A DNA stretch of 58,352 nucleotides from Prevotella sp. Its GTDB lineage: Bacteria; Bacteroidota; Bacteroidia; Bacteroidales; Bacteroidaceae. The notes under the pieces were generated by a model. It made no database searches and was not told the origin of the DNA. It saw only the letters and a list, made by a program, of their open reading frames with translations. The translations under genes and the position numbers were made by a program. Shown here piece by piece: positions 1 through 58,352 of this stretch (positions within the stretch are counted from its first letter, which is position 1; each line of letters begins with the position of its first letter). The stretch covers positions 1 through 58,352 of the forward strand of contig JAFZAP010000060.1 in assembly GCA_017557185.1 (NCBI GenBank), written 5' to 3'.

Positions 1-677
1 GCATAGAAGTAGCGGCTGGAGTCGGGTGTGTGGATTTCGTCGATGAGATACACTCTTCCGTCGCGCTTGCCAAACTCATACTTCGTGTCGACGAGGATGA
101 GTCCCTGCTTGGCGGCAATTTCCTGACCGCGAGCAAAAAGGCGGCGCGTATAGTCTTCCATTACGGCGTAGTCCTCAGCCGAGACGATGCCCTGAGCGAT
201 GATCTCTTCGCGCGAGATGTTCAGATCGTGTCCCTCGTCGGCTTTTGTGGTGGGAGTGATGATGGGTTCTGGGAACCGCTCGTTCTCACGCATGCCGTCG
301 GGCAGCTTCACTCCGCAAATCTCGCGAACACCTTTCTTGTAATCGCGCCAGGCAGAGCCAGTGAGAATGCCGCGAATAATCATTTCCACGCGGAAGCCCT
401 CGCACTTCAGGCCAACGGTGACCATCGGGTCGGGTGTGGCGAGTTTCCAGTTGGGGCAGATGTCGCTGGTGGCATCGAGGAACTTGGCTGCAATCTGGTT
501 GAGCACTTGTCCTTTGAAGGGAATGCCTTTTGGAAGGATGACATCAAAGGCCGATATGCGGTCGGTAGCCACCATCACCATGATGTCGTCGTTGATGTTG
601 TATACATCGCGCACCTTCCCGTGGTACACGCTCTTTTGTCCAGCGAAGTGGAAGTCAGTTTTTGTTAATGCTTTCAT
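1..677 (-). CDS. purC: SAICAR synthase PurC, C-terminus cut off by the window edge
   Basis: Phosphoribosylaminoimidazole-succinocarboxamide synthase joins CAIR and aspartate using ATP in cytosolic de novo purine synthesis. Translating the minus strand from the ATG at 677 gives about 225 residues with no stop before base 1. They include the ATP-site segment HGKVRDVYN (about 19-27), DRISAFD (about 40-46), the family signature [14 protein letters not shown], then LVDTKYEFG and [11 protein letters not shown] near the edge. The Bacteroidales enzyme is usually a little over 300 residues, so roughly the last quarter is missing. It starts 26 bases after the phoH stop on the same strand, so the two are probably cotranscribed. 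Identity is near certain. Confidence 0.95.
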
Positions 678-703
678 TGTTTTATTATCGGTTTACGTAT
701 TTA

Positions 704-1690
704 CTATTCTGTTTGCAAGTTCATGTTGATTTCGTATTGCCGAATGTCCTGACGCTCTTTGTCGTATTGCTCATAGGCATTGACGATTCGTGTGACGAGC
801 TTATGGCGTACGATGTCTTTCTGGTTCATCTCGATGAACGCTATTCCCTCGATGTCGCGAAGCAGGTCGTAAGCCTCGCGGAGTCCGCTGCGCTGACCCT
901 TCGGCAGGTCAACCTGCGTGAGGTCGCCCGTGATCATCATCTTCGTGTTCCAACCCATACGGGTGAGGAACATTCGTATCTGGGCGGGTGTGGTGTTCTG
1001 TGCTTCGTCGAGTATCACCACAGCATCGGAGAGTGTGCGGCCGCGCATGAATGCCAGCGGTGCAATCTGGATGACTTTCTTCTCCATCATGTCCTGCAGC
1101 TTCACTTGCGGAATCATATCCTCCAGCGCGTCGTAGAGCGGTTGCAGATACGGGTCAATCTTGTCCTTCATGTCGCCAGGCAGGAATCCCAGCTTCTCGC
1201 CAGCCTCGACGGCAGGTCGGCAGAGGATGATCTTGCGGGCCGTCTTCTCCTTCAGCGCCTTCACGGCAAGCGCAATAGCGGTATAGGTCTTACCCGTTCC
1301 CGCAGGTCCAATAGCGAACACCATATCCTTGTGTTCGTAGGCTTCAACGAGGCGTTGCTGGTTTTCCGACCGTGCTTTGATGGCGCGTCCCGTGATGCTA
1401 TAGACGATCACTCCCTTCACGCCGTCTTCCTTTGTCTTATGCCCGTTTGCGATGTCGATGATGTCCTCTTCGCTGATGGTGTTGTACTTCAGCACATGCT
1501 GCCTCATGAGTTCGATGCTCTGTTCGAAACGATCCATCTGCTCCTGGTCGCCGAGCACGCGAATGACGTTGTCTCTTGCCATAATACGCAGCTTGGGAAA
1601 GAGCGACTTGATGATCTGCAAGTTGCCGTTGCCTGCCCCATAGAGCATCAGCGGGTCTATGTCTTCAAGAACGATATGCTTTTCTGTCAA
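704..1690 (-). CDS. phoH: PhoH family P-loop ATPase
   Basis: A 328-residue cytosolic PhoH-like NTPase. The family has an N-terminal KH/PhoH-N-like segment followed by a superfamily-1-helicase-like ATPase core; its role is linked to RNA metabolism and is not settled. Visible are Walker A GPAGTGKT (residues 128-135), the RPAVEAGEKLGFLPG stretch (about 158-172) typical of PhoH, Walker B VVILDEAQN (about 224-232), and the C-terminal MITGDLTQVDLP sensor segment. Full length for the family. It has its own minus-strand promoter at 1741-1772 and purC follows after 26 bases. Confidence 0.93.
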   Translation of the reverse strand: MTEKHIVLEDIDPLMLYGAGNGNLQIIKSLFPKLRIMARDNVIRVLGDQEQMDRFEQSIELMRQHVLKYNTISEEDIIDIANGHKTKEDGVKGVIVYSITGRAIKARSENQQRLVEAYEHKDMVFAIGPAGTGKTYTAIALAVKALKEKTARKIILCRPAVEAGEKLGFLPGDMKDKIDPYLQPLYDALEDMIPQVKLQDMMEKKVIQIAPLAFMRGRTLSDAVVILDEAQNTTPAQIRMFLTRMGWNTKMMITGDLTQVDLPKGQRSGLREAYDLLRDIEGIAFIEMNQKDIVRHKLVTRIVNAYEQYDKERQDIRQYEINMNLQTE

Positions 1691-1740
1691 TTTCTTTTCT
1701 CTTTTTATACCTTATTTTTATATATGAACTAAAACGTCTG

Positions 1741-1772
1741 CAAAGTTACAAATTATCCTTGAGATATGCAAA
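1741..1772 (-). promoter_or_regulatory. Promoter of phoH-purC
   Basis: On the minus strand a -7 box TAACTTTG (1748 down to 1741) lies 20 bases from a TTTG -33 box (1772 to 1769). This matches the Bacteroidetes sigma-70 pattern and leaves a leader of about 45 bases before the phoH ATG. Confidence 0.7.
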
Positions 1773-1871
1773 AAGTAAATCTATCTAAGTTGTAAAAATC
1801 TGTTAATATTCCGCCACTTAATTCTTAAAAAACATAAAGCAATCTGTTTCCGCGTAGAAACGATGGGTTTC

Positions 1872-1906
1872 TTTGGCTGAAAGGTCACTTTTATTTTGTA
1901 CTTTTG
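1872..1906 (+). promoter_or_regulatory. Promoter of the DUF5715 gene
   Basis: A -7 box TACTTTTG at 1899-1906, with a possible TTTG at 1872-1875 (spacing 23, slightly long). The box overlaps an upstream in-frame ATG at 1896, which argues that translation starts at 1959 instead. Confidence 0.6.
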
Positions 1907-1958
1907 CATCGGTTTTGCGTCGGCAACAGTTTGTCGCATCGCTATTTTGACTGGAAAG

Positions 1959-2951
1959 ATGAAAATTAGCAAAAACAGATATTTGCAGGGATTCTGTATC
2001 GTGGTGGTCGTGTTGGGCATCATCAGGGCTGCTATGCCCCGTGTGGGAATGTCGGTCGACGAGCTTCGCGTAGCCGATTCCATCCAGTGGGTCAGCGATT
2101 CCGTGAAGTGGGTCAACGATTCCATTCAGCATGTCGAGGATTCGTTACAGGCTGTTCGCGACTCTTTGGAAAATGCTTTCAGACTGAAAGTCGAGGCCGA
2201 ACAGGCAGCTCAGGAAGCTCGTGAACAGGCTGCTCGCGAGGCTGAGGAAAAACGTGCAAAAGAGGCCGAGAAACAGAAAAAAGATGCAGAAAAGAACGCA
2301 AAACCAACCGATGAAGCTCAGCCAACACCCCTTGCGAAGCCGAGTCGGTTCTTCAATGCTGACGGAACCGTTGCCCGTCATCGCATTGTGAGTGTGCGCA
2401 GCTATTCGGAGGCTTTTCCCGATGCTCAGGATGTGCAGATTGTTTCCGCCAACAAGTGGGGCGTTTCGCCTGTCCGGAATCGTGAGGAAGCCGAAGGTCG
2501 CAAGTCGGAATTGGTGTATGTCGGCAGCAATCCTTACTACTTCATCGAGCCTCTCTATTGGAGCATTCCCTACCTCGTTCCGCGTGCTGCAGTATTACTT
2601 CAGGATATCGGTAGTAACTTCCTTGATAGTCTGCAAGTTAAGGGACTTCATGCTCATAAGATTATTATCACTAGCGTGTTGCGTACGAAGGAGGAAGTAG
2701 AGCGTATGCGACGCTACAATGGAAACGCCACAGAGAACAGCTGTCATATGTATGGAACGACTGTCGATATCGCCTACAATCGTTTCCTTCGCGTCGAGGA
2801 TGAAGACCGACCCTACTCGAAGCAAAACACCGTTGCCGACGTTCGCCTGAAGCAGATTCTCTCGGAGGTGCTCGACGACCTTCGCCGACAAGGCCGCTGC
2901 TGGGTGAAGTACGAGGTGAAACAGGGTTGTTTCCATCTGACGGTGAGGTAA
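1959..2951 (+). CDS. DUF5715 family membrane-anchored protein, M15-like zinc peptidase fold
   Basis: About 330 residues. I chose the ATG at 1959 because the promoter -7 box lies at 1899-1906, over the alternative ATG at 1896. A single N-terminal membrane segment (about residues 8-27) is followed by a region rich in D-S-I/V-x-W/H repeats, then an Ala/Glu/Lys-rich stretch that is probably coiled coil (about 80-118), and a C-terminal globular domain. That domain carries NSCHMYGTTVDIAYNRF and ends with CFHLTVR. This resembles the SxHxxGxAxD and final His zinc ligands of VanY/DD-carboxypeptidase (M15) enzymes, so cell-wall peptide cleavage in the periplasm is an inference. The assignment to DUF5715 is from memory of the family. 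Monocistronic by context. Confidence 0.7.
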   Translation: MKISKNRYLQGFCIVVVVLGIIRAAMPRVGMSVDELRVADSIQWVSDSVKWVNDSIQHVEDSLQAVRDSLENAFRLKVEAEQAAQEAREQAAREAEEKRAKEAEKQKKDAEKNAKPTDEAQPTPLAKPSRFFNADGTVARHRIVSVRSYSEAFPDAQDVQIVSANKWGVSPVRNREEAEGRKSELVYVGSNPYYFIEPLYWSIPYLVPRAAVLLQDIGSNFLDSLQVKGLHAHKIIITSVLRTKEEVERMRRYNGNATENSCHMYGTTVDIAYNRFLRVEDEDRPYSKQNTVADVRLKQILSEVLDDLRRQGRCWVKYEVKQGCFHLTVR

Positions 2952-2978
2952 TCAACGTCTTTTTTCCCCTTGATTTAT

Positions 2979-3041
2979 ATGGAGCATTGCTCTGTACCTT
3001 ATGGAGCATTGCTCTGTATCATATGGAGCATAGCTCTATTC
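2979..3041. repeat. 22-base palindromic repeat array, 3 copies
   Basis: Three copies of a 13-base palindrome of the GGAGCATTGCTCT type begin at 2981, 3003 and 3025, exactly 22 bases apart. They lie between the DUF5715 stop and the ileS promoter. The same unit recurs at 21597-21721 and 37399-37543. Confidence 0.85.
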
Positions 3042-3113
3042 CCTCTGAAACTCGGCTGTTGTTCCGTAAAACTTCACTCTTAACAGATTTTTGCACACTA
3101 CGCGCGCCCGAAA

Positions 3114-3145
3114 TTTGGTGGTATCAAATTTTTTATGTACCTTTG
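3114..3145 (+). promoter_or_regulatory. Promoter of the ileS operon
   Basis: TTTG at 3114-3117, 20 bases, then TACCTTTG at 3138-3145: a near-perfect Bacteroidetes promoter about 50 bases before the ileS ATG. No T-box-like structure fits in so short a leader. Confidence 0.8.
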
Positions 3146-3198
3146 CACGTCTTTAAGAACAACAACCGAAAATAACGTCAAAAACGATAGAGAAAACA

Positions 3199-6100
3199 AT
3201 GACAAAACGATTTGCCGAACACAAGGCGATGAACCTGACTGAGACCAATCAGCAGGTGTTGAAAGAGTGGGAGGAGAAGGATATCTTCCACCGCAGTATT
3301 ACAGAACGTGAGGGCTGTCCGCAGTTCGTATTCTATGAGGGGCCTCCCTCGGCCAACGGACATCCGGGCATTCACCACGTGCTGGGACGTGCGCTGAAGG
3401 ACACGTTCAACCGCTATAAGACCATGAAGGGCTACCAAGTGCACCGCAAAGCAGGCTGGGACACCCACGGACTGCCTGTGGAGCTGGGTGTTGAGAAAAC
3501 ACTGGGCATCACGAAGGCCGACATCGATAATCACGAGTCGCCGCGCTATATCTCCACCGAGGAGTATAACAAGAAGTGCCGTGAGAACGTGATGATGTTC
3601 ACCCAGGAGTGGCGCGATCTTACTGAGCGTATGGGTTACTTTGTCGACCTCGACAATCCCTACATCACCTACGACAACAAGTATATCGAGACCCTTTGGT
3701 GGTTGCTGAAGCAGCTCTACCAGAAGGATATGCTCTACAAGGGCTATACCATTCAGCCCTACAGCCCCGCCGCAGGTACAGGCCTGTCGTCGCACGAGCT
3801 GAACCTGCCTGGTTGCTACCGCGATGTGAAGGATACCACTTGTACGGCGATGTTTAAGGTGAAGGGTGATCTGCCCGGATTCAAAGGTTGGGGTACCGCC
3901 TATTTCCTCGCTTGGACGACAACACCTTGGACGCTTGCTGCCAACACCGCGCTCTGCGTAGGTCCGAAGATCGACTACGTGGCTATTGAGACATTCAATC
4001 CCTATACCGCACAGCCTATCACTATAGTGATGGCCGAAGCCCGCGTGCTGGCCTACTTCAAGGAAGAAGCCCGCGATGCCGAGATGCAATATCAAGTTGG
4101 CGATAAGGTACTTCCTTGGCGCATCGTTGCCAATTACAAAGGTACCGACCTCGTGGGATTGGAATACGAGCAGCTCATGCCGGCTATCCGCCCGATGGGT
4201 GATGCCTTCCGCGTCATTCCCGGCGACTATGTTACAACGGAAGACGGTGCCGGTATCGTGCATATCGCTCCGAATTTCGGTGCCGACGACGCATTCGTGG
4301 CCAAGAAGGCCGGTATCGTGCCTATCGTGCTCATCGATAAGAAAGGTGCTGAGCGCCCCGTCGTTGACTTGCAAGGCAAATACTTCCTCATCGAGGACTT
4401 GGATGAAGAGTTTGTGCGCAAGTATGTCGATGTCGACGAGTGGCAGAAGTTCAGCGGACGCTATGTGAAGAACGCCTACGATGAAACACTCAGCGAAAAG
4501 GACGAGACGCTCGACATCTCCATTTGTATGGACTTGAAGATGCAGGGCAAGGTGTTCAAGATTGAGAAGCATGTGCACAACTATCCCCACTGCTGGCGCA
4601 CCGACAAGCCCGTGCTCTACTATCCCCTCGACTCGTGGTTCATCCGCTCGACGGCAAAGAAAGAACGTATGGTGGAGCTCAACAAGACCATCGGCTGGCA
4701 TCCGGAATCGACAGGTACGGGACGCTTCGGCAACTGGCTTGAGAATCTGAACGACTGGAACCTTTCGCGCTCGCGCTTCTGGGGAACTCCGTTGCCCATC
4801 TGGCGCGACGAGGATGGAACCTGCGAGAAGTGCATCGGTTCGGTTGAGGAGCTTTACACCGAAATCGAGAAGGCGGTAGCCGCAGGCGTTATGGCCGCGA
4901 ATCCGCTGAAGGAGAAGGGCTTCGTGCCTGGCGATATGAGCCGTGAGAACTACGACCGCATCGACCTTCACCGTCCGTATGTCGACGATATCATGCTCGT
5001 CAGCGACGAAGGCAAGCCCATGAAGCGCGAGGCCGACCTCATCGACGTGTGGTTTGACTCTGGTGCAATGCCTTATGCTCAGGTTCACTATCCCTTCGAG
5101 AACGCCGATGCCGTCGACAAGCATTTGGCATTCCCCGCCGACTTCATCAACGAGGGCGTCGACCAGACACGCGGTTGGTTCTTCACGCTCCACGCTATTG
5201 CCACGATGGTGTTCGACTCCGTAGCCTTCAAGAACGTTATTTCGACAGGTCTTGTGCTCGATGCAAAAGGCAACAAAATGTCGAAGCACGTAGGCAATGT
5301 GGTCAATCCTTTCGAGATGATCGAGAAATACGGTTCCGACGCTGTGCGCTTCTACATGATGACCAACTCCGAGCCTTGGGACAACCTGAAGTTCGATCCC
5401 GAAGGCATCGACGAGGTGCGCCGCAAACTCTTCGGAACCCTGTTCAACACCTATTCTTTCTTCGCCCTCTATGCGAATGTCGATGGATGGGAGCCCGCAT
5501 CGTCTGTTGCTGAAACTGAACAGCAGTCAGTACCCGAAATCGACCGCTGGATTCTCTCGCGCGTCAACTCGCTTATCAAGGGTGTCGACAAGGAATTGGC
5601 TGACTTCGATCCCACTCGTGCAGGCCGACTCATCGACCAGTTCGTGAACGACGACCTCAGCAACTGGTATGTTCGTCTCAACCGCAAACGCTTCTGGGGC
5701 AAGGAGATGAGTGCCGACAAGCGCTCTGCCTACGAAACCCTCTACACCTGTCTGATGACGGTAGCCAAGCTGTTGGCACCCTTCGCACCTTTCTATACCG
5801 ACCAGCTCTACAAGGACCTCGGTGGAAAGTGTGACAGCGTGCATCTCGATCTGTTCCCCGTTGCCGACGAGGCAGCTATCGACCTCGACCTCGAGGCACG
5901 TATGGAAATGGCTCAGCGCATCACTTCGATGGTGCTTGCCCTGCGTCGTAAGGTGAACATCAAGGTGCGTCAGCCCCTGCAGAAGATTATGGTGCCCGCC
6001 ATCGATGCTGAACAGCAGAAGCACATCGAGGCCGTACGTCAGCTCATCCTTACCGAGGTGAATGTGAAGGAACTCTCATTCGTCGAGGGTCAGGGCATTC

Positions 6101-6624
6101 TGGTGAAGAAGGTGAAGTGCAACTTCCGTACGATGGGTAAGAAGTTCGGTAAGCTCATGAAGGCTGTGGCTGCTGCAGTAGCCGAGCTCTCGCAGGAGCA
6201 GATTGCCGAACTCGAGGCAAACGGCCGTCTCACCTTAACGATTCCTGAGATTCAGGAGAATCCCGAAATCCTGGCTGAGGACGTTGAAATCATCAGCGAA
6301 GACATCCCCGGTTGGCTCGTTGCCAACGAGGGTAACCTTACTGTTGCACTTGAGGTGGAGCTCACCGACGAGCTTCGTCAGGAGGGTATGGCCCGCGAGC
6401 TCATCAACCGTCTGCAGAACCTGCGTAAGGACACCGGTCTCGAGATCACCGACCACATCAAGGTCGTCATTGCTCCCTCTGAGTATACCGACGCCGCCAT
6501 CAATGCCTTTGCCGACTACATCAAGTCGCAGGTTCTCGCCGATGAACTCACTATCGCTGAGAACGAGGGCACCGAGATTGATTTCGATGATTTCAAGTTG
6601 AATATCAAGATCACGAAAGTATAA
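3199..6624 (+). CDS. ileS: Isoleucyl-tRNA synthetase, long eukaryote-like type
   Basis: Class I aminoacyl-tRNA synthetase charging tRNA-Ile with isoleucine in the cytosol, with an editing domain that removes Val. Visible are the HIGH-equivalent HPGIHH (about 55-60), the WTTTPWTL editing-domain motif, and KMSKH (693-697), with an anticodon-binding domain after about 800. At 1141 residues it is longer than the 938 of E. coli IleS. Together with the C-terminus lacking an obvious Cys4 zinc finger, this fits the eukaryote-like (type 2) lineage, members of which are known to tolerate mupirocin. The start is supported by the promoter at 3114-3145. It heads a run of seven closely spaced genes up to queC. 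Confidence 0.97.
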   Translation: MTKRFAEHKAMNLTETNQQVLKEWEEKDIFHRSITEREGCPQFVFYEGPPSANGHPGIHHVLGRALKDTFNRYKTMKGYQVHRKAGWDTHGLPVELGVEKTLGITKADIDNHESPRYISTEEYNKKCRENVMMFTQEWRDLTERMGYFVDLDNPYITYDNKYIETLWWLLKQLYQKDMLYKGYTIQPYSPAAGTGLSSHELNLPGCYRDVKDTTCTAMFKVKGDLPGFKGWGTAYFLAWTTTPWTLAANTALCVGPKIDYVAIETFNPYTAQPITIVMAEARVLAYFKEEARDAEMQYQVGDKVLPWRIVANYKGTDLVGLEYEQLMPAIRPMGDAFRVIPGDYVTTEDGAGIVHIAPNFGADDAFVAKKAGIVPIVLIDKKGAERPVVDLQGKYFLIEDLDEEFVRKYVDVDEWQKFSGRYVKNAYDETLSEKDETLDISICMDLKMQGKVFKIEKHVHNYPHCWRTDKPVLYYPLDSWFIRSTAKKERMVELNKTIGWHPESTGTGRFGNWLENLNDWNLSRSRFWGTPLPIWRDEDGTCEKCIGSVEELYTEIEKAVAAGVMAANPLKEKGFVPGDMSRENYDRIDLHRPYVDDIMLVSDEGKPMKREADLIDVWFDSGAMPYAQVHYPFENADAVDKHLAFPADFINEGVDQTRGWFFTLHAIATMVFDSVAFKNVISTGLVLDAKGNKMSKHVGNVVNPFEMIEKYGSDAVRFYMMTNSEPWDNLKFDPEGIDEVRRKLFGTLFNTYSFFALYANVDGWEPASSVAETEQQSVPEIDRWILSRVNSLIKGVDKELADFDPTRAGRLIDQFVNDDLSNWYVRLNRKRFWGKEMSADKRSAYETLYTCLMTVAKLLAPFAPFYTDQLYKDLGGKCDSVHLDLFPVADEAAIDLDLEARMEMAQRITSMVLALRRKVNIKVRQPLQKIMVPAIDAEQQKHIEAVRQLILTEVNVKELSFVEGQGILVKKVKCNFRTMGKKFGKLMKAVAAAVAELSQEQIAELEANGRLTLTIPEIQENPEILAEDVEIISEDIPGWLVANEGNLTVALEVELTDELRQEGMARELINRLQNLRKDTGLEITDHIKVVIAPSEYTDAAINAFADYIKSQVLADELTIAENEGTEIDFDDFKLNIKITKV

Positions 6625-6662
6625 ATACCTAAATAGTAAATAAGTAAATCGAAAATCCTATC

Positions 6663-7046
6663 ATGTCAGAGAAAAAACGCTATTCAGATGAGGAACTTGA
6701 GGAGTTCAAGGCCATCATCAACGAAAAACTTCGCTTGGCACGTCGCGACTACGACGCCATGATGCGTCAGATCATGAATCAGGACGGCAACGACGTCGAC
6801 GATACGTCGCCAACCTATAAGGCACTCGAAGAAGGAAGTCTAACTCAGTCGAAGGAAGAACTCGTGGCAATGGCTAACCGCCAGCAGAAGTTCATCACAG
6901 GCTTGGAGGCTGCTCTCGTGCGCATTCAGAACAAGACTTACGGCATCGACCGCATCACGGGCGAGCTCATTCCGAAGGAACGTCTTCGTGCAGTACCTCA
7001 TGCTACCCTGAGCGTCGCTTCGAAGAACGCCCGCGCTAAGAAGTAA
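6663..7046 (+). CDS. TraR/DksA family protein without zinc cysteines
   Basis: 127 residues: a charged helical N-terminal half (coiled-coil hairpin, about 8-90) and a C-terminal segment YGIDRITGELIPKERLRA, which lines up with the DksA zinc-finger segment. The four positions that are Cys in canonical DksA are D96, T99, S117 and S120 here, and the protein has no cysteine at all. DksA-type proteins bind in the RNA polymerase secondary channel and act with ppGpp. The fold can be kept without metal, so an RNA polymerase-binding role is plausible but unproven. It follows ileS by 38 bases and precedes lspA, an arrangement I recall as common in Bacteroidales. Confidence 0.85.
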   Translation: MSEKKRYSDEELEEFKAIINEKLRLARRDYDAMMRQIMNQDGNDVDDTSPTYKALEEGSLTQSKEELVAMANRQQKFITGLEAALVRIQNKTYGIDRITGELIPKERLRAVPHATLSVASKNARAKK

Positions 7047-7057
7047 ATGTCCTGTTT

Positions 7058-7074
7058 GTTGCTGTCACAGCAAC
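7058..7074 (+). other. Intergenic hairpin between the DksA-like gene and lspA
   Basis: Perfect 7-base stem GTTGCTG/CAGCAAC with a TCA loop, followed by CCTTTT. It could be a weak terminator or an mRNA processing/stability hairpin inside the ileS operon. The T-tract is short. Confidence 0.55.
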
Positions 7075-7087
7075 CCTTTTAGAAGAA

Positions 7088-7783
7088 ATGACAATGAAGA
7101 AAACTGCCTGGCTGGCCGTTATGCTTATTGTTGCTCTCTTGGTTATCGACCAGGTCATCAAGATTTGGGTGAAGACCAATATGCACCTCTATGAAAGTAT
7201 CTGGATTGCCGACTGGTTCCAGATACACTTCATCGAGAACAATGGTATGGCGTTCGGTCTCTCGTTCATCAATAAGTATGTGCTCACGCTTTTCCGAATC
7301 GTGGCAGTAGCGGTGATTGGTGTCTATCTGCGCAACCAGATTAGGAATGGCGCACGCATCATCTATATAGTCTTGCTATCCATGCTCCTTGCGGGGGCTG
7401 CCGGCAACATCGTCGACTGTATGTTCTACGGTGAGGTGTTCACAGCTTCCTCGCCCAGCTACATCAGCTATTGGGTGCCTTGGGGGCATGGATATTCGGG
7501 ATTCCTCACAGGCAAGGTGGTCGATATGTTCTACTTCCCGCTCATCGTAACTACGTGGCCTGAGTGGATGCCGTTTGTCGGAGGCGAGGAGTTCATCTTC
7601 TTCAGTCCTGTCTTCAACTTCGCCGATGCCTGCGTCAGCGTTAGTGTCGTAGCGCTGTTCCTGTTCTGCAGGAAAGAACTGGCCACACTGACCCTCGGCA
7701 AGCAGAAGCCAGCATCCAACGAAGAGGAACACGAAATGGCTGACACGTCGGCCGACGATCTTTCAACTACTCCTAACCCGTAA
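7088..7783 (+). CDS. lspA: Lipoprotein signal peptidase II
   Basis: Inner-membrane aspartyl protease that removes signal peptides from prolipoproteins after lipidation. Four membrane segments are visible. The family motifs are present: GNIVD (106-110), VVDMFYFP with catalytic D146, and FNFAD with catalytic D180. At 231 residues it is longer than the E. coli enzyme (164) because of an extra periplasmic loop (about 115-142) and a polar C-terminal tail (about 205-231), both usual in Bacteroidetes. The start may be 7088 or the second ATG at 7094. The next gene is a predicted lipoprotein, a natural substrate. Confidence 0.95.
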   Translation: MTMKKTAWLAVMLIVALLVIDQVIKIWVKTNMHLYESIWIADWFQIHFIENNGMAFGLSFINKYVLTLFRIVAVAVIGVYLRNQIRNGARIIYIVLLSMLLAGAAGNIVDCMFYGEVFTASSPSYISYWVPWGHGYSGFLTGKVVDMFYFPLIVTTWPEWMPFVGGEEFIFFSPVFNFADACVSVSVVALFLFCRKELATLTLGKQKPASNEEEHEMADTSADDLSTTPNP

Positions 7784-7795
7784 CATCATTGTCTC

Positions 7796-8743
7796 ATGAG
7801 ACGTGTTCCATTATGTCTTCTCGGGCTACTTGTCCTGACCCTCGTGGTAGGATGTAAGCCTGGTATCCCTAGTCAATATCTGCAACCTAGGGAGATGGAG
7901 GACATTCTGTACGATTACCACATCGCACGTGCCATGAATACAACCAATTTCGATGATGGCGACACACTCACGAGACACGTCTACAAGCTGGCAGTACTGA
8001 AGAAATATGGCGTCAGCGAGGCCGATTACGACTCATCGCTAGTCTACTATACGCGCCATTCTGCACTTCTGCGCGATGTCTACGAGAAGCTGTCCAAGCG
8101 TCTGAGCAACGAAGCACTTGCGCTGGGAGCATCAGCAAGCGAGGTCAACCAGTATACGGCCCTTTCCAATACTGGCGATACGGCAAACATATGGACGGGC
8201 GACCGTTCGTTTATCCTCAGTCAGCACGACGGTTTCAACGTTTATTCCTTTACCGTTGTCGCCGATACAGCCTTTAAGCCAGGCGACCGTTTTGTTTTGG
8301 GCTTCAACACCCAGTTCATCTATCAGGACGGTATGCGTGATGCGGTAGCGCTGATAGCCCTCACTTTCAGCAACGATAGCGTCATCTCGCGAATGACGCG
8401 CATGTCGTCTGACAATCTCTACAAACTCGATATCTCCGATAATGAGCGTCTGGGCATCAAGAAGATTACTGGCTACTTTGTCCTGAACAAGAATCATAAC
8501 AACGATTCGCAAACGACGTTGAAACTCATGCACATCGACCGAATCTCGCTCATCAGAATGCACGCTGCGCCTCCTGTAGAAGAAGAAGAGGTTACAGGCA
8601 ACAACGCAGGACCTCAACCGCAGAAAGTTGATTCCGACTCGGTGGTCAAGCCCTCACGAGAGGCTGATCATCCCGTTGGTGCTCAGCTACCCAGGGAGGC
8701 CGATCCGCTTCCCTTGCCCGCAAAACGCCGCATAATCCGATAA
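7796..8743 (+). CDS. DUF4296 domain lipoprotein
   Basis: 315 residues with a lipobox LVVGC (Cys20), so exported, lipidated and probably anchored in the outer membrane. The N-terminal part (about 25-110) matches DUF4296: short helices with MEDILYDYHIARAM and YGVSEADYDSSLVYYTRH. The middle (about 130-260) looks like a beta-rich domain, and the tail is low complexity and polar. Function unknown. It starts 12 bases after lspA and ends 4 bases before the M23 peptidase gene, so it is cotranscribed with envelope genes. Confidence 0.8.
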   Translation: MRRVPLCLLGLLVLTLVVGCKPGIPSQYLQPREMEDILYDYHIARAMNTTNFDDGDTLTRHVYKLAVLKKYGVSEADYDSSLVYYTRHSALLRDVYEKLSKRLSNEALALGASASEVNQYTALSNTGDTANIWTGDRSFILSQHDGFNVYSFTVVADTAFKPGDRFVLGFNTQFIYQDGMRDAVALIALTFSNDSVISRMTRMSSDNLYKLDISDNERLGIKKITGYFVLNKNHNNDSQTTLKLMHIDRISLIRMHAAPPVEEEEVTGNNAGPQPQKVDSDSVVKPSREADHPVGAQLPREADPLPLPAKRRIIR

Positions 8744-8747
8744 AGGC

Positions 8748-10475
8748 ATGAACAGATTCACGCTTTTCCTTATCATCTGTCCTACATTTGCAGTAACCCT
8801 TGCAAATGCAGAGGAGGTTGCATCTTCTGTCGATGCTTCTGCTGCTCGCCAAAGTCTTCCGAAATACGCTTCACCCGTCAATTACGATGTTGTGTTGGCT
8901 GGCAACTTCGGGGAACCGCGCCCGAATCATTTTCATGGAGGTGTCGATGTCAAGACGGGTGGGGTAGAAGGCAAGCCGATTTTCTCGATTGGAGGAGGAT
9001 ATGTGTCGATGGTCACTATTGGCTTGATGGGATTCGGCAATGCAGTCTATGTGCATCATCCCGAAGGCTATACTAGTGTCTATTGTCACTTGAAGAAGTT
9101 TACTCCGCTCATCGAGGCGATGGTTCGCAAGCAGCAATACCAGAAGCGTACAGCAGAGGGTGAGTTCCACTTCCGACCTACCGATATTCCCGTTGCTGAA
9201 GGTCAGCTCATCGCTGTCAGCGGCAACACGGGTGCTTCGACGGCTCCGCATCTCCATCTTGAGATTCACGACACAAAGACGTGGGACATGCTCGACCCTC
9301 TCGACTTTCTGGGTCATCATCTGACTGACGGTCAGCCGCCACAAGGACACGCTCTAATGGTATATCCGCAGGAGGGCGAAGGCGTGTTTGCTGGAGGGAC
9401 CGTTCAGCAGTACATCGGTCTTTCATCACACGAACTCCAGCGGCATTATTCCGCATGGGGAAAGGTTGGCTTCGGCATCTGGGCGAACGACTATATGGAA
9501 GCCACCTACAACCATTATGGTATTCGTCGGATGGAACTCTACGTCGACGACCAGCAGGCATTCTCGTCCGACGTCAGCGGTATTCCCGTTAGGCAGAATA
9601 TGCAGGTGAATGCGTGGGGTGACTACGACCACTATCTGCGTTCGCATGTCTGGTATATGAAGGCTTTCGTAGAACCCGGTGTGTCGTTGTCTATTCTGAA
9701 TGCCGACAGTCATCGCGGATATGTTTGTTTCGACGAGGAACGCGAGTATCATCTTTGCTTCGTGCTCACCGACTTCAAGGGAAACGTGAGCCGCTATGGC
9801 TTCATCGTCGAGGGTAAAAAGGTGGAGATTCGCCCGAAACCTCTCTTCCCGACGATGCGCGTGTTTCGCTATGACCAGCTGAACAACGTACAGCTACCAG
9901 GTCTTCAACTAGTCGTTCGGCCGTTCATGACGGGCAAGAATACATCTTATCGGCCTAAGGTGATGCGTCAGCCGAATGCCTATTCCGATGCTTATCAGCT
10001 GTCGGAGAAGTCATTCCAGCTCTTTGACTATCAGCCTATCTCCTTGCGCGTAAATAATAATAAGGTGGAGGACCCGTCGAAACTCTACGTCGTCGGTCAT
10101 TGGGGCAGCGATAAATACATGGGGGGAACGTATCATGACGGATGGGTAACGGGACGGGCTCGCGAGTTGGGTGCCGTCTATGAGTTGGATTATGATGACC
10201 AACCGCCCACCATTCAGTTTCAAGGGCTTGGGATGCTACGCGGCCAACCTGTCGTCCGAATTTCCGTCAGCGACTCAAAGAGCGGTCTTCTATGCTATAG
10301 CGGTACTATCGACGATGAGTTTGTCTTGTTCGAACCCGTAGCGAAATCCTCGACCGTCGAGTGTAAGCTGAGAAACTCATCGGTGAAACCTACAGGCAAG
10401 TCGCGCACGCTGACCTTTACCGCTGAAGACAACCGTCACAACAAGAAAACAATTACGACGCAAATAACATATTAA
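8748..10475 (+). CDS. M23 family metallopeptidase
   Basis: 575-residue exported zinc endopeptidase of the lysostaphin/LytM type, expected to cut peptidoglycan cross-links in the periplasm. An N-terminal signal peptide ends near residue 21 (TLANAEE). The catalytic domain lies early: HFHGGVDV with zinc ligands H63 and D67, then HLHLEIH with H168 and H170. All metal ligands are present, so it should be active rather than an EnvC/NlpD-type activator. About 380 residues of beta-rich C-terminal sequence follow. Fifth gene of the ileS unit. Confidence 0.9.
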   Translation: MNRFTLFLIICPTFAVTLANAEEVASSVDASAARQSLPKYASPVNYDVVLAGNFGEPRPNHFHGGVDVKTGGVEGKPIFSIGGGYVSMVTIGLMGFGNAVYVHHPEGYTSVYCHLKKFTPLIEAMVRKQQYQKRTAEGEFHFRPTDIPVAEGQLIAVSGNTGASTAPHLHLEIHDTKTWDMLDPLDFLGHHLTDGQPPQGHALMVYPQEGEGVFAGGTVQQYIGLSSHELQRHYSAWGKVGFGIWANDYMEATYNHYGIRRMELYVDDQQAFSSDVSGIPVRQNMQVNAWGDYDHYLRSHVWYMKAFVEPGVSLSILNADSHRGYVCFDEEREYHLCFVLTDFKGNVSRYGFIVEGKKVEIRPKPLFPTMRVFRYDQLNNVQLPGLQLVVRPFMTGKNTSYRPKVMRQPNAYSDAYQLSEKSFQLFDYQPISLRVNNNKVEDPSKLYVVGHWGSDKYMGGTYHDGWVTGRARELGAVYELDYDDQPPTIQFQGLGMLRGQPVVRISVSDSKSGLLCYSGTIDDEFVLFEPVAKSSTVECKLRNSSVKPTGKSRTLTFTAEDNRHNKKTITTQITY

Positions 10476-10490
10476 AAGACTATAATTCCT

Positions 10491-12197
10491 ATGAAGAAAC
10501 TTATCCTTTCCCTAGTGTTGCTATGCGGTTCGTTCACCATCGCTAGCGCTTGTACGAATTTCATTGTCGGCAAGAAGGCATCTGCCGACGGGTCGGTCAT
10601 CTGTTCTTACAATGCTGACGACTACGGTATGTTCATCGGCCTTTGCCATTATGCCGCTGCGAAGCATGCCCCTGGCGACATGCGACAGATTTATAACTGG
10701 GACACAGGCGTCTATCAGGGTCAGATTCCTGAGGTCTCTGAAACCTATAATGTTATTGGAAACATTAACGAGTGGCAGGTGACAATTGGTGAAACCACAT
10801 ATGGCGGTCGCGAGGAGATGGTGGATACAACGGGCATCATCGACTACGGTTCGCTCATCTACCTGTCTCTTCAGCGTTCCCGTTCGGCCCGCGAAGCTAT
10901 CGCCGTCATGACCTCACTCGCTGAGAAATATGGTTATAATTCCGAAGGCGAGACGTTCACCATTTGCGATGCCAACGAAGCTTGGATTCTCGAGATGATG
11001 GGCACGGGCAGCGATAAGGCTCTTGTGGCAAAACAGAAGCTCAATCGCGTGGTTTGGGTGGCTCAGCGCATTCCCGACGACGCTATCTGCGGTCACGCTA
11101 ACCAGAGCCGCATCGGTCGTTTCTTTACAGGAAAGAAAATCAATCCGAATGGTGTTTATCCCACTGCCAAGAACCAGCAGGCTGACCTCTATTATTCAAA
11201 GGATGTAGTCCGCTATGCTCGTGTGATGGGATGGTTCGTTGGTTCCGATCAGGAGTTCTCGTGGAAGTGGGCATATGCAGCACCCGACTTCGGCGGCCGA
11301 CGCTATTGTGACGCACGCGTCTGGTCGTTCTTCCGCCATTTCGACAACGACTTCGACCGCTATCTGCCTTGGGCACTGGGCGAAGACCCTGATGCCGAGG
11401 ACATGCCTCTTTGGATCAAGCCCAACCGCAAGGTGAGCGTTCAGGACATTGAGGAATGCATGCGCGACCACTATGAGGGTACAGCCCTTGCACTTGACTC
11501 GACTACTATCGGCGGCGGTATCTGGCAGATGCCGTATCGTCCGACGCCGCTTTCGTTCGAGGTCGATGGAAAGAAGTATTTCAACGAGCGTCCTACCAGT
11601 ACCCAGCAAACGGGCTTCACCTATGTTTCGCAGATGCGTTCGTGGCTTCCCCGTCAGATAGGAGGCATCCTTTGGTTTGGCAACGACGATGGAAATATGG
11701 TTGCATATACGCCCATCTATTGCGGCAATACAGTTCAGCCAGAGTGCTACAACACCCCTGGTGCCGATGCCGTGACCTTCTCCGACAAGAATGCCTACTG
11801 GGTTTGTAACTGGGTTTCCAATATGGTTTATCCGCGCTATTCGCAGTTGTTCCCTGCGCTGAAAGCTGTTCGTGACTCACTCGAAGGCAGCTACTTCAAG
11901 GAGCAGCCTGCCATTGAGTTGCAGGCAAAAGCCCTCTGTCAGACCGATGAGCACGCAGCGGTGGAACTGCTTACGCAATATTCCAACAAGAAAGCTCAAC
12001 AGATGCTGGCTCGCTGGAAGCAACTTGCCACCTATCTCATCGTGAAATATAACGATATGATTATCAAACCCGAGGCCGACGGTCACTTCACTCGTACCAA
12101 GACGGGGCTTGGCGCTCGTCCTACTCGTCCCGGCTATCCTACGCCTTATGCCCGTCACTATGTGAAGCAGACTGGAGAAAAGTACGCTGTCAAATAG
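10491..12197 (+). CDS. C69 family dipeptidase (PepD-like)
   Basis: 568 residues. A signal peptide MKKLILSLVLLCGSFTIASA ends just before Cys21, and the sequence then runs CTNFIVGKKASADGS. In the Ntn-hydrolase family C69 the N-terminal Cys exposed by processing is the nucleophile, so Cys21 is very probably catalytic rather than a lipidation site. Family motifs GETTYGGRE, GEAFTICD-like (GETFTICDANEAWILEMMG) and VWVAQRIPDDAICGHANQSRI are present. It would hydrolyse dipeptides in the periplasm, feeding amino acid uptake. Gap of 15 bases from the M23 gene. Confidence 0.9.
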   Translation: MKKLILSLVLLCGSFTIASACTNFIVGKKASADGSVICSYNADDYGMFIGLCHYAAAKHAPGDMRQIYNWDTGVYQGQIPEVSETYNVIGNINEWQVTIGETTYGGREEMVDTTGIIDYGSLIYLSLQRSRSAREAIAVMTSLAEKYGYNSEGETFTICDANEAWILEMMGTGSDKALVAKQKLNRVVWVAQRIPDDAICGHANQSRIGRFFTGKKINPNGVYPTAKNQQADLYYSKDVVRYARVMGWFVGSDQEFSWKWAYAAPDFGGRRYCDARVWSFFRHFDNDFDRYLPWALGEDPDAEDMPLWIKPNRKVSVQDIEECMRDHYEGTALALDSTTIGGGIWQMPYRPTPLSFEVDGKKYFNERPTSTQQTGFTYVSQMRSWLPRQIGGILWFGNDDGNMVAYTPIYCGNTVQPECYNTPGADAVTFSDKNAYWVCNWVSNMVYPRYSQLFPALKAVRDSLEGSYFKEQPAIELQAKALCQTDEHAAVELLTQYSNKKAQQMLARWKQLATYLIVKYNDMIIKPEADGHFTRTKTGLGARPTRPGYPTPYARHYVKQTGEKYAVK

Positions 12198-12210
12198 AAA
12201 AGCCACATTA

Positions 12211-12864
12211 ATGAAAGATACAATATTGATTTATAGTGGTGGTATGGATAGTACCACGCTGCTCTATGAATACCAGGAGCGCATCGCGATTGCTCTATCC
12301 TTCGACTACGGTTCCAACCATAATGCGAATGAAATCAAGTGTGCTGAGATTCATTGCGATCGGCTAGGAATCACGCATATGGTCATTCCTCTTGACTTTG
12401 TTCGCCGATACTTCCGCTCGTCGCTCCTCGATGGGGCAGAAGCCATTCCCGAAGGAAGCTACGACGATGAGAATATGCGCTCGACGGTGGTACCTTTCCG
12501 AAACGGCATCATGCTTTCCGTAGCAGTCGGAATGGCCGAGTCGAATGGTTTGCAATATGTCATGATGGCCAATCATGCCGGCGACCATACTATCTATCCT
12601 GATTGTCGCCCGGCGTTCGTCGATGCTTTCGACAGAGCTGCCGAAGCTGGTACTTACAACGGCGTGCGTCTGTTATCGCCCTATGTGAATATGACAAAGG
12701 GCGAGATTGCCAAGCGCGGCAGTCAACTCGGTATCGACTATGCTGAAACGTGGTCGTGCTATAAAGGTGAGGAAAAGCATTGTGGCCGTTGTGGCACATG
12801 TGTGGAGCGTCGCGAAGCTTTGGCGGAGGCTGGTATCAATGACCCGACAGAGTATGATGAATAA
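12211..12864 (+). CDS. queC: 7-cyano-7-deazaguanine synthase QueC
   Basis: Converts 7-carboxy-7-deazaguanine to preQ0 with ATP and ammonia, for queuosine tRNA modification. 217 residues, full length. PP-loop ATPase motif SGGMDS (9-14) and a C-terminal zinc site with C183, C191, C194 and C197. Other queuosine genes are not next to it. It ends the ileS unit, 13 bases after the C69 gene. Confidence 0.95.
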   Translation: MKDTILIYSGGMDSTTLLYEYQERIAIALSFDYGSNHNANEIKCAEIHCDRLGITHMVIPLDFVRRYFRSSLLDGAEAIPEGSYDDENMRSTVVPFRNGIMLSVAVGMAESNGLQYVMMANHAGDHTIYPDCRPAFVDAFDRAAEAGTYNGVRLLSPYVNMTKGEIAKRGSQLGIDYAETWSCYKGEEKHCGRCGTCVERREALAEAGINDPTEYDE

Positions 12865-12913
12865 AAAAACTAAAAAAAACTCCTGAAGGTATCAGATAAT
12901 TGAAACTTTTTTG

Positions 12914-12921
12914 TATCTTTG
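12914..12921 (+). promoter_or_regulatory. dnaB promoter -7 box
   Basis: TATCTTTG at 12914-12921, only 7 bases before the ATG at 12929. No good -33 TTTG sits at the usual distance. If used, transcription would begin close to the start codon. Confidence 0.55.
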
Positions 12922-12928
12922 CGGTCCT

Positions 12929-14434
12929 ATGCCTCAAACAAATCAGAATTCAAGCAGCAGACATTCATCTGCACCGATAGACAGTGCTTATGGTCATCTA
13001 CAACCACAAGCCACTGACATAGAGCGCGTCGTTCTTGGTGCGCTCATGATAGACAAGGATGCTTTCTCGATCGTCGCCGAGATAATCACTCCTGAGACCT
13101 TCTACGAACCTCGCCATCAGAAAATCTACACGGCCATCCGAACGCTCAACATGGATGACAAACCTGTTGACTTCATGACTGTCACGGAAGAACTGAAGCG
13201 AGAGGGCACAATCGACGATGTGGGCGGGGTGGCCTATATCATGGATCTGACGCAGCATGTAGCGTCGTCGGCTCACATCGAGTATCACGCTCATATCCTT
13301 GCGCAAAAATCATTGATGCGTCAACTCATCTCCTATACCAGCCGTATTCAGGAGAAGGCTTTCGACGACACCGTCGATCCCGATGAACTGATGCAGGAAG
13401 CCGAGGGCAGCTTGTTCGAGATATCGCAGAAGAACATGAAGTCCGACTATACGCATATCGACCCAGTCATTGAAAGGGCGGTTCAGATATTGCAAAAAGC
13501 TGCACAGAACACTTCTGGCCTTACGGGTGTCCCGACGGGGTATTCGAAGCTCGACGATATGACGGCAGGTTGGCAACCAAGCGACCTCGTCATCATTGCT
13601 GGCCGACCGGCTATGGGTAAGACCTCGTTTGCCCTGAGCTTGGCGAAAAACATTGCCGTCGATTATCGCCATCCCATCGCCTTCTTCTCATTGGAGATGA
13701 GTGCTGTTCAGCTCTGCAACCGCCTGCTGTCGAATGTCTGCGACATCAGTGGTAAGAAGCTGCAGAACGGTCAGCTTGATCGTGACGAATGGGAGCGTTT
13801 CGATCGTAATGTCAACAAGCTGCAAGGTGCTCCCATCTACATCGACGACACCCCAGGTCTTTCCATCTTCGAACTGCGCACAAAGGCACGCCGACTCGTA
13901 CGTGAGAAAGATGTGAAGATCATCATGATCGACTACCTGCAGCTCATGAATGCCAATGGTATGCGTTTTGGTAACCGTCAGGAAGAGGTGTCGACAATCT
14001 CGCGATCTCTGAAAGGTCTTGCCAAGGAACTCGATATTCCCATTTTGGCACTCTCGCAGCTCAATCGTGGCGTTGAGAACCGTGAGGGCAACGAGGGCAA
14101 GCGTCCGCAGCTCAGCGATCTTCGCGAGTCGGGAGCCATCGAGCAGGATGCCGATATGGTGCTGTTCGTGCATCGCCCCGAGTACTATCGCATCTTCCAG
14201 GACGACAAGGGTAACGACCTGCGTGGTATTGCGCAGATCATTATTGCCAAGCACCGTAAGGGTGGAACAGGCGATGTGAACTTGCGCTTTCAGGGCGATT
14301 TCACTCGCTTCGAGAATCCTGAGGACGGTTTCATTCCCCCCTTGTCCGATGGCGGCGGTGAGATTAAGGGCAGCCGGATGAATGGTGATGACATGCCTTT
14401 CGGAGTATCCGAGGAAATAACACCTGCTTTCTGA
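12929..14434 (+). CDS. dnaB: Replicative DNA helicase DnaB
   Basis: Hexameric 5'-3' helicase that unwinds DNA at the replication fork. N-terminal DnaB domain (about 30-130), then the RecA-like core: Walker A GRPAMGKTS (225-233), IAFFSLEMS, IIMIDYLQLM (Walker B region) and ALSQLNRGVE. The C-terminal 35 residues are acidic and glycine-rich. Length 501 is normal. I chose the ATG at 12929; an in-frame TTG at 12911 would overlap the promoter box. It has its own promoter and is followed by a strong terminator (14456-14501), so it is monocistronic. Confidence 0.95.
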   Translation: MPQTNQNSSSRHSSAPIDSAYGHLQPQATDIERVVLGALMIDKDAFSIVAEIITPETFYEPRHQKIYTAIRTLNMDDKPVDFMTVTEELKREGTIDDVGGVAYIMDLTQHVASSAHIEYHAHILAQKSLMRQLISYTSRIQEKAFDDTVDPDELMQEAEGSLFEISQKNMKSDYTHIDPVIERAVQILQKAAQNTSGLTGVPTGYSKLDDMTAGWQPSDLVIIAGRPAMGKTSFALSLAKNIAVDYRHPIAFFSLEMSAVQLCNRLLSNVCDISGKKLQNGQLDRDEWERFDRNVNKLQGAPIYIDDTPGLSIFELRTKARRLVREKDVKIIMIDYLQLMNANGMRFGNRQEEVSTISRSLKGLAKELDIPILALSQLNRGVENREGNEGKRPQLSDLRESGAIEQDADMVLFVHRPEYYRIFQDDKGNDLRGIAQIIIAKHRKGGTGDVNLRFQGDFTRFENPEDGFIPPLSDGGGEIKGSRMNGDDMPFGVSEEITPAF

Positions 14435-14455
14435 GGATGACAGACAAAAACTTAT

Positions 14456-14501
14456 AATTCGCAACATTTTTACTTAAAATTGTTGCGAATTTTCTTTTTT
14501 C
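14456..14501 (+). terminator. Rho-independent terminator after dnaB
   Basis: Inverted repeat AATTCGCAACA (14456-14466) and TGTTGCGAATT (14481-14491), extended by TTTT/AAAA pairs toward the loop, followed by a T-rich tail TTCTTTTTTC. Confidence 0.85.
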
Positions 14502-14515
14502 TCGACGCAAATGAT

Positions 14516-14523
14516 TATCTTTG
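14516..14523 (+). promoter_or_regulatory. Promoter -7 box of the leu operon
   Basis: TATCTTTG, 59 bases before the leuA ATG. The -33 region is T-rich without a clean TTTG. The leader shows no leucine-codon-rich peptide, so classical attenuation is not evident. Confidence 0.65.
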
Positions 14524-14582
14524 CAGCCTATAAATACCTCAAATAGAGTTTTTGTAACGCATACATCAAGTAATTTAGGCAC

Positions 14583-16079
14583 ATGAATCAAAGATTGTTT
14601 ATTTTCGACACGACACTTCGTGATGGCGAACAAGTTCCTGGATGCCAGTTGAATACGGTCGAAAAAATTCAGGTGGCAAAGCAGTTGGAACGTTTAGGAG
14701 TCGATGTCATCGAGGCGGGCTTCCCCATCTCAAGTCCTGGTGACTTCAATTCAATTATCGAGATTTCAAAGGCCGTTACGTGGCCGACTATCTGTGCGCT
14801 TACGCGTGCTGTGCAGAAAGACATCGATGTGGCGATAGAGTCCTTGCAATATGCGAAGCATAAGCGCATCCATACAGGTATAGGCACCAGTGACCTCCAC
14901 ATCAAGTACAAGTTCAACAGCAATCGTGAAGAGATCATCGAACGTGCCGTAGAGGCTGTGAAATATGCGAAACGGTTCGTCGAGGACGTAGAGTTCTATG
15001 CCGAGGATGCCGGCCGTACCGACAACGAGTATCTGGCACGTGTGGTCGAGGCTGTCATCAAGGCAGGAGCCACCGTTGTCAACATCCCCGATACCACGGG
15101 TTATTGCCTGCCGGAGGAGTACGGTCAGAAGATCAAGTATCTTATTGATCATGTCGACGGCATCGACAAGGCCATCATCTCTACCCATTGCCACAACGAC
15201 TTGGGTTTGGCAACGGCCAACACATTTGCTGGTGTGCTCAATGGAGCCCGTCAGGTAGAAGTGACGGTGAATGGTATTGGCGAACGAGCTGGCAACACTT
15301 CGTTGGAGGAAATCGCCATGATTCTGCGTTGCCACAAGCATCTCAATATCGATACCAACATCAACACCCAGCGCATCTATCCCGTTTCGCGCATGGTGTC
15401 AAGCCTGATGAATATGCCTGTTCAACCCAACAAGGCCATCGTCGGGCGCAACGCCTTCGCTCATTCCAGCGGCATCCATCAGGACGGTGTGCTGAAGAAT
15501 GTCGAGACCTACGAGATTATCAATCCCAAGGACATCGGTCTTGATGACAACTCTATTTTGCTGACGGCGCGTTCCGGACGTGCTGCCTTGAAGTATCGTC
15601 TGCATGTGAACGGTATCGATGTCAGCGAACAGAAACTCGACAAGATCTATCAGAAGTTCCTCGACTTGGCCGATCGGAAGAAAGAAATCGGTGATGCCGA
15701 TATCCTCGTCCTAGCAGGTGCCGATACTGCCGAGACTCACGGAGTGAAACTCGACTTCCTGCAGGTCACCACTGGTATGGGTGTTCGCAGCGTAGCCAGC
15801 ATCGGCCTCGACATCAGTGGCCAGAAGTTCGAGGCAGCCTCGACGGGCAATGGGCCTGTCGACGCCGCCATCAAGGCTCTGAAGAAGATCATCATGAAGC
15901 AGATGACACTCAAGGAGTTCACGATTCAGGCAATCTCCAAGGGCTCCGACGATGTGGGTAAGGTACATATGCAGGTGGAATACGAAAACCAGATGTATTA
16001 CGGCTTTGGTGCCAATACCGATATCGTGACGGCTTCCGTTGAGGCTTACATCGATTGTATCAACAAATTCAGAAGATAG
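14583..16079 (+). CDS. leuA: 2-isopropylmalate synthase LeuA
   Basis: Condenses acetyl-CoA with 2-ketoisovalerate, the first step of leucine synthesis. TIM-barrel catalytic domain with [12 protein letters not shown] (about 9-20), the metal-binding THCHNDLG motif (about 200-207) and [14 protein letters not shown]. The C-terminal regulatory domain (about 380-498) contains the GPVDAA and Ile/Leu-binding LeuA_dimer-type segments, so leucine feedback is likely. 498 residues, usual length. First gene of leuA-C-D-X-B; leuC follows after 6 bases. Confidence 0.95.
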
Positions 16080-16085
16080 AACCAC

Positions 16086-17480
16086 ATGAATACGTTGTTT
16101 GACAAGATATGGGATAGGCATGTTGTGCAGATTGTCAACGGCGGCCCCACACAGCTCTATATCGACCGCCTGTATGCGCATGAGGTCACCTCGCCACAGG
16201 CGTTCGACGGCTTGCGAGCTCGCGGCTTGAAGTGCTTCCGCCCCGGTCAGATCATCTGTATGCCCGACCACAACACGCCGACGCACGATCAGGACAAGCC
16301 CATCGCCGATCCCGTTTCGCAGAAGCAGGTCGATTTGCTGGCTCGCAACTGTGAGGAGTTCGGGCTTACCCATTACGCCATGAATACCCTCGACAACGGA
16401 ATCGTTCATGTGGTAGGACCCGAGAAGGGGCTATCGCTGCCGGGTATGACTATTGTCTGCGGCGACTCCCATACGAGCACACATGGTGCCGTAGGTGCTA
16501 TTGCCTTCGGTATCGGCACGAGCGAGGTCGAGATGGTGATGGCTTCCCAGTGCATCCTTCAGCAGAAGCCCAAAACCATGCGCATTACGGTCAACGGCTC
16601 GCTGGGCAAGGGTGTCACCGCAAAGGATCTTGCCCTCTTCCTCATGGCGCGCCTCACTACGTCGGGTGCAACGGGGCATTTTGTTGAATATGCCGGTCAG
16701 GCCGTCCGCGAACTGTCGATGGAAGGTCGCCTCACGCTTTGCAACCTCTCCATCGAGATGGGTGCCCGTGGAGGCATCGTGGCTCCTGACGACATCACGT
16801 TCCGTTATCTCAAGGGTAGGGAATATGCCCCCAAAGGCGAAGAGTGGGAGCGCGCTGTAGCCTATTGGCGCACCTTGCGTAGTGACGACGATGCTTTTTT
16901 CGATAAGGAGATCACCTTCGATGCCTCCGACATCGAGCCACGAGTCACCTATGGAACCAATCCCGGCATGGGCATCGGCATCACGGAAAACATTCCCTCG
17001 CTCGACGAAATACCCGAGACCAGCCGTGCTTCGTTCTTGAAGAGCCTGTCCTATATGGGCTTCGAGGCAGGGAAATCGCTCCTTGGAACGCAGGTCGATT
17101 ACGTCTTCCTAGGTGCGTGCACCAATGGCCGCATAGAGGACTTCCGTGCTTTCGCCTCATTGGTGAAAGGTCGGCATAAGAACGAACACGTAACTGCTTG
17201 GTTGACATCTGGTTCATGGATGGTCCTTCAACAAATTATTGAAGAAGGAATTGCCGATATTCTTGCTGCTGCTGGCTTTGAAATTCGTCAGCCGGGATGC
17301 TCTGCCTGTCTGGCTATGAACGACGACAAAGTGCCTCCGGGCAAGCTATGTGTGTCTACCAGCAATCGTAACTTCGAGGGTCGTCAGGGCCCTGGTGCCA
17401 GAACAGTCTTGGCAAGTCCGCTCGTTGCTGCCGCGGCCGCTGTGACGGGCGTGGTCACCGACCCACGCGAGTTCCTATAA
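16086..17480 (+). CDS. leuC: 3-isopropylmalate dehydratase large subunit LeuC
   Basis: Aconitase-family enzyme that, with LeuD, isomerises 2- to 3-isopropylmalate. 464 residues. [4Fe-4S] cluster cysteines are seen in FLGACTNGR and GCSACLAMN, and the active-site segments [11 protein letters not shown] and NRNFEGRQG are intact. In organisms that make isoleucine from citramalate the same LeuCD also isomerises citramalate. Confidence 0.96.
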
Positions 17481-17515
17481 ATCGTCAATCGTAAATTAGT
17501 AAATCGTAAATATCC
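17481..17515. repeat. Heptamer-like tract between leuC and leuD
   Basis: The gap splits into five 7-base blocks (ATCGTCA, ATCGTAA, ATTAGTA, AATCGTA, AATATCC) ending just before the leuD start. This is a degenerate example of the tracts seen in several other operon gaps. Confidence 0.5.
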
Positions 17516-17517
17516 AA

Positions 17518-18117
17518 GTGAATAAGAAATTCGATATCATCACATCATCGTGTGTGCCACTTCCTCTTGAGAATGTCGACACCGACCAGATTATTCCTGC
17601 CCGATTCCTGAAGGCCACCGACAAGGTAGGCATGGGCGATAATCTGTTTCGCGACTGGCGCTTTCATGCTGACGGCACACCAAAAGCTGACTTCGTGCTG
17701 AACGACCCGTCCTATTCGGGTGTCATCCTCGTGGTAGGCAAGAACTTCGGCAGCGGATCCAGCCGCGAACATGCAGCGTGGGCGATTGCCGACTACGGCT
17801 TCCGCGTGGTCATCAGTTCGTTCTTTGCTGATATCCACAAGAACAACGAGCTGAACAACTTCGTGTTGCCTGTTGTCGTGAGCGAGCCGTTCCTGCAGGA
17901 ACTTTTCGACTCCATCGCTCGCGACCACGCCACACAGGTCGAAGTCAACCTGCCTAAGCAGACGGTCACCAATCTTGCTACGGGTAACAGCGAGTCGTTC
18001 GAGATCAACGCCTACAAGAAGCATTGCCTCATGAACGGCCTCGACGATATCGATTTCCTCGTAGCCAATCAGGAAAAAACAGAAGCATGGGAACGCCAGA
18101 ACAAATCAGACAAGTAA
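17518..18117 (+). CDS. leuD: 3-isopropylmalate dehydratase small subunit LeuD
   Basis: Swivel-domain partner of LeuC. 199 residues with the signatures VDTDQIIPARFLK and GKNFGSGSSREHAAWA. The best start is a GTG at 17518; the next residues NKKFDIITS align with the family N-terminus. The end overlaps the next gene by 31 bases, suggesting translational coupling. Confidence 0.95.
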   Translation: MNKKFDIITSSCVPLPLENVDTDQIIPARFLKATDKVGMGDNLFRDWRFHADGTPKADFVLNDPSYSGVILVVGKNFGSGSSREHAAWAIADYGFRVVISSFFADIHKNNELNNFVLPVVVSEPFLQELFDSIARDHATQVEVNLPKQTVTNLATGNSESFEINAYKKHCLMNGLDDIDFLVANQEKTEAWERQNKSDK

Positions 18118-19649
18118 AGGAACGCCGATTCATCGAGATTCTCGATTGCACATTGCGCGATGGTGAACAGACGAGCGGAGTGTCGTTCTTGCCCCACGAG
18201 AAGCTCGTCATTGCCCGTCGGTTGCTATCGGAGGTGAATGTCGACCGCATCGAGGTAGCCTCCGCCCGCGTCTCTGAGGGCGAGAAGGAGGCGGTGAGCA
18301 TGATCTGCCGCTATGCCAGCCGCATCGGCCGTCTCGATAGGGTGGAGGTGCTGGGCTTTGTCGACGGCAAGCGCTCAGTCGACTGGATACGTTCCTGTGG
18401 CTGTCAGGTCATCAATCTGCTGGCGAAGGGCTCCCTGCGCCATTGTGTCCATCAGCTGCGCAAGACACCCAAACAGCACATCGCCGACCTGCGCGAAACC
18501 ATCAACTACGCCCACGATATGGGTCTCGACGTCAATCTCTACCTCGAGGATTGGAGCTCGGGCATGCGCGATAGTGTCGACTATGTCTATCAGTTGCTCG
18601 ACGGCCTGCGCTGTGAGCCCGTCCACCGCTATATGCTTTCCGACACCTTAGGCATCATGAACCCGCTGCAGTGTGTGGAGTATATGCGCAAGATGGTGAA
18701 GCGCTATCCCGGCTATCACTTCGACTTTCACGGACACAACGACTACGACCTCGCAGTGAGCAACACGCTGGCTGCCGTCCTGAGCGGTTGCAAGGGACTT
18801 CACGTCACCGTCAACGGATTGGGCGAACGCTGTGGAAATGCGCCGTTGGCGAGCGTGCAGGCCATTCTCCGCGATCATTTCGAAGCTCGCACCAATATCT
18901 GCGAGGATAAGCTCAACGACCTGAGTCACCTCGTCGAGGGTTATAGCGGCATCGCCATCGCCCCCAATATGCCCATCGTCGGCGAGAATGTGTTTACGCA
19001 GGTGGCAGGCGTGCATGCCGATGGCGATAGCAAGCACCAGCTCTATCAGAACGCCCTCGTGCCCGAGCGTTTCGGACGTCGGCGCGAGTATGCCCTCGGC
19101 AAGAACTCCGGACGTGCCAATATCGCCCGCAACCTTGAGGAACTAGGCCTTGAGCTTACACCCGAGCAGACGCGCATGGTGACGGCTCGCATCACCGAGC
19201 TCGGCGAGAAGAAGGAAATTGTCACGCAGGAAGACCTGCCCTACATCGTCAACGACGTGCTGCGCAACCACGTGCCCAGCGACCGAGTGCGCCTCATCAG
19301 CTACATGGTGTCCACCGCCTACGGCTTGAAGCCCGGTGCCAACGTGAAGGTCGAAATCAATGGCAAGCAGTTCGAGGCAGGTGCTACCGGCGACGGACAG
19401 TACGACGCGTTTGTGAAGGCCATGCGCCATATCTACAAGAAGTATATCGGCCGCACGTTCCCCATCCTCGTCAACTATGCCGTTTCCATTCCCCCAGGCG
19501 GCCGCACCGATGCCCTTGTGCAGACGGTCATCGCCTGGCAGTTCCCTGATCGCATCGTCCGCACCCGAGGCCTCGATGCCGACCAGACCGAAGCTGCCAT
19601 CAAGGCTACCTTCAAGATGCTGAACATATTTGAAAATGAAAATATATGA
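18087..19649 (+). CDS. Alpha-isopropylmalate synthase-like acyltransferase, probable citramalate synthase
   Basis: About 520 residues from the ATG at 18087, which lies inside the end of leuD. HMGL-like TIM barrel with [18 protein letters not shown] (about 16-33), [14 protein letters not shown] metal motif and [14 protein letters not shown], followed by a LeuA_dimer regulatory domain containing [14 protein letters not shown]. It is clearly a paralogue of leuA but quite diverged. Position between leuD and leuB suggests (R)-citramalate synthase (pyruvate plus acetyl-CoA, feeding isoleucine through LeuCD and LeuB). Homocitrate or a second isopropylmalate synthase are alternatives; specificity cannot be read from sequence alone. 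Overlaps leuB by ATGA. Confidence 0.8.
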
Positions 19650-20704
19650 AACTGAAAATTGCCATTCTGCCGGGCGACGGCATTGGACCTGAGGTCATGA
19701 TACAGGCCATCGGCGTTCTCGATGCTATTGCCGAGAAATTCCACCATGAGTTCGAATACGAGGAAGCCATCTGCGGTGCTCATGCCATCGATGTGGTGGG
19801 CGACCCCTATCCCGAGGCTACCCACGACATCTGCATGCGGGCCGATGCGGTGCTCTTCGCTGCTGTCGGCGACCTGCGCTACGACAACGACCCCACCTCG
19901 CCCATACGTCCTGAGCAGGGATTGCTCGCTATGCGCAAGAAGCTGGGGCTCTTTGCCAACGTGCGACCCGTTGCCACCTTCGAGTGCCTCCTGCATAAGT
20001 CTCCGCTGAAGGACGAACTGCTGCGCGGTGCCGACTTCATCGTCATCCGTGAGCTCACGGGCGGCATGTACTTCGGCGAGAAGCATCAGGACAATGATAT
20101 GGCTTACGACACCGATATCTACACACGTCCTGAGATTGAGCGCATCCTGAAGGTAGCCTTCGAGTATGCCCAGAAGCGCAAGAAGCACCTCACGGTCGTC
20201 GACAAGGCCAACGTGCTGGCGTCGTCGCGCCTATGGCGGCAAATCGCCAAGGAGATGGAACCACAGTATCCCGACGTCACTACCGACTACATGTTCATCG
20301 ACAATGCCTCGATGCGCGTGCTCACTGAACCGCGATACTTCGATGTCATCGTCACCGAGAACACTTTCGGCGATATCCTCACCGATGAGACCTCATGCAT
20401 CACCGGTTCCATGGGCTTGCAGCCGTCGTCGAGTCTTGGCCTTCACACCCCGCTCTTCGAACCCGTCCACGGCTCATGGCCGCAGGCAGCCGGTCAGAAT
20501 CTCGCCAATCCGCTGGCACAGATTCTCTCTGCCGCCATGCTGCTTGAGCACTTCGGTTTGATCGAAGAGGGGCAGGCCATCCGCGAAGCCGTCGATGCCT
20601 CGTTGGAGCAAAATGTGCGTACACCGGAGATTCAGGTAGAAGGCGCTCCCCATTATGGCACCCGCGAGGTGGGCCAGTGGATTATCGATTACATCAAGCG
20701 ATAG
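19646..20704 (+). CDS. leuB: 3-isopropylmalate dehydrogenase LeuB
   Basis: NAD-dependent oxidative decarboxylation of 3-isopropylmalate in leucine synthesis. 352 residues. N-terminal [10 protein letters not shown], substrate segment [34 protein letters not shown], and the metal-binding [13 protein letters not shown]. Starts on the ATGA overlap with the preceding gene, so tightly coupled. Confidence 0.96.
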
Positions 20705-20721
20705 CCGAAGTCTGTTATAAC

Positions 20722-21447
20722 ATGAAGCAATCGTTTCTGTACAGAATGCACACAAGGATAGGGGGCTGGTGCCTCGCTGCCCTTGTCGCTTGTCTCTTCC
20801 CATGTGGGAGCATCCATGCCCAGACGCTGCAGGACTCTCTCCAGGCAGCCATCGATGCGTTGGAATACCATCCCGACTCTGTCGACCTGCGCCTGAAGAA
20901 GGCAGCCATCAACATGCAGCTCGAGCAGTGGCAGCTCGCCAAGGATGAGTACGATATCGTCCTGCAACAGCAGCCTGGACATCTCGCGGCCCTCTTTTTC
21001 CGTGCTTATGCCAACCAGCAGCTCAGCCGCTATTCGTTTGCACGCCTCGACTACGAACATCTGCTGAGCATCGTGCCCTCCCACTTTGAGGCGCGCCTCG
21101 GACTCGCCTTGTTGAATCAGAAGATGCAGCGCTTCACTGACGCTTACGACCAGCTGAGCCTGCTCATCAGTCAGTATCCCGATAGCGCTGTTGTCTATGC
21201 CGCTCGTGCCGATTTGGAGGTGCAGCGCGAGCAATACGACCCTGCCGAGTACGATTTCACGCAGGCTTTGCGCCTCCAGCCCCATCAAAAGGACTGGTTG
21301 CTGGCACGTGCGCAGGTTCGCATCAAGATGAAGCACTTCGACGATGCCCTCGACGACCTCGACCGCCTTGTCGCCCTCGGCACCCCCCGCGCCGCCCTCG
21401 ATTCATTCTATCAGCAGTTCCCAAAGAAAAAGAAGCGCCGACGTTAG
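20722..21447 (+). CDS. Exported tetratricopeptide repeat protein
   Basis: About 241 residues from the ATG at 20722; a longer in-frame start overlaps the end of leuB and would bury the signal peptide. A signal peptide ends near GSIHAQ (about residue 34). The rest is TPR-like helix pairs (about five repeats, 45-225) with patterns such as AxFFRAYANQQLSRYSFARLDY. The tail KKKKRRR is strongly basic. It probably serves as a periplasmic protein-binding scaffold. It follows leuB by 17 bases, but a functional link to leucine synthesis is not evident. Confidence 0.75.
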   Translation: MKQSFLYRMHTRIGGWCLAALVACLFPCGSIHAQTLQDSLQAAIDALEYHPDSVDLRLKKAAINMQLEQWQLAKDEYDIVLQQQPGHLAALFFRAYANQQLSRYSFARLDYEHLLSIVPSHFEARLGLALLNQKMQRFTDAYDQLSLLISQYPDSAVVYAARADLEVQREQYDPAEYDFTQALRLQPHQKDWLLARAQVRIKMKHFDDALDDLDRLVALGTPRAALDSFYQQFPKKKKRRR

Positions 21448-21753
21448 CATTCTACTCAGTTTTCTCACCATTTTGATGGCATTCCCTCCAACGAGTATCC
21501 TTCTTCATTTTGGGGTAAATGGTTTTGAATCACAAGACTCCGTAGACCTTATTGTGCATTGCTTCACACCAAAAGGAGCAATGGTTTAGACCAAAGAGAG
21601 CACTGCTCCCGATGATACAGAGCACTGCTCTATATACCTACGGAGCACTGCTCTATATACCTACGGAGCATTGCTCCAAAGGGTAGGGAGCATTGCTCCA
21701 TAACCTACAGAGCATTGCTCCAGTTGACAGGGAGAGATAAAAAAGGAGTGTTG
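21448..21753. other. 306-base intergenic region with palindrome array
   Basis: Convergent gap between the TPR gene and the DUF4861 gene. The right half is the six-copy array at 21597-21721. The left half (21448-21596) holds no gene or clear terminator that I can see, only a possible degenerate copy of the unit near 21575. Confidence 0.6.
21597..21721. repeat. 22-23-base palindromic repeat array, 6 copies
   Basis: Palindromes of the type AGAGCACTGCTCC / GGAGCATTGCTCC begin at 21597, 21619, 21642, 21665, 21687 and 21709. Arms covary (AGAGCA or GGAGCA with TGCTCT or TGCTCC), and linkers are short (9-10 bases). Same family as 2979-3041 and 37399-37543. Confidence 0.9.
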
Positions 21754-23025
21754 TTAATGGATGGTCGTTCTTGCCGGCGTGTCGATTTCGCGTTTCCACT
21801 GGCGCAGGTATTCGAACCAGTCGTCGGCGGTATGATAGCCGAAGTCCTCGTTGTCGGAACCGAAGGTAATGTGGTAGCACAGGTGGGCACCCCGCATGCT
21901 GATCTCGAAGCCGTAGTTGTCGCTGTCGGCAGGCCATTCGCTCACCACGCTCTGCTGGGGCAGGCAGATGCCAAGTCCTACAGTCTCGCGCTTGTGTCCC
22001 ACGGAGTCTTTCTCTGAAACGGGCCAGTCGGTTCCCCAGCAGCCGCGCAAGCCGTGATGATCGGAATACTCCACGGAGTTCTTCACGTTGATGATACCCG
22101 TGGAGAGACGTGGTGCTGTGGTGACATCGGAGATGAACACGTCGACCTGGCAGTCGCGGCGATGTGCATAGAGGGTGTAGCGTGTGGTGAGGTCGAGGCG
22201 CCCTTCGGTCTGGATGGACTGCTTGCCGTCGTCGGAAAGGGGATTCTTCACGGCAGGGGCGTTGGGCAGCCAGCCTTCGTCGCTGATCTCGACGATGGTG
22301 CGAACAGGACCTCGTGCCACGATGCGTTGCGAGCGATGCATGACGTCGTGGAGCATCGTGGGCTGCTGGCCGTCGTAGCCGCGTAAGGTTCCAACGCCAA
22401 ACGTGTTGCCCACCCACAGGATGTCATCGCCGAATCCTGCTTGTTTCTGGGCTTCATCGGGGTAGAATTGTGTCTGCCGCAGCTCCAGCCCCTTGTGGTA
22501 TTTGCCGTAGATGTCGACGGTCTGGCGGTGGTCGAAATAGATGCGGTAGGCCACGAGTTCGTTCTCGAAGGCTGCTCCGTGATGGTGGAGCTGGTTGTAG
22601 GGGTTCACGCCTCGGTCGACGGTCAGGCTGGAGATGTAGATGTCGTGCTTGTTCTCCTCTTTCACCTTCTTGCTCGACAGCAGCATCTCGACGTAGACTT
22701 CGCTTTCTGGAGTTTCCGGCTGCTGGGTGCCGTTGAACTCCACTTGGAAGCTCCTGCTCTCGCGAGGGGCGAGGGTGGTGAGGAAGCACAGCTCGTCAGG
22801 ACGCCCGTCTTGGTCGAGGTCGTCGAGTTGTGACGGCAGGATGCGCGCACTTGCCTTCTCGGTCACGGTAGCTGTGTTGACGAGTCCGTAGGCGGAGAGA
22901 TCGATGACCACGGGCACGCAGTCTCTCTGGAACTTCGAGGGGTTTTGCACCTCAACCTGGATGGTTGCTGCCTGGGCGGAGAAGGCAATGACGAGGAGTA
23001 GGGCGGCAGTAGGAAGTCTTTTCAT
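21754..23025 (-). CDS. DUF4861 domain protein, exported
   Basis: 423 residues with a signal peptide MKRLPTAALLLVIAFSAQA. DUF4861 members are beta-rich secreted or outer-membrane-associated proteins of unknown role, often found near carbohydrate-degrading genes. A calcium-binding-like DLDQDGRPDELCF loop lies at about residues 72-84, and the ENELVAYRIYF segment corresponds to ENDRTAYRLYG in the second DUF4861 gene (26490-27710). It is alone on its strand, with a possible promoter box at 23068-23075 and an inverted repeat between box and start. Confidence 0.75.
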   Translation of the reverse strand: MKRLPTAALLLVIAFSAQAATIQVEVQNPSKFQRDCVPVVIDLSAYGLVNTATVTEKASARILPSQLDDLDQDGRPDELCFLTTLAPRESRSFQVEFNGTQQPETPESEVYVEMLLSSKKVKEENKHDIYISSLTVDRGVNPYNQLHHHGAAFENELVAYRIYFDHRQTVDIYGKYHKGLELRQTQFYPDEAQKQAGFGDDILWVGNTFGVGTLRGYDGQQPTMLHDVMHRSQRIVARGPVRTIVEISDEGWLPNAPAVKNPLSDDGKQSIQTEGRLDLTTRYTLYAHRRDCQVDVFISDVTTAPRLSTGIINVKNSVEYSDHHGLRGCWGTDWPVSEKDSVGHKRETVGLGICLPQQSVVSEWPADSDNYGFEISMRGAHLCYHITFGSDNEDFGYHTADDWFEYLRQWKREIDTPARTTIH

Positions 23026-23043
23026 TTTTCGTGATGATATTTG

Positions 23044-23075
23044 TTGTCATGACGTCGATTTACATGACAAACTTA
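23044..23075 (-). promoter_or_regulatory. Possible promoter and operator of the DUF4861 gene
   Basis: Minus-strand -7 box TAAGTTTG (23075 down to 23068). Directly downstream lies a perfect 8-base inverted repeat TTGTCATG (23044-23051) / CATGACAA (23063-23070) with an 11-base spacer, overlapping the box and the expected transcription start. This position suits a repressor operator, but no regulator gene is nearby and no clear -33 box is present. Confidence 0.4.
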
Positions 23076-23147
23076 CGGAATTATTTCAATAAAATAAAGT
23101 TAATTCAAACTTTTTTGGGGTGAATTTTAACTTTTTTAGCAAAATAT

Positions 23148-23178
23148 TTTGTGAATTAAATAAAATTTAGTAATTTTG
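23148..23178 (+). promoter_or_regulatory. Promoter of the GldB-like gene
   Basis: TTTG at 23148-23151, 19 bases, then TAATTTTG at 23171-23178; 19 bases before the GTG start at 23198. Confidence 0.75.
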
Positions 23179-23197
23179 CAAAGAGTTAGAATAAAAC

Positions 23198-23992
23198 GTG
23201 AAAAAAGCATCGGCATTCTTCTATCTTCTGACCTTTCTGATGGCTGTTTACTGTGTGGCCTGCGACTTCAAGTTGAAGTCGAATGAAGAGGTTGAGGCAT
23301 CGCAACTGTTGAAGGTTCAACGTTACGACCGCCTGCAGAGCCGTTATCTTACCACGGGCGACTTCTCGGCGTTGCAGCAGATGAATACCGACTATCCCAT
23401 TGAGACGCGCACCCTGCTTGAGGACATGTTGCAGCTGGGCGAGGTGAACGATGCGCAAATCAACGCCCGCTTCCTGAACTTCTATCAGGACAGTCTGCTG
23501 CAGGTCATCATCGCCGATGCAGAATACCAGTATGCCGACATGAGCGATATCGACAAACAACTGGACTTCGCTTTCACACGCCTGCAGAAGTTCCTTCCCT
23601 CGATGCCGCTTCCTGCTGTCTATGCACAAGTAGGGGCCTTGGGACAGAGCATCATCGTCGGCGACAGCTTGATTGGCATCTCGCTCGACAAGTATCTGGG
23701 TGCTGACTACCCGGCCTATGCGAAGTTCTACGACGAGAAACAGCGCTCCTCGATGACCCGCAAGAGCATCGTGCCCGATTGTCTGGTGTTCTGGCTGCTG
23801 AGCCACTATCCCATGAAGAATTTTGAAACCGCCTCGCAGGAAGGGCGCGATGTGCATATGGGGCGTATCATGTGGGCAGCCAACAAGGCGATGAACACGT
23901 TGTTCTTCAAAACCAAGTATACCGTTCTGGCCGAGCGGTATATGATCAAGCATCCAGGCACCAGCATGGAGTCGTTCCTGCAGGCGGAGTGA
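23198..23992 (+). CDS. GldB-like lipoprotein
   Basis: 264 residues, GTG start supported by the promoter at 23148-23178. Lipobox-like LMAVYCVAC, with Cys22 as the likely lipidated residue. The core segment (about 140-215), with a V-x-A-Q-V-G-A-L-x-Q-S-I strand, GISLDKYLG and IVPDCLVFWLLSHYP, resembles GldB, a lipoprotein needed for gliding in Flavobacterium and kept in many non-gliding Bacteroidetes. Its role there is unknown. No other gld or T9SS gene is near. The family call rests on pattern recognition and is moderate. Confidence 0.6.
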   Translation: MKKASAFFYLLTFLMAVYCVACDFKLKSNEEVEASQLLKVQRYDRLQSRYLTTGDFSALQQMNTDYPIETRTLLEDMLQLGEVNDAQINARFLNFYQDSLLQVIIADAEYQYADMSDIDKQLDFAFTRLQKFLPSMPLPAVYAQVGALGQSIIVGDSLIGISLDKYLGADYPAYAKFYDEKQRSSMTRKSIVPDCLVFWLLSHYPMKNFETASQEGRDVHMGRIMWAANKAMNTLFFKTKYTVLAERYMIKHPGTSMESFLQAE

Positions 23993-24056
23993 TTATTATG
24001 CATTCAGCATAAAACCTTTGCTTACGCCGTTTCCTTATCAAGGAAACTCAAATGTA

Positions 24057-24243
24057 TTTCGCTCACTTATTCGTACTTTGGCTTCGTCGAAGGTACTTTC
24101 GCTCAACAATAAAAATATTTGCAAAATATTTTGTATTGTTCTCACTTATTCGTACTTTGGCTTCGCCGAATGTACTTTCGTTCGGAAATAAAAATAAAAA
24201 ATCCATTTTTATTTTGTATTTCGCTCACTTATTCGTACCTTTG
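24057..24243 (+). repeat. Triplicated promoter-bearing repeat upstream of the DPP IV gene
   Basis: CTCACTTATTCGTAC followed by a TTTG element occurs at 24062, 24141 and 24224. The first two copies continue with GGCTTCG, a small palindrome (CTTCGTCGAAG in copy 1) and GTACTTTCG. Copies two and three are also preceded by ATTTTGTATT. The unit is about 79-83 bases long. Only the third copy has a perfect -7 box. Confidence 0.8.
24213..24243 (+). promoter_or_regulatory. Promoter of the DPP IV operon
   Basis: TTTG at 24213-24216, 19 bases, TACCTTTG at 24236-24243, 28 bases before the ATG at 24272. The upstream repeat copy at 24130-24160 has the same 19-base spacing but a one-base-off box TACTTTGG. 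Confidence 0.8.
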
Positions 24244-24271
24244 CAATCAAAGAGAAAAACCTGTTTGATTT

Positions 24272-26473
24272 ATGAAGAAATTTCTTATTGCATGTGCAGC
24301 GCTGCTCATGGCGGTAGTCGTTGATGCCGCCGACAAGCTGACGCTGAAGGCTATCACGGGTGGTGAGTTCTCGCCGCAGCGTGTTTATGGAGTAAACCCC
24401 ATCGAGGGTTCCGACCGCTATGCCAGCATTTCAGGCGATGGCAAGCGCATCGTGGAGTATTCATTCAAGACTGGTCAGGAGACGGGTGTGCTCTTCGATG
24501 TGGAGAAGACGCTGGGCGAGAAGATAGAGCGCTTCGACGGCTATGTGATGTCGCCCGATGGCAGTCGCATGCTCATCCAGACGAATACCGAGGCCGTCTA
24601 TCGCCGTTCGTTCAAGGCTGATTACTATATCTACACCATCAAGAGCCGCAAGCTGGAACGCCTCTCCGACGGCGGCAAGCAGCAGGTTCCACTGTGGAGC
24701 CCCGACGGCATGCAGGTGGCTTTCGTACGCGACAACAATCTCTTCCTTGTGAAGCTGCTCTACGATAATGCTGAGAGCCAGGTGACGAAGGACGGCAAGT
24801 TCAACGAGGTCATCAACGGCATACCCGACTGGGTGTATGAAGAGGAGTTCGAGTACAACCGCGCCTTCTGCTTCACCGCTGACGGCACGATGCTCTGCTG
24901 GGTGCGCTTCGACGAGAAGGCCGTGCGCGAATACTCGCTTCAGTACTTCCAGGGCATGAAGCCCCAGCGTGCGGAGTACGAGCTCTATCCGGGCCTATAC
25001 AGCTATAAGTATCCGAAGGCAGGCGAGGTGAACTCGACGGTAACGGCGTGGAGCTTCGACATCAAGAGCCGCCAGACGCGCCAGTTGCAGGTGCCTGTCG
25101 ATGACGACGGCTATCTGCCCCGCATTCTCCCGATGAGCGAGCCCGACAAGGTCATCGTAGCCTCGATGAACCGCCATCAGGACGTGCTGAACCTCTACAC
25201 GGTGAACGCCCGCTCGACGGTTGCCCAGTTGTTGATTAAGGAGAGCGTGCCCAAATATGTGCGTGAAGACGTGCTCGGCCAGATGCAAATCGGCAAGAGC
25301 CACATCCTCCTGCCCAGCGACCGCGACGGCTATATGCACCTGTATCTCTACACGATGAACGGAACGCAGGAGCGGAAGATCGGCGACGGCCAGTACGACA
25401 TTACCGACATCTATGGCTACAACGAGCAGACGGGCGACGTCTTTTATCAGGCTGCCACTCGTAGCGCCCGCGATCGTCAGGTGTATGTCAACCACAAGAA
25501 CGGAAAGACCGAGTGCCTGACCGATCAACAGGGTTGGAATTCGGCCGTGTTCTCGGGCGACTATCAGTATTTTCTCAATACGTGGAGCGATGCCAACACC
25601 CCGTTTGTCTATACGGTTCGCGATCAGAAGGGCCGTGTGCTCTCGACGCGCGTCGATAATGCCGACCTCAAAGAGAAACTGAAGCGCTACGAACTGGGCA
25701 AGAAGGAATTCTTCGAGTTCACCACGGGCGAGGGCGTGAAGCTGGAAGGCTGGATGATGAAACCGGCCAACTTCAACGCTTCGAAGAAATATCCGGTGGT
25801 GATGTTCCAGTATAGCGGCCCCGCCAGTCAGCAGGTTGTTGACTCGTGGAATATCGGTTCGATGGGGCAGGGCGGTCTTTTCGACAGCTATCTCTGCCAG
25901 GAAGGCTTCATCGTGGTGTGTGTCGACGGTCGTGGTACCGGAGCCCGCGGAGCTGAGTTCGAGAAGTGCACCTATCAGGCTCTGGGCTTGCTCGAGGCCC
26001 GCGACCAGGTTGAGACAGCCTTGTGGCTGGGCAAGCAGTCGTATGTGGATGCCGACCGCATCGGCATCTGGGGCTGGAGCTATGGCGGCTATTGCACGCT
26101 GATGAGTATGAGCGAGGGGCGTCCCGTGTTCCGCGCCGGTGTGGCTGTGGCTCCCCCGACCAGCTATCGCTACTACGATTCGGTCTATACCGAGCGCTAT
26201 ATGCGTACGCCGAAGGAAAATCCCACAGGCTACAACGACAATCCCATCACACGTGCCGAGAAGCTGCATGGTGCGTTGCTGCTCTGTCATGGAGTTGCCG
26301 ACGACAACGTGCATGCGCAGAACACCTATGAATATACCGAGGCACTCGTTCAGGCCGACAAGGACTTCAAGATGAATCTCTACACCAACCGCAATCACAG
26401 CATTTATGGCGGCAATACGCGCAACCATCTGCTTCGTCAGATTGCCCAGTTCTTTATTGATGAGTTGAAATAA
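24272..26473 (+). CDS. Dipeptidyl peptidase IV, S9 family
   Basis: 733-residue exported serine peptidase releasing X-Pro (or X-Ala) dipeptides from peptide N-termini. Signal peptide ends near VVDAAD (about residue 20). The beta-propeller domain carries the DWVYEEEF substrate-N-terminus-binding glutamates (E190-E192). The alpha/beta-hydrolase domain has WGWSYGGY with nucleophile S603, HGVADDNVH with D677, and NRNHSIYGG with H709. All catalytic elements match the DPP IV subfamily. It heads a close-packed run with DUF4861, iorA, iorB and an aminotransferase, which suggests peptide breakdown feeding amino acid fermentation. Confidence 0.93.
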   Translation: MKKFLIACAALLMAVVVDAADKLTLKAITGGEFSPQRVYGVNPIEGSDRYASISGDGKRIVEYSFKTGQETGVLFDVEKTLGEKIERFDGYVMSPDGSRMLIQTNTEAVYRRSFKADYYIYTIKSRKLERLSDGGKQQVPLWSPDGMQVAFVRDNNLFLVKLLYDNAESQVTKDGKFNEVINGIPDWVYEEEFEYNRAFCFTADGTMLCWVRFDEKAVREYSLQYFQGMKPQRAEYELYPGLYSYKYPKAGEVNSTVTAWSFDIKSRQTRQLQVPVDDDGYLPRILPMSEPDKVIVASMNRHQDVLNLYTVNARSTVAQLLIKESVPKYVREDVLGQMQIGKSHILLPSDRDGYMHLYLYTMNGTQERKIGDGQYDITDIYGYNEQTGDVFYQAATRSARDRQVYVNHKNGKTECLTDQQGWNSAVFSGDYQYFLNTWSDANTPFVYTVRDQKGRVLSTRVDNADLKEKLKRYELGKKEFFEFTTGEGVKLEGWMMKPANFNASKKYPVVMFQYSGPASQQVVDSWNIGSMGQGGLFDSYLCQEGFIVVCVDGRGTGARGAEFEKCTYQALGLLEARDQVETALWLGKQSYVDADRIGIWGWSYGGYCTLMSMSEGRPVFRAGVAVAPPTSYRYYDSVYTERYMRTPKENPTGYNDNPITRAEKLHGALLLCHGVADDNVHAQNTYEYTEALVQADKDFKMNLYTNRNHSIYGGNTRNHLLRQIAQFFIDELK

Positions 26474-26489
26474 GAAAACCGATTAGCAT

Positions 26490-27710
26490 ATGAGAATGTT
26501 ATTTGTTTGGGCGCTCGCGGCACTCTTGATGCCTGCGTCGGCGATGGCCCAGAAAGTGAAGATTCGCGTCACCAACGACGAGAGAGAGCAGAGACAAGAG
26601 GTGGTGGAGGTCGATGCTGCTGCCGTCTACCAGCAGCTGGGCATTCGCCAGGGTGAGCCTTTCGTCGTGAAGAATGCGCTTGGCCAAGAGGTGGGCTATC
26701 AGCTGTCATACGACGGAAAACTCCTGCTTGATGTCGCTATCCGTCCTTGTGGAACCGCCGAGTTCACCGTTGAGCCTGGTCGGCCGCAGCCGGCAAAGGT
26801 GTTTGTCACAGGCCGCCAGTATCCTGAACGTGTCGACGACATAGCCTGGGAGAACGACCGCACGGCCTATCGCCTCTATGGTCCTGCCCTGCAACGTTCG
26901 GGTGAGCGTGCCTTCGGCATCGATGTGTGGGTGAAGAACACCCCCGACCTCGAGGTAGAGGGCCGTTACAAGACAGAGCTCTCCAACCATTCGCAGATTC
27001 AGGCTTTGAAGGCTGCCGGCAAGAATGCCGAGGCTTTCGAGGTGGAGAAGGCTACGACCTATCACTTCGATCACGGCTATGGTCTTGACTGCTACAAGGT
27101 CGGTCCTACGCTGGGTTGCGGAGCCCCTGCCTTGATGGATGGCAACAACCTGATCCTGCCTTATAGCTACGAGTCGTACAAGATCCTCGACAACGGTCCG
27201 TTGCGGTTCACCGTAGAACTTACGTATCCTGCCGTCGAGGTGAAGAACGACAAGGCAGTCGTGGAGCATCGCATTCTCAGCCTCGACAAAGGCTCGAACT
27301 TCAACAAGATGACGGTGGGGTATGAAGGTCTGTCGCAAGCTCGCGACCTCGCTGCCGGCGTCGTCATCCATGCTGAGGACACCGAGAGCGTCGTGCTGGG
27401 TAAGAACTATGTGCATTATGCCGACCCCACCGATAATCCCAATGCCCAGAACTTCCAAATCTATGTTGCCTGCCTCTTCCCCGAGGGCAACGTCGAGACC
27501 AAGAAGCTGCTTGATAAGAAGCCAGCTCCTGGTACGGTGGGGCATGCCGTAGGCATCCTGAAGAACTACAAGAGCGGCCAGAAGTTTACCTATTATTTCG
27601 GAAGCGCGTGGAGTAAGAATGATGTACGCACGCAACGCGAATGGCAGCTGCGCATAGAAGAATTCCTCGATGCGTTGGCTCAGCCGCTCGAGGCTACGGT
27701 CATAAAGTAA
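26490..27710 (+). CDS. DUF4861 domain protein, second copy
   Basis: 406 residues with signal peptide MRMLFVWALAALLMPASAMA. It contains ENDRTAYRLYGPALQ, FGIDVWVKN, LILPYSYESYKILDNGP and a C-terminal YYFGSAWSKND segment typical of DUF4861. Function unknown. It starts 16 bases after the DPP IV stop, so it is cotranscribed with it. Paralogue of 21754-23025. Confidence 0.8.
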   Translation: MRMLFVWALAALLMPASAMAQKVKIRVTNDEREQRQEVVEVDAAAVYQQLGIRQGEPFVVKNALGQEVGYQLSYDGKLLLDVAIRPCGTAEFTVEPGRPQPAKVFVTGRQYPERVDDIAWENDRTAYRLYGPALQRSGERAFGIDVWVKNTPDLEVEGRYKTELSNHSQIQALKAAGKNAEAFEVEKATTYHFDHGYGLDCYKVGPTLGCGAPALMDGNNLILPYSYESYKILDNGPLRFTVELTYPAVEVKNDKAVVEHRILSLDKGSNFNKMTVGYEGLSQARDLAAGVVIHAEDTESVVLGKNYVHYADPTDNPNAQNFQIYVACLFPEGNVETKKLLDKKPAPGTVGHAVGILKNYKSGQKFTYYFGSAWSKNDVRTQREWQLRIEEFLDALAQPLEATVIK

Positions 27711-27741
27711 CAAGAATTCAATCATTATCTATCAACATCAT

Positions 27742-29349
27742 ATGAAGAAACTATTATTAGGAGATGAGGCTATTGCCCAAGGAGCTCTCGATGCCGGCTT
27801 GAGTGGTGTCTATGCTTATCCGGGCACGCCTTCAACGGAGATTACCGAGTTTATTCAATTGTCACCGCTTGCCAAGGAGCGTGGCGTTCATAGCCGTTGG
27901 TCGACCAACGAGAAAACCGCTATGGAGGCTGCTCTCGGCATGTCGTTCATGGGCAAGCGTGCGCTGGTATGTATGAAGCATGTCGGACTGAATGTCTGTG
28001 CCGACCCGTTTGTCAACTCTGGTATGACGGGTGTCAACGGAGGACTGATCGTGCTTGTGGCTGACGACCCATCGATGCATTCATCGCAGGACGAGCAGGA
28101 TTCGCGCTTCTACGGAAAGTTCGCCATGCTGCCCACGTTCGAGCCGTCGAACCAGCAGGAGGCCTACGACATGATGGCTGTTGCCTTCGACTACTCCGAG
28201 CGCCAGAAGCTGCCCGTGCTCATGCGTGTCACCACCCGTATGGCCCACTCGCGTGCCGTCGTCCAGGTGAAGGAAGAGGCTCGCAAGGAGAACGACATGA
28301 ACTACAACGCCGAGGCCAAGAACTGGGTGCTCCTGCCAGCCAATGCCCGTCGCCGCAACGACTCGGTTACCGCCCAACAGGCCGTGCTCGAGGAAGATGC
28401 CGTTGCCTCTGTCTATAATCAGTATGTCGATGCTGCCGACCATTCGCTGGGCATTATTGCCATTGGTATCGGCTTCAACTATGTGTGCGAATGCTTCCCA
28501 ACGGGGTGTCCTTATCCCGTGTTGAAGATCTCCCAATATCCGCTTCCCAGGAAGTTGGTACGCCGCATGCTCGACGAGTGTGAGCACGTGCTCATCGTGG
28601 AGGAGGGCCAGCCTTTCATCGAGGATATCGTGCGTGGCGTGGCAGAGATGCCTAACGTCATGGGACGCCTGACTGGAGAACTCCCCCGCACGGGTGAGCT
28701 CAATCCCGACGTGGTGAAGAAAGCCCTCGGCATGAAGACAGGAGATAACTTCGCTCCTTGCGAAGACGTGGCTCCGCGTCCGCCGGCATTGTGTCAGGGA
28801 TGTGGCCATCGCGATGTCTACACCGCTCTCAACCAGGTGCTGCTTGAGTATGAGAACCCTCGTGTGTTCGGCGATATCGGCTGTTACACGCTTGGCTTCC
28901 TGCCACCCTATAAGGCCATTCACTCCTGTGTCGACATGGGAGCCAGCATCACGATGGCCAAGGGTGCTGCCGATGCCGGTCAATGGCCTTCGCTGGCTAT
29001 TATCGGCGACTCCACGTTCACCCACAGTGGCATGACGGGTCTTCTCGATGCCATCAACGAGAATGCCGACATTACCGTTATCATCAGCGACAATCTCACC
29101 ACAGGTATGACGGGCGGTCAGGATTCTGCCGGCACCAATAAGTTCGAGGCCATCTGCCGCGGACTCGGTTTGAGCGAAGAACATCTCCACGTGGTCGTGC
29201 CCCTGCCCAAGAACATGCCCGAGATCACTAGCATCCTGCGTCAGGAAATCAACTATCATGGCACCAGCGTCATCATCCCGCGCCGCGAGTGCATACAGAC
29301 CTTACAACGTCATCTGAAACAAAAAAGAGCACAGGAGGAAAAGAAATGA
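27742..29349 (+). CDS. iorA: Indolepyruvate ferredoxin oxidoreductase alpha subunit, no ferredoxin domain
   Basis: Thiamine-diphosphate enzyme that with IorB oxidatively decarboxylates aryl pyruvates (indolepyruvate, phenylpyruvate, hydroxyphenylpyruvate) to aryl-acetyl-CoA, passing electrons to ferredoxin. N-terminal GALDAGLSGVYAYPGTPSTE, cofactor-side CQGCGHRDVY (351-360), GDIGCYTLG, IIGDSTFTHSGMTG and the SDNLTTGMTGGQ metal/ThDP region are intact. The protein stops at residue 535 after IIPRRECIQTL. Archaeal IorA continues with a Cys-rich two-[4Fe-4S] ferredoxin-like domain, which is absent here. Overlaps iorB by ATGA. Confidence 0.92.
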   Translation: MKKLLLGDEAIAQGALDAGLSGVYAYPGTPSTEITEFIQLSPLAKERGVHSRWSTNEKTAMEAALGMSFMGKRALVCMKHVGLNVCADPFVNSGMTGVNGGLIVLVADDPSMHSSQDEQDSRFYGKFAMLPTFEPSNQQEAYDMMAVAFDYSERQKLPVLMRVTTRMAHSRAVVQVKEEARKENDMNYNAEAKNWVLLPANARRRNDSVTAQQAVLEEDAVASVYNQYVDAADHSLGIIAIGIGFNYVCECFPTGCPYPVLKISQYPLPRKLVRRMLDECEHVLIVEEGQPFIEDIVRGVAEMPNVMGRLTGELPRTGELNPDVVKKALGMKTGDNFAPCEDVAPRPPALCQGCGHRDVYTALNQVLLEYENPRVFGDIGCYTLGFLPPYKAIHSCVDMGASITMAKGAADAGQWPSLAIIGDSTFTHSGMTGLLDAINENADITVIISDNLTTGMTGGQDSAGTNKFEAICRGLGLSEEHLHVVVPLPKNMPEITSILRQEINYHGTSVIIPRRECIQTLQRHLKQKRAQEEKK

Positions 29350-29924
29350 AGACTGATATTATCCTTTGCGGCGTGGGAGGACAAGGCATCCTCTCCATCG
29401 CGACCATCATCGGCGAAGCAGCCATGAATGAGAACCTTTACATCAAGCAGGCTGAAGTGCACGGCATGAGTCAGCGTGGTGGCGATGTGCAGTCGAATCT
29501 GCGCATCAGCAGCGATCCTATCGCCAGCGACCTTATCGCCTTCGGTAGTGCCGATGTCATCATCAGCATGGAGCCGATGGAGGCTTTGCGCTACCTGCCT
29601 TATCTGAGCAAGGAAGGATGGATCATCACCTCAAGTAATCCTTTCAAGAATATTCCTAACTATCCTGATATGGAGGTCATTATGAGTGACCTGCAGAAGC
29701 TCAATCACGTCATCACGCTCGACCTCGAGCAGATGGCGAAGGACGGTGGCGTACCCCGTTCGGCCAACGTCATCCTGTTGGGTGCTGCCCAGAAGGCCCT
29801 CGGCATAGAGTATCAGAAGTTGGAGGATGCCATCCGCCGTGTCTTCGGGCGTAAGGGTGAAGCCGTTGTCGAAGCCAACATCAAGGCGCTCGCTCTCGGC
29901 AGGGCTGAAAGTGAAAAGAACTAG
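29346..29924 (+). CDS. iorB: Indolepyruvate ferredoxin oxidoreductase beta subunit
   Basis: About 192 residues from the ATG at 29346, which shares the iorA stop and follows a GGAGG-like sequence. Gamma-type pyruvate:ferredoxin oxidoreductase domain: ILCGVGGQGILS, EVHGMSQRGGDVQSNLRIS and ADVIISMEPMEALRYLPYL. Forms the heterodimer with IorA. The aminotransferase follows after 23 bases. Confidence 0.93.
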   Translation: MKTDIILCGVGGQGILSIATIIGEAAMNENLYIKQAEVHGMSQRGGDVQSNLRISSDPIASDLIAFGSADVIISMEPMEALRYLPYLSKEGWIITSSNPFKNIPNYPDMEVIMSDLQKLNHVITLDLEQMAKDGGVPRSANVILLGAAQKALGIEYQKLEDAIRRVFGRKGEAVVEANIKALALGRAESEKN

Positions 29925-29947
29925 AAACAAGAAACTGGAAAATAGTT

Positions 29948-31306
29948 ATGAAAACTCCTATCGATAAGGCGTTGGTTGACTCGCTGATTTCCCAGATGGG
30001 CATCCAGGACTTCGCCAAGGCCACCATTCGCGAGGTGAAGCAGGTGGCAGCCACCGCCGAGAAAGAGAGCGGCGTGGAGTATATCAAGATGGAGATGGGT
30101 ATACCGGGATTGCCTGCGTCACGTGTGGGCGTGGAGGCGCAGATCCGAGCTCTTCAGAACGGCATCGCCTCCCAATATCCTGATATTCAGGGCTATCCAG
30201 AACTGAAGAAGCAGGCCTCACGCTTCGTCAAGGCATTCATCGGCGTCGATATCAACGCCGAGGGCTGCGTGCCCGTCGTAGGCTCCATGCAGGGTGCCTT
30301 TGCCTCGTTCCTCACCTGCTCGCAAGCCGACAAGAAGAAGGACACCGTCCTCTTCATCGATCCCGGCTTCCCTGTGCAGAAGATGCAGCTGCAAGTGCAG
30401 GGCGTAGCGTATGAAACTTTCGACGTTTATGATTATCGCGGTGAGAAGCTTGGCCCGAAGATTGAGAGCTATCTGCAGAAAGGTAATATCTGTGCCATCA
30501 TCTATAGCAACCCCAACAATCCTTCGTGGGTGTGCCTGACGGAGGACGAGTTGCGCACGATTGGTGAGCTGGCTACGAAGTACGACACCATCATCATGGA
30601 GGACCTTGCCTACTTCGCGATGGATTTCCGCCACGACCTCAGCGTGCCCTTCCAGCCGCCTTATCAGCCGACAGTAGCCCGCTATACCGACAACTACATG
30701 TTGCTCATCTCAGGTTCGAAGGCCTTCAGCTATGCAGGCGAGCGTATTGCTGTGGTGTGCATCGGCGACAAGCTGTTCCATCGGCACTATCCCGACCTGG
30801 CAGCACGCTATGAGGGACTGCCCTTCGGACTCGTCTTCTCCACACGCATGCTCTACGCCCTCTCCTCCGGCACCAGTCATTCGGCACAGTTTGCGCTGGC
30901 CGAACTCTTCCGTGCCGCTTGCGACGGCGAGTACAATTTCCGTGATGAAGTGAAGGTGTATGGAGAGCGTGCCCACAGGCTGAAGGAGATTTTCTTGAAG
31001 CACGGCTTCTATGTGGTCTACGATCGCGACCTCGACCAGCCTGTTGCCGACGGATTCTATTTCACCATCGGCTATCCGGGCATGACGAGCGGCGAGTTGG
31101 CACGCGAGCTGATGTACTATGGCGTCTCTGCCATCTGCCTGATTACGACGGGCAGCCATCAGGAAGGCCTGCGTGTCTGCACATCGTTCATCCGCGACCA
31201 TCAGTACGAACAACTCGATGAGCGCATGGCCATCTTCGCAGCAAACAATCGCGATAAGGCAGAAAAGTTCTATTCTACGTGTAACGGACAGTCGTTCTTA
31301 CGATAG
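29948..31306 (+). CDS. Class I/II PLP-dependent aminotransferase
   Basis: 452 residues. Fold type I aminotransferase with SNPNNPSWVCL, DLAYFAMDFR and the PLP-lysine segment SGSKAFSYAGERIA (K258). The C-terminal Arg region is GLRVCTSFIR. Located directly after iorAB, it most likely makes the aryl-pyruvate substrates of IorAB from aromatic amino acids. Substrate choice is inferred from context. About 50 residues longer than typical AspC/TyrB enzymes. Confidence 0.88.
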   Translation: MKTPIDKALVDSLISQMGIQDFAKATIREVKQVAATAEKESGVEYIKMEMGIPGLPASRVGVEAQIRALQNGIASQYPDIQGYPELKKQASRFVKAFIGVDINAEGCVPVVGSMQGAFASFLTCSQADKKKDTVLFIDPGFPVQKMQLQVQGVAYETFDVYDYRGEKLGPKIESYLQKGNICAIIYSNPNNPSWVCLTEDELRTIGELATKYDTIIMEDLAYFAMDFRHDLSVPFQPPYQPTVARYTDNYMLLISGSKAFSYAGERIAVVCIGDKLFHRHYPDLAARYEGLPFGLVFSTRMLYALSSGTSHSAQFALAELFRAACDGEYNFRDEVKVYGERAHRLKEIFLKHGFYVVYDRDLDQPVADGFYFTIGYPGMTSGELARELMYYGVSAICLITTGSHQEGLRVCTSFIRDHQYEQLDERMAIFAANNRDKAEKFYSTCNGQSFLR

Positions 31307-31317
31307 CCGCTTGAGGT

Positions 31318-31343
31318 GAGGAAGGCAATCGGTTGCCTTCCTC
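31318..31343. terminator. Shared terminator hairpin of the convergent aminotransferase and acyl-CoA synthetase genes
   Basis: Perfect 11-base stem GAGGAAGGCAA/TTGCCTTCCTC with a TCGG loop, centred in the 48-base gap between the two stop codons. T-tracts are weak on both sides. Confidence 0.7.
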
Positions 31344-31354
31344 AACAGACCCCT

Positions 31355-33415
31355 TTATTTCTCCACCAGAATGCGGGCATCGACGGCGATGACGTCCTTC
31401 TCGTCGGCAAGGAGCGGGTTGATGTCCATCTCCTTGATTTCGGTGGCAAAGCGGAGTAGGGTGGAGAGCCGCACGATGATGTCGGCATAGCGCTGGCGGT
31501 TGATGCCTTGCTGTCCTCGTGTTCCCTTCAGGATCTTATAGCCTCTCAGCGATTTGATCATGCTCTCTGCCTCTGGGTAGGTGAGGGGTGCCAGACCGCT
31601 GGAGACATCCTTCAGCACCTCAACGAAGATACCGCCAAGACCACAGAGCACGACGTGGCCGAAACGTGGCTCATACTTCGCTCCGATAAAGAGCTCGGTA
31701 CCCTTGATCATCTTCTGCACCATCACCGCGGTAGCATCGGGAATCTCCATCATGCGGTTGAACTCGGCGGCAAGCACTTCCTTCGAGCGGATGTTGAGGG
31801 CTACGCCGCCCACATCACTCTTGTGCACAGGTCCGACCACTTTCGCTACGACGGGATACCCGCACTTCTCGGCGAACTTGATGATTTCTTTCATGTCGGC
31901 GCTCACGAACTCCGGAACGGTAGGTATGCCGGCACTTTCCAGCAGCTGGTGTACAAGGTCGGGCGAGATGTATCCGTTCTCGCTGATGCCGTCGATGATG
32001 CGTCGTATGCGAGGCACGTCAACACCCATGATGTGGATCTGCTGTTCGGCAGGTGCTGGTGTGTGCATGATTTGCGTCAGAGCCGTAGCAAGCGTCACTT
32101 CATCGGAGAAGTTCACATGTCCGCGCGACAGGAACTCCTGCACCTCTGGTCCTGCTGTGTTCACGCTGGGCAGGATGGGGAAGATAGGCTTCTTGCACTC
32201 CTGAATTTTCTTGTCAAGCACGTTGTAGGTCTCGTAGAGTTGCACGAGGCCCGGCGTGCCGAAGATCACCATGATGGCATCGATGTTGTCGAACTTGTTT
32301 TCGCAATAGTCGATGGCGATGCCAAGTTGTTCGGCCGTGCCCGTTGCTAGGATGTCGATGGGGTTGGCAACGCTTGAGCCGGGGAAGAGTTTCTCCTTCA
32401 GTTCGTCAGCCATCGGACCCGAGAGGGAAGGCACCTTCATGCCACCCTTCGAGAGGGCGTCGGTGAGCATCACACCAGGACCGCCGGCATGGGTGACGAT
32501 GGCTACGTTCTTACCCGTGAAGCGAGGCAGGGTGAAGATACAACCCACGGTGGTGAGCTCCTCACGCGAGAAGCAACGCACGATGCCTGCCTTGCGGAAC
32601 AAGGCCTCCACAGCCGAGTCGCTCGAGGCAATAGCCCCCGTGTGGCTGCTGGCTGCCCTGCTGCCTGCTGCCGACGAGCCCGCCTTGATGGCGGCGATGC
32701 GGCAACCCTTACGGATGAGCGATGTGGCATGATAGAGCAACTTGTCGGGGTCGGCGATATTCTCTATATAGAGCAACTTTACAAGTGAGTCGCGTTCGGG
32801 GTCGAAGTTCTCGTCCATGAATTCCAGGACGGTCTCTATGCCAATCTGCTTGCCGTTGCCGATGCTCCACACGCTATTGAAGGGCAGACCCTTCGTCACG
32901 GCACTCTCGAGGATGAACACGGCGGTGGCACCCGATCCGCTGATGAAATCTACGCCCTTCGGATTGAGCGAGGGGATGGGTTTCGTGAATACGGAGTGGT
33001 GGTAGCGGTTCAGCATACCGATGCAGTTCGGGCCGATGAGCGCACAGCCATACTGCTCGCAGGTGTCGAGAATCTGCTGTTCCAGCTTGGCACCCTCGTG
33101 GGTCTCCTCGCCAAAGCCTGCCGAGATGATGATGAATGCGCGTACCTCCTTCTCCTTGGCGAGAAAATCCACATACTGAGGACAGAACTTCGCTGCCACG
33201 ACAAGGATGGCGAGATCGGTGGGCGGCAGCTCCTTGGCATCGTGGAACACTTTCACGCCTTGCACCTCGTCTTCCTTCGGGTTGACGATGCGCAGCGTGC
33301 CCTTATAGCCGCCACTAATCAGATTGCGCACAACGGCGCCACCAGGTTTGTGAATGTTGTTTGAACCGCCTATGACGACGATACTCTCAGGTTGTAATAG
33401 TTGCTTGTTGATCAT
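31355..33415 (-). CDS. ADP-forming acetate/aryl-acetate--CoA ligase, fused alpha-beta
   Basis: 686-residue nucleoside-diphosphate-forming acyl-CoA synthetase: acyl-CoA + ADP + Pi gives acid + CoA + ATP. Domain order: CoA-binding Rossmann (SIVVIGGSNNIHKPGGAV, 11-28), succinyl-CoA-ligase-like domains with phospho-histidine H258 in SSHTGAIASSD, then a C-terminal ATP-grasp beta domain (about 460-686) with KVVGPVHKSDVGGVALNI. In archaea the alpha and beta parts are often separate; here they are fused. It converges on iorAB and the aminotransferase, fitting aryl-acetyl-CoA as substrate, although acetyl-CoA is possible. Own promoter box at 33457-33464. Confidence 0.9.
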   Translation of the reverse strand: MINKQLLQPESIVVIGGSNNIHKPGGAVVRNLISGGYKGTLRIVNPKEDEVQGVKVFHDAKELPPTDLAILVVAAKFCPQYVDFLAKEKEVRAFIIISAGFGEETHEGAKLEQQILDTCEQYGCALIGPNCIGMLNRYHHSVFTKPIPSLNPKGVDFISGSGATAVFILESAVTKGLPFNSVWSIGNGKQIGIETVLEFMDENFDPERDSLVKLLYIENIADPDKLLYHATSLIRKGCRIAAIKAGSSAAGSRAASSHTGAIASSDSAVEALFRKAGIVRCFSREELTTVGCIFTLPRFTGKNVAIVTHAGGPGVMLTDALSKGGMKVPSLSGPMADELKEKLFPGSSVANPIDILATGTAEQLGIAIDYCENKFDNIDAIMVIFGTPGLVQLYETYNVLDKKIQECKKPIFPILPSVNTAGPEVQEFLSRGHVNFSDEVTLATALTQIMHTPAPAEQQIHIMGVDVPRIRRIIDGISENGYISPDLVHQLLESAGIPTVPEFVSADMKEIIKFAEKCGYPVVAKVVGPVHKSDVGGVALNIRSKEVLAAEFNRMMEIPDATAVMVQKMIKGTELFIGAKYEPRFGHVVLCGLGGIFVEVLKDVSSGLAPLTYPEAESMIKSLRGYKILKGTRGQQGINRQRYADIIVRLSTLLRFATEIKEMDINPLLADEKDVIAVDARILVEK

Positions 33416-33456
33416 GGATTATTAAAACTTGATTCTTAATACTTCAATCTAAACTG

Positions 33457-33464
33457 CAAAGGTA
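33457..33464 (-). promoter_or_regulatory. Promoter -7 box of the ADP-forming acyl-CoA synthetase gene
   Basis: TACCTTTG on the minus strand (33464 down to 33457), 41 bases from the start codon. No clear -33 TTTG. Confidence 0.6.
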
Positions 33465-33555
33465 GTGTTTTTTTCTCATATAGCCTTATTTTTTCAGAAT
33501 ATTTTTGCACTTGCCCCGTCATCATGGCTCCTTTTAAATAATTATGAACAAGAAA

Positions 33556-33586
33556 CTTGCAGTTTGATACTTTTTTCGTAACTTTG
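33556..33586 (+). promoter_or_regulatory. Promoter of the helical-repeat protein gene
   Basis: CTTG at 33556-33559, 19 bases, TAACTTTG at 33579-33586, 55 bases before the ATG. Confidence 0.6.
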
Positions 33587-33641
33587 CAACGCATCTTCGT
33601 ACCCTGACATTCATTATATCAAGCAAACACAATTTGAATCG

Positions 33642-34160
33642 ATGATAACAACCGAGAGACTGAGAAAGACGTTCAGCGAGGGCGGAGCGCAGGAGATATA
33701 TCAGGACGTGAAGGCGACTGCCGACTTCCTGGGATTCGCCCGACAGTATGCGTTCAGCGAGGACTACCGCGTGGCAAGGAGCGCCCTGTGGGGACTCACC
33801 AAGGCCAGCCGTGAGGAATTATCGCAGCTGCAGCCGTTGCTCAACGAGTTTATCGAACAGGCCATGCACACCGACAACTCCTCCGTGAGGCGGCTGTCGC
33901 TGAACGTTATCGAACGCCTGGCGATGGAGGAGGACGACCTGCGTACCGACTTCCTCGATTTCTGCTTCGAGCACATGACCAACCCTGAGGAATTCCCCGG
34001 CATCCAATCGGTCTGCATGAAGCTCGCCTATCGTATGTGCAAGTTTTATCCAGAGCTCACCGACGAGCTCATCCGCACCCTGAAAGCTATGGAAGTGGAC
34101 TATTACAAACCCGCTGTGAAAGGCGTCAGAAACCGAATCCTCAGCGGGAAGCTGCGGTGA
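33642..34160 (+). CDS. Uncharacterised all-helical (HEAT/ARM-like) protein
   Basis: 172 residues, cytosolic (no signal or membrane segment). Predicted almost entirely helical, with paired amphipathic helices about 40 residues apart (VARSALWGLTKAS, SVRRLSLNVIERLA, PGIQSVCMKLAYRM, YYKPAVKGVRNRI). This resembles HEAT/ARM repeats used for protein or nucleic acid binding; DNA glycosylases of the AlkD type share the fold, but I see no catalytic signature. Own promoter; convergent with the wHTH-like gene at 34180. I do not recognise a named family. Confidence 0.6.
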   Translation: MITTERLRKTFSEGGAQEIYQDVKATADFLGFARQYAFSEDYRVARSALWGLTKASREELSQLQPLLNEFIEQAMHTDNSSVRRLSLNVIERLAMEEDDLRTDFLDFCFEHMTNPEEFPGIQSVCMKLAYRMCKFYPELTDELIRTLKAMEVDYYKPAVKGVRNRILSGKLR

Positions 34161-34179
34161 GAAACAACAAAACAACCTA

Positions 34180-34770
34180 TTACGTTTCCCAGATAACCAA
34201 TTCTCGTGGTAGGTTGATGACTTTCAGCCGTTCATACCAGATGCGCGACGAGCCCGCAAAGCGCTTCGTGGTGTGGCTGCTGATGATATAGTAGCTGGCG
34301 CTGTATTCGTCCATCAACTCCAGAAAAGCACGCTTGATGCGCGAACACTTCTCGTTGATGGCATTGTCGAGCGGGTCGATAAGTCGGCTGACGCTTTCCT
34401 CCACCTGTTGCCGGTCGACGCTGGCAGGCGAAACACGCAGGTAGTAGTCGAGTAGCTCCTGCCGATAATCGCCCAGACGCTTGAACTCTATACCCTCGGG
34501 ATGGGCCAGGAATAGCAGAAACACAGCCTTGTGGACGGGTTGCAGGACGACTTCCTTCTGCCCGTAGTCGAGCAAGAGCAGTCGGTGGTCTTTCGTGATG
34601 AGCAGACGGCTCAGCTTTCCGCGAGCGGCTTCGATGCGCAGCTGTTCCAGCAGAGGCACACCCAGCGCCTGCAGTATCAGGTCGTTCCTGTCCTGCAGCT
34701 GTAAAGCCGTCAGCAGTTGCTTCAATTCTGCTGCCAGCTCCTCGGGCGTCCTCTTCTGTTCTTCCATCAC
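34180..34770 (-). CDS. Uncharacterised protein with winged-helix-like C-terminal half
   Basis: 196 residues (start at 34770 or the next Met at 34767). N-terminal helical part (about 1-75), then KEVVLQPVHKAVFLLFLAHPEGIEFKRL-type sequence (here about 86-113), which looks like the start of a DNA-binding winged helix, followed by RLIDPLDNAINEKCSRIKRAF (about 127-147). No membrane segment. It begins 4 bases after the ftsZ stop and so is cotranscribed with ftsZ; a division-linked or regulatory role is only an inference. I recall similar Bacteroidetes-only proteins but no assigned function. Confidence 0.55.
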   Translation of the reverse strand: MMEEQKRTPEELAAELKQLLTALQLQDRNDLILQALGVPLLEQLRIEAARGKLSRLLITKDHRLLLLDYGQKEVVLQPVHKAVFLLFLAHPEGIEFKRLGDYRQELLDYYLRVSPASVDRQQVEESVSRLIDPLDNAINEKCSRIKRAFLELMDEYSASYYIISSHTTKRFAGSSRIWYERLKVINLPRELVIWET

Positions 34771-34774
34771 TCAA

Positions 34775-36151
34775 TCAATCGTCAAGCACCACCTCTGTCA
34801 CCTTCCGTTCCAGCCAGCGCTTCCAGCGTTCCACCATCGACACCGGTTTCTTGTCCTCCACAGGCTTCGGAGGCTTAGGCAACACAATCTCTTTCTCGTC
34901 CTTTTCGTCCTTCTCGATGTTTTCTGAATCACCGGTATTTTCGGAATCTTTGTTCTCTACGGACACATCAGCATCGTTGGACTGTTGTTCAGTTTCCTCC
35001 GTTTCGGGCACCTCTATCGTCAAGGGAGGTTCCTCCTGTTTCGTTACTTCGTCATTCTTCCTCAGCGGCTTGTAGAGTTTCGGAATCAGACTTTCGTAGT
35101 AGGCTGTGTCGTCAGCCAATCCTCTCTTCTCATCGCGTACTTCCTTTTCCTGCAAGTCGTCGTCGAGGTCGGCAGCCAGAATGATGACTTTGGCATCTTC
35201 GCCCAGCGAGTTGTCCTCGGCTGTTCCCCATATCACGTCGATGTTCGGGTCGAGCTGGTCGAAGAACTCGGCGATCTCCGATAGTTCCGGCACGAAGAAC
35301 GGAGCCTCCTTACTCGCGTAGATATTGAACAGGATGCGTTTTGCCTTGCCGATGTCGTTGCCATAGAGTAGGGGTGAGTCAAGTGCATCGATGATGGCGC
35401 GCTCCACACGCCGTTCGCCCGATGCCCGTCCGATGGCCATGATGGCACCGCCACCGTTGCGCATCGTCGTTTCCACGTCGCGGAAGTCAAGGTTGATGCT
35501 ACCCTCCGAGCTGATGGTGATGAGTTCCGAGATTCCCTTCACAGCATTCTTCAGAATGTCGTCAGCACGCTTCAGCGCCTCCTTTAGCGTCACTTGTGTG
35601 TCGTTATAGACATCACAGATGCGTTCGTTGTTCACGATGAGCATAGCATCGACATGCTTTCGCAACTCATCAACGCCGCGCAGGGCCTTCACAATCTTTC
35701 GCTTCTGCTCGAAGTAGAACGGAATCGTCACCACGCCGATGGTCAGGATGCCGCGGTCCTTTGCCACTTTTGCCACTACCGGAGCAGCACCTGTGCCCGT
35801 GCCACCGCCCATGCCAGCCGTCACGAACACCATCTTCGTACCGTCGTCGAGCAGGCGCTCAATGTCCTTGATATTGCTCTCAGCTTCCTTGCGACCTACT
35901 TCCGGGTTGGCACCGGCTCCCAAGCCCACCGTGCCCAGCTGCAGCTTCACGGGCACAGGCGACTTCGAGAGTGCAGCGCTATCGGTATTGCACACCGCGA
36001 ATGTCACACCCTCGATACCCTCGTCGTACATGTTGCCGACGGCATTTTGTCCGCCGCCACCCACGCCGATCACCTTGATGATATTTTGCGACTGGTCCTC
36101 TACAAAGCCGAAGTCCAGCACCGGCATCTTCTCATTTCTTGCTTCTTCCAT
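34775..36151 (-). CDS. ftsZ: Cell division GTPase FtsZ
   Basis: Tubulin-like GTPase that builds the division ring. 458 residues from the ATG at 36151; a longer in-frame start at 36298 would cross the promoter (36260-36290) and the hairpin repeats. Motifs: IIKVIGVGGGGQNAVGNM (T1), the tubulin signature GMGGGTGTG (113-121), and the catalytic T7 loop NLDFRD with D222 and D225 kept although the usual Ala is Arg224. After the core (about 335) comes a long acidic linker and a basic C-terminal peptide ERWKRWLERKVTEVVLDD, the expected place for FtsA or other tether binding. Unusually, ftsA and murC are not upstream. Confidence 0.95.
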   Translation of the reverse strand: MEEARNEKMPVLDFGFVEDQSQNIIKVIGVGGGGQNAVGNMYDEGIEGVTFAVCNTDSAALSKSPVPVKLQLGTVGLGAGANPEVGRKEAESNIKDIERLLDDGTKMVFVTAGMGGGTGTGAAPVVAKVAKDRGILTIGVVTIPFYFEQKRKIVKALRGVDELRKHVDAMLIVNNERICDVYNDTQVTLKEALKRADDILKNAVKGISELITISSEGSINLDFRDVETTMRNGGGAIMAIGRASGERRVERAIIDALDSPLLYGNDIGKAKRILFNIYASKEAPFFVPELSEIAEFFDQLDPNIDVIWGTAEDNSLGEDAKVIILAADLDDDLQEKEVRDEKRGLADDTAYYESLIPKLYKPLRKNDEVTKQEEPPLTIEVPETEETEQQSNDADVSVENKDSENTGDSENIEKDEKDEKEIVLPKPPKPVEDKKPVSMVERWKRWLERKVTEVVLDD

Positions 36152-36185
36152 ATTTTTAATTCGTGCCCTTATACTGCGATAAACC

Positions 36186-36242
36186 TTTTGAACTTCTTGA
36201 ACGGCCGCAGGCCATTGAACTTTTGAAACGCGCGAAGCGCTC
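36186..36242 (-). repeat. GC-rich mini-hairpins in the ftsZ leader
   Basis: Read on the minus strand: GCGCTTCGCGC, linker GTTTCAAAAGTTCAAT, GGCCTGCGGCC, linker GTTCAAGAAGTTCAAAAGG. The hairpins lie between the ftsZ promoter and start codon, so they are in the mRNA leader. The same elements occur upstream of the cyclophilin gene (42559-42660) in the same orientation relative to the gene. Confidence 0.85.
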
Positions 36243-36259
36243 TTGGCCAATTCTGTGTG

Positions 36260-36290
36260 CAAAGATACAACATTTCCCGATACCACCAAA
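36260..36290 (-). promoter_or_regulatory. Promoter of ftsZ
   Basis: Minus strand: TTTG (36290 down to 36287), 19 bases, TATCTTTG (36267 down to 36260). Gives an mRNA leader of roughly 100 bases. Confidence 0.8.
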
Positions 36291-36374
36291 CCTCGCAAGG
36301 CTTGCGGAGAAAAACTTCTTTGCAGAGAGTTAGATGCTCAGAGGCCTCCTAAAGGAGTAAGTGATCTTGGTCGT

Positions 36375-36592
36375 CTCAGTTATCTCAAATCTCAATTAAA
36401 AAATAAGGCACTATCTACATCGACTCCTCCCTCTTATATCTATTATAACTAATTGATTATCAATAATATAGATATAATAATATATATAAGAAAGAAAAGT
36501 GGGGGTACCTTATAAAAATAACTGAGATTTGAGATTTGAGATTGCAGCAGTATCAGCAGCTAACTAATTACTTGAAAATCAACGAATTACGT
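36375..36592. repeat. Inverted-repeat unit A with heptamer arms
   Basis: Left arm (36375-36397) contains TCTCAAATCTCAA; the right arm (36517-36543) contains three GAGATTT-type heptamers, complementary to the left. Between them is an AT-rich core starting TATAACTAATTGATTATCAA (about 36443). Downstream is TTGAAAATCAACGAATTACG (36572-36591), also found after unit B. Confidence 0.8.
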
Positions 36593-36644
36593 TGTTTCGT
36601 GGTACATCTCAGTAGTTGTTTATACCTGTAAAAGGCACATTAAT

Positions 36645-36862
36645 AGTCACAAATCACAGTCACAGTTCGAAAAAAATGTCACATTTAACATCGAACCCTA
36701 CTTATAAAAGTTTATAACTAATTAATAATCAATTATTTATATATATAATAAGGAGATGTGGATGTGGGTTTTAAACTAACTGTGACTCTGTGACTGTGAC
36801 TGCAAAGGGTTTCAATAATTATTTAGAAACCCTTTAATTATTTGAAAATCAACGAATTACGT
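36645..36862. repeat. Inverted-repeat unit B with hexamer arms
   Basis: Left arm (36645-36667) is TCACAAATCACAGTCACAG; right arm (36774-36803) is built of CTGTGA-type hexamers complementary to it. Core TATAACTAATTAATAATCAA (about 36712) closely matches unit A, and TTGAAAATCAACGAATTACG recurs at 36842-36861, exactly 270 bases after the copy in unit A. Confidence 0.8.
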
Positions 36863-37155
36863 AATTTTGTTGTAAGACTCTAATCTTATCTATACCTACA
36901 AATAGCAATAATAAAGGTGGTTTTTTCCTTTATAAGGCCTCAAAAAACATGTGTGGGATGCTTGTTTCAATCCTTTTCCCTCTATTTGGCGCACAAATAT
37001 GCATTGCGGAAAACAGTATCCCGACCTCATTTTGCAGGTACTTTGCTCTAAAATGACCAGTCAAGTGTCAAAAAATGGAGGTCAAAAGGCCTTTTTGTCA
37101 CTACTTATTGGAATACTTTTGGAAACTATGTCGCATTAGACTCCTTATTATTTTA

Positions 37156-37330
37156 TCAAGAATTTGAGAATTAGAGAATTTTATATTCACTCTCTGAATT
37201 AATAAGAATTATTAGGACAGACACAAGGTCTGCTCTTACTACAGACAATTGGAAAATGCCTGCATTTTCATCTCAAATTCTTTATGAATTCCCACTCATG
37301 ATATAATTCTCAAATTCTCTAATTCTTGAT
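37156..37330. repeat. Inverted-repeat unit C with octamer arms
   Basis: Left arm 37156-37180 (GAATTTGA, GAATTAGA, GAATT) and right arm 37305-37330 (AATTCTCA, AATTCTCT, AATTCTTG) are reverse complements in 8-base steps. The 124-base interior has GGACAGACACAAGGTCTGCTC but differs from the A/B core. Confidence 0.75.
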
Positions 37331-37398
37331 AATCATATACTCTAGTAGGAGACAAAAAGCATATAGTTGCCCAATTCTTTGTGATTTCCATAGTGTAC

Positions 37399-37543
37399 AG
37401 AGGCATGCTCCGTAGTGTACAGAGGCATGCTCCGTAGTGTATAGAGGCATGCTCCGTAGTGTATAGAGACGTGCTCCATTATGTATAGAGACGTGCTCCA
37501 TTATGTACAGAGACGTGCTCCATTATGTACAGAGACGTGCTCT
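37399..37543. repeat. 22-base palindromic repeat array, 7 copies
   Basis: Seven units with an exact 22-base period beginning at 37399, 37421, 37443, 37465, 37487, 37509 and 37531. The 13-base core is AGAGGCATGCTCC in the first three and AGAGACGTGCTCC/T in the rest; linkers are TGTA-containing 9-mers. It lies just beyond the stop codon of the leucine-rich repeat gene. Confidence 0.92.
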
Positions 37544-37563
37544 GTAAGGTTTTGTAAGATGCT

Positions 37564-39318
37564 TTACTTTGCCAATCTCCTGCCATCGGTGAGCACGATT
37601 CCCGATTCGGTTTCTATACCGATAACTCCATTAATAATCCTCTTTACGGGGGTGGTGCTGTGCTTAGAATCAGAACTTAACTCTTGAATGTTGATTCCTG
37701 TGGGCTCTTCAACAATAGTGCTAAAATCCGACCAGTACTGCGCGGTGCGGTAACTATTGGCCGAACCTGCAGGTACGTGCAATATTACGTAAAGCAAAGG
37801 GCTTTGGCTGATAAAGAATGGATCTTGTTGCAGTTCAATAGGTATTTCTCTTTTCGTGAAGACATCCTTTAATTTGTAATCGTAACAGAAAACGCCTAAA
37901 CCTAAGTTTTCCAAACTTGCAGGTAAAGAGATGGATTCCAACGCTTCTAATTGTGAAAAAGCGAAGTCACCGATGGAGACGAGTCCTTCCTGTAGTTCTA
38001 TATTCTTTAGTCGCTTACAAAAGGAAAAAGCTGAATGTCCAATGCTTCTCACGGTCTTAGGTATTTGAATGCTTTCAAGCATGCTATTCTGATAGAAGGC
38101 ATAAGTGCCGATGCTTTTTATGTTTTCGGGCAAGTGCACATCTTTGAGATTGAAACAACCAGTGAAAGCTCCATCAGGAATTTGGGTAATAGCTGACGGT
38201 AATGATACAGACGATAAGGAGTTGCATCCGTAGAAAGCTTCAACTCCCAATGAACAGATATTAGTAAGGTCTGGCAACTGGGGAAGCGATGAACATCCAT
38301 GAAACGCATAGTTGCCTATCCGGTATACTGATGCAGGAAAGGAAACTTCCTTCAAGCTCGTGCAGTTGTAGAATGCATCGCTGGGAATGCTGTCAAGAGG
38401 ATTATGCAATATGGCCTTTTCAAGCCAGGATGCATTGGTAAACATTTGTGTGCCAAAGCTTTTTACCGATGTTGGTACAACTATTTCTCTGAGTCTTGTC
38501 TGGCCAAATGCTTGTTTCCCGATGGTTTCTATGGAAGTGGGTATATTTACTTTCTGCAACTGACTGCCATCGAATGCATAGTCGGAAATGGTCTTCACAG
38601 AATTTGGAATCTTCACCTCATTAAGAAATGTAAATATGAAGGCACCTTCGCCAATTACCTCTATCCCTTCAGGAATAGTATATACCTTTACATTTGACTC
38701 AAAGTCTGGGTAATGAAAGAAGTATTTATCGTTGTATAGCGGCGTCGTCAGTTTGGAACAGCGGAAGAATGCCTCATAACCTACGTATTCCAACGACTGA
38801 GGTATGTTGATGGTGGATAGCTTATCGCATCCTTCAAATGCATTCCAGCCTATTGCTATCAAATTGTCGTTAAGTTCTACCTTCTGCAAATGATAGCAAT
38901 AACAGAAGGAAGCAGATTCGAGATACAACATCGTCTGGGGTAGATAAACTTCGGTCAATCCATCGCAATCGTAGAAAGCCATGATGCCCACGCCGACAAC
39001 GGGCAACTGGCGCTCAGTTACAAATGCAGGAATCCGAATGACACCGGTGTATTTCTCTGGTGCTGCTACCAGTTCACAGTAATCTTGTTCAATATATCGA
39101 TAATATAGCGTGTCTCCATCTGCATTTTCCTCACAGAAATCATATTCATTGGCATCGGTTTGCGTTTTGTCGTATTGATCTGAAAGTATAGCGGTGCAAG
39201 TGACGTTTGTCTTACTATGTGTTATTTCACACAGTTTTTTCCCAATAGAGTTCATAACTTGTGCCTGTCCTGCCAAGGAAAAGAGAGCGAGAAACAGGGT
39301 GATAACGGTTTTGCTCAT
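37564..39318 (-). CDS. BspA-like leucine-rich repeat protein, exported
   Basis: 584 residues from the ATG at 39318, which opens a signal peptide MSKTVITLFLALFSLAGQAQ. From about residue 110 to 520 it consists of LRR_5 (BspA/TpLRR) repeats of about 23 residues, with phrases such as IPNSVKTISDYAFDGS, FPASVYRIGNYAFHGCSSL and IPKTVRSIGHSAFSFC. Such proteins sit on the cell surface and bind host proteins or other bacteria. The C-terminal 45 residues, ending IVLTDGRRLAK, look like a worn form of the C-terminal region of Prevotella surface proteins; a type 9 secretion signal is not convincing. Promoter box at 39341-39348. Confidence 0.88.
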   Translation of the reverse strand: MSKTVITLFLALFSLAGQAQVMNSIGKKLCEITHSKTNVTCTAILSDQYDKTQTDANEYDFCEENADGDTLYYRYIEQDYCELVAAPEKYTGVIRIPAFVTERQLPVVGVGIMAFYDCDGLTEVYLPQTMLYLESASFCYCYHLQKVELNDNLIAIGWNAFEGCDKLSTINIPQSLEYVGYEAFFRCSKLTTPLYNDKYFFHYPDFESNVKVYTIPEGIEVIGEGAFIFTFLNEVKIPNSVKTISDYAFDGSQLQKVNIPTSIETIGKQAFGQTRLREIVVPTSVKSFGTQMFTNASWLEKAILHNPLDSIPSDAFYNCTSLKEVSFPASVYRIGNYAFHGCSSLPQLPDLTNICSLGVEAFYGCNSLSSVSLPSAITQIPDGAFTGCFNLKDVHLPENIKSIGTYAFYQNSMLESIQIPKTVRSIGHSAFSFCKRLKNIELQEGLVSIGDFAFSQLEALESISLPASLENLGLGVFCYDYKLKDVFTKREIPIELQQDPFFISQSPLLYVILHVPAGSANSYRTAQYWSDFSTIVEEPTGINIQELSSDSKHSTTPVKRIINGVIGIETESGIVLTDGRRLAK

Positions 39319-39340
39319 AGCGTATAGTAAATTACTGCAG

Positions 39341-39348
39341 CAAAGATA
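39341..39348 (-). promoter_or_regulatory. Promoter -7 box of the leucine-rich repeat gene
   Basis: TATCTTTG on the minus strand (39348 down to 39341), 22 bases before the start codon. It is divergent from the DUF4492 promoter at 39401-39431. Confidence 0.6.
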
Positions 39349-39400
39349 GTCATTTTTTCGTAAAAACATATAGCTAGATGAAAAATAACGTCTCATTTTT

Positions 39401-39431
39401 TTTGTAGTTAACACAATTTGCACTATCTTTG
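39401..39431 (+). promoter_or_regulatory. Promoter of DUF4492-cydA-cydB
   Basis: TTTG at 39401-39404, 19 bases, TATCTTTG at 39424-39431, 32 bases before the DUF4492 ATG. Confidence 0.8.
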
Positions 39432-39463
39432 CAAAAATGTTTAGCTAATCTATCGCTATAACC

Positions 39464-39682
39464 ATGAAGAAGGACGGATTTTTGTATCGCGTGTGGGACC
39501 TGTACTACGACGGGTTCCGGCACATGACGCTTGGCAAGACGTTGTGGGCGATCATCCTCATCAAACTCTTCATCATCTTCGTCGTCCTGAAAATATTCTT
39601 CTTCCCGAACTTCCTGAAGACGCATGCGCCTGAAGGGGAGGAGGCGGAGTATGTGGCAACAGAACTTACAAAGGACATATAA
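39464..39682 (+). CDS. DUF4492 small membrane protein
   Basis: 72 residues with one membrane segment (about 25-48, LWAIILIKLFIIFVVLKIFFFP) flanked by an N-terminal amphipathic stretch FLYRVWDLYYDGFRHM. DUF4492 proteins are typically encoded immediately before cydA in Bacteroidetes and Campylobacterota, which suggests a small accessory subunit or assembly factor of cytochrome bd, comparable in size and place to CydX. That role is inferred. Confidence 0.85.
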   Translation: MKKDGFLYRVWDLYYDGFRHMTLGKTLWAIILIKLFIIFVVLKIFFFPNFLKTHAPEGEEAEYVATELTKDI

Positions 39683-39693
39683 GATTGATGTTA

Positions 39694-39768
39694 TTAGACA
39701 TACGTGACAGACGAACAGAAGATAAGAAACTTGAAACTTGAAACTCGAAACTTATAAACTTATAAATT
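39694..39768. repeat. TTAGACATACGT motif and heptamer tract before cydA
   Basis: TTAGACATACGT at 39694-39705, then GAAACTT-type heptamers at 39726, 39733, 39740 and 39747, then ATAAACTT and ATAAATT ending exactly at the cydA ATG (39769). The same 12-base motif precedes the tract at 45711-45750. Confidence 0.75.
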
Positions 39769-41367
39769 ATGCAGAATTTGTTATTAGACATTACAACGGG
39801 TACGATTGACTGGTCGCGTGCGCAATTCGCGCTGACTGCCATCTATCATTGGCTATTCGTACCGCTGACATTGGGTCTGGCTGTCATCATGGGCATCATG
39901 GAGACGTGCTACTACCGCACGAAGAAGCGCTTCTGGCGCGATACGGCGAAGTTCTGGCAGAAGCTGTTCGGCATCAACTTCGCGATGGGTGTGGCCACGG
40001 GCCTGATCTTGGAGTTTGAGTTCGGCACAAACTGGTCGAACTATTCGTGGTTTGTTGGCGACATCTTCGGAGCTCCGCTAGCCATCGAGGGCATCGTGGC
40101 TTTCTTCATGGAGTCGACGTTCGTGGCCGTGATGTACTTCGGTTGGAACAAGGTTTCGAAAGGCTTCCACCTCGCATCGACCTGGCTTACGGGCCTTGGT
40201 GCAACCATCTCGGCATGGTGGATTCTCGTTGCCAACGCATGGATGCAGAATCCTGTGGGCTGTGAGTTCAACGCCGACACGATGAGAAACGAAATGGTGT
40301 CGTTCATGCAGGTGGCGTTCTCGCCGTTTGCCGTGGGTAAGTTCTGCCACACGGTGACTTCGGCGTGGATTATCGGCGGTGTGTTCACGGTTGCTGTCTG
40401 CGCCTGGTATCTGCTGAAGAAGCGCGAGGTGAAGATGGCCGTCGAGAGCATGAAGATCGGTGCTATCGTGGGCTTGGTGGCTGCCCTGCTGGCTGGCATG
40501 ACGGGTCACATCTCTGGCGAGCAAGTGGCAAAGAGTCAGCCCATGAAGCTGGCGGCTATGGAGGCTCTCTACAACGGCGGTATCGACCAGAGCCTGACGG
40601 CTGTAGCTTGGGTGAATCCCTTCAAGCAGGCCGACTATGCCAACGAGCAGGAGCCGCCGCTGCGCATCGCTATGCCTTACGCCCTCTCATTCATGGCTAC
40701 GCGCGACATCCACGGCTATGTGCCTGGTGTAAACGACTTGCTGAATGGCTATACTACACCTGATGGCAAGACGGAGCCTTCGGTCGATGAGAAGATCAAG
40801 CGAGGACGGGCTGCCATCTATGCGCTGATGTCGTATCGCAACGCGAAGAAGACGGGCTCGGAGGCCACAGCACAGCAGCACTTAAAGGTGCTGAAGGAGA
40901 ACATGCCATACTTCGGCTATGGCTACGTGAAAGACAAGTCACAAGTGGTGCCGAGCATCCCCATATGCTTCTGGTCGTTCCGCATCATGGTGGGCATGGG
41001 GTGCCTGTTCATCCTGTTCTTCGCCCTGGTGCTGGCCATTCTCTATCAGGACAAGCTGAAGGGCATCGGACGCCTGTGGAAGAACATGCCTATTCGTGAA
41101 CATAAATACCTGCTGTGGGTGGCCATCGCCCTGGTGCCGCTGGGCTACATCGCCTCGGAGGCAGGCTGGATTGTGGCCGAGATGGGCCGTCAGCCTTGGA
41201 CTATTCAGGACATGCTGCCCACGTGGGCTGCCGTCTCCGATGTCAATAGCAGCTCGGTAGCTCTGACGTTCTTCATCTTCCTCGCCCTCTTCACGACGAT
41301 GCTGGCCGTAGAGATCAGCATCATGCTGAAGCAGATCAAGAAGGGACCGGGAATTGAAAATGGATAA
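39769..41367 (+). CDS. cydA: Cytochrome bd quinol oxidase subunit I
   Basis: 532-residue inner-membrane subunit that oxidises quinol and holds hemes b558, b595 and d, allowing high-affinity oxygen use in a mostly anaerobic lifestyle. The early AIYHWLFVPLTLGLAV carries the conserved heme His (H27 here). The long periplasmic Q-loop region lies at about 250-400, and W/GRQPW near the end (EMGRQPWTIQDMLPT) is diagnostic. About nine membrane segments. Confidence 0.96.
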   Translation: MQNLLLDITTGTIDWSRAQFALTAIYHWLFVPLTLGLAVIMGIMETCYYRTKKRFWRDTAKFWQKLFGINFAMGVATGLILEFEFGTNWSNYSWFVGDIFGAPLAIEGIVAFFMESTFVAVMYFGWNKVSKGFHLASTWLTGLGATISAWWILVANAWMQNPVGCEFNADTMRNEMVSFMQVAFSPFAVGKFCHTVTSAWIIGGVFTVAVCAWYLLKKREVKMAVESMKIGAIVGLVAALLAGMTGHISGEQVAKSQPMKLAAMEALYNGGIDQSLTAVAWVNPFKQADYANEQEPPLRIAMPYALSFMATRDIHGYVPGVNDLLNGYTTPDGKTEPSVDEKIKRGRAAIYALMSYRNAKKTGSEATAQQHLKVLKENMPYFGYGYVKDKSQVVPSIPICFWSFRIMVGMGCLFILFFALVLAILYQDKLKGIGRLWKNMPIREHKYLLWVAIALVPLGYIASEAGWIVAEMGRQPWTIQDMLPTWAAVSDVNSSSVALTFFIFLALFTTMLAVEISIMLKQIKKGPGIENG

Positions 41368-41411
41368 TGGGAAATGGAAATAGGAAAATGTTTAATGGAT
41401 AATTGAGAAGT
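41356..41411. repeat. Heptamer tract between cydA and cydB
   Basis: Eight consecutive 7-base blocks, consensus GAAAATG: GAAAATG, GATAATG, GGAAATG, GAAATAG, GAAAATG, TTTAATG, GATAATT, GAGAAGT. The tract begins within the last cydA codons and ends 3 bases before the cydB ATG. Confidence 0.75.
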
Positions 41412-41414
41412 ATT

Positions 41415-42557
41415 ATGACATACGCATTCTTACAACATTACTGGTGGTTCCTGGTATCGCTGCTGGGAGCCCTGCTGGTGTTCCTGATGTTTGTGCAGGG
41501 CGCCAACTCCATGATCTTCAGCCTGGGCCGTACGGCAGAGGAGCGGCGACTCATCGTGAACTCGACGGGTCGCAAGTGGGAACTGACGTTCACCACGCTC
41601 GTCACCTTCGGCGGTGCGTTCTTCGCTTCGTTCCCGCTGTTCTATTCCACGAGTTTCGGCGGTGCCTACTGGCTGTGGATGATCATCCTGTTCTCGTTCG
41701 TGCTGCAGGCGGTGAGCTATGAGTTCCAGAACAAGTTGGGCAACCTGCTTGGCACGAAGACGTTCCAGACGTTCCTCGTCATCAACGGAATATTAGGACC
41801 GGTGCTGCTGGGCGGTGCTGTGGCAACATTCTTCACAGGTTCGAACTTCATCATCGAGAAGGGCAACATCGTCGACATGGCGAGCCCCGTCATCAGCCGC
41901 TGGGCGAATGCCTCGAACGGACTCGACGCGCTCCTCGACCCGTGGAATGTGGTGTTTGGCTTGGCCGTGTTCTTCCTGGCTCGCGTGCTCGGAACGCTGT
42001 ATATCATCAATAATGTGCGCGACGAGGTCATCGAGAGCCGTGCCTCCGTGCAGCTTGTGGGCAACGCTGCGCTGTTCCTCGTGCTGTTCCTGACATTCTT
42101 CATCCACGTGCTGCTGGGCTATGGCTATGCCTACGACCCTGCAACGGGCGTGGCCGGCATCGTTGATGGTAAATACCTGCAGAACCTGCTCGACATGTGG
42201 TATGTGACGCTGGTGCTCGTCATCGGCGTGGTGCTGTTGCTCTATGGTATCATTCGAACGGTGGTGTCGAAGACCTGGCGCGGAGGCATCTGGCCTGCCG
42301 GCATCGGCGTGGTGCTGGCGGTGTTGGCGCTGCTGCTCTGTGCCGGTTGGAACAACACGTGCTACTATCCTTCGAACGAGGACCTGCAGTCGTCGCTGAA
42401 CATCATGAACTCGTGCTCCTCGGAGTTCACACTCCGCACGATGGCTTGGGTGAGCCTGCTCATCCCGTTTGTGCTGGCCTACATCGCCTATGCCTGGCGT
42501 GCTATCGATAAGAAGCCGCTCGACAAGGAGGAGATCAAGCACGGGGAAGCGTATTAA
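41415..42557 (+). CDS. cydB: Cytochrome bd quinol oxidase subunit II
   Basis: 380 residues from the ATG at 41415 (an in-frame TTG at 41403 lies inside the heptamer tract and is less likely). Partner of CydA in the inner membrane; about eight or nine membrane segments. The N-terminal FLQHYWWFLVSLLGALLVFLMFVQGAN-type region and the NNTCYYPS loop near residue 315 are typical. The C-terminus is polar. Confidence 0.95.
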   Translation: MTYAFLQHYWWFLVSLLGALLVFLMFVQGANSMIFSLGRTAEERRLIVNSTGRKWELTFTTLVTFGGAFFASFPLFYSTSFGGAYWLWMIILFSFVLQAVSYEFQNKLGNLLGTKTFQTFLVINGILGPVLLGGAVATFFTGSNFIIEKGNIVDMASPVISRWANASNGLDALLDPWNVVFGLAVFFLARVLGTLYIINNVRDEVIESRASVQLVGNAALFLVLFLTFFIHVLLGYGYAYDPATGVAGIVDGKYLQNLLDMWYVTLVLVIGVVLLLYGIIRTVVSKTWRGGIWPAGIGVVLAVLALLLCAGWNNTCYYPSNEDLQSSLNIMNSCSSEFTLRTMAWVSLLIPFVLAYIAYAWRAIDKKPLDKEEIKHGEAY

Positions 42558-42558
42558 G

Positions 42559-42660
42559 GGCCTGCGGCCGTTTAATGCGCTTCGCGCGGTTCAAAAGGTT
42601 CAAAGGCCTTCGGCCGTTCAAAAGGTTTAATGCGCCTGCGGCGCGGTTCAAAAGTTTAAG
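42559..42660 (+). repeat. GC-rich mini-hairpin repeat upstream of the cyclophilin gene
   Basis: Four hairpins in a row: GGCCTGCGGCC (42559), GCGCTTCGCGC (42577), GGCCTTCGGCC (42605) and GCGCCTGCGGCGC (42632), joined by linkers of the form GTTCAAAAGGTTCAAA or GTTCAAAAGGTTTAAT. The last linker ends 12 bases before the ATG at 42672. Same family as 36186-36242. Confidence 0.88.
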
Positions 42661-42671
42661 AGTAAACGGAA

Positions 42672-43361
42672 ATGAAACGAATAGTATTATTCATAGGAAT
42701 GATGGTGTGGTGTCTGGGTGGCTTCGCCCAGACCGACGCCGACACCTTGCGACATGAGGTGCTGCTCGAGACGTCGATGGGCGACATCCGCGTGGTGCTC
42801 TACAACGAGACACCGCAGCATCGCGACAACTTCCTCAAGCTGGTCGACGAGGGCTTCTACGACGGAAACCTCTGGCACCGCGTCATCTTCAACTTCATGA
42901 TTCAGACGGGCGACTCCACCACGCGCCACGCCAAGCCTGGCGAGAGTGTAGGTCTGCATTCGCCTGACTATACGGTTCCTGCCGAGATTGTCTATCCGCA
43001 ATACTTCCACAAGCGTGGTGCGCTCGCTGCTGCCCGCGAGGGCGACCAAGAGAATCCTGAGCGTGCCTCGTCGGCGAGCCAGTTCTACATCGTCTATGGC
43101 ACCACCTACAGCTCTATGTCACTTGATAAGTTTCAGGAGCGCATCGACCAGGCTACCGATGGCAAGTACAAGATGACGGAAGAGATTCGCGACCACTACC
43201 GTAAGTATGGCGGCACGCCACATCTCGACGGCCAGTACACCGTGTTTGGCGAGGTCGTAGAGGGCATGGACGTGGTAAAGAAGATTCAGATGGTGCGGAC
43301 CGACGACTACGCCCGTCCCATCGACGATGTGAAGATCATCAAGGCTACAAAGGTGAAGTAG
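42672..43361 (+). CDS. Exported cyclophilin-type peptidyl-prolyl isomerase
   Basis: 229 residues with signal peptide MKRIVLFIGMMVWCLGGFAQ. Cyclophilin fold: DIRVVLYNETPQHRDNFLKL, FYDGNLWHRVIFNFMIQTGD (catalytic Arg in HRV; FMIQ motif), a loop insertion, SSASQFYIVYG and YTVFGEVVEGMDVVKKI. It would help proline-limited folding in the periplasm. Lies after cydB with the hairpin repeat between them and no separate promoter seen. Confidence 0.9.
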   Translation: MKRIVLFIGMMVWCLGGFAQTDADTLRHEVLLETSMGDIRVVLYNETPQHRDNFLKLVDEGFYDGNLWHRVIFNFMIQTGDSTTRHAKPGESVGLHSPDYTVPAEIVYPQYFHKRGALAAAREGDQENPERASSASQFYIVYGTTYSSMSLDKFQERIDQATDGKYKMTEEIRDHYRKYGGTPHLDGQYTVFGEVVEGMDVVKKIQMVRTDDYARPIDDVKIIKATKVK

Positions 43362-43362
43362 T

Positions 43363-43480
43363 GAATAGTGATGAGTGAGTAGTGAATAGTTTATGATTTG
43401 CCATGTTTGTAGCGCTCATAAAACGAAACGCTGCCAGAAAGAGTAATCATAAACTATTCACTCTCAACTATCAACTAAAA
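43363..43480. repeat. Inverted heptamer tracts around a TTATGATT/AATCATAA core, convergent gap
   Basis: Left: four heptamers GAATAGT, GATGAGT, GAGTAGT, GAATAGT (43363-43390). Core: TTATGATT (43391-43398) to AATCATAA (43445-43452). Right: heptamers ACTATTC, ACTCTCA, ACTATCA, ACTAAAA (43453-43480, the last containing the SGNH stop). The 18 bases 43381-43398 and 43445-43462 are perfect reverse complements, so it may also act as a bidirectional terminator. Confidence 0.85.
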
Positions 43481-44299
43481 GCTGCACGGCAGCGTTAACA
43501 GCTGATACATAAGGGTACGGGCCATGCGCTCGTGCCCTTTGTCGTTGGGATGCAGCTGGTCGGTAGCGGGGTTGGCGAAGTACTGCTTGTGCTCGTCAAT
43601 GAGTGGATACAGGCCGCACGACGCATTCCAGTCGATAACGGGTACCGACCAGATGTTGCCAGCCTGCTTCACACTCTCCACATAGGCATCGACGAACTCT
43701 CTGCACTTGTTGGCGAAGTCCTCGGTGGGTTGCACGTTCGTGTTGTTCGGGCCGAAGTATCCGCGATGGATGGGGGTGAGCAGCACAATCTGCTTAGTGG
43801 GGTAGAGGGCCTTCACGGTTGACAGAGCATGATTGATACGGCCGCGATAGGTGTCGTTGCCCATCACGGGTGTGCGGTGGCGCCGCTTCTGCAGCGTTTT
43901 TGCCTCGCCGCGAGCTGCCCATGTTGTTTTTTCGTCTTCCGTAAACCATTCGCCGATGGGCACACTGTCGTTGAAGTCGTTTGTGCCGATGAAGATCAGG
44001 ATGGCATCCACGCTGTCGCCATGCTCCACTTGCAGCAACTCTGCCTGGCGCGGAATGTCGTTCCATTGGCGTCCGCTGATGGCATACACCCATGGCGTGA
44101 TGCCCAGCCACTCTTCGAGCCACTCCCAGTATTTCTTCTTTGCGGCTTTCACATTCGGGTCGGTAATCGAGTCGCCGAGATAGGCCACACGTTTGCCTGC
44201 CCACGGATGAGAGATAAGCCCTTTTCCATCGTTGTTTGTCTGTGCTTGCATGCCGATGATGAACAGCAAAGCGATTGTTGTAGTCAGAATCTTTTTCAT
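43475..44299 (-). CDS. Exported SGNH/GDSL hydrolase
   Basis: 274 residues from the ATG at 44299, start of signal peptide MKKILTTTIALLFIIGMQAQ. SGNH blocks: GDSITD with nucleophile Ser (about residue 43), GRQWND (Gly block), IFIGTNDFND (Asn block) and the catalytic DQLHPNDKGH near the C-terminus. It probably deacylates a carbohydrate or lipid in the periplasm; the substrate is unknown. Promoter box at 44330-44337. Confidence 0.88.
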   Translation of the reverse strand: MKKILTTTIALLFIIGMQAQTNNDGKGLISHPWAGKRVAYLGDSITDPNVKAAKKKYWEWLEEWLGITPWVYAISGRQWNDIPRQAELLQVEHGDSVDAILIFIGTNDFNDSVPIGEWFTEDEKTTWAARGEAKTLQKRRHRTPVMGNDTYRGRINHALSTVKALYPTKQIVLLTPIHRGYFGPNNTNVQPTEDFANKCREFVDAYVESVKQAGNIWSVPVIDWNASCGLYPLIDEHKQYFANPATDQLHPNDKGHERMARTLMYQLLTLPCSF

Positions 44300-44329
44300 T
44301 CGGTTATAATTATTTAGGATTTCTGGGTG

Positions 44330-44358
44330 CAAAGATACAAAAGTTTTTAGTAATTTTG
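44330..44358. promoter_or_regulatory. Two divergent -7 boxes 13 bases apart
   Basis: Minus-strand TATCTTTG (44337 down to 44330) for the SGNH gene and plus-strand TAATTTTG (44351-44358) for the radical SAM gene. Each polymerase footprint would cover the other's -33 region. Confidence 0.6.
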
Positions 44359-44385
44359 TAACCTAATAAGAAAAAGATTACAAAG

Positions 44386-45684
44386 ATGCTCTCGGAGAAA
44401 ACACTTGAGAAACTCAGGATACTGACGGAGTCGGCGAAATACGATGTGTCGTGCTCGTCGAGCGGTACCGTGCGTAGCGGCAAGCAGGGCATGGTGGGCA
44501 ACACCGTTGGTGGCATGGGCATCTGCCACTCGTTTGCTGACGATGGACGTTGCATTTCGTTGCTGAAGGTCATGCTGACGAACTATTGCAAGTACGATTG
44601 CGCCTACTGCATCAACCGCCGCACCAACGATATCCCACGTGCCACGCTCTCGGTATCGGAATTGGAGGAGATCACGATGGAGTTCTATCGTCGCAACTAT
44701 ATCGAGGGGCTGTTCCTGTCGAGTGGGGTAGTGCGCACACCCGACTATACAATGGAGCGCCTAACGGCTATTGTTCGCGACCTGCGTACGGTTCATCACT
44801 TCAATGGCTACATCCACCTGAAGAGCATCCCCGGGGCTAGTCGCGAGCTGTTGACTGAGGCTGGGCGCTGGGCCGACCGTATGAGCGTGAACATCGAGAT
44901 TCCCAAGGAGGAATCGCTGAAGCTGCTCGCACCGGAGAAAGACCATCAGAGCGTGTTCCAGCCCATGCAGCTCATCCAGCAGGGCGTGCTCGAGAACAAG
45001 GAAGACCGCAAGAAGTTCCGTCATGCACCACGCTTCGTGCCGGCAGGACAGTCTACACAGATGATTGTCGGTGCCACAAAGGAGAGCGACCGCGATATTC
45101 TCCAGATGTCGTCGGCTTTGTATAACCAGCCTACCATGCGGCGTGTCTACTATTCCGGCTACATCAGCGTGAACACCTACGACCCGCGCCTGCCCAATCT
45201 GAAGCAGCCGCCCCTGGTGCGCGAGAATCGTCTCTATCAGGCTGACTGGCTGCTGCGATTCTATCAGTTTAGTGTAAACGAAATCGTTGACGACGAGCAT
45301 ACGAACCTCGACCTCGAAATCGATCCGAAGCTCGCGTGGGCGTTGCGACATCCGGAGTTCTTCCCAGTCGATATCAACACGGCAGCATACGAGCACATCG
45401 TCCGCGTTCCAGGCATCGGCACGAAGTCGGCATGGCTCATCGTCAACTCCCGGCGCTTCGGCCGCATCACGTCCTATCACCTGAAGAAGATGGGGGTGGT
45501 CATGAAGAAGGCGAAGTACTTCATCACCTGTGGCGAACTCACCAGCAACTTCTCGCAACCTATCGTCGGTATCAACGAAATGCATCCCGAGCGCCTGCGC
45601 CCCCTGCTCGTTTCCAAGGCACAACAGAAACGTGCCGCTCAGGAACAACAGCTCCAATTCGACTTCGGCGAAGATGGCACGTAA
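44386..45684 (+). CDS. Putative DNA modification/repair radical SAM protein (TIGR03916 type)
   Basis: 432 residues. Radical SAM cluster motif CKYDCAYC (C68, C72, C75) binding [4Fe-4S] and S-adenosylmethionine, with N-terminal SCSSSGTVRSGKQG and GICHSFADDGRCISLLK. A helix-hairpin-helix DNA-binding motif lies near the C-terminus (PVDINTAAYEHIVRVPGIG, about 325-343). The family is found next to a UDG-like partner, here the next gene, and is predicted to act on DNA; chemistry unknown. The last 60 residues are basic and Gln-rich. Confidence 0.85.
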   Translation: MLSEKTLEKLRILTESAKYDVSCSSSGTVRSGKQGMVGNTVGGMGICHSFADDGRCISLLKVMLTNYCKYDCAYCINRRTNDIPRATLSVSELEEITMEFYRRNYIEGLFLSSGVVRTPDYTMERLTAIVRDLRTVHHFNGYIHLKSIPGASRELLTEAGRWADRMSVNIEIPKEESLKLLAPEKDHQSVFQPMQLIQQGVLENKEDRKKFRHAPRFVPAGQSTQMIVGATKESDRDILQMSSALYNQPTMRRVYYSGYISVNTYDPRLPNLKQPPLVRENRLYQADWLLRFYQFSVNEIVDDEHTNLDLEIDPKLAWALRHPEFFPVDINTAAYEHIVRVPGIGTKSAWLIVNSRRFGRITSYHLKKMGVVMKKAKYFITCGELTSNFSQPIVGINEMHPERLRPLLVSKAQQKRAAQEQQLQFDFGEDGT

Positions 45685-45695
45685 TCGCTCAATGT

Positions 45696-45750
45696 TTAGA
45701 CATACGTCTACACTCCTTCACTCCTTCACTCCTCCACTCCTCCACTCCTA
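45696..45750. repeat. TTAGACATACGT motif and octamer tract in the gap of the radical SAM/UDG-like pair
   Basis: TTAGACATACGT at 45696-45707 (part of the hairpin TAGAC-ATAC-GTCTA, 45697-45710), then five 8-base units CACTCCTT, CACTCCTT, CACTCCTC, CACTCCTC, CACTCCTA to 45750, 7 bases before the ATG at 45758. Confidence 0.8.
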
Positions 45751-45757
45751 TAATAAT

Positions 45758-46579
45758 ATGTTAGTCTACACTTTCGATGGAACCCTCGACGGATTGCTTT
45801 CAGCCGTGTTCGACGCTTACTTTCGCCGTCAGCAGCCAGAGATGCTGATGGCTGAGGGAGAGCAGTTGCCGTTGTTCTGCGAGGAGGTCTATCAGGTGCC
45901 GACAATCGATGAGAAGGCACGACGCGTGTGGGCAGGACTTGAGAAGCGCCTGAAGTCTGATGTGCTGAAGCTCATCGCCACGAGCTGGCTGTCGGAGGAG
46001 AAAGATCTGGCTACGCCGCTGTTCCGATATATCTATAAGGTGTTTCAGTCGGATTCCACGAAAGCGAAAGCCCGTCAAACCCCAGTCCCTTCAGGAGGGG
46101 TAGGGGGAGGCTACAACTTCGCCGACCCAGACGTGCTCTACGTCACCAATACCGCCCGCCGTGTGATGCACGAGCAGCTGCGCATGAAGCAGTTCATCCG
46201 CTTCCAGAAGGCGAAGGACGGCACCTACCTCGGCGTGGTATCGCCCGATAACAACGTACTGCCGCTCATCATCAACCACTTCCGCGACCGTTTTGGTGAC
46301 CAGTCGTGGCTCATCTACGATGCAAAACGACATTATGGGTATTATTATGCCGATGGCGAGTCACCCATCCGCGTCACCTTTGAGAATGAGGCTGAAGTGC
46401 CTTTCGACCTTTCAAATGGAAAACTCAACGATGATGTCCTTAGCACCGACGACCAACTCTTCCAAGAACTCTGGCGCACCTACTTCAAGGCCATCTGCAT
46501 CCGCGAGCGCATCAATCCGAAAAAGCAACTCAGCGATATGCCCCGCCGCTACTGGAAGTATATGACTGAGAAGCAATAA
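45758..46579 (+). CDS. Radical SAM-linked probable DNA metabolism protein (TIGR03915/DUF4130)
   Basis: About 273 residues from the ATG at 45758; an upstream frame extension runs through the octamer tract and is not protein-like. N-terminal YTFDGTLDGLLSAVFDAY, then VRRVWAGLEKRL-like helices, VTNTARRVMHEQLRMKQFIRFQ, and the C-terminal LFQELWRTYFKAICIRERINPKKQLSDMPRRYWK signature of this family, which is always paired with the radical SAM protein and is related to uracil-DNA glycosylase-type proteins by context. Residues 107-118 (QTPVPSGGVGGG) look foreign: the DNA there (46076-46111) is a C-rich/G-rich palindrome like intergenic repeats. Confidence 0.82.
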   Translation: MLVYTFDGTLDGLLSAVFDAYFRRQQPEMLMAEGEQLPLFCEEVYQVPTIDEKARRVWAGLEKRLKSDVLKLIATSWLSEEKDLATPLFRYIYKVFQSDSTKAKARQTPVPSGGVGGGYNFADPDVLYVTNTARRVMHEQLRMKQFIRFQKAKDGTYLGVVSPDNNVLPLIINHFRDRFGDQSWLIYDAKRHYGYYYADGESPIRVTFENEAEVPFDLSNGKLNDDVLSTDDQLFQELWRTYFKAICIRERINPKKQLSDMPRRYWKYMTEKQ

Positions 46580-46823
46580 CATTATCCAACATTGACTGTC
46601 TATTTATGTATCCCGCTTGAAATGCACCTTTTGAATATAAGCGGCATTATGATAAATAGCATGATATAAAATATTCAAAATAAGAATTAGATCATCTACT
46701 CTATCGTTCTATTTCATTCGAAAATTTGTGTAAACATTATTAAACTCAGGACAAAAACTTGAGCTATTTGTTATATAGCTTTTAGCTTTTGGTCCTACAA
46801 ACAGATTAATTCTTGATATAAAA

Positions 46824-48014
46824 CTATAACTTGGCAGCAAGGATTTCGTTGCAGAGCGAATAAGACTTCACGAGCATGCGGGGAACGTGGAACGGGCCCT
46901 TGAAAAGGTTGCCCTTTGCTGGCTGAGCCACAGTACCATCGCGATGCAGATAGCCGTACCACTCACCATACTCGGCATCAGGGAAATGCTGGTAGGTCCA
47001 CTCGCTGATGAGTTGATGGCGCAACCGGTACTTCTCATCGCCCGTTGCCAAATAGGCATAGAGAGAACAAATGATAGCCTCGCATTGCGGCCACCAGAAC
47101 TTCATGTCCTGCGAATAATCCTGAGGTGGAAGGTTCTTGCAGTCGCGGAAGTTGATGATGCCTCCATACTCTTCGTCCCAACCCCAATCCCACGACCAGT
47201 CGAAGATCTGCAGAGCCAACTGCTTCAAGCCTTCATCCCAGCCGCGATATTTCGACTCTTCCAAGATGAACCACGCCGTCTCGATGCAATGGCCGGGATT
47301 GATGGTTCGAGTCAGATTGGTGTCGATGAACTCGCCATTGGGGCCGACGGTCTCCAGCAGACATTTGAACTCAGGATGAATGAAATAGCGTCTAAGCCGC
47401 TCGATGCTTTCGTCGATTTGCTGGGTGAGCTTCTGATCGGGAATGACCTCGCGGATGCGTGAACCCACATTGATAAGGATCATCACGATGGAATGGCCCT
47501 GCAGTTCCACGCCAGCCTCGAACTTCGGCTCCAGGAACCCGGGTGTGGCGAGGAAACGCTGCGTGTCCTCGAACACCTTCAGGGCCTTCTGGGCATACGA
47601 CATGTCGCCTGTGGCCAGCGCATACTCCGACATGGCGATGGCTGCAAAGGTCTCGGAGAACACATAGCGACGCTTGCGCAGAGGACGTCCGTCAGCAGTA
47701 ATACTGAAGTACATGTGTCCATTGGCATCGAAGCAATATTTCTCGATGAAATCAAGCGTGCTACGGGCAGCATCAAGCCACTCCTGACGGCGCTCTACGT
47801 GGTTGTAGGCAAAGGCGCACACGAAGGCGAAACGCCCTTGGAACCACACGCTTTTCGTGGTGTCCATGAGGCTTCCGTCGCGGTTCAGACAGGTGTACAC
47901 TCCCCCATTCTTGCGATCCCAGCCATGCTTCATCCAGAAAGGCATGATGTTGTTGAGCAACTCGTCCTTGTATTGATCCGCCCATTTTTGGAAGTATAAT
48001 TTGTCGTTATTCAT
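46824..48014 (-). CDS. AGE family epimerase, probable N-acylglucosamine 2-epimerase
   Basis: 396 residues, cytosolic alpha6/alpha6 barrel. Visible segments: FWMKHGWDRKNGGVYTCLNRDG, SVWFQGRFAFVCAFAY, GHCIETAWFILEESK and EWYGYLHRDGTVAQPAKGNLFKGPFHVPRM, all typical of renin-binding-protein-like epimerases that interconvert N-acetylmannosamine and N-acetylglucosamine. Directly downstream (37 bases) of a sialic acid lyase gene, which supports a sialate breakdown role. Cellobiose or mannose epimerase is less likely given the neighbour. Confidence 0.88.
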   Translation of the reverse strand: MNNDKLYFQKWADQYKDELLNNIMPFWMKHGWDRKNGGVYTCLNRDGSLMDTTKSVWFQGRFAFVCAFAYNHVERRQEWLDAARSTLDFIEKYCFDANGHMYFSITADGRPLRKRRYVFSETFAAIAMSEYALATGDMSYAQKALKVFEDTQRFLATPGFLEPKFEAGVELQGHSIVMILINVGSRIREVIPDQKLTQQIDESIERLRRYFIHPEFKCLLETVGPNGEFIDTNLTRTINPGHCIETAWFILEESKYRGWDEGLKQLALQIFDWSWDWGWDEEYGGIINFRDCKNLPPQDYSQDMKFWWPQCEAIICSLYAYLATGDEKYRLRHQLISEWTYQHFPDAEYGEWYGYLHRDGTVAQPAKGNLFKGPFHVPRMLVKSYSLCNEILAAKL

Positions 48015-48051
48015 GAGTTATATAATCATCTGATTATTAATGTGTTATCAT

Positions 48052-48969
48052 CTAAAACTTGTTACAACGCTCGAAGAAGTGGATGGCTTCGAGTTCTGCC
48101 TTCATCGAGGCTTCTTCCTCGGCTGTCATATTGCGGAAAGGCACGCGGTTTGGCCCCAGGTCGAAGCCCATAAGCTTCATGATGCGCTTGCCACCAACGA
48201 TGTTTCCGCGATAGTGGCAGATGACATTGATGACCTCCTGTGAGAAGTTCTGTTTCTCGCGGGCAGTAGCGATGTCCCCCCTACTCCATGCCTCGATGAT
48301 TCCCACGAGTTCACGGCCATTATAGTTGGTTGTTCCGCCGATGCCACCCTGTGCGCCACCCTGTGCAAGGCTCGGCAGGATTGTCTCGTCCTGGCCATGT
48401 AGCATGTCGTATTTCCCGCCCTTGTAGAGGCGGCACTGGTTGTACTCATACAGGCTCTCGAACGTGTATTTGATGCCGGCGAAGTTGGGAATGCGCCCGT
48501 CGACAGCCTTTAGCAGGTCGAGCATGGGCAGGTAGGCACCATTGAAAGCGGGGATATGGTAGTAGTAGAACGGCAGCTCAGGGGCGGCAGCAGCGATGGC
48601 TTCGCAGTACTGCACCAGCTCCTCAATGCGGCCGATATGCGGAAACGGAGGAGCCATAGAGCCTATTCCCCACGCACCGATGGCCTGAGCATGACGTGCC
48701 AGCTCTTGACTCTCACGCAGACAGCAGCTGCCCACGTGCACAATCACCTTGAAGCCTTCGGGAGCCACGCTCATCCAGCGCTCTGCCAGCAGTTTCCGCT
48801 CCTCGGGGGTGAGCATGTATCCCTCGCCCGACGAACCATTGATGAACACGCCTTTCAATCCGTTCTTGTGCAGCATCTTGGCATACGCCTCGATAGGTTC
48901 CAAGTTCACATCCCCATTCGCGTGCATCGGCGTGAATGGCGCATCGATAAGCCCGATAATCTTTTCCAT
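48052..48969 (-). CDS. nanA: N-acetylneuraminate lyase (dihydrodipicolinate synthase family)
   Basis: 305-residue class I aldolase that splits sialic acid into N-acetylmannosamine and pyruvate. DapA-fold motifs: GVFINGSSGEGYML (pyruvate carboxylate site), FYYYHIPAFNG with catalytic Tyr, and GIKYTFESL with the Schiff-base Lys (about residue 168). The YYHIP and IKYTF forms favour sialate lyase over DapA. Followed by the AGE epimerase gene. No transporter, sialidase or kinase is in the window. It starts 50 bases after tilS on the same strand. Confidence 0.85.
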   Translation of the reverse strand: MEKIIGLIDAPFTPMHANGDVNLEPIEAYAKMLHKNGLKGVFINGSSGEGYMLTPEERKLLAERWMSVAPEGFKVIVHVGSCCLRESQELARHAQAIGAWGIGSMAPPFPHIGRIEELVQYCEAIAAAAPELPFYYYHIPAFNGAYLPMLDLLKAVDGRIPNFAGIKYTFESLYEYNQCRLYKGGKYDMLHGQDETILPSLAQGGAQGGIGGTTNYNGRELVGIIEAWSRGDIATAREKQNFSQEVINVICHYRGNIVGGKRIMKLMGFDLGPNRVPFRNMTAEEEASMKAELEAIHFFERCNKF

Positions 48970-49019
48970 GATCTGTTATTGTTTAGGATAAGTAAATATA
49001 ATCTCTAAGTCTTTATGTC

Positions 49020-50447
49020 TCAATCTCTAAGTCGAGTTATCACTAGCACCTGCCTCGTCTCTTTTGTCACAGCGCATGAATCAGCGGTACGCTCACCAAT
49101 AAGCCAGAGGATTTGCCCTTTGGCATCGGTCATGACCAACTGACAGCGTTTGGCATAGATGGAGCGCTTGCGGTCGGTCAAATAGTCGCTCACCAGCTTC
49201 GTGCCCTTCATGCCATACGGCTGGAAGCGATCACCCTCTGCAGCAGGGCGGATGGTCAAGGGGAACTGCACCATCTCAGCATCGAGGCATGCCACAGCAG
49301 GCGACTTATCGACGATGAAACCGACGTTTTTCTCAACTGCCGACAACTCATAGCGCCCCATAGCGCCAAGGTTGTAGGTGAGTGGAGCCGCCGCCGAGTT
49401 TTCCGGAGCCAAAGGGAGTTTTCGGGGCTTCAGGTTCTCTGCTAGATGCGGGTCGTCGATGCGGAAGAGCACTAAAACTCCCCTTTCGGCAACAGCGGTA
49501 TGCGATGCACTCATCCACTGGGGGCTGGTAAGCAGGTCATGCTCTTTCCTTGACAGCAGAGCATATATGTCTTCACATTGTGTGGAACTGAAGCCATACG
49601 GGCGCAGACACGTAAAGAGAATGTATTCGTTATGGAGGAGCGCAGCAATACTGAAAGTGACGAAATGCTCGGTTTCATCGATGATGGCAGCCTTGCATCG
49701 ATCCTCCAACGCCTCACCAAATAACTGCTCTGCCCTATCTACTCTTTCTGCTGAAAGGGATATATTCTCGCGCGCAGCTGGATTGATCTCTTCGAGCAAC
49801 GGGAGCACCTGCAGCCGAATCTTGTTGCGCACCACATCGGCTTCGAGATTGCTGCTGTCGGTGACAAACGACTGCCCTATCTGTTGCAGGTAGTCTTCAA
49901 TTTCCTGACGGCTCACGCAAAGCAACGGCCGCAGCAAAAGTGTCGTCACTTGCTTGCCGTCATTCCCCACGATAGGAAGATGCGACAGAGGGTGCATGCC
50001 CGACAAGCCATGAATGCCCGTGCCACGCAGGAGGTTCATCAGGATGGTCTCCACGTTGTCATCACGATGGTGGGCAACACAAACTCCTTGTGCATCAATA
50101 GCTTGCGAAAGTTTATTAAAGTAATGATACCGCAATTCCCTTGCCGCCATCTCAATACTCAGATGATGGAGTTCGGCATATGAGCGTGTATCGAAGTGGA
50201 CACGATGAAATGGGATATTATGTACTTTGCAGAGCTCTTCGCAGAATTGTTCGTCGCGGTCGGATTCCTCACCACGCAGGTGGAAATTGCAATGGACGGC
50301 CTCAATTTGATAACCCAACTGTTGCAGTACCCGTAGCAGACATACGCTGTCAGCTCCGCCTGAGAGCGCAACCAGATAGCGTTTTCTAGGCATAAGTAGC
50401 TTGTGGCGTGCGATGAAATCGCGTATTTTATTCTCTAACGGGTACAT
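49020..50447 (-). CDS. tilS: tRNA(Ile)-lysidine synthase TilS
   Basis: Modifies C34 of the CAU-anticodon tRNA-Ile to lysidine so that it reads AUA. 475 residues: PP-loop SGGADS (29-34), HHRDDNVETILMNLLRGTG, DSSNLEADVVRNKIR, and the C-terminal TilS domain (RFQPYGMKGTKLVSDYLTDRK). Cytosolic and essential. It starts 6 bases after the methyltransferase stop. ileS elsewhere in the window belongs to the same decoding task but is not linked. Confidence 0.95.
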   Translation of the reverse strand: MYPLENKIRDFIARHKLLMPRKRYLVALSGGADSVCLLRVLQQLGYQIEAVHCNFHLRGEESDRDEQFCEELCKVHNIPFHRVHFDTRSYAELHHLSIEMAARELRYHYFNKLSQAIDAQGVCVAHHRDDNVETILMNLLRGTGIHGLSGMHPLSHLPIVGNDGKQVTTLLLRPLLCVSRQEIEDYLQQIGQSFVTDSSNLEADVVRNKIRLQVLPLLEEINPAARENISLSAERVDRAEQLFGEALEDRCKAAIIDETEHFVTFSIAALLHNEYILFTCLRPYGFSSTQCEDIYALLSRKEHDLLTSPQWMSASHTAVAERGVLVLFRIDDPHLAENLKPRKLPLAPENSAAAPLTYNLGAMGRYELSAVEKNVGFIVDKSPAVACLDAEMVQFPLTIRPAAEGDRFQPYGMKGTKLVSDYLTDRKRSIYAKRCQLVMTDAKGQILWLIGERTADSCAVTKETRQVLVITRLRD

Positions 50448-50453
50448 GATTCA

Positions 50454-51644
50454 CTATTCTACATACAGTACCAATCCTTTGAGATACTCTCCTTCGGGAT
50501 GATAGATGTTGATGGGGTGATCGGCTGGCTGATGCAATTGATGGAGTATGCGTACACGACGCCCTGCCTGTGCAGCAGCTGTGAACACAGCATTTCGGAA
50601 CTGATCCTTCGTGACCACCTGACTACAGCTGAATGTGAACAGGATGCCGCCGCTCTTGATGCTCTTGAAACCGTGCAGATTCAAGCGTGTATAGCCTTTC
50701 AGAGCATTATGCAGAGCACCACGATGTTTTGCGAAAGCTGGCGGGTCGAGGATGATCAAATCATACTGATTCTCGTTGGAATCGAGGAATTTGAATGCAT
50801 CTTCGCATATAGCCTCATGGCGGGTGTCGTCGGGGAAGTTCAGCGCTACGTTCTGGTTGGTGAGCTCGATGGCCTTGGCGCTGCTGTCGACAGAATGCAC
50901 CAGCTCTGCCCCACCCCGCATGGCATAGACAGAGAAGCCACCCGTGTAGCAGAACATGTTGAGCACACTTCGCCCACGTGAGTATTGTTCGAGCAGTTGA
51001 CGGTTCTCACGTTGGTCAACAAAGAAGCCTGTCTTCTGACCACGTAGCCAGTCGACACGGAATTTCAACCCGTTCTCAATAGCGATATTCTCTTCGCTGC
51101 CTCCCACGAGAAAACCGTTCTCCTGTCCGAGGTCGGCCTTATAGGGCAACGTGGTTTCACTCTTGTAATAGACGTTTTGGATGCGGTCGCCCATCACCTC
51201 GACCAATGCCTTGCAGATGTCATGACGGCACACATGCATGCCTACGCTATGAGCTTGCATCACAGCCGTGCGTCCATAGCAGTCGACGACAAGTCCTGGC
51301 AAGTTGTCGCCTTCGCCGTGAACAAGCCTGTAGGTGTTGTTGCTGCCGTTATCTGCCAAACCGATGGCTTTGCGCATTTCAAGTGCCGACTGCAGACGCT
51401 CACACCAGAAGGAATGGTCGATTTCAATGTCTTCAAAAGACAAGACGCGAACGGTAATGGAACCCACTTGCGCATGTCCTACTGCGATGAAATCGCCCTT
51501 TTCTGTCACGACGCGAACAAATTCACCCTCTTCGATGCCTTCATCAGCACGAAGGATGGCACCCGAGAAAATCCAAGGATGATAACGCAGGAGCGAGCTC
51601 TCCTTTCCGCGTTTCAGAACTATGGTCTTATAGTTAGCCATCAT
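50454..51644 (-). CDS. RlmI-like class I SAM-dependent rRNA methyltransferase
   Basis: 396 residues (start 51644, or the second Met at 51641). N-terminal PUA domain (about 5-75: VLKRGKESSLLRYHPWIFSGAI), then a Rossmann methyltransferase with VLNMFCYTGGFSVYAMRGGA (motif I), VHSVDSSAKAIEL, LIILDPPAFAKHR (motif IV) and FTFSCSQVV with a Cys that fits a 5-methylcytosine mechanism. Family members modify 23S rRNA C1962. Part of the exonuclease-rlmI-tilS run. Confidence 0.9.
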   Translation of the reverse strand: MMANYKTIVLKRGKESSLLRYHPWIFSGAILRADEGIEEGEFVRVVTEKGDFIAVGHAQVGSITVRVLSFEDIEIDHSFWCERLQSALEMRKAIGLADNGSNNTYRLVHGEGDNLPGLVVDCYGRTAVMQAHSVGMHVCRHDICKALVEVMGDRIQNVYYKSETTLPYKADLGQENGFLVGGSEENIAIENGLKFRVDWLRGQKTGFFVDQRENRQLLEQYSRGRSVLNMFCYTGGFSVYAMRGGAELVHSVDSSAKAIELTNQNVALNFPDDTRHEAICEDAFKFLDSNENQYDLIILDPPAFAKHRGALHNALKGYTRLNLHGFKSIKSGGILFTFSCSQVVTKDQFRNAVFTAAAQAGRRVRILHQLHQPADHPINIYHPEGEYLKGLVLYVE

Positions 51645-51686
51645 GATTTCTTATCTTTTTGAATTCTGTATTCGTCAATAAACGGT

Positions 51687-52322
51687 TTACGGGTTAGTCA
51701 CTTCTTCCTCTACTATTTGAAGCGTATAATCGCCGGTTTCATGGAGCCGCACAATCTCCTTGTAGAGTTGGATGCATGCCCATGCATCGGTAGCTGCATA
51801 AAGTCGCTGGCGGTCGTCTAGAGTGTCGCATTCCCAGTTGGTGAGCTGCTGGCGCTTGCTGATTTTCTTTCCGAAGATGTTGGCATAGAGTTTCTGAAGG
51901 CTCAGGTCCTCGATTCCCAATTCGCCCACAAGGCTCTGAAGGTCGATGAAATAGCCGGGGTTGAAGTCGTGGCGGCGCTTCAGCGAAAGGATGTCGTCGT
52001 GCCAAGAGAGGCCTATCATGGGAACCTCGGTGTTTTCAAGCAGACGAATGATAGCAGGAGTCATACCTGTCATATTCAGTCGGAAGAGGAAGCAGGTGTC
52101 TTCGGTAGCGACTTGCAGTAATGCCACTTTGTGCACATCGCCTTTTCGGAAGGAAGGTCTTGTCTCGGTGTCAACGCCCAGAATCGTCTGTTTCAGCAGA
52201 TAGCTTACTGCCTTCTCCGTCTCGCCTGCCGTCATGATGACAATGATACGCCCAGGGAACGAAGCAACGGGTAAATCGGTGATATTGCGCTTGTCAAACT
52301 TATTATAAATGACTTTTTTCAT
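51687..52322 (-). CDS. 3'-5' exonuclease, RNase D/DEDDy type
   Basis: 211 residues from the ATG at 52322, supported by the promoter box at 52344-52351. DEDDy signatures: ILGVDTETRPSF (Exo I), MIGLSWHDDI (Exo II region) and RLYAATDAWACIQLY (Exo III with Tyr/Asp). No HRDC domain, so shorter than RNase D and more like the single-domain WRN-exonuclease group. Could act on RNA or DNA 3' ends. First gene of a minus-strand run to 46824. Confidence 0.88.
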   Translation of the reverse strand: MKKVIYNKFDKRNITDLPVASFPGRIIVIMTAGETEKAVSYLLKQTILGVDTETRPSFRKGDVHKVALLQVATEDTCFLFRLNMTGMTPAIIRLLENTEVPMIGLSWHDDILSLKRRHDFNPGYFIDLQSLVGELGIEDLSLQKLYANIFGKKISKRQQLTNWECDTLDDRQRLYAATDAWACIQLYKEIVRLHETGDYTLQIVEEEVTNP

Positions 52323-52343
52323 CGTTTTATGGCTTACGAAGTG

Positions 52344-52351
52344 CAAAATTA
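52344..52351 (-). promoter_or_regulatory. Promoter -7 box of the exonuclease operon
   Basis: TAATTTTG on the minus strand (52351 down to 52344), 21 bases before the start codon; divergent from ftsK. Confidence 0.6.
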
Positions 52352-52395
52352 GAAAAAAAGTGCGAAAAATATGTCAGAATATGAGTTTTTTCCGC

Positions 52396-52403
52396 TAATT
52401 TTG
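52396..52403 (+). promoter_or_regulatory. Promoter -7 box of ftsK
   Basis: TAATTTTG, 26 bases before the ftsK ATG. No clear -33 TTTG at the usual spacing. Confidence 0.6.
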
Positions 52404-52429
52404 CAGATAAATTTGATAAATAAGTATTT

Positions 52430-54877
52430 ATGGCAAAGAAAAAAGCTGATCGCAAACCTAAAAACGTAGGGCAAGCGGTTGGATTTCAGAATATTCTCAG
52501 CAACGAGAAATCGGATTTCGTATTAGGAATCATCCTTATCTGTGTGGCAATCTTCCTGACGATTGCGATGGTGTCCTATTTCAAGACGGGGCAAGCCGAC
52601 CAAAGCATCCTTGAAGACTTGCGACCAGGCGAATGGCTCAATACCGACCGACAATTTGCAAATTATTGCGGTTCCATCGGAGCTATTCTGGCTTATACCC
52701 TCATCACCATTAACTTCGGATTGCCCGCATTTCTCATCCCGGTGTTCATCGTCTTGGTGGGCTTGCGGCTGATGCGCGCCTACAAAGTGAACCTCTGGAA
52801 GTGGTTCTTTGGCTTGGCACTCGTGATGGTGTGGAGTTCGGTGACCTTCGCCAAGTTCCTCACCCCGCTCATGGGCGACCAGGTGTATAATCCGGGCGGC
52901 AATCATGGTTTGTTCTGCGTGCAGCAGTTGGAGAATGTCGTAGGTCCTCCGGGATTGACGGCCATCCTCCTCATCATCGCGCTTGCATTCCTCACCTACC
53001 TGAGTGCCGAGACGATTGAGGTCATCCGCAAGGCTTTGAACCCCGTGAAGTATCTGACGTCGAAGGTGAAGTTCACGGTGACCAACACGCAGCAGAAAGA
53101 CTCCGACTCGCATCTTTATGATGAAATACAGTATGGCTCTGAGACAGGTTCGGGAGTGATTGACCGAACGGTTATGCCTCAGGATGAAGAGAAGCCCGTC
53201 GTGGTTGATCTGCCGGCAAATGGTGCCGAGGGTGCAGGAAAGCGCCCGAAGGCTGCCACAACGGGAAAGGCGGCTGGCGAACTGACGGTTGAAGTTGCCA
53301 AGGGCGACCTGAAGGCCGACGGCAAGACCCTCACGGAGGTGGACCTCAATACGCCTATCAATCCTCGTGAGCCATATCTCAACTACAAATTCCCCACCCT
53401 CGACCTGCTGAAGAAATACGACAACTCGGGAAGGCCGGAAGTGGATATGGAGGAAATCCGCGCCAACAACCAGCGCATCGTGGAGGTGCTCAGTTCCTTC
53501 GGTGTTGCCATCAAAGAGATCAAGGCAACGGTAGGTCCCACGATCACCCTTTACGAAATCACGCCTGGCGAGGGTGTGCGCATCTCGAGGATTCAGAATC
53601 TGGAGAAGGATATCGCCTTGAACCTCGCCGCCCTGGGCATCCGTATTATTGCCCCGATGCCCGGTAAGGGAACCATCGGTATTGAGGTGCCGAACAAGAA
53701 AGCCAACATCGTGTCGATGGAGAGCATCCTGAATTCGAAGAAGTTCCAGGAGTGCAAGATGGAATTGCCGATTGCGTTGGGTAAGACCATCACCAACGAA
53801 GTCTATATGGCCGACCTGGCGAAGATTCCACACCTGCTCGTGGCAGGTGCCACCGGACAGGGTAAGTCGGTGGGCTTGAATGCCATCATCACTTCCTTGT
53901 TGTATAAGAAGCATCCCAACGAGTTGAAGTTCGTGCTGGTCGACCCGAAGAAAGTGGAGTTCAGCGTCTATGCCACGCTTGCCAATCACTTCATGGCAAC
54001 CCTGCCCGAGAACGATGAAGAGCCGATTATCACGGATGTCACAAAGGTTGTGCGCACGTTGAACTCGCTGTGCAAGCTCATGGATACCCGTTACGACCTG
54101 CTGAAGATGGCTCGTGCAAGGAACGTGAAGGAATATAACGAGAAGTTCATCAACCACCAGCTCGACCTCACGAAAGGCCACGACTACATGCCTTATATCG
54201 TCGTCGTCATCGATGAATTCGGCGATTTGATCATGACGGCAGGCAAGGAAATCGAGCTGCCTATTGCCCGCATCGCCCAGCTGGCACGTGCCGTGGGTAT
54301 CCACATGATTATCGCTACCCAGCGACCCACCACGAACATTATCACGGGTACCATCAAGGCCAACTTCCCAGGTCGTATGGCATTCCGCGTGATGTCGCAG
54401 ATCGACTCTCGCACCATCCTCGACCAGAAGGGTGCCGACCAGCTTGTAGGACGTGGCGACATGCTGATACTCATCGGTAGTGAGCCTGTTCGTGTGCAAT
54501 GTGCCTTTGTCGATACGCCAGAGGTGGAGCGCATCAACAAGTTTGTGGAGAGTCAGCCAGGTCCTGTCGAGCCTCTTGAGCTTCCCGAACCTGCTGCCGA
54601 GGGTGGCGATGCAGGTGCTGGAGGCGGCGGAGGTGGTGCCAGTGGTCCTCTCGACCCGCTCTTCGAGGATGCTGCCCGAGCCATTGTGATGACGCAGCAG
54701 GGCTCAACAAGTATGATTCAGCGTCGTTTCTCCATTGGCTACAATCGTGCCGGCCGACTGATGGATCAGCTCCATGAGGCAGGAATCGTGGGTGAAGCCT
54801 TTGGCAGCAAGCCCCGCGATGTACTGATTACTGATGAGAACTCGCTGAACGAGCTATTCGAACGTTTGCGCGGATAG
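52430..54877 (+). CDS. ftsK: DNA translocase FtsK
   Basis: 815-residue septum-located motor that pumps chromosome DNA and aids dimer resolution. N-terminal membrane domain with four segments (about 27-200), a short variable linker, then the motor: alpha domain, Walker A GATGQGKS (473-480), Walker B PYIVVVIDEFGDLIM, ATQRPTTNIITG and IDSRTILDQKGADQLVGRGDML. A Gly-rich stretch (GGDAGAGGGGGGASG) leads to the winged-helix gamma domain (about 750-815) that reads orienting DNA motifs. Full length. Followed by a terminator at 54892-54933. Confidence 0.97.
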   Translation: MAKKKADRKPKNVGQAVGFQNILSNEKSDFVLGIILICVAIFLTIAMVSYFKTGQADQSILEDLRPGEWLNTDRQFANYCGSIGAILAYTLITINFGLPAFLIPVFIVLVGLRLMRAYKVNLWKWFFGLALVMVWSSVTFAKFLTPLMGDQVYNPGGNHGLFCVQQLENVVGPPGLTAILLIIALAFLTYLSAETIEVIRKALNPVKYLTSKVKFTVTNTQQKDSDSHLYDEIQYGSETGSGVIDRTVMPQDEEKPVVVDLPANGAEGAGKRPKAATTGKAAGELTVEVAKGDLKADGKTLTEVDLNTPINPREPYLNYKFPTLDLLKKYDNSGRPEVDMEEIRANNQRIVEVLSSFGVAIKEIKATVGPTITLYEITPGEGVRISRIQNLEKDIALNLAALGIRIIAPMPGKGTIGIEVPNKKANIVSMESILNSKKFQECKMELPIALGKTITNEVYMADLAKIPHLLVAGATGQGKSVGLNAIITSLLYKKHPNELKFVLVDPKKVEFSVYATLANHFMATLPENDEEPIITDVTKVVRTLNSLCKLMDTRYDLLKMARARNVKEYNEKFINHQLDLTKGHDYMPYIVVVIDEFGDLIMTAGKEIELPIARIAQLARAVGIHMIIATQRPTTNIITGTIKANFPGRMAFRVMSQIDSRTILDQKGADQLVGRGDMLILIGSEPVRVQCAFVDTPEVERINKFVESQPGPVEPLELPEPAAEGGDAGAGGGGGGASGPLDPLFEDAARAIVMTQQGSTSMIQRRFSIGYNRAGRLMDQLHEAGIVGEAFGSKPRDVLITDENSLNELFERLRG

Positions 54878-54891
54878 CCAACCGAAGGAAA

Positions 54892-54933
54892 AGCCTGCTA
54901 TAGTTAAAGAAACGAAAAGCAGGCTAACTTTTT
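54892..54933 (+). terminator. Rho-independent terminator after ftsK
   Basis: Stem AGCCTGCT (54892-54899) / AGCAGGCT (54918-54925), then AAC and a TTTTT run. The loop of 18 bases is long but the stem is perfect. Confidence 0.8.
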
Positions 54934-54979
54934 GGCTTCGCAGTCGTCATAGTTCATAGCAAACCAATAATTGACAACA

Positions 54980-55651
54980 ATGAAGAAAACGATATTGACA
55001 ATCATGCTGGGCTTGGCAACAATCGGCGTCGCCGCTCAGACAACAACAAAGGCAACGACTCAGAAGGCAACGACGACAGCTACTGCCAAGAGCACAAAGA
55101 CAAATGCCCTGGAGGCTCGGAAGGTGCTCGACAAGACTGCTGCCGTCATCAGCCGCAAGGGAGGTGCCAGCGCTACCTTTAAGATCTCGAGTGCGAAGAT
55201 CGGTTCCACCACGGGCACCATCGCCATCAAAGGGAACAAGTTCCATGCCCGCACGCCACAAGCCATTGTGTGGTTCAACGGAAAGACACAATGGAGCTAC
55301 ATGAAGTCGACCGACGAGGTGAATATCTCCACCCCTACCGAGGCGCAGCAGATGTCGATGAATCCGTATAAGTTCATCAACATGTACAAATCCGGTTACA
55401 CGCTCTCCATGACGACATCTGGCACAAGCTATAATGTGCGGCTCGTGGCTCAGAACAAGCAGCGCAGCGTGCAGGAGATGTATATCACCGTGAACAAGAA
55501 GACTTTCACGCCCACGCAGGTGAAAATGCGCGAAGGTGGCACGTGGACAACCATCAACATCACAGGCTTCAAGGCACAGAATCAGAAAGACGCCACCTTT
55601 GTTTTCAACGCCAAGGACTTCCCGTCGGCCGAAGTCATCGACCTGCGGTAG
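54980..55651 (+). CDS. LolA-like outer membrane lipoprotein carrier
   Basis: 223 residues from the ATG at 54980. Signal peptide MKKTILTIMLGLATIGVAAQ, then a Thr/Lys-rich low-complexity stretch (about 21-45) and a LolA-fold domain: ATFKISSAKIGSTTGTIAIKG, FHARTPQAIVWFNGKTQWSY, STDEVNISTPT and MYITVNKKTFTPTQVKMREG. LolA ferries lipoproteins across the periplasm. Position directly after ftsK is a common order in Bacteroidetes. The following permease starts 34 bases later. Confidence 0.85.
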   Translation: MKKTILTIMLGLATIGVAAQTTTKATTQKATTTATAKSTKTNALEARKVLDKTAAVISRKGGASATFKISSAKIGSTTGTIAIKGNKFHARTPQAIVWFNGKTQWSYMKSTDEVNISTPTEAQQMSMNPYKFINMYKSGYTLSMTTSGTSYNVRLVAQNKQRSVQEMYITVNKKTFTPTQVKMREGGTWTTINITGFKAQNQKDATFVFNAKDFPSAEVIDLR

Positions 55652-55685
55652 ACACACATGATAGAGGCAAAAACAACATTACCAC

Positions 55686-57218
55686 ATGACATACAAATTA
55701 GATAAGACGACTTTCGGTCTTTTCAAGACACTTCGCAAACATCGCAAACTGGCAGAAAAACGTGCCATCAACTACGAACAAAACAGAACGGCAAAAGTAC
55801 TGATGTACGTGCTGAGTGGCTTCATGATCGGCTACCTGATATTCTTTGCCGTCATGCTGGCGATGATCGCCAACGACATCGATTCAATGACAGCCGTCGA
55901 ACTCATGTTTGGCATCGCTCCGTTCGTACTGCTCATCGACTTCCTGTTCCGCTTCCTTGCTCAGCAGACACCTTCGCAAATTATCAAGCCGTACCTGCTG
56001 CAACCCATCCCGCGTGCCCTTTGCATCGATACCTTCATTTCCACATCGCTGTTCACGTGGGGTAATGTCATCTGGTTCGCTATGCTCATACCCTATGCCA
56101 TCATGTCGGTGGTCTTCAGCGAAGGCATCTGGGTGACGCTGGGCTTCCTCTTCTGCTACTACCTGCTCATCCTGGCCAACAGCCAGTGGTATGCCATCGC
56201 TCGCACTCTGATCAATCGCAGCGTGCTCTGGTGGCTGCTGCCCATCGCCGTCTATGCACTCATGGCCCTGCCTATTATTATAAAAGGTGGCAGCGAGAAA
56301 GGCTTTGAGAATTTCTTCGACCTCTTTGCGAGCATCGGAACAGGTATCAGCGAAGGTCATGTGTGGCCCTACCTGCTGGCAGCTGCCGTGTTGGCTGTGG
56401 TGGTAGCCATCAATCGTCGTGTGCAGATGGAAAGCATCATGGCCGAGGTGACGAAGACGGAGAAGACAACCCTGCATAGTGTTAGCCGCTTTGCATTCCT
56501 CGACCGCTATGGTGAGATTGGCCAATACATGAAGTTGGAGATTAAAACCATCATGCGCAACAAGAACCCGCGCAAGAGCTTCATCTTCGCTACAATCTTC
56601 GTGTTCCTAATCAGCTTGGCCATCGCTCTCACCGACGTTTACGACGGACAGTTCATGACCAACTTCTGGTGCATCTACAACTTTGTTGTCTATGGTGCCA
56701 TGATGCTCATCCGTGTGATGTGCAACGAGGGCAACTACATCGATTGCCTGATGGTGCGACGCGAGAACATCTTGAAGCTGTTGCGGGCGAAGTATTTCTT
56801 CTACTGCATCCTGTTGCTGTTGCCCTTCCTGCTCATGCTTCCCACCGTCTTCTCAGGCAAGTGGTCGCTGCTGATGCTGGTTGCATACGGACTGTTCACG
56901 GCAGGTTTCCAGTATTTCATCTGCCTACAGATGGCTGTCTACAACAAGCAGACAATCCCCTTGAACACGAAGTTCGTGAGCAAGAACGGCGTTGAGAACA
57001 ACTATTTCCAGGTGGTCGTACAGCTCGTGGCATTCTTCTTCCCGCTCTTGCTGATCAGCATTCTGCAGGCATTCCTCCCCGATCATGTTGCCTATACTAT
57101 CATGTTGGTGATAGGCCTTGCGTTCATCTTCACCCATCAGTTGTGGCTGCGCAACATCTATAACCGAATGATGCGTCGCAAGTACATACTGCTGGAAGGA
57201 TTCCGCAGCTCACGCTAA
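55686..57218 (+). CDS. DUF5687 family membrane protein, ABC-2-like permease
   Basis: 510 residues with about twelve membrane segments. N-terminal cytosolic part FKTLRKHRKLAEKRAINYEQN and a central EIKTIMRNKNPRKSF loop resemble ABC-2 exporter permeases (DUF5687). Such proteins usually pair with an ATPase gene; none is next to it here. Substrate unknown. It is followed by a 137-base repeat tract and kdsB. Confidence 0.75.
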   Translation: MTYKLDKTTFGLFKTLRKHRKLAEKRAINYEQNRTAKVLMYVLSGFMIGYLIFFAVMLAMIANDIDSMTAVELMFGIAPFVLLIDFLFRFLAQQTPSQIIKPYLLQPIPRALCIDTFISTSLFTWGNVIWFAMLIPYAIMSVVFSEGIWVTLGFLFCYYLLILANSQWYAIARTLINRSVLWWLLPIAVYALMALPIIIKGGSEKGFENFFDLFASIGTGISEGHVWPYLLAAAVLAVVVAINRRVQMESIMAEVTKTEKTTLHSVSRFAFLDRYGEIGQYMKLEIKTIMRNKNPRKSFIFATIFVFLISLAIALTDVYDGQFMTNFWCIYNFVVYGAMMLIRVMCNEGNYIDCLMVRRENILKLLRAKYFFYCILLLLPFLLMLPTVFSGKWSLLMLVAYGLFTAGFQYFICLQMAVYNKQTIPLNTKFVSKNGVENNYFQVVVQLVAFFFPLLLISILQAFLPDHVAYTIMLVIGLAFIFTHQLWLRNIYNRMMRRKYILLEGFRSSR

Positions 57219-57355
57219 TTGATAGTTGACAGTTGACAGTTGATAATTGATAGTTGATAGTTGATAGTTATGATTTCCAAGAGTAATCATAAACTCTTCA
57301 CTATAAACTCTTCACTATAAACTCTTCACTCTTCACTATAAACTCTTCACTATTC
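57219..57355. repeat. Inverted heptamer tracts around a TTATGATT/AATCATAA core, ending at the kdsB start
   Basis: The whole 137-base gap is repeat: seven TTGATAG-type heptamers (57219-57267), a 25-base core TTATGATT...AATCATAA (57268-57292), then nine heptamers of ACTCTTC, ACTATAA or ACTATTC (57293-57355). The ninth abuts the kdsB ATG. Same core ends and same heptamer phase as 43363-43480. Confidence 0.9.
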
Positions 57356-58117
57356 ATGAAATTCATCGCAATCATTCCTGCCCGCTACGCCTCGACGCGC
57401 TTTCCAGGCAAGCCGTTGGCCCTTCTTGGAGGCAAGCCCGTCATACAAAGAGTTTGTGAACAAGTGTCATCGGTACTCGACGATGTCTATGTGGCCACCG
57501 ACGACGACCGCATCTTCCAGGCTGTTGAAGCTTTTGGGGGGCATGCGGTAATGACCTCTCCCAATCATCGAAGCGGTACCGACCGCCTGCAGGAAGCAGC
57601 CACGACGATTGGTACAGATGCCGATGTGGTGATCAATGTGCAGGGCGACGAACCGTTCATTCATCCCTCACAGATAGAGGCACTCTGTCGTTGCTTCGAC
57701 AATCCCACCACGCAGATTGCCACGTTGGGCAAGCCTTTCACGGATATGGAGTCGGTGAAGAATCCCAACTCGCCGAAGATTGTAGTCGACCAGCAGGGCT
57801 TTGCACTTTATTTCTCGCGTAGCGTCATTCCTTTTGTACGGGGTGTTGACGAAGCAGAGTGGCTGGGGCGCTATCCGTTCTTGAAGCACATCGGCCTTTA
57901 TGCCTATCGTCGGGAGGTGCTGCGTGAAGTCACCCAGCTACCCCCGTCATCACTCGAGGTGGCCGAGAGCCTTGAGCAGCTGCGTTGGTTGCAGAACGGC
58001 TATCGCATTCGTGTGGCAGAAACAAATATCGAGACCGTAGGCATCGATACTCCCGACGATCTCGCACGTGCCGAAGAGTTCCTCCAAGAATTGACAGAGA
58101 GACAAAGAGAGATATAG
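57356..58117 (+). CDS. kdsB: 3-deoxy-manno-octulosonate cytidylyltransferase KdsB
   Basis: Activates Kdo with CTP for lipopolysaccharide inner core synthesis in the cytosol. 253 residues: IIPARYASTRFPGKPL (CTP site, 7-22), VATDDDRI, TSPNHRSGTDRL, INVQGDEPFI, SRSVIPF and KHIGLYAYR. Complete. The start codon directly follows the heptamer tract, so there is no Shine-Dalgarno sequence. Confidence 0.96.
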   Translation: MKFIAIIPARYASTRFPGKPLALLGGKPVIQRVCEQVSSVLDDVYVATDDDRIFQAVEAFGGHAVMTSPNHRSGTDRLQEAATTIGTDADVVINVQGDEPFIHPSQIEALCRCFDNPTTQIATLGKPFTDMESVKNPNSPKIVVDQQGFALYFSRSVIPFVRGVDEAEWLGRYPFLKHIGLYAYRREVLREVTQLPPSSLEVAESLEQLRWLQNGYRIRVAETNIETVGIDTPDDLARAEEFLQELTERQREI

Positions 58118-58352
58118 TAGATTACGCAGATTCCGAGATAATTCTAAGGAAAGAAGGAATCTAAAGAAAAAATGATTCGAACGAAATCGGATTATGGAGG
58201 GCGATTCCGCACGCGGAATCATAACGTTTGACAGGTTCGGCACCGACAAACGATTTGACCTTCGGTCTTACTCTGTCACGACTCGGCATAGCTCAAGCAA
58301 GCTTGGCTTTGCTCTCGCTGCTCCATCGTTTGTCGTGCAGACCCTATCGAAC
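58118..58352. other. Gene-free end of window with inverted repeats
   Basis: No credible coding frame. Contains a perfect hairpin GATTCCGC-AC-GCGGAATC (58203-58220), possibly the kdsB terminator though without a T-run, and an 11-base inverted repeat CGACAAACGAT (58244-58254) / ATCGTTTGTCG (58325-58335). Inside the latter is AAGCAAGCTTGGCTTTGCT-like sequence. It may be part of an intergenic repeat or the start of an element beyond the edge. Confidence 0.5.

What the first reader, a model, noticed from the sequence alone, without database searches (positions are those of the whole stretch)
57219..57355. Operon gap made wholly of heptamers, in inverted orientation around a palindromic core, running into the kdsB start codon
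Seen directly: seven TTGATAG-type 7-mers, a 25-base core TTATGATT...AATCATAA, nine ACTCTTC/ACTATAA 7-mers, then ATG. The right units are reverse complements of the left type (consensus NNNNAGT against ACTNNNN). The gap contains nothing else, so the kdsB leader is repeat. Heptanucleotide tandem repeats (STRR) are known in cyanobacteria; I know of no described Bacteroidales system with paired arms and a shared core. Copy number change could tune translation or form a variable hairpin. This is the clearest example of a class found in many gaps here.
Basis: partly seen in the sequence, partly recalled or inferred. Interest (0 to 1): 0.75.

Follow-up and report, generated by a model that had tools for sequence, protein, structure and literature searches.

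The report
Shrunken selfish gene ends between genes
The short repeats filling the gap before kdsB look like the leftover inverted ends of a small selfish genetic element whose full copies carry one gene (S23p/IVP), and similar seven-letter repeats flank that gene in very distant bacteria, which offers a testable origin for a long-unexplained class of bacterial repeats.

Summary
57219-57355 is 7 heptamers (TTGATAG type), a 25-nt core with a perfect 8-bp palindrome, then 9 heptamers (ACTCTTC/ACTATAA), flush with the upstream stop and the kdsB ATG. It is one of many period-7 arrays in gaps of this Prevotella-like genome.

The core is two 'caps' (TTATGATT-type) face to face. In the nearest relative found (RUG178) the gap has the same arms and an identical core but other heptamer numbers and letters. 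Elsewhere in RUG178 the same heptamers and cap, inverted, flank a PF05635 gene (S23p). The own-genome copy of that element has lost ~160 nt of the gene. Tandem 7- or 8-mers flank S23p genes across Bacteroidales (28 of 34; kdsB 2 of 25) and plasmids of five phyla (21 of 22; other CDS 7 of 143), mostly as inverted pairs.

Best reading: an ORF-less relic of an IVS-like selfish element in an operon gap. A tuning hairpin is not supported: the RNA fold is no better than shuffles. Movement, RNase III cleavage and any effect on kdsB are untested.

The parts
55686..57218 (+). upstream gene, 510 aa, no NCBIfam match; its stop TAA (57216-57218) abuts the left arm
57219..57267 (+). left arm: seven heptamers of TTGATAG type
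57268..57292 (.). core: two caps face to face; TTATGATT/AATCATAA is a perfect 8-bp inverted repeat with a 9-nt spacer; identical over 28 nt (57268-57295) in RUG178
57268..57278 (+). left cap TTATGATTTCC
57277..57295 (-). right cap AGTTTATGATTACTCTTGG, overlapping the left cap; TTATGATTACTCTT is shared with the S23p element of RUG178 (L331 5235-5733)
57293..57355 (-). right arm: nine heptamers (ACTCTTC, ACTATAA, ACTATTC on the + strand) ending at the kdsB ATG
57356..58117 (+). kdsB, 3-deoxy-manno-octulosonate cytidylyltransferase, 253 aa
43353..43477 (.). second ORF-less element of the same design in this window, between two convergent genes: arms with caps facing inward at 43388-43400 (+) and 43455-43443 (-); its arms do pair well (duplex z -6.5)

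Best explanation
The kdsB gap is an ORF-less (miniature or decayed) copy of a small selfish element. Full copies are [tandem 7- or 8-mers][cap]-S23p/IVP gene-[cap][the same repeats inverted] and sit between genes, often inside operons. Shown: the anatomy; that such repeats go with this gene family across phyla; a shared cap and heptamer type between the kdsB arms and an intact S23p element in the nearest relative found; and an intermediate in the own genome with a deletion in the S23p frame. Inferred: that the element is selfish and mobile, like the 23S rRNA intervening sequences (IVS) that encode the same protein inside a stem-loop; that in an operon transcript the paired arms form a stem that RNase III could cut; that S23p, a multimeric four-helix-bundle protein, acts on the repeats; and that after loss of the gene the arms keep changing by slippage one heptamer at a time, which would explain the loose pairing, the species-specific letters and the filling of the gap from stop to start. 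For kdsB itself I expect little or no regulatory role.
For: RUG178 (L109): same gap, same inward arms, identical 28-nt core although flanking DNA is 81% identical, 5 left heptamers instead of 7, AATTGAT letters instead of AGTTGAT. RUG178 L331 5235-5733 and 15683-16154: caps facing each other across open frames of 138 and 132 aa that match PF05635 (E 4e-22, 8e-23). The own-genome orthologue of the first (C56, L080 1046-1391) keeps flanks, arms and caps but lacks about 160 nt of the S23p frame; a 72-codon frame is left and the place is not among the 7 TIGR02436 matches of the genome. Of 8 exact AGTTTATGATTAC in the own genome, 6 score as directly following a period-7 run, a 7th (L204) shows heptamers by eye, the 8th (L206) does not. 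34 S23p loci (of 35 tried): 28 have a dominant flank period of 7 or 8, against 180 of 1204 genes of two genomes and 2 of 25 kdsB loci; inverted-repeat score 11-46 against 7-15 for 25 kdsB loci; own pair beats all 6 cross pairs in 26 of 34. Unit length clusters on a quick protein tree of 33 (9 changes, shuffled 12.6, 0 of 200 as low; period 7 alone 1 of 500, period 8 alone 33 of 500). 22 plasmid S23p loci (of 26 records) in Cyanobacteriota, Spirochaetota, Bacillota, Bacteroidota, Chloroflexota: period 7 best in 22, strict label 21 of 22 against 7 of 143 CDS on four of the plasmids; inverted-repeat score of 26 or more in 16 of 22 against 0 of 143. Array and S23p counts correlate over 60 genomes (rho 0.65). 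The Coxiella rRNA IVS is reported to carry tandem heptamers before its S23p start, in numbers that differ between strains (PMC4990558, section 16 read).
Against: The kdsB arms pair no better than shuffles as RNA, so this copy is not a good stem. Arrays far outnumber S23p genes in the own genome (45 noncoding arrays in 1.03 Mb; 7 S23p matches, two of them short and weak, in 3.35 Mb). Genome G018 has 131 AGT-array matches and no S23p match, G010 10 and none. Most array gaps are not paired inward arms (20 of 60). The cap's excess over its reversed control is not specific: 17 to 2 in the own genome, but also 14 to 2 and 13 to 2 in genomes with almost no arrays (G041, G038). My scan for cap pairs looked only for facing pairs, so facing is not a tested rule. 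Relatives with empty gaps share no flank that would show a clean insertion site, and no target duplication was seen. One genome per species; no movement seen. 4 of 34 Bacteroidales S23p loci have no clear period, 2 have period 10, and 8 of 34 do not beat their cross pairs. Counts over related genomes are not independent. The genome is a draft assembly, so array lengths may carry errors.
Confidence: 0.7

Rival explanations
1. Arrays first: heptamer arms arise by slippage and fold-back copying in gaps, a host or neutral feature, and the S23p gene is a later passenger that settles inside ready-made inverted arrays.
For: Arrays greatly outnumber S23p genes; G018 has many arrays and no S23p match; most array gaps are not inward pairs; arms without a core exist in the same gap of L103.
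Against: Unit length clusters with the S23p clade; the two arms of one S23p locus usually match each other better than arms of other loci (26 of 34 and 19 of 22); 10 of 12 genomes without S23p have 2 or fewer AGT-array matches.
Confidence: 0.18
2. A translational or mRNA-processing control element for kdsB whose heptamer number tunes expression.
For: Flush with stop and start; number differs in heptamer steps between near relatives; core unchanged over 28 nt where flanks are 81% identical (chance about 0.3% at that rate).
Against: RNA fold z 0.03; 13 of 17 relatives with the gene pair have no array there; similar arms stand beside many unrelated genes.
Confidence: 0.06
3. Plain slippage-grown microsatellite debris (long simple sequence repeats) with no element behind it.
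For: Heptamers were the most abundant repeat-unit class in most genomes of an older survey (Mrazek 2007, seen only as described in a passage of PMC4679880).
Against: Slippage alone explains neither the inverted pairs with shared caps nor the tie to S23p genes across phyla.
Confidence: 0.06

Closest known systems
23S rRNA intervening sequences (IVS) with an S23p/IVP gene, as described for Coxiella (PMC4990558)
   Same: One small S23p gene enclosed by complementary ends; copies with a damaged frame (a 176-bp deletion is reported in one strain); tandem heptamers before the gene with varying copy number
   Different: Here the copies lie between protein genes, not in rRNA helices; the arms are long tandem 7- or 8-mers; the kdsB copy has no gene and poor stem pairing
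Heptamer repeats of Beggiatoaceae, Cyanobacteria and Bacteroidetes (TAACTGA, MacGregor 2015, PMC4679880) and cyanobacterial STRR (recalled)
   Same: Tandem degenerate heptamers in gaps, close to start codons, strain-specific sets, patchy distribution
   Different: Described mainly as direct repeats and possible regulator sites, perhaps carried by an unknown mobile element; S23, four helix, 23S rRNA and intervening sequence do not occur in that text
MITEs (non-autonomous miniatures)
   Same: ORF-less copies with the ends of a longer gene-bearing element
   Different: No transposase, no target duplication seen, ends are variable arrays
REP/BIME/REPIN palindromic repeats (recalled)
   Same: Dispersed intergenic inverted repeats of mosaic build
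   Different: Arms here are period-7 arrays around an S23p gene; a link to RAYT transposases was not tested

Membership tests
23S rRNA IVS | inserted in an rRNA helix | tested here: not met
   lies between two protein genes; no Rfam match in the window
23S rRNA IVS | terminal inverted repeats able to form a stem | tested here: inconclusive
   full S23p elements: duplex z below -3 in 19 of 34; kdsB copy: only the 8-bp core pairs well, arm duplex z -0.3
23S rRNA IVS | encodes S23p (not in all IVS) | tested here: not met
   no S23p frame in the 137-nt kdsB gap; PF05635 frames inside the matching elements of RUG178
23S rRNA IVS | excised by RNase III | not testable with these tools
   needs RNA work
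STRR/heptanucleotide arrays | tandem, degenerate 7-nt units, intergenic | tested here: met
MITE | ORF-less with the same ends as a longer gene-bearing element | tested here: met
   cap TTATGATTACTCTT (own genome and RUG178) and, in RUG178, AATTGAT heptamers shared with L331 5235-5733
MITE | target-site duplication and a transposase in the parent | tested here: not met
   ends flush with stop and start, no direct duplication seen; the parent frame is PF05635
Phase-variable simple repeat | copy number varies within a population | not testable with these tools
   only between-species change seen

The most novel reading that the evidence does not exclude
Heptanucleotide repeats of bacteria, including the cyanobacterial STRR and the Beggiatoaceae TAACTGA arrays, are largely the inverted ends and debris of one ancient, cross-phylum class of selfish elements built around S23p/IVP. 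These elements live in operon gaps as RNA stem-loops, are recognised by the S23p multimer through their repeat unit (7 or 8 nt by protein clade), and perhaps spread through an RNA step.
Probability: 0.35. Interest if true: 0.92.

Novelty: new variant of a known kind. Interest (0 to 1): 0.78.

Why it matters
Heptamer repeats and the S23p/IVP gene (named in the databases as a four helix bundle protein or 23S rRNA-intervening sequence protein; no known function according to PMC4990558) are both unexplained. If they are two parts of one element, each explains the other: the repeats have a source, the protein has a likely target, and IVS stop being a curiosity of rRNA genes. The prediction is checked easily: wherever there is an S23p gene, inverted 7- or 8-mers should flank it.

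Tried and rejected
RNA hairpin as the function of the kdsB gap: fold no better than shuffles, arm duplex z -0.3 in the own genome, +1.7 in RUG178 and -0.3 in L103. Rfam: no match in the window. A stop-codon trap (arrays carrying stops after a gene): considered; units of G008 such as AGTTCAC carry few stops, so not general, though stop codons do tend to lie in register with arrays (G028: TGA in 10 of 16 array-adjacent stops against 83 of 346; G008: TAG 6 of 10 against 22 of 90; own genome: TAG 8 of 28 against 105 of 510, a weak difference). Orientation rule (AGT reading outward from a gene end): leaving out the stretches picked for hits (G000b), it holds at stops 18 of 20 (14 more undecided) and at starts 7 of 8 (8 undecided). 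Two 20-kb pieces of the remaining set (L090, L093) had also been picked for hits. At stops the rule is partly ascertainment, because ACT-oriented arrays are open in all frames and would be called coding (inference). The start-side number is small; the own genome alone gave 0 for and 1 against. Cap read as a start codon (ATG ATT AC.): not general, since the inner border in G023 is TTTGCTACCGC. Matching between the two arms of array gaps: own pairs beat cross pairs in only 11 of 20 inward gaps. A search of viral contigs with the S23p pair gave 1 locus, not used. PHROGs and PADLOC: no match for the two S23p proteins. First gene calling missed kdsB and was replaced. Searches picked no frame or wrong frames for some S23p loci and were replaced; one search stopped with an error after 21 loci, so the RUG178 cap loci were not listed that way.

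Full report
1. What is there. The gap between a 510-aa gene (stop 57216-57218) and kdsB (ATG 57356) is 137 nt: seven left heptamers, a 25-nt core with a perfect 8-bp inverted repeat, nine right heptamers. Its lag-7 identity is 0.66 against at most 0.415 in 2000 shuffles.

2. A class, not a single case. In intergenic sequence of the window and 20 stretches (168 gaps used) lag 7 is the strongest of lags 2-30 (z 12.5; next 7.9 at 22 and 7.2 at 8). In the window plus stretches not picked for hits (587 kb), 26 arrays lie in 26 of 300 gaps (lag-7 z 18.3); in relatives G028 and G008 the z values are 16.3 and 17.0. Over 983 kb, part of it picked because it held hits, 69 noncoding period-7 arrays were found (26 more were called coding) against 0 in each of three shuffled sets of gaps, and at most 13 noncoding for any other period from 4 to 12. 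Of 60 genomes (own and 59 relatives), 48 hold at least one AGTN4 array match, from 0 to over 270 per genome, with letters that differ by species; the reversed control pattern was as frequent or more so in many, so AGT is not the only register. By G-C skew of the halves, 20 of 60 array gaps look like inward pairs, 5 the opposite, 29 same strand; gaps without arrays show no such bias (77 against 70).

3. The gap in relatives. A scan with the upstream protein kept 80 loci of 88; 17 have kdsB next. Of these, RUG178 (L109, upstream protein 92% identical) has both arms and the core, L103 both arms without the core, L101 and L102 a left arm, and 13 no period-7 segment, with gaps of 11-158 nt. In another set, 20 of 30 kdsB loci could be read with an upstream gene; period-7 segments occur in 2 of the 20, the own genome and G059. 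Against RUG178 the core is identical over 28 nt while flanking DNA is 81% identical; the left arm has 5 instead of 7 units, and the letters changed together from AGTTGAT to AATTGAT.

4. The core is two caps. In the own genome some arrays end on their inner side with AGTTTATGATTAC. There are 8 exact copies: 6 score as following a period-7 run, a 7th (L204, the second window element) shows heptamers by eye, the 8th (L206) does not. At one mismatch there are 17 sites against 2 of the reversed control, and 16 against 3 in RUG178; but similar excesses occur in some genomes with almost no arrays (G041 14 to 2, G038 13 to 2), so the number alone proves little. In stretches not picked for hits only a few arrays have the cap, so it marks one subfamily. 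Facing pairs of caps were found at both window places, at L083 12119-12261 (L213/L214) and at two places of RUG178, and by eye in G028 L249 and, with another cap, in G023 L244 and L247. The scan looked only for facing pairs, so it does not test how often caps face each other.

5. The gene between the caps. In RUG178 two cap pairs stand about 415 bp apart and enclose open frames of 138 and 132 aa that match PF05635, 23S rRNA-intervening sequence protein, also called S23p or four helix bundle protein (E 4e-22 and 8e-23; solved chain 2rld_A, E 8e-32). One of them has AATTGAT heptamers and the cap TTATGATTACTCTT, as at the RUG178 kdsB gap. The orthologous place in the own genome (C56, L080) keeps flanking genes, arms and caps, but about 160 nt of the S23p frame are missing; a 72-codon frame remains and TIGR02436 does not find it. 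I read this as an intermediate between a full element and an ORF-less one such as the kdsB gap. A further example, G028 C1 (L250), has AGTTAGG runs on one side and their inverse on the other of a TIGR02436 match.

6. Is the tie general? TIGR02436 matches occur in 48 of 60 genomes, 7 in the own genome. For 34 of 35 S23p loci (30 genomes, one each, plus five extra; L343 gave no frame) I compared about 200 nt on either side of the gene. Inverted-repeat scores were 11-46, against 7-15 for 25 kdsB loci, and the true pair beat all six cross pairs in 26 of 34. Flank period was 7 in 19, 8 in 9, 10 in 2 and unclear in 4. With the same rule, 180 of 1204 genes of G000 and G028 have period 7 or 8, and 2 of 25 kdsB loci period 7 (one more has 9) (Fisher 2e-17 against the 1204). 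Period clusters on a quick protein tree (9 changes, shuffled mean 12.6, 0 of 200 as low; period 7 alone 1 of 500, period 8 alone 33 of 500; 33 rows, one odd long row dropped). Arm duplex energies are below z -3 in 19 of 34.

7. Outside Bacteroidales. A protein search of plasmids with one S23p gave 26 records, 21 of them cyanobacterial. I fetched 22 (left out H9, H21, H24, H26). Period 7 is the best period in 22 of 22 (one, L380, only just), and the true arm pair beats all five cross pairs in 19 of 22, for example AATTCGT runs on both sides in Nostoc C052 and Dolichospermum. By the strict label it is 21 of 22 against 7 of 143 CDS in 40-kb stretches of four of these plasmids; inverted-repeat score of 26 or more in 16 of 22 against 0 of 143. 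For two of the 22 (L367, L378) the gene is not annotated and its ends were estimated from the match. Some genes sit between neighbours such as cas2 and cas1, hsdS and hsdR, drmD and mmeI.

8. What is known. MacGregor (PMC4679880; abstract, sections 12 and 24, passages) described TAACTGA heptamers in Beggiatoaceae, Cyanobacteria and five Bacteroidetes, considered a mobile source and found no mechanism. The Coxiella IVS paper (PMC4990558; abstract, sections 3, 16, 19, passages) describes an S23p frame inside a stem-loop in 23S rRNA, tandem heptamers before its start with copy number differing between strains, and a large deletion in the frame of one strain. Of three further papers I saw passages only (PMC5524665, PMC3542288, PMC4853749). 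Ten library searches (listings capped at 20) showed me no paper that links S23p genes to heptamer arrays outside rRNA; the library lacks preprints and most subscription journals.

9. Reading. The kdsB tract is best seen as an ORF-less relic of an IVS-like element in an operon gap. Shown: anatomy, association, a place with a shortened S23p frame, heptamer-step differences between species. Inferred: selfishness, mobility, RNase III processing, recognition by S23p. Against it: poor pairing of this copy, many more arrays than S23p genes, most array gaps not being inward pairs, and genomes with arrays but no S23p match. The count correlation over 60 genomes (rho 0.65; 0.58 within the genus) is not corrected for kinship. 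On rechecking I lowered the best reading from 0.72 to 0.70, because the cap excess is less specific than I had first written and facing of caps was not tested; the arrays-first rival is at 0.18.

Noticed in passing
window 2977-3037, 21616-21734: Tandem 22-23-mers with a GGAGCATTGCTCC-like palindrome, another intergenic repeat class; may account for the lag-22 peak.
   Followed up: no
window 42570-42659; L201, L207, L208 behind the caps: GC-rich palindromic repeats of the form TTGAACCGCGNCGNNGNCGCA / TTCGGCCGTTCAA stand in gaps, some next to heptamer arms; gaps here are mosaics of several repeat classes.
   Followed up: no
window 37387-37542: About seven tandem 22-mers TCCATAGTGTACAGAGACGTGC next to a long gene on the minus strand.
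   Followed up: no
L079 about 13105-13262 against G060 C31 58094-58124: At one orthologous gap the own genome has an arm, a cap and a GTAGGGGCAGACCCCCGTGTCTGCCC hairpin where RUG178 has about 30-50 nt; a very similar hairpin is inside L213.
   Followed up: partly
own genome, many contigs: AGTATATAATTAC occurs at least 18 times as an exact 13-mer in a capped list; looks like part of another repeat family.
   Followed up: no
L374, L379, L381, L367, L382, L384: S23p genes sit inside or beside defence genes on plasmids (cas2/cas1, hsdS/hsdR, helicase/methylase, drmD/mmeI); L376 and L377 neighbour XisI and XisH, whose distribution MacGregor noted as similar to that of heptamer repeats.
   Followed up: no
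S23p loci L334, L336, L337, L341, L344, L346, L350, L353, L361: These carry 8-mer instead of 7-mer arms, clustered in some clades; intergenic lag 8 is high in G008 (z 14.3) and G028 (z 9.3).
   Followed up: partly
G000 contigs C3 and C13 (L041, L051): Read as N throughout; not used.
   Followed up: no
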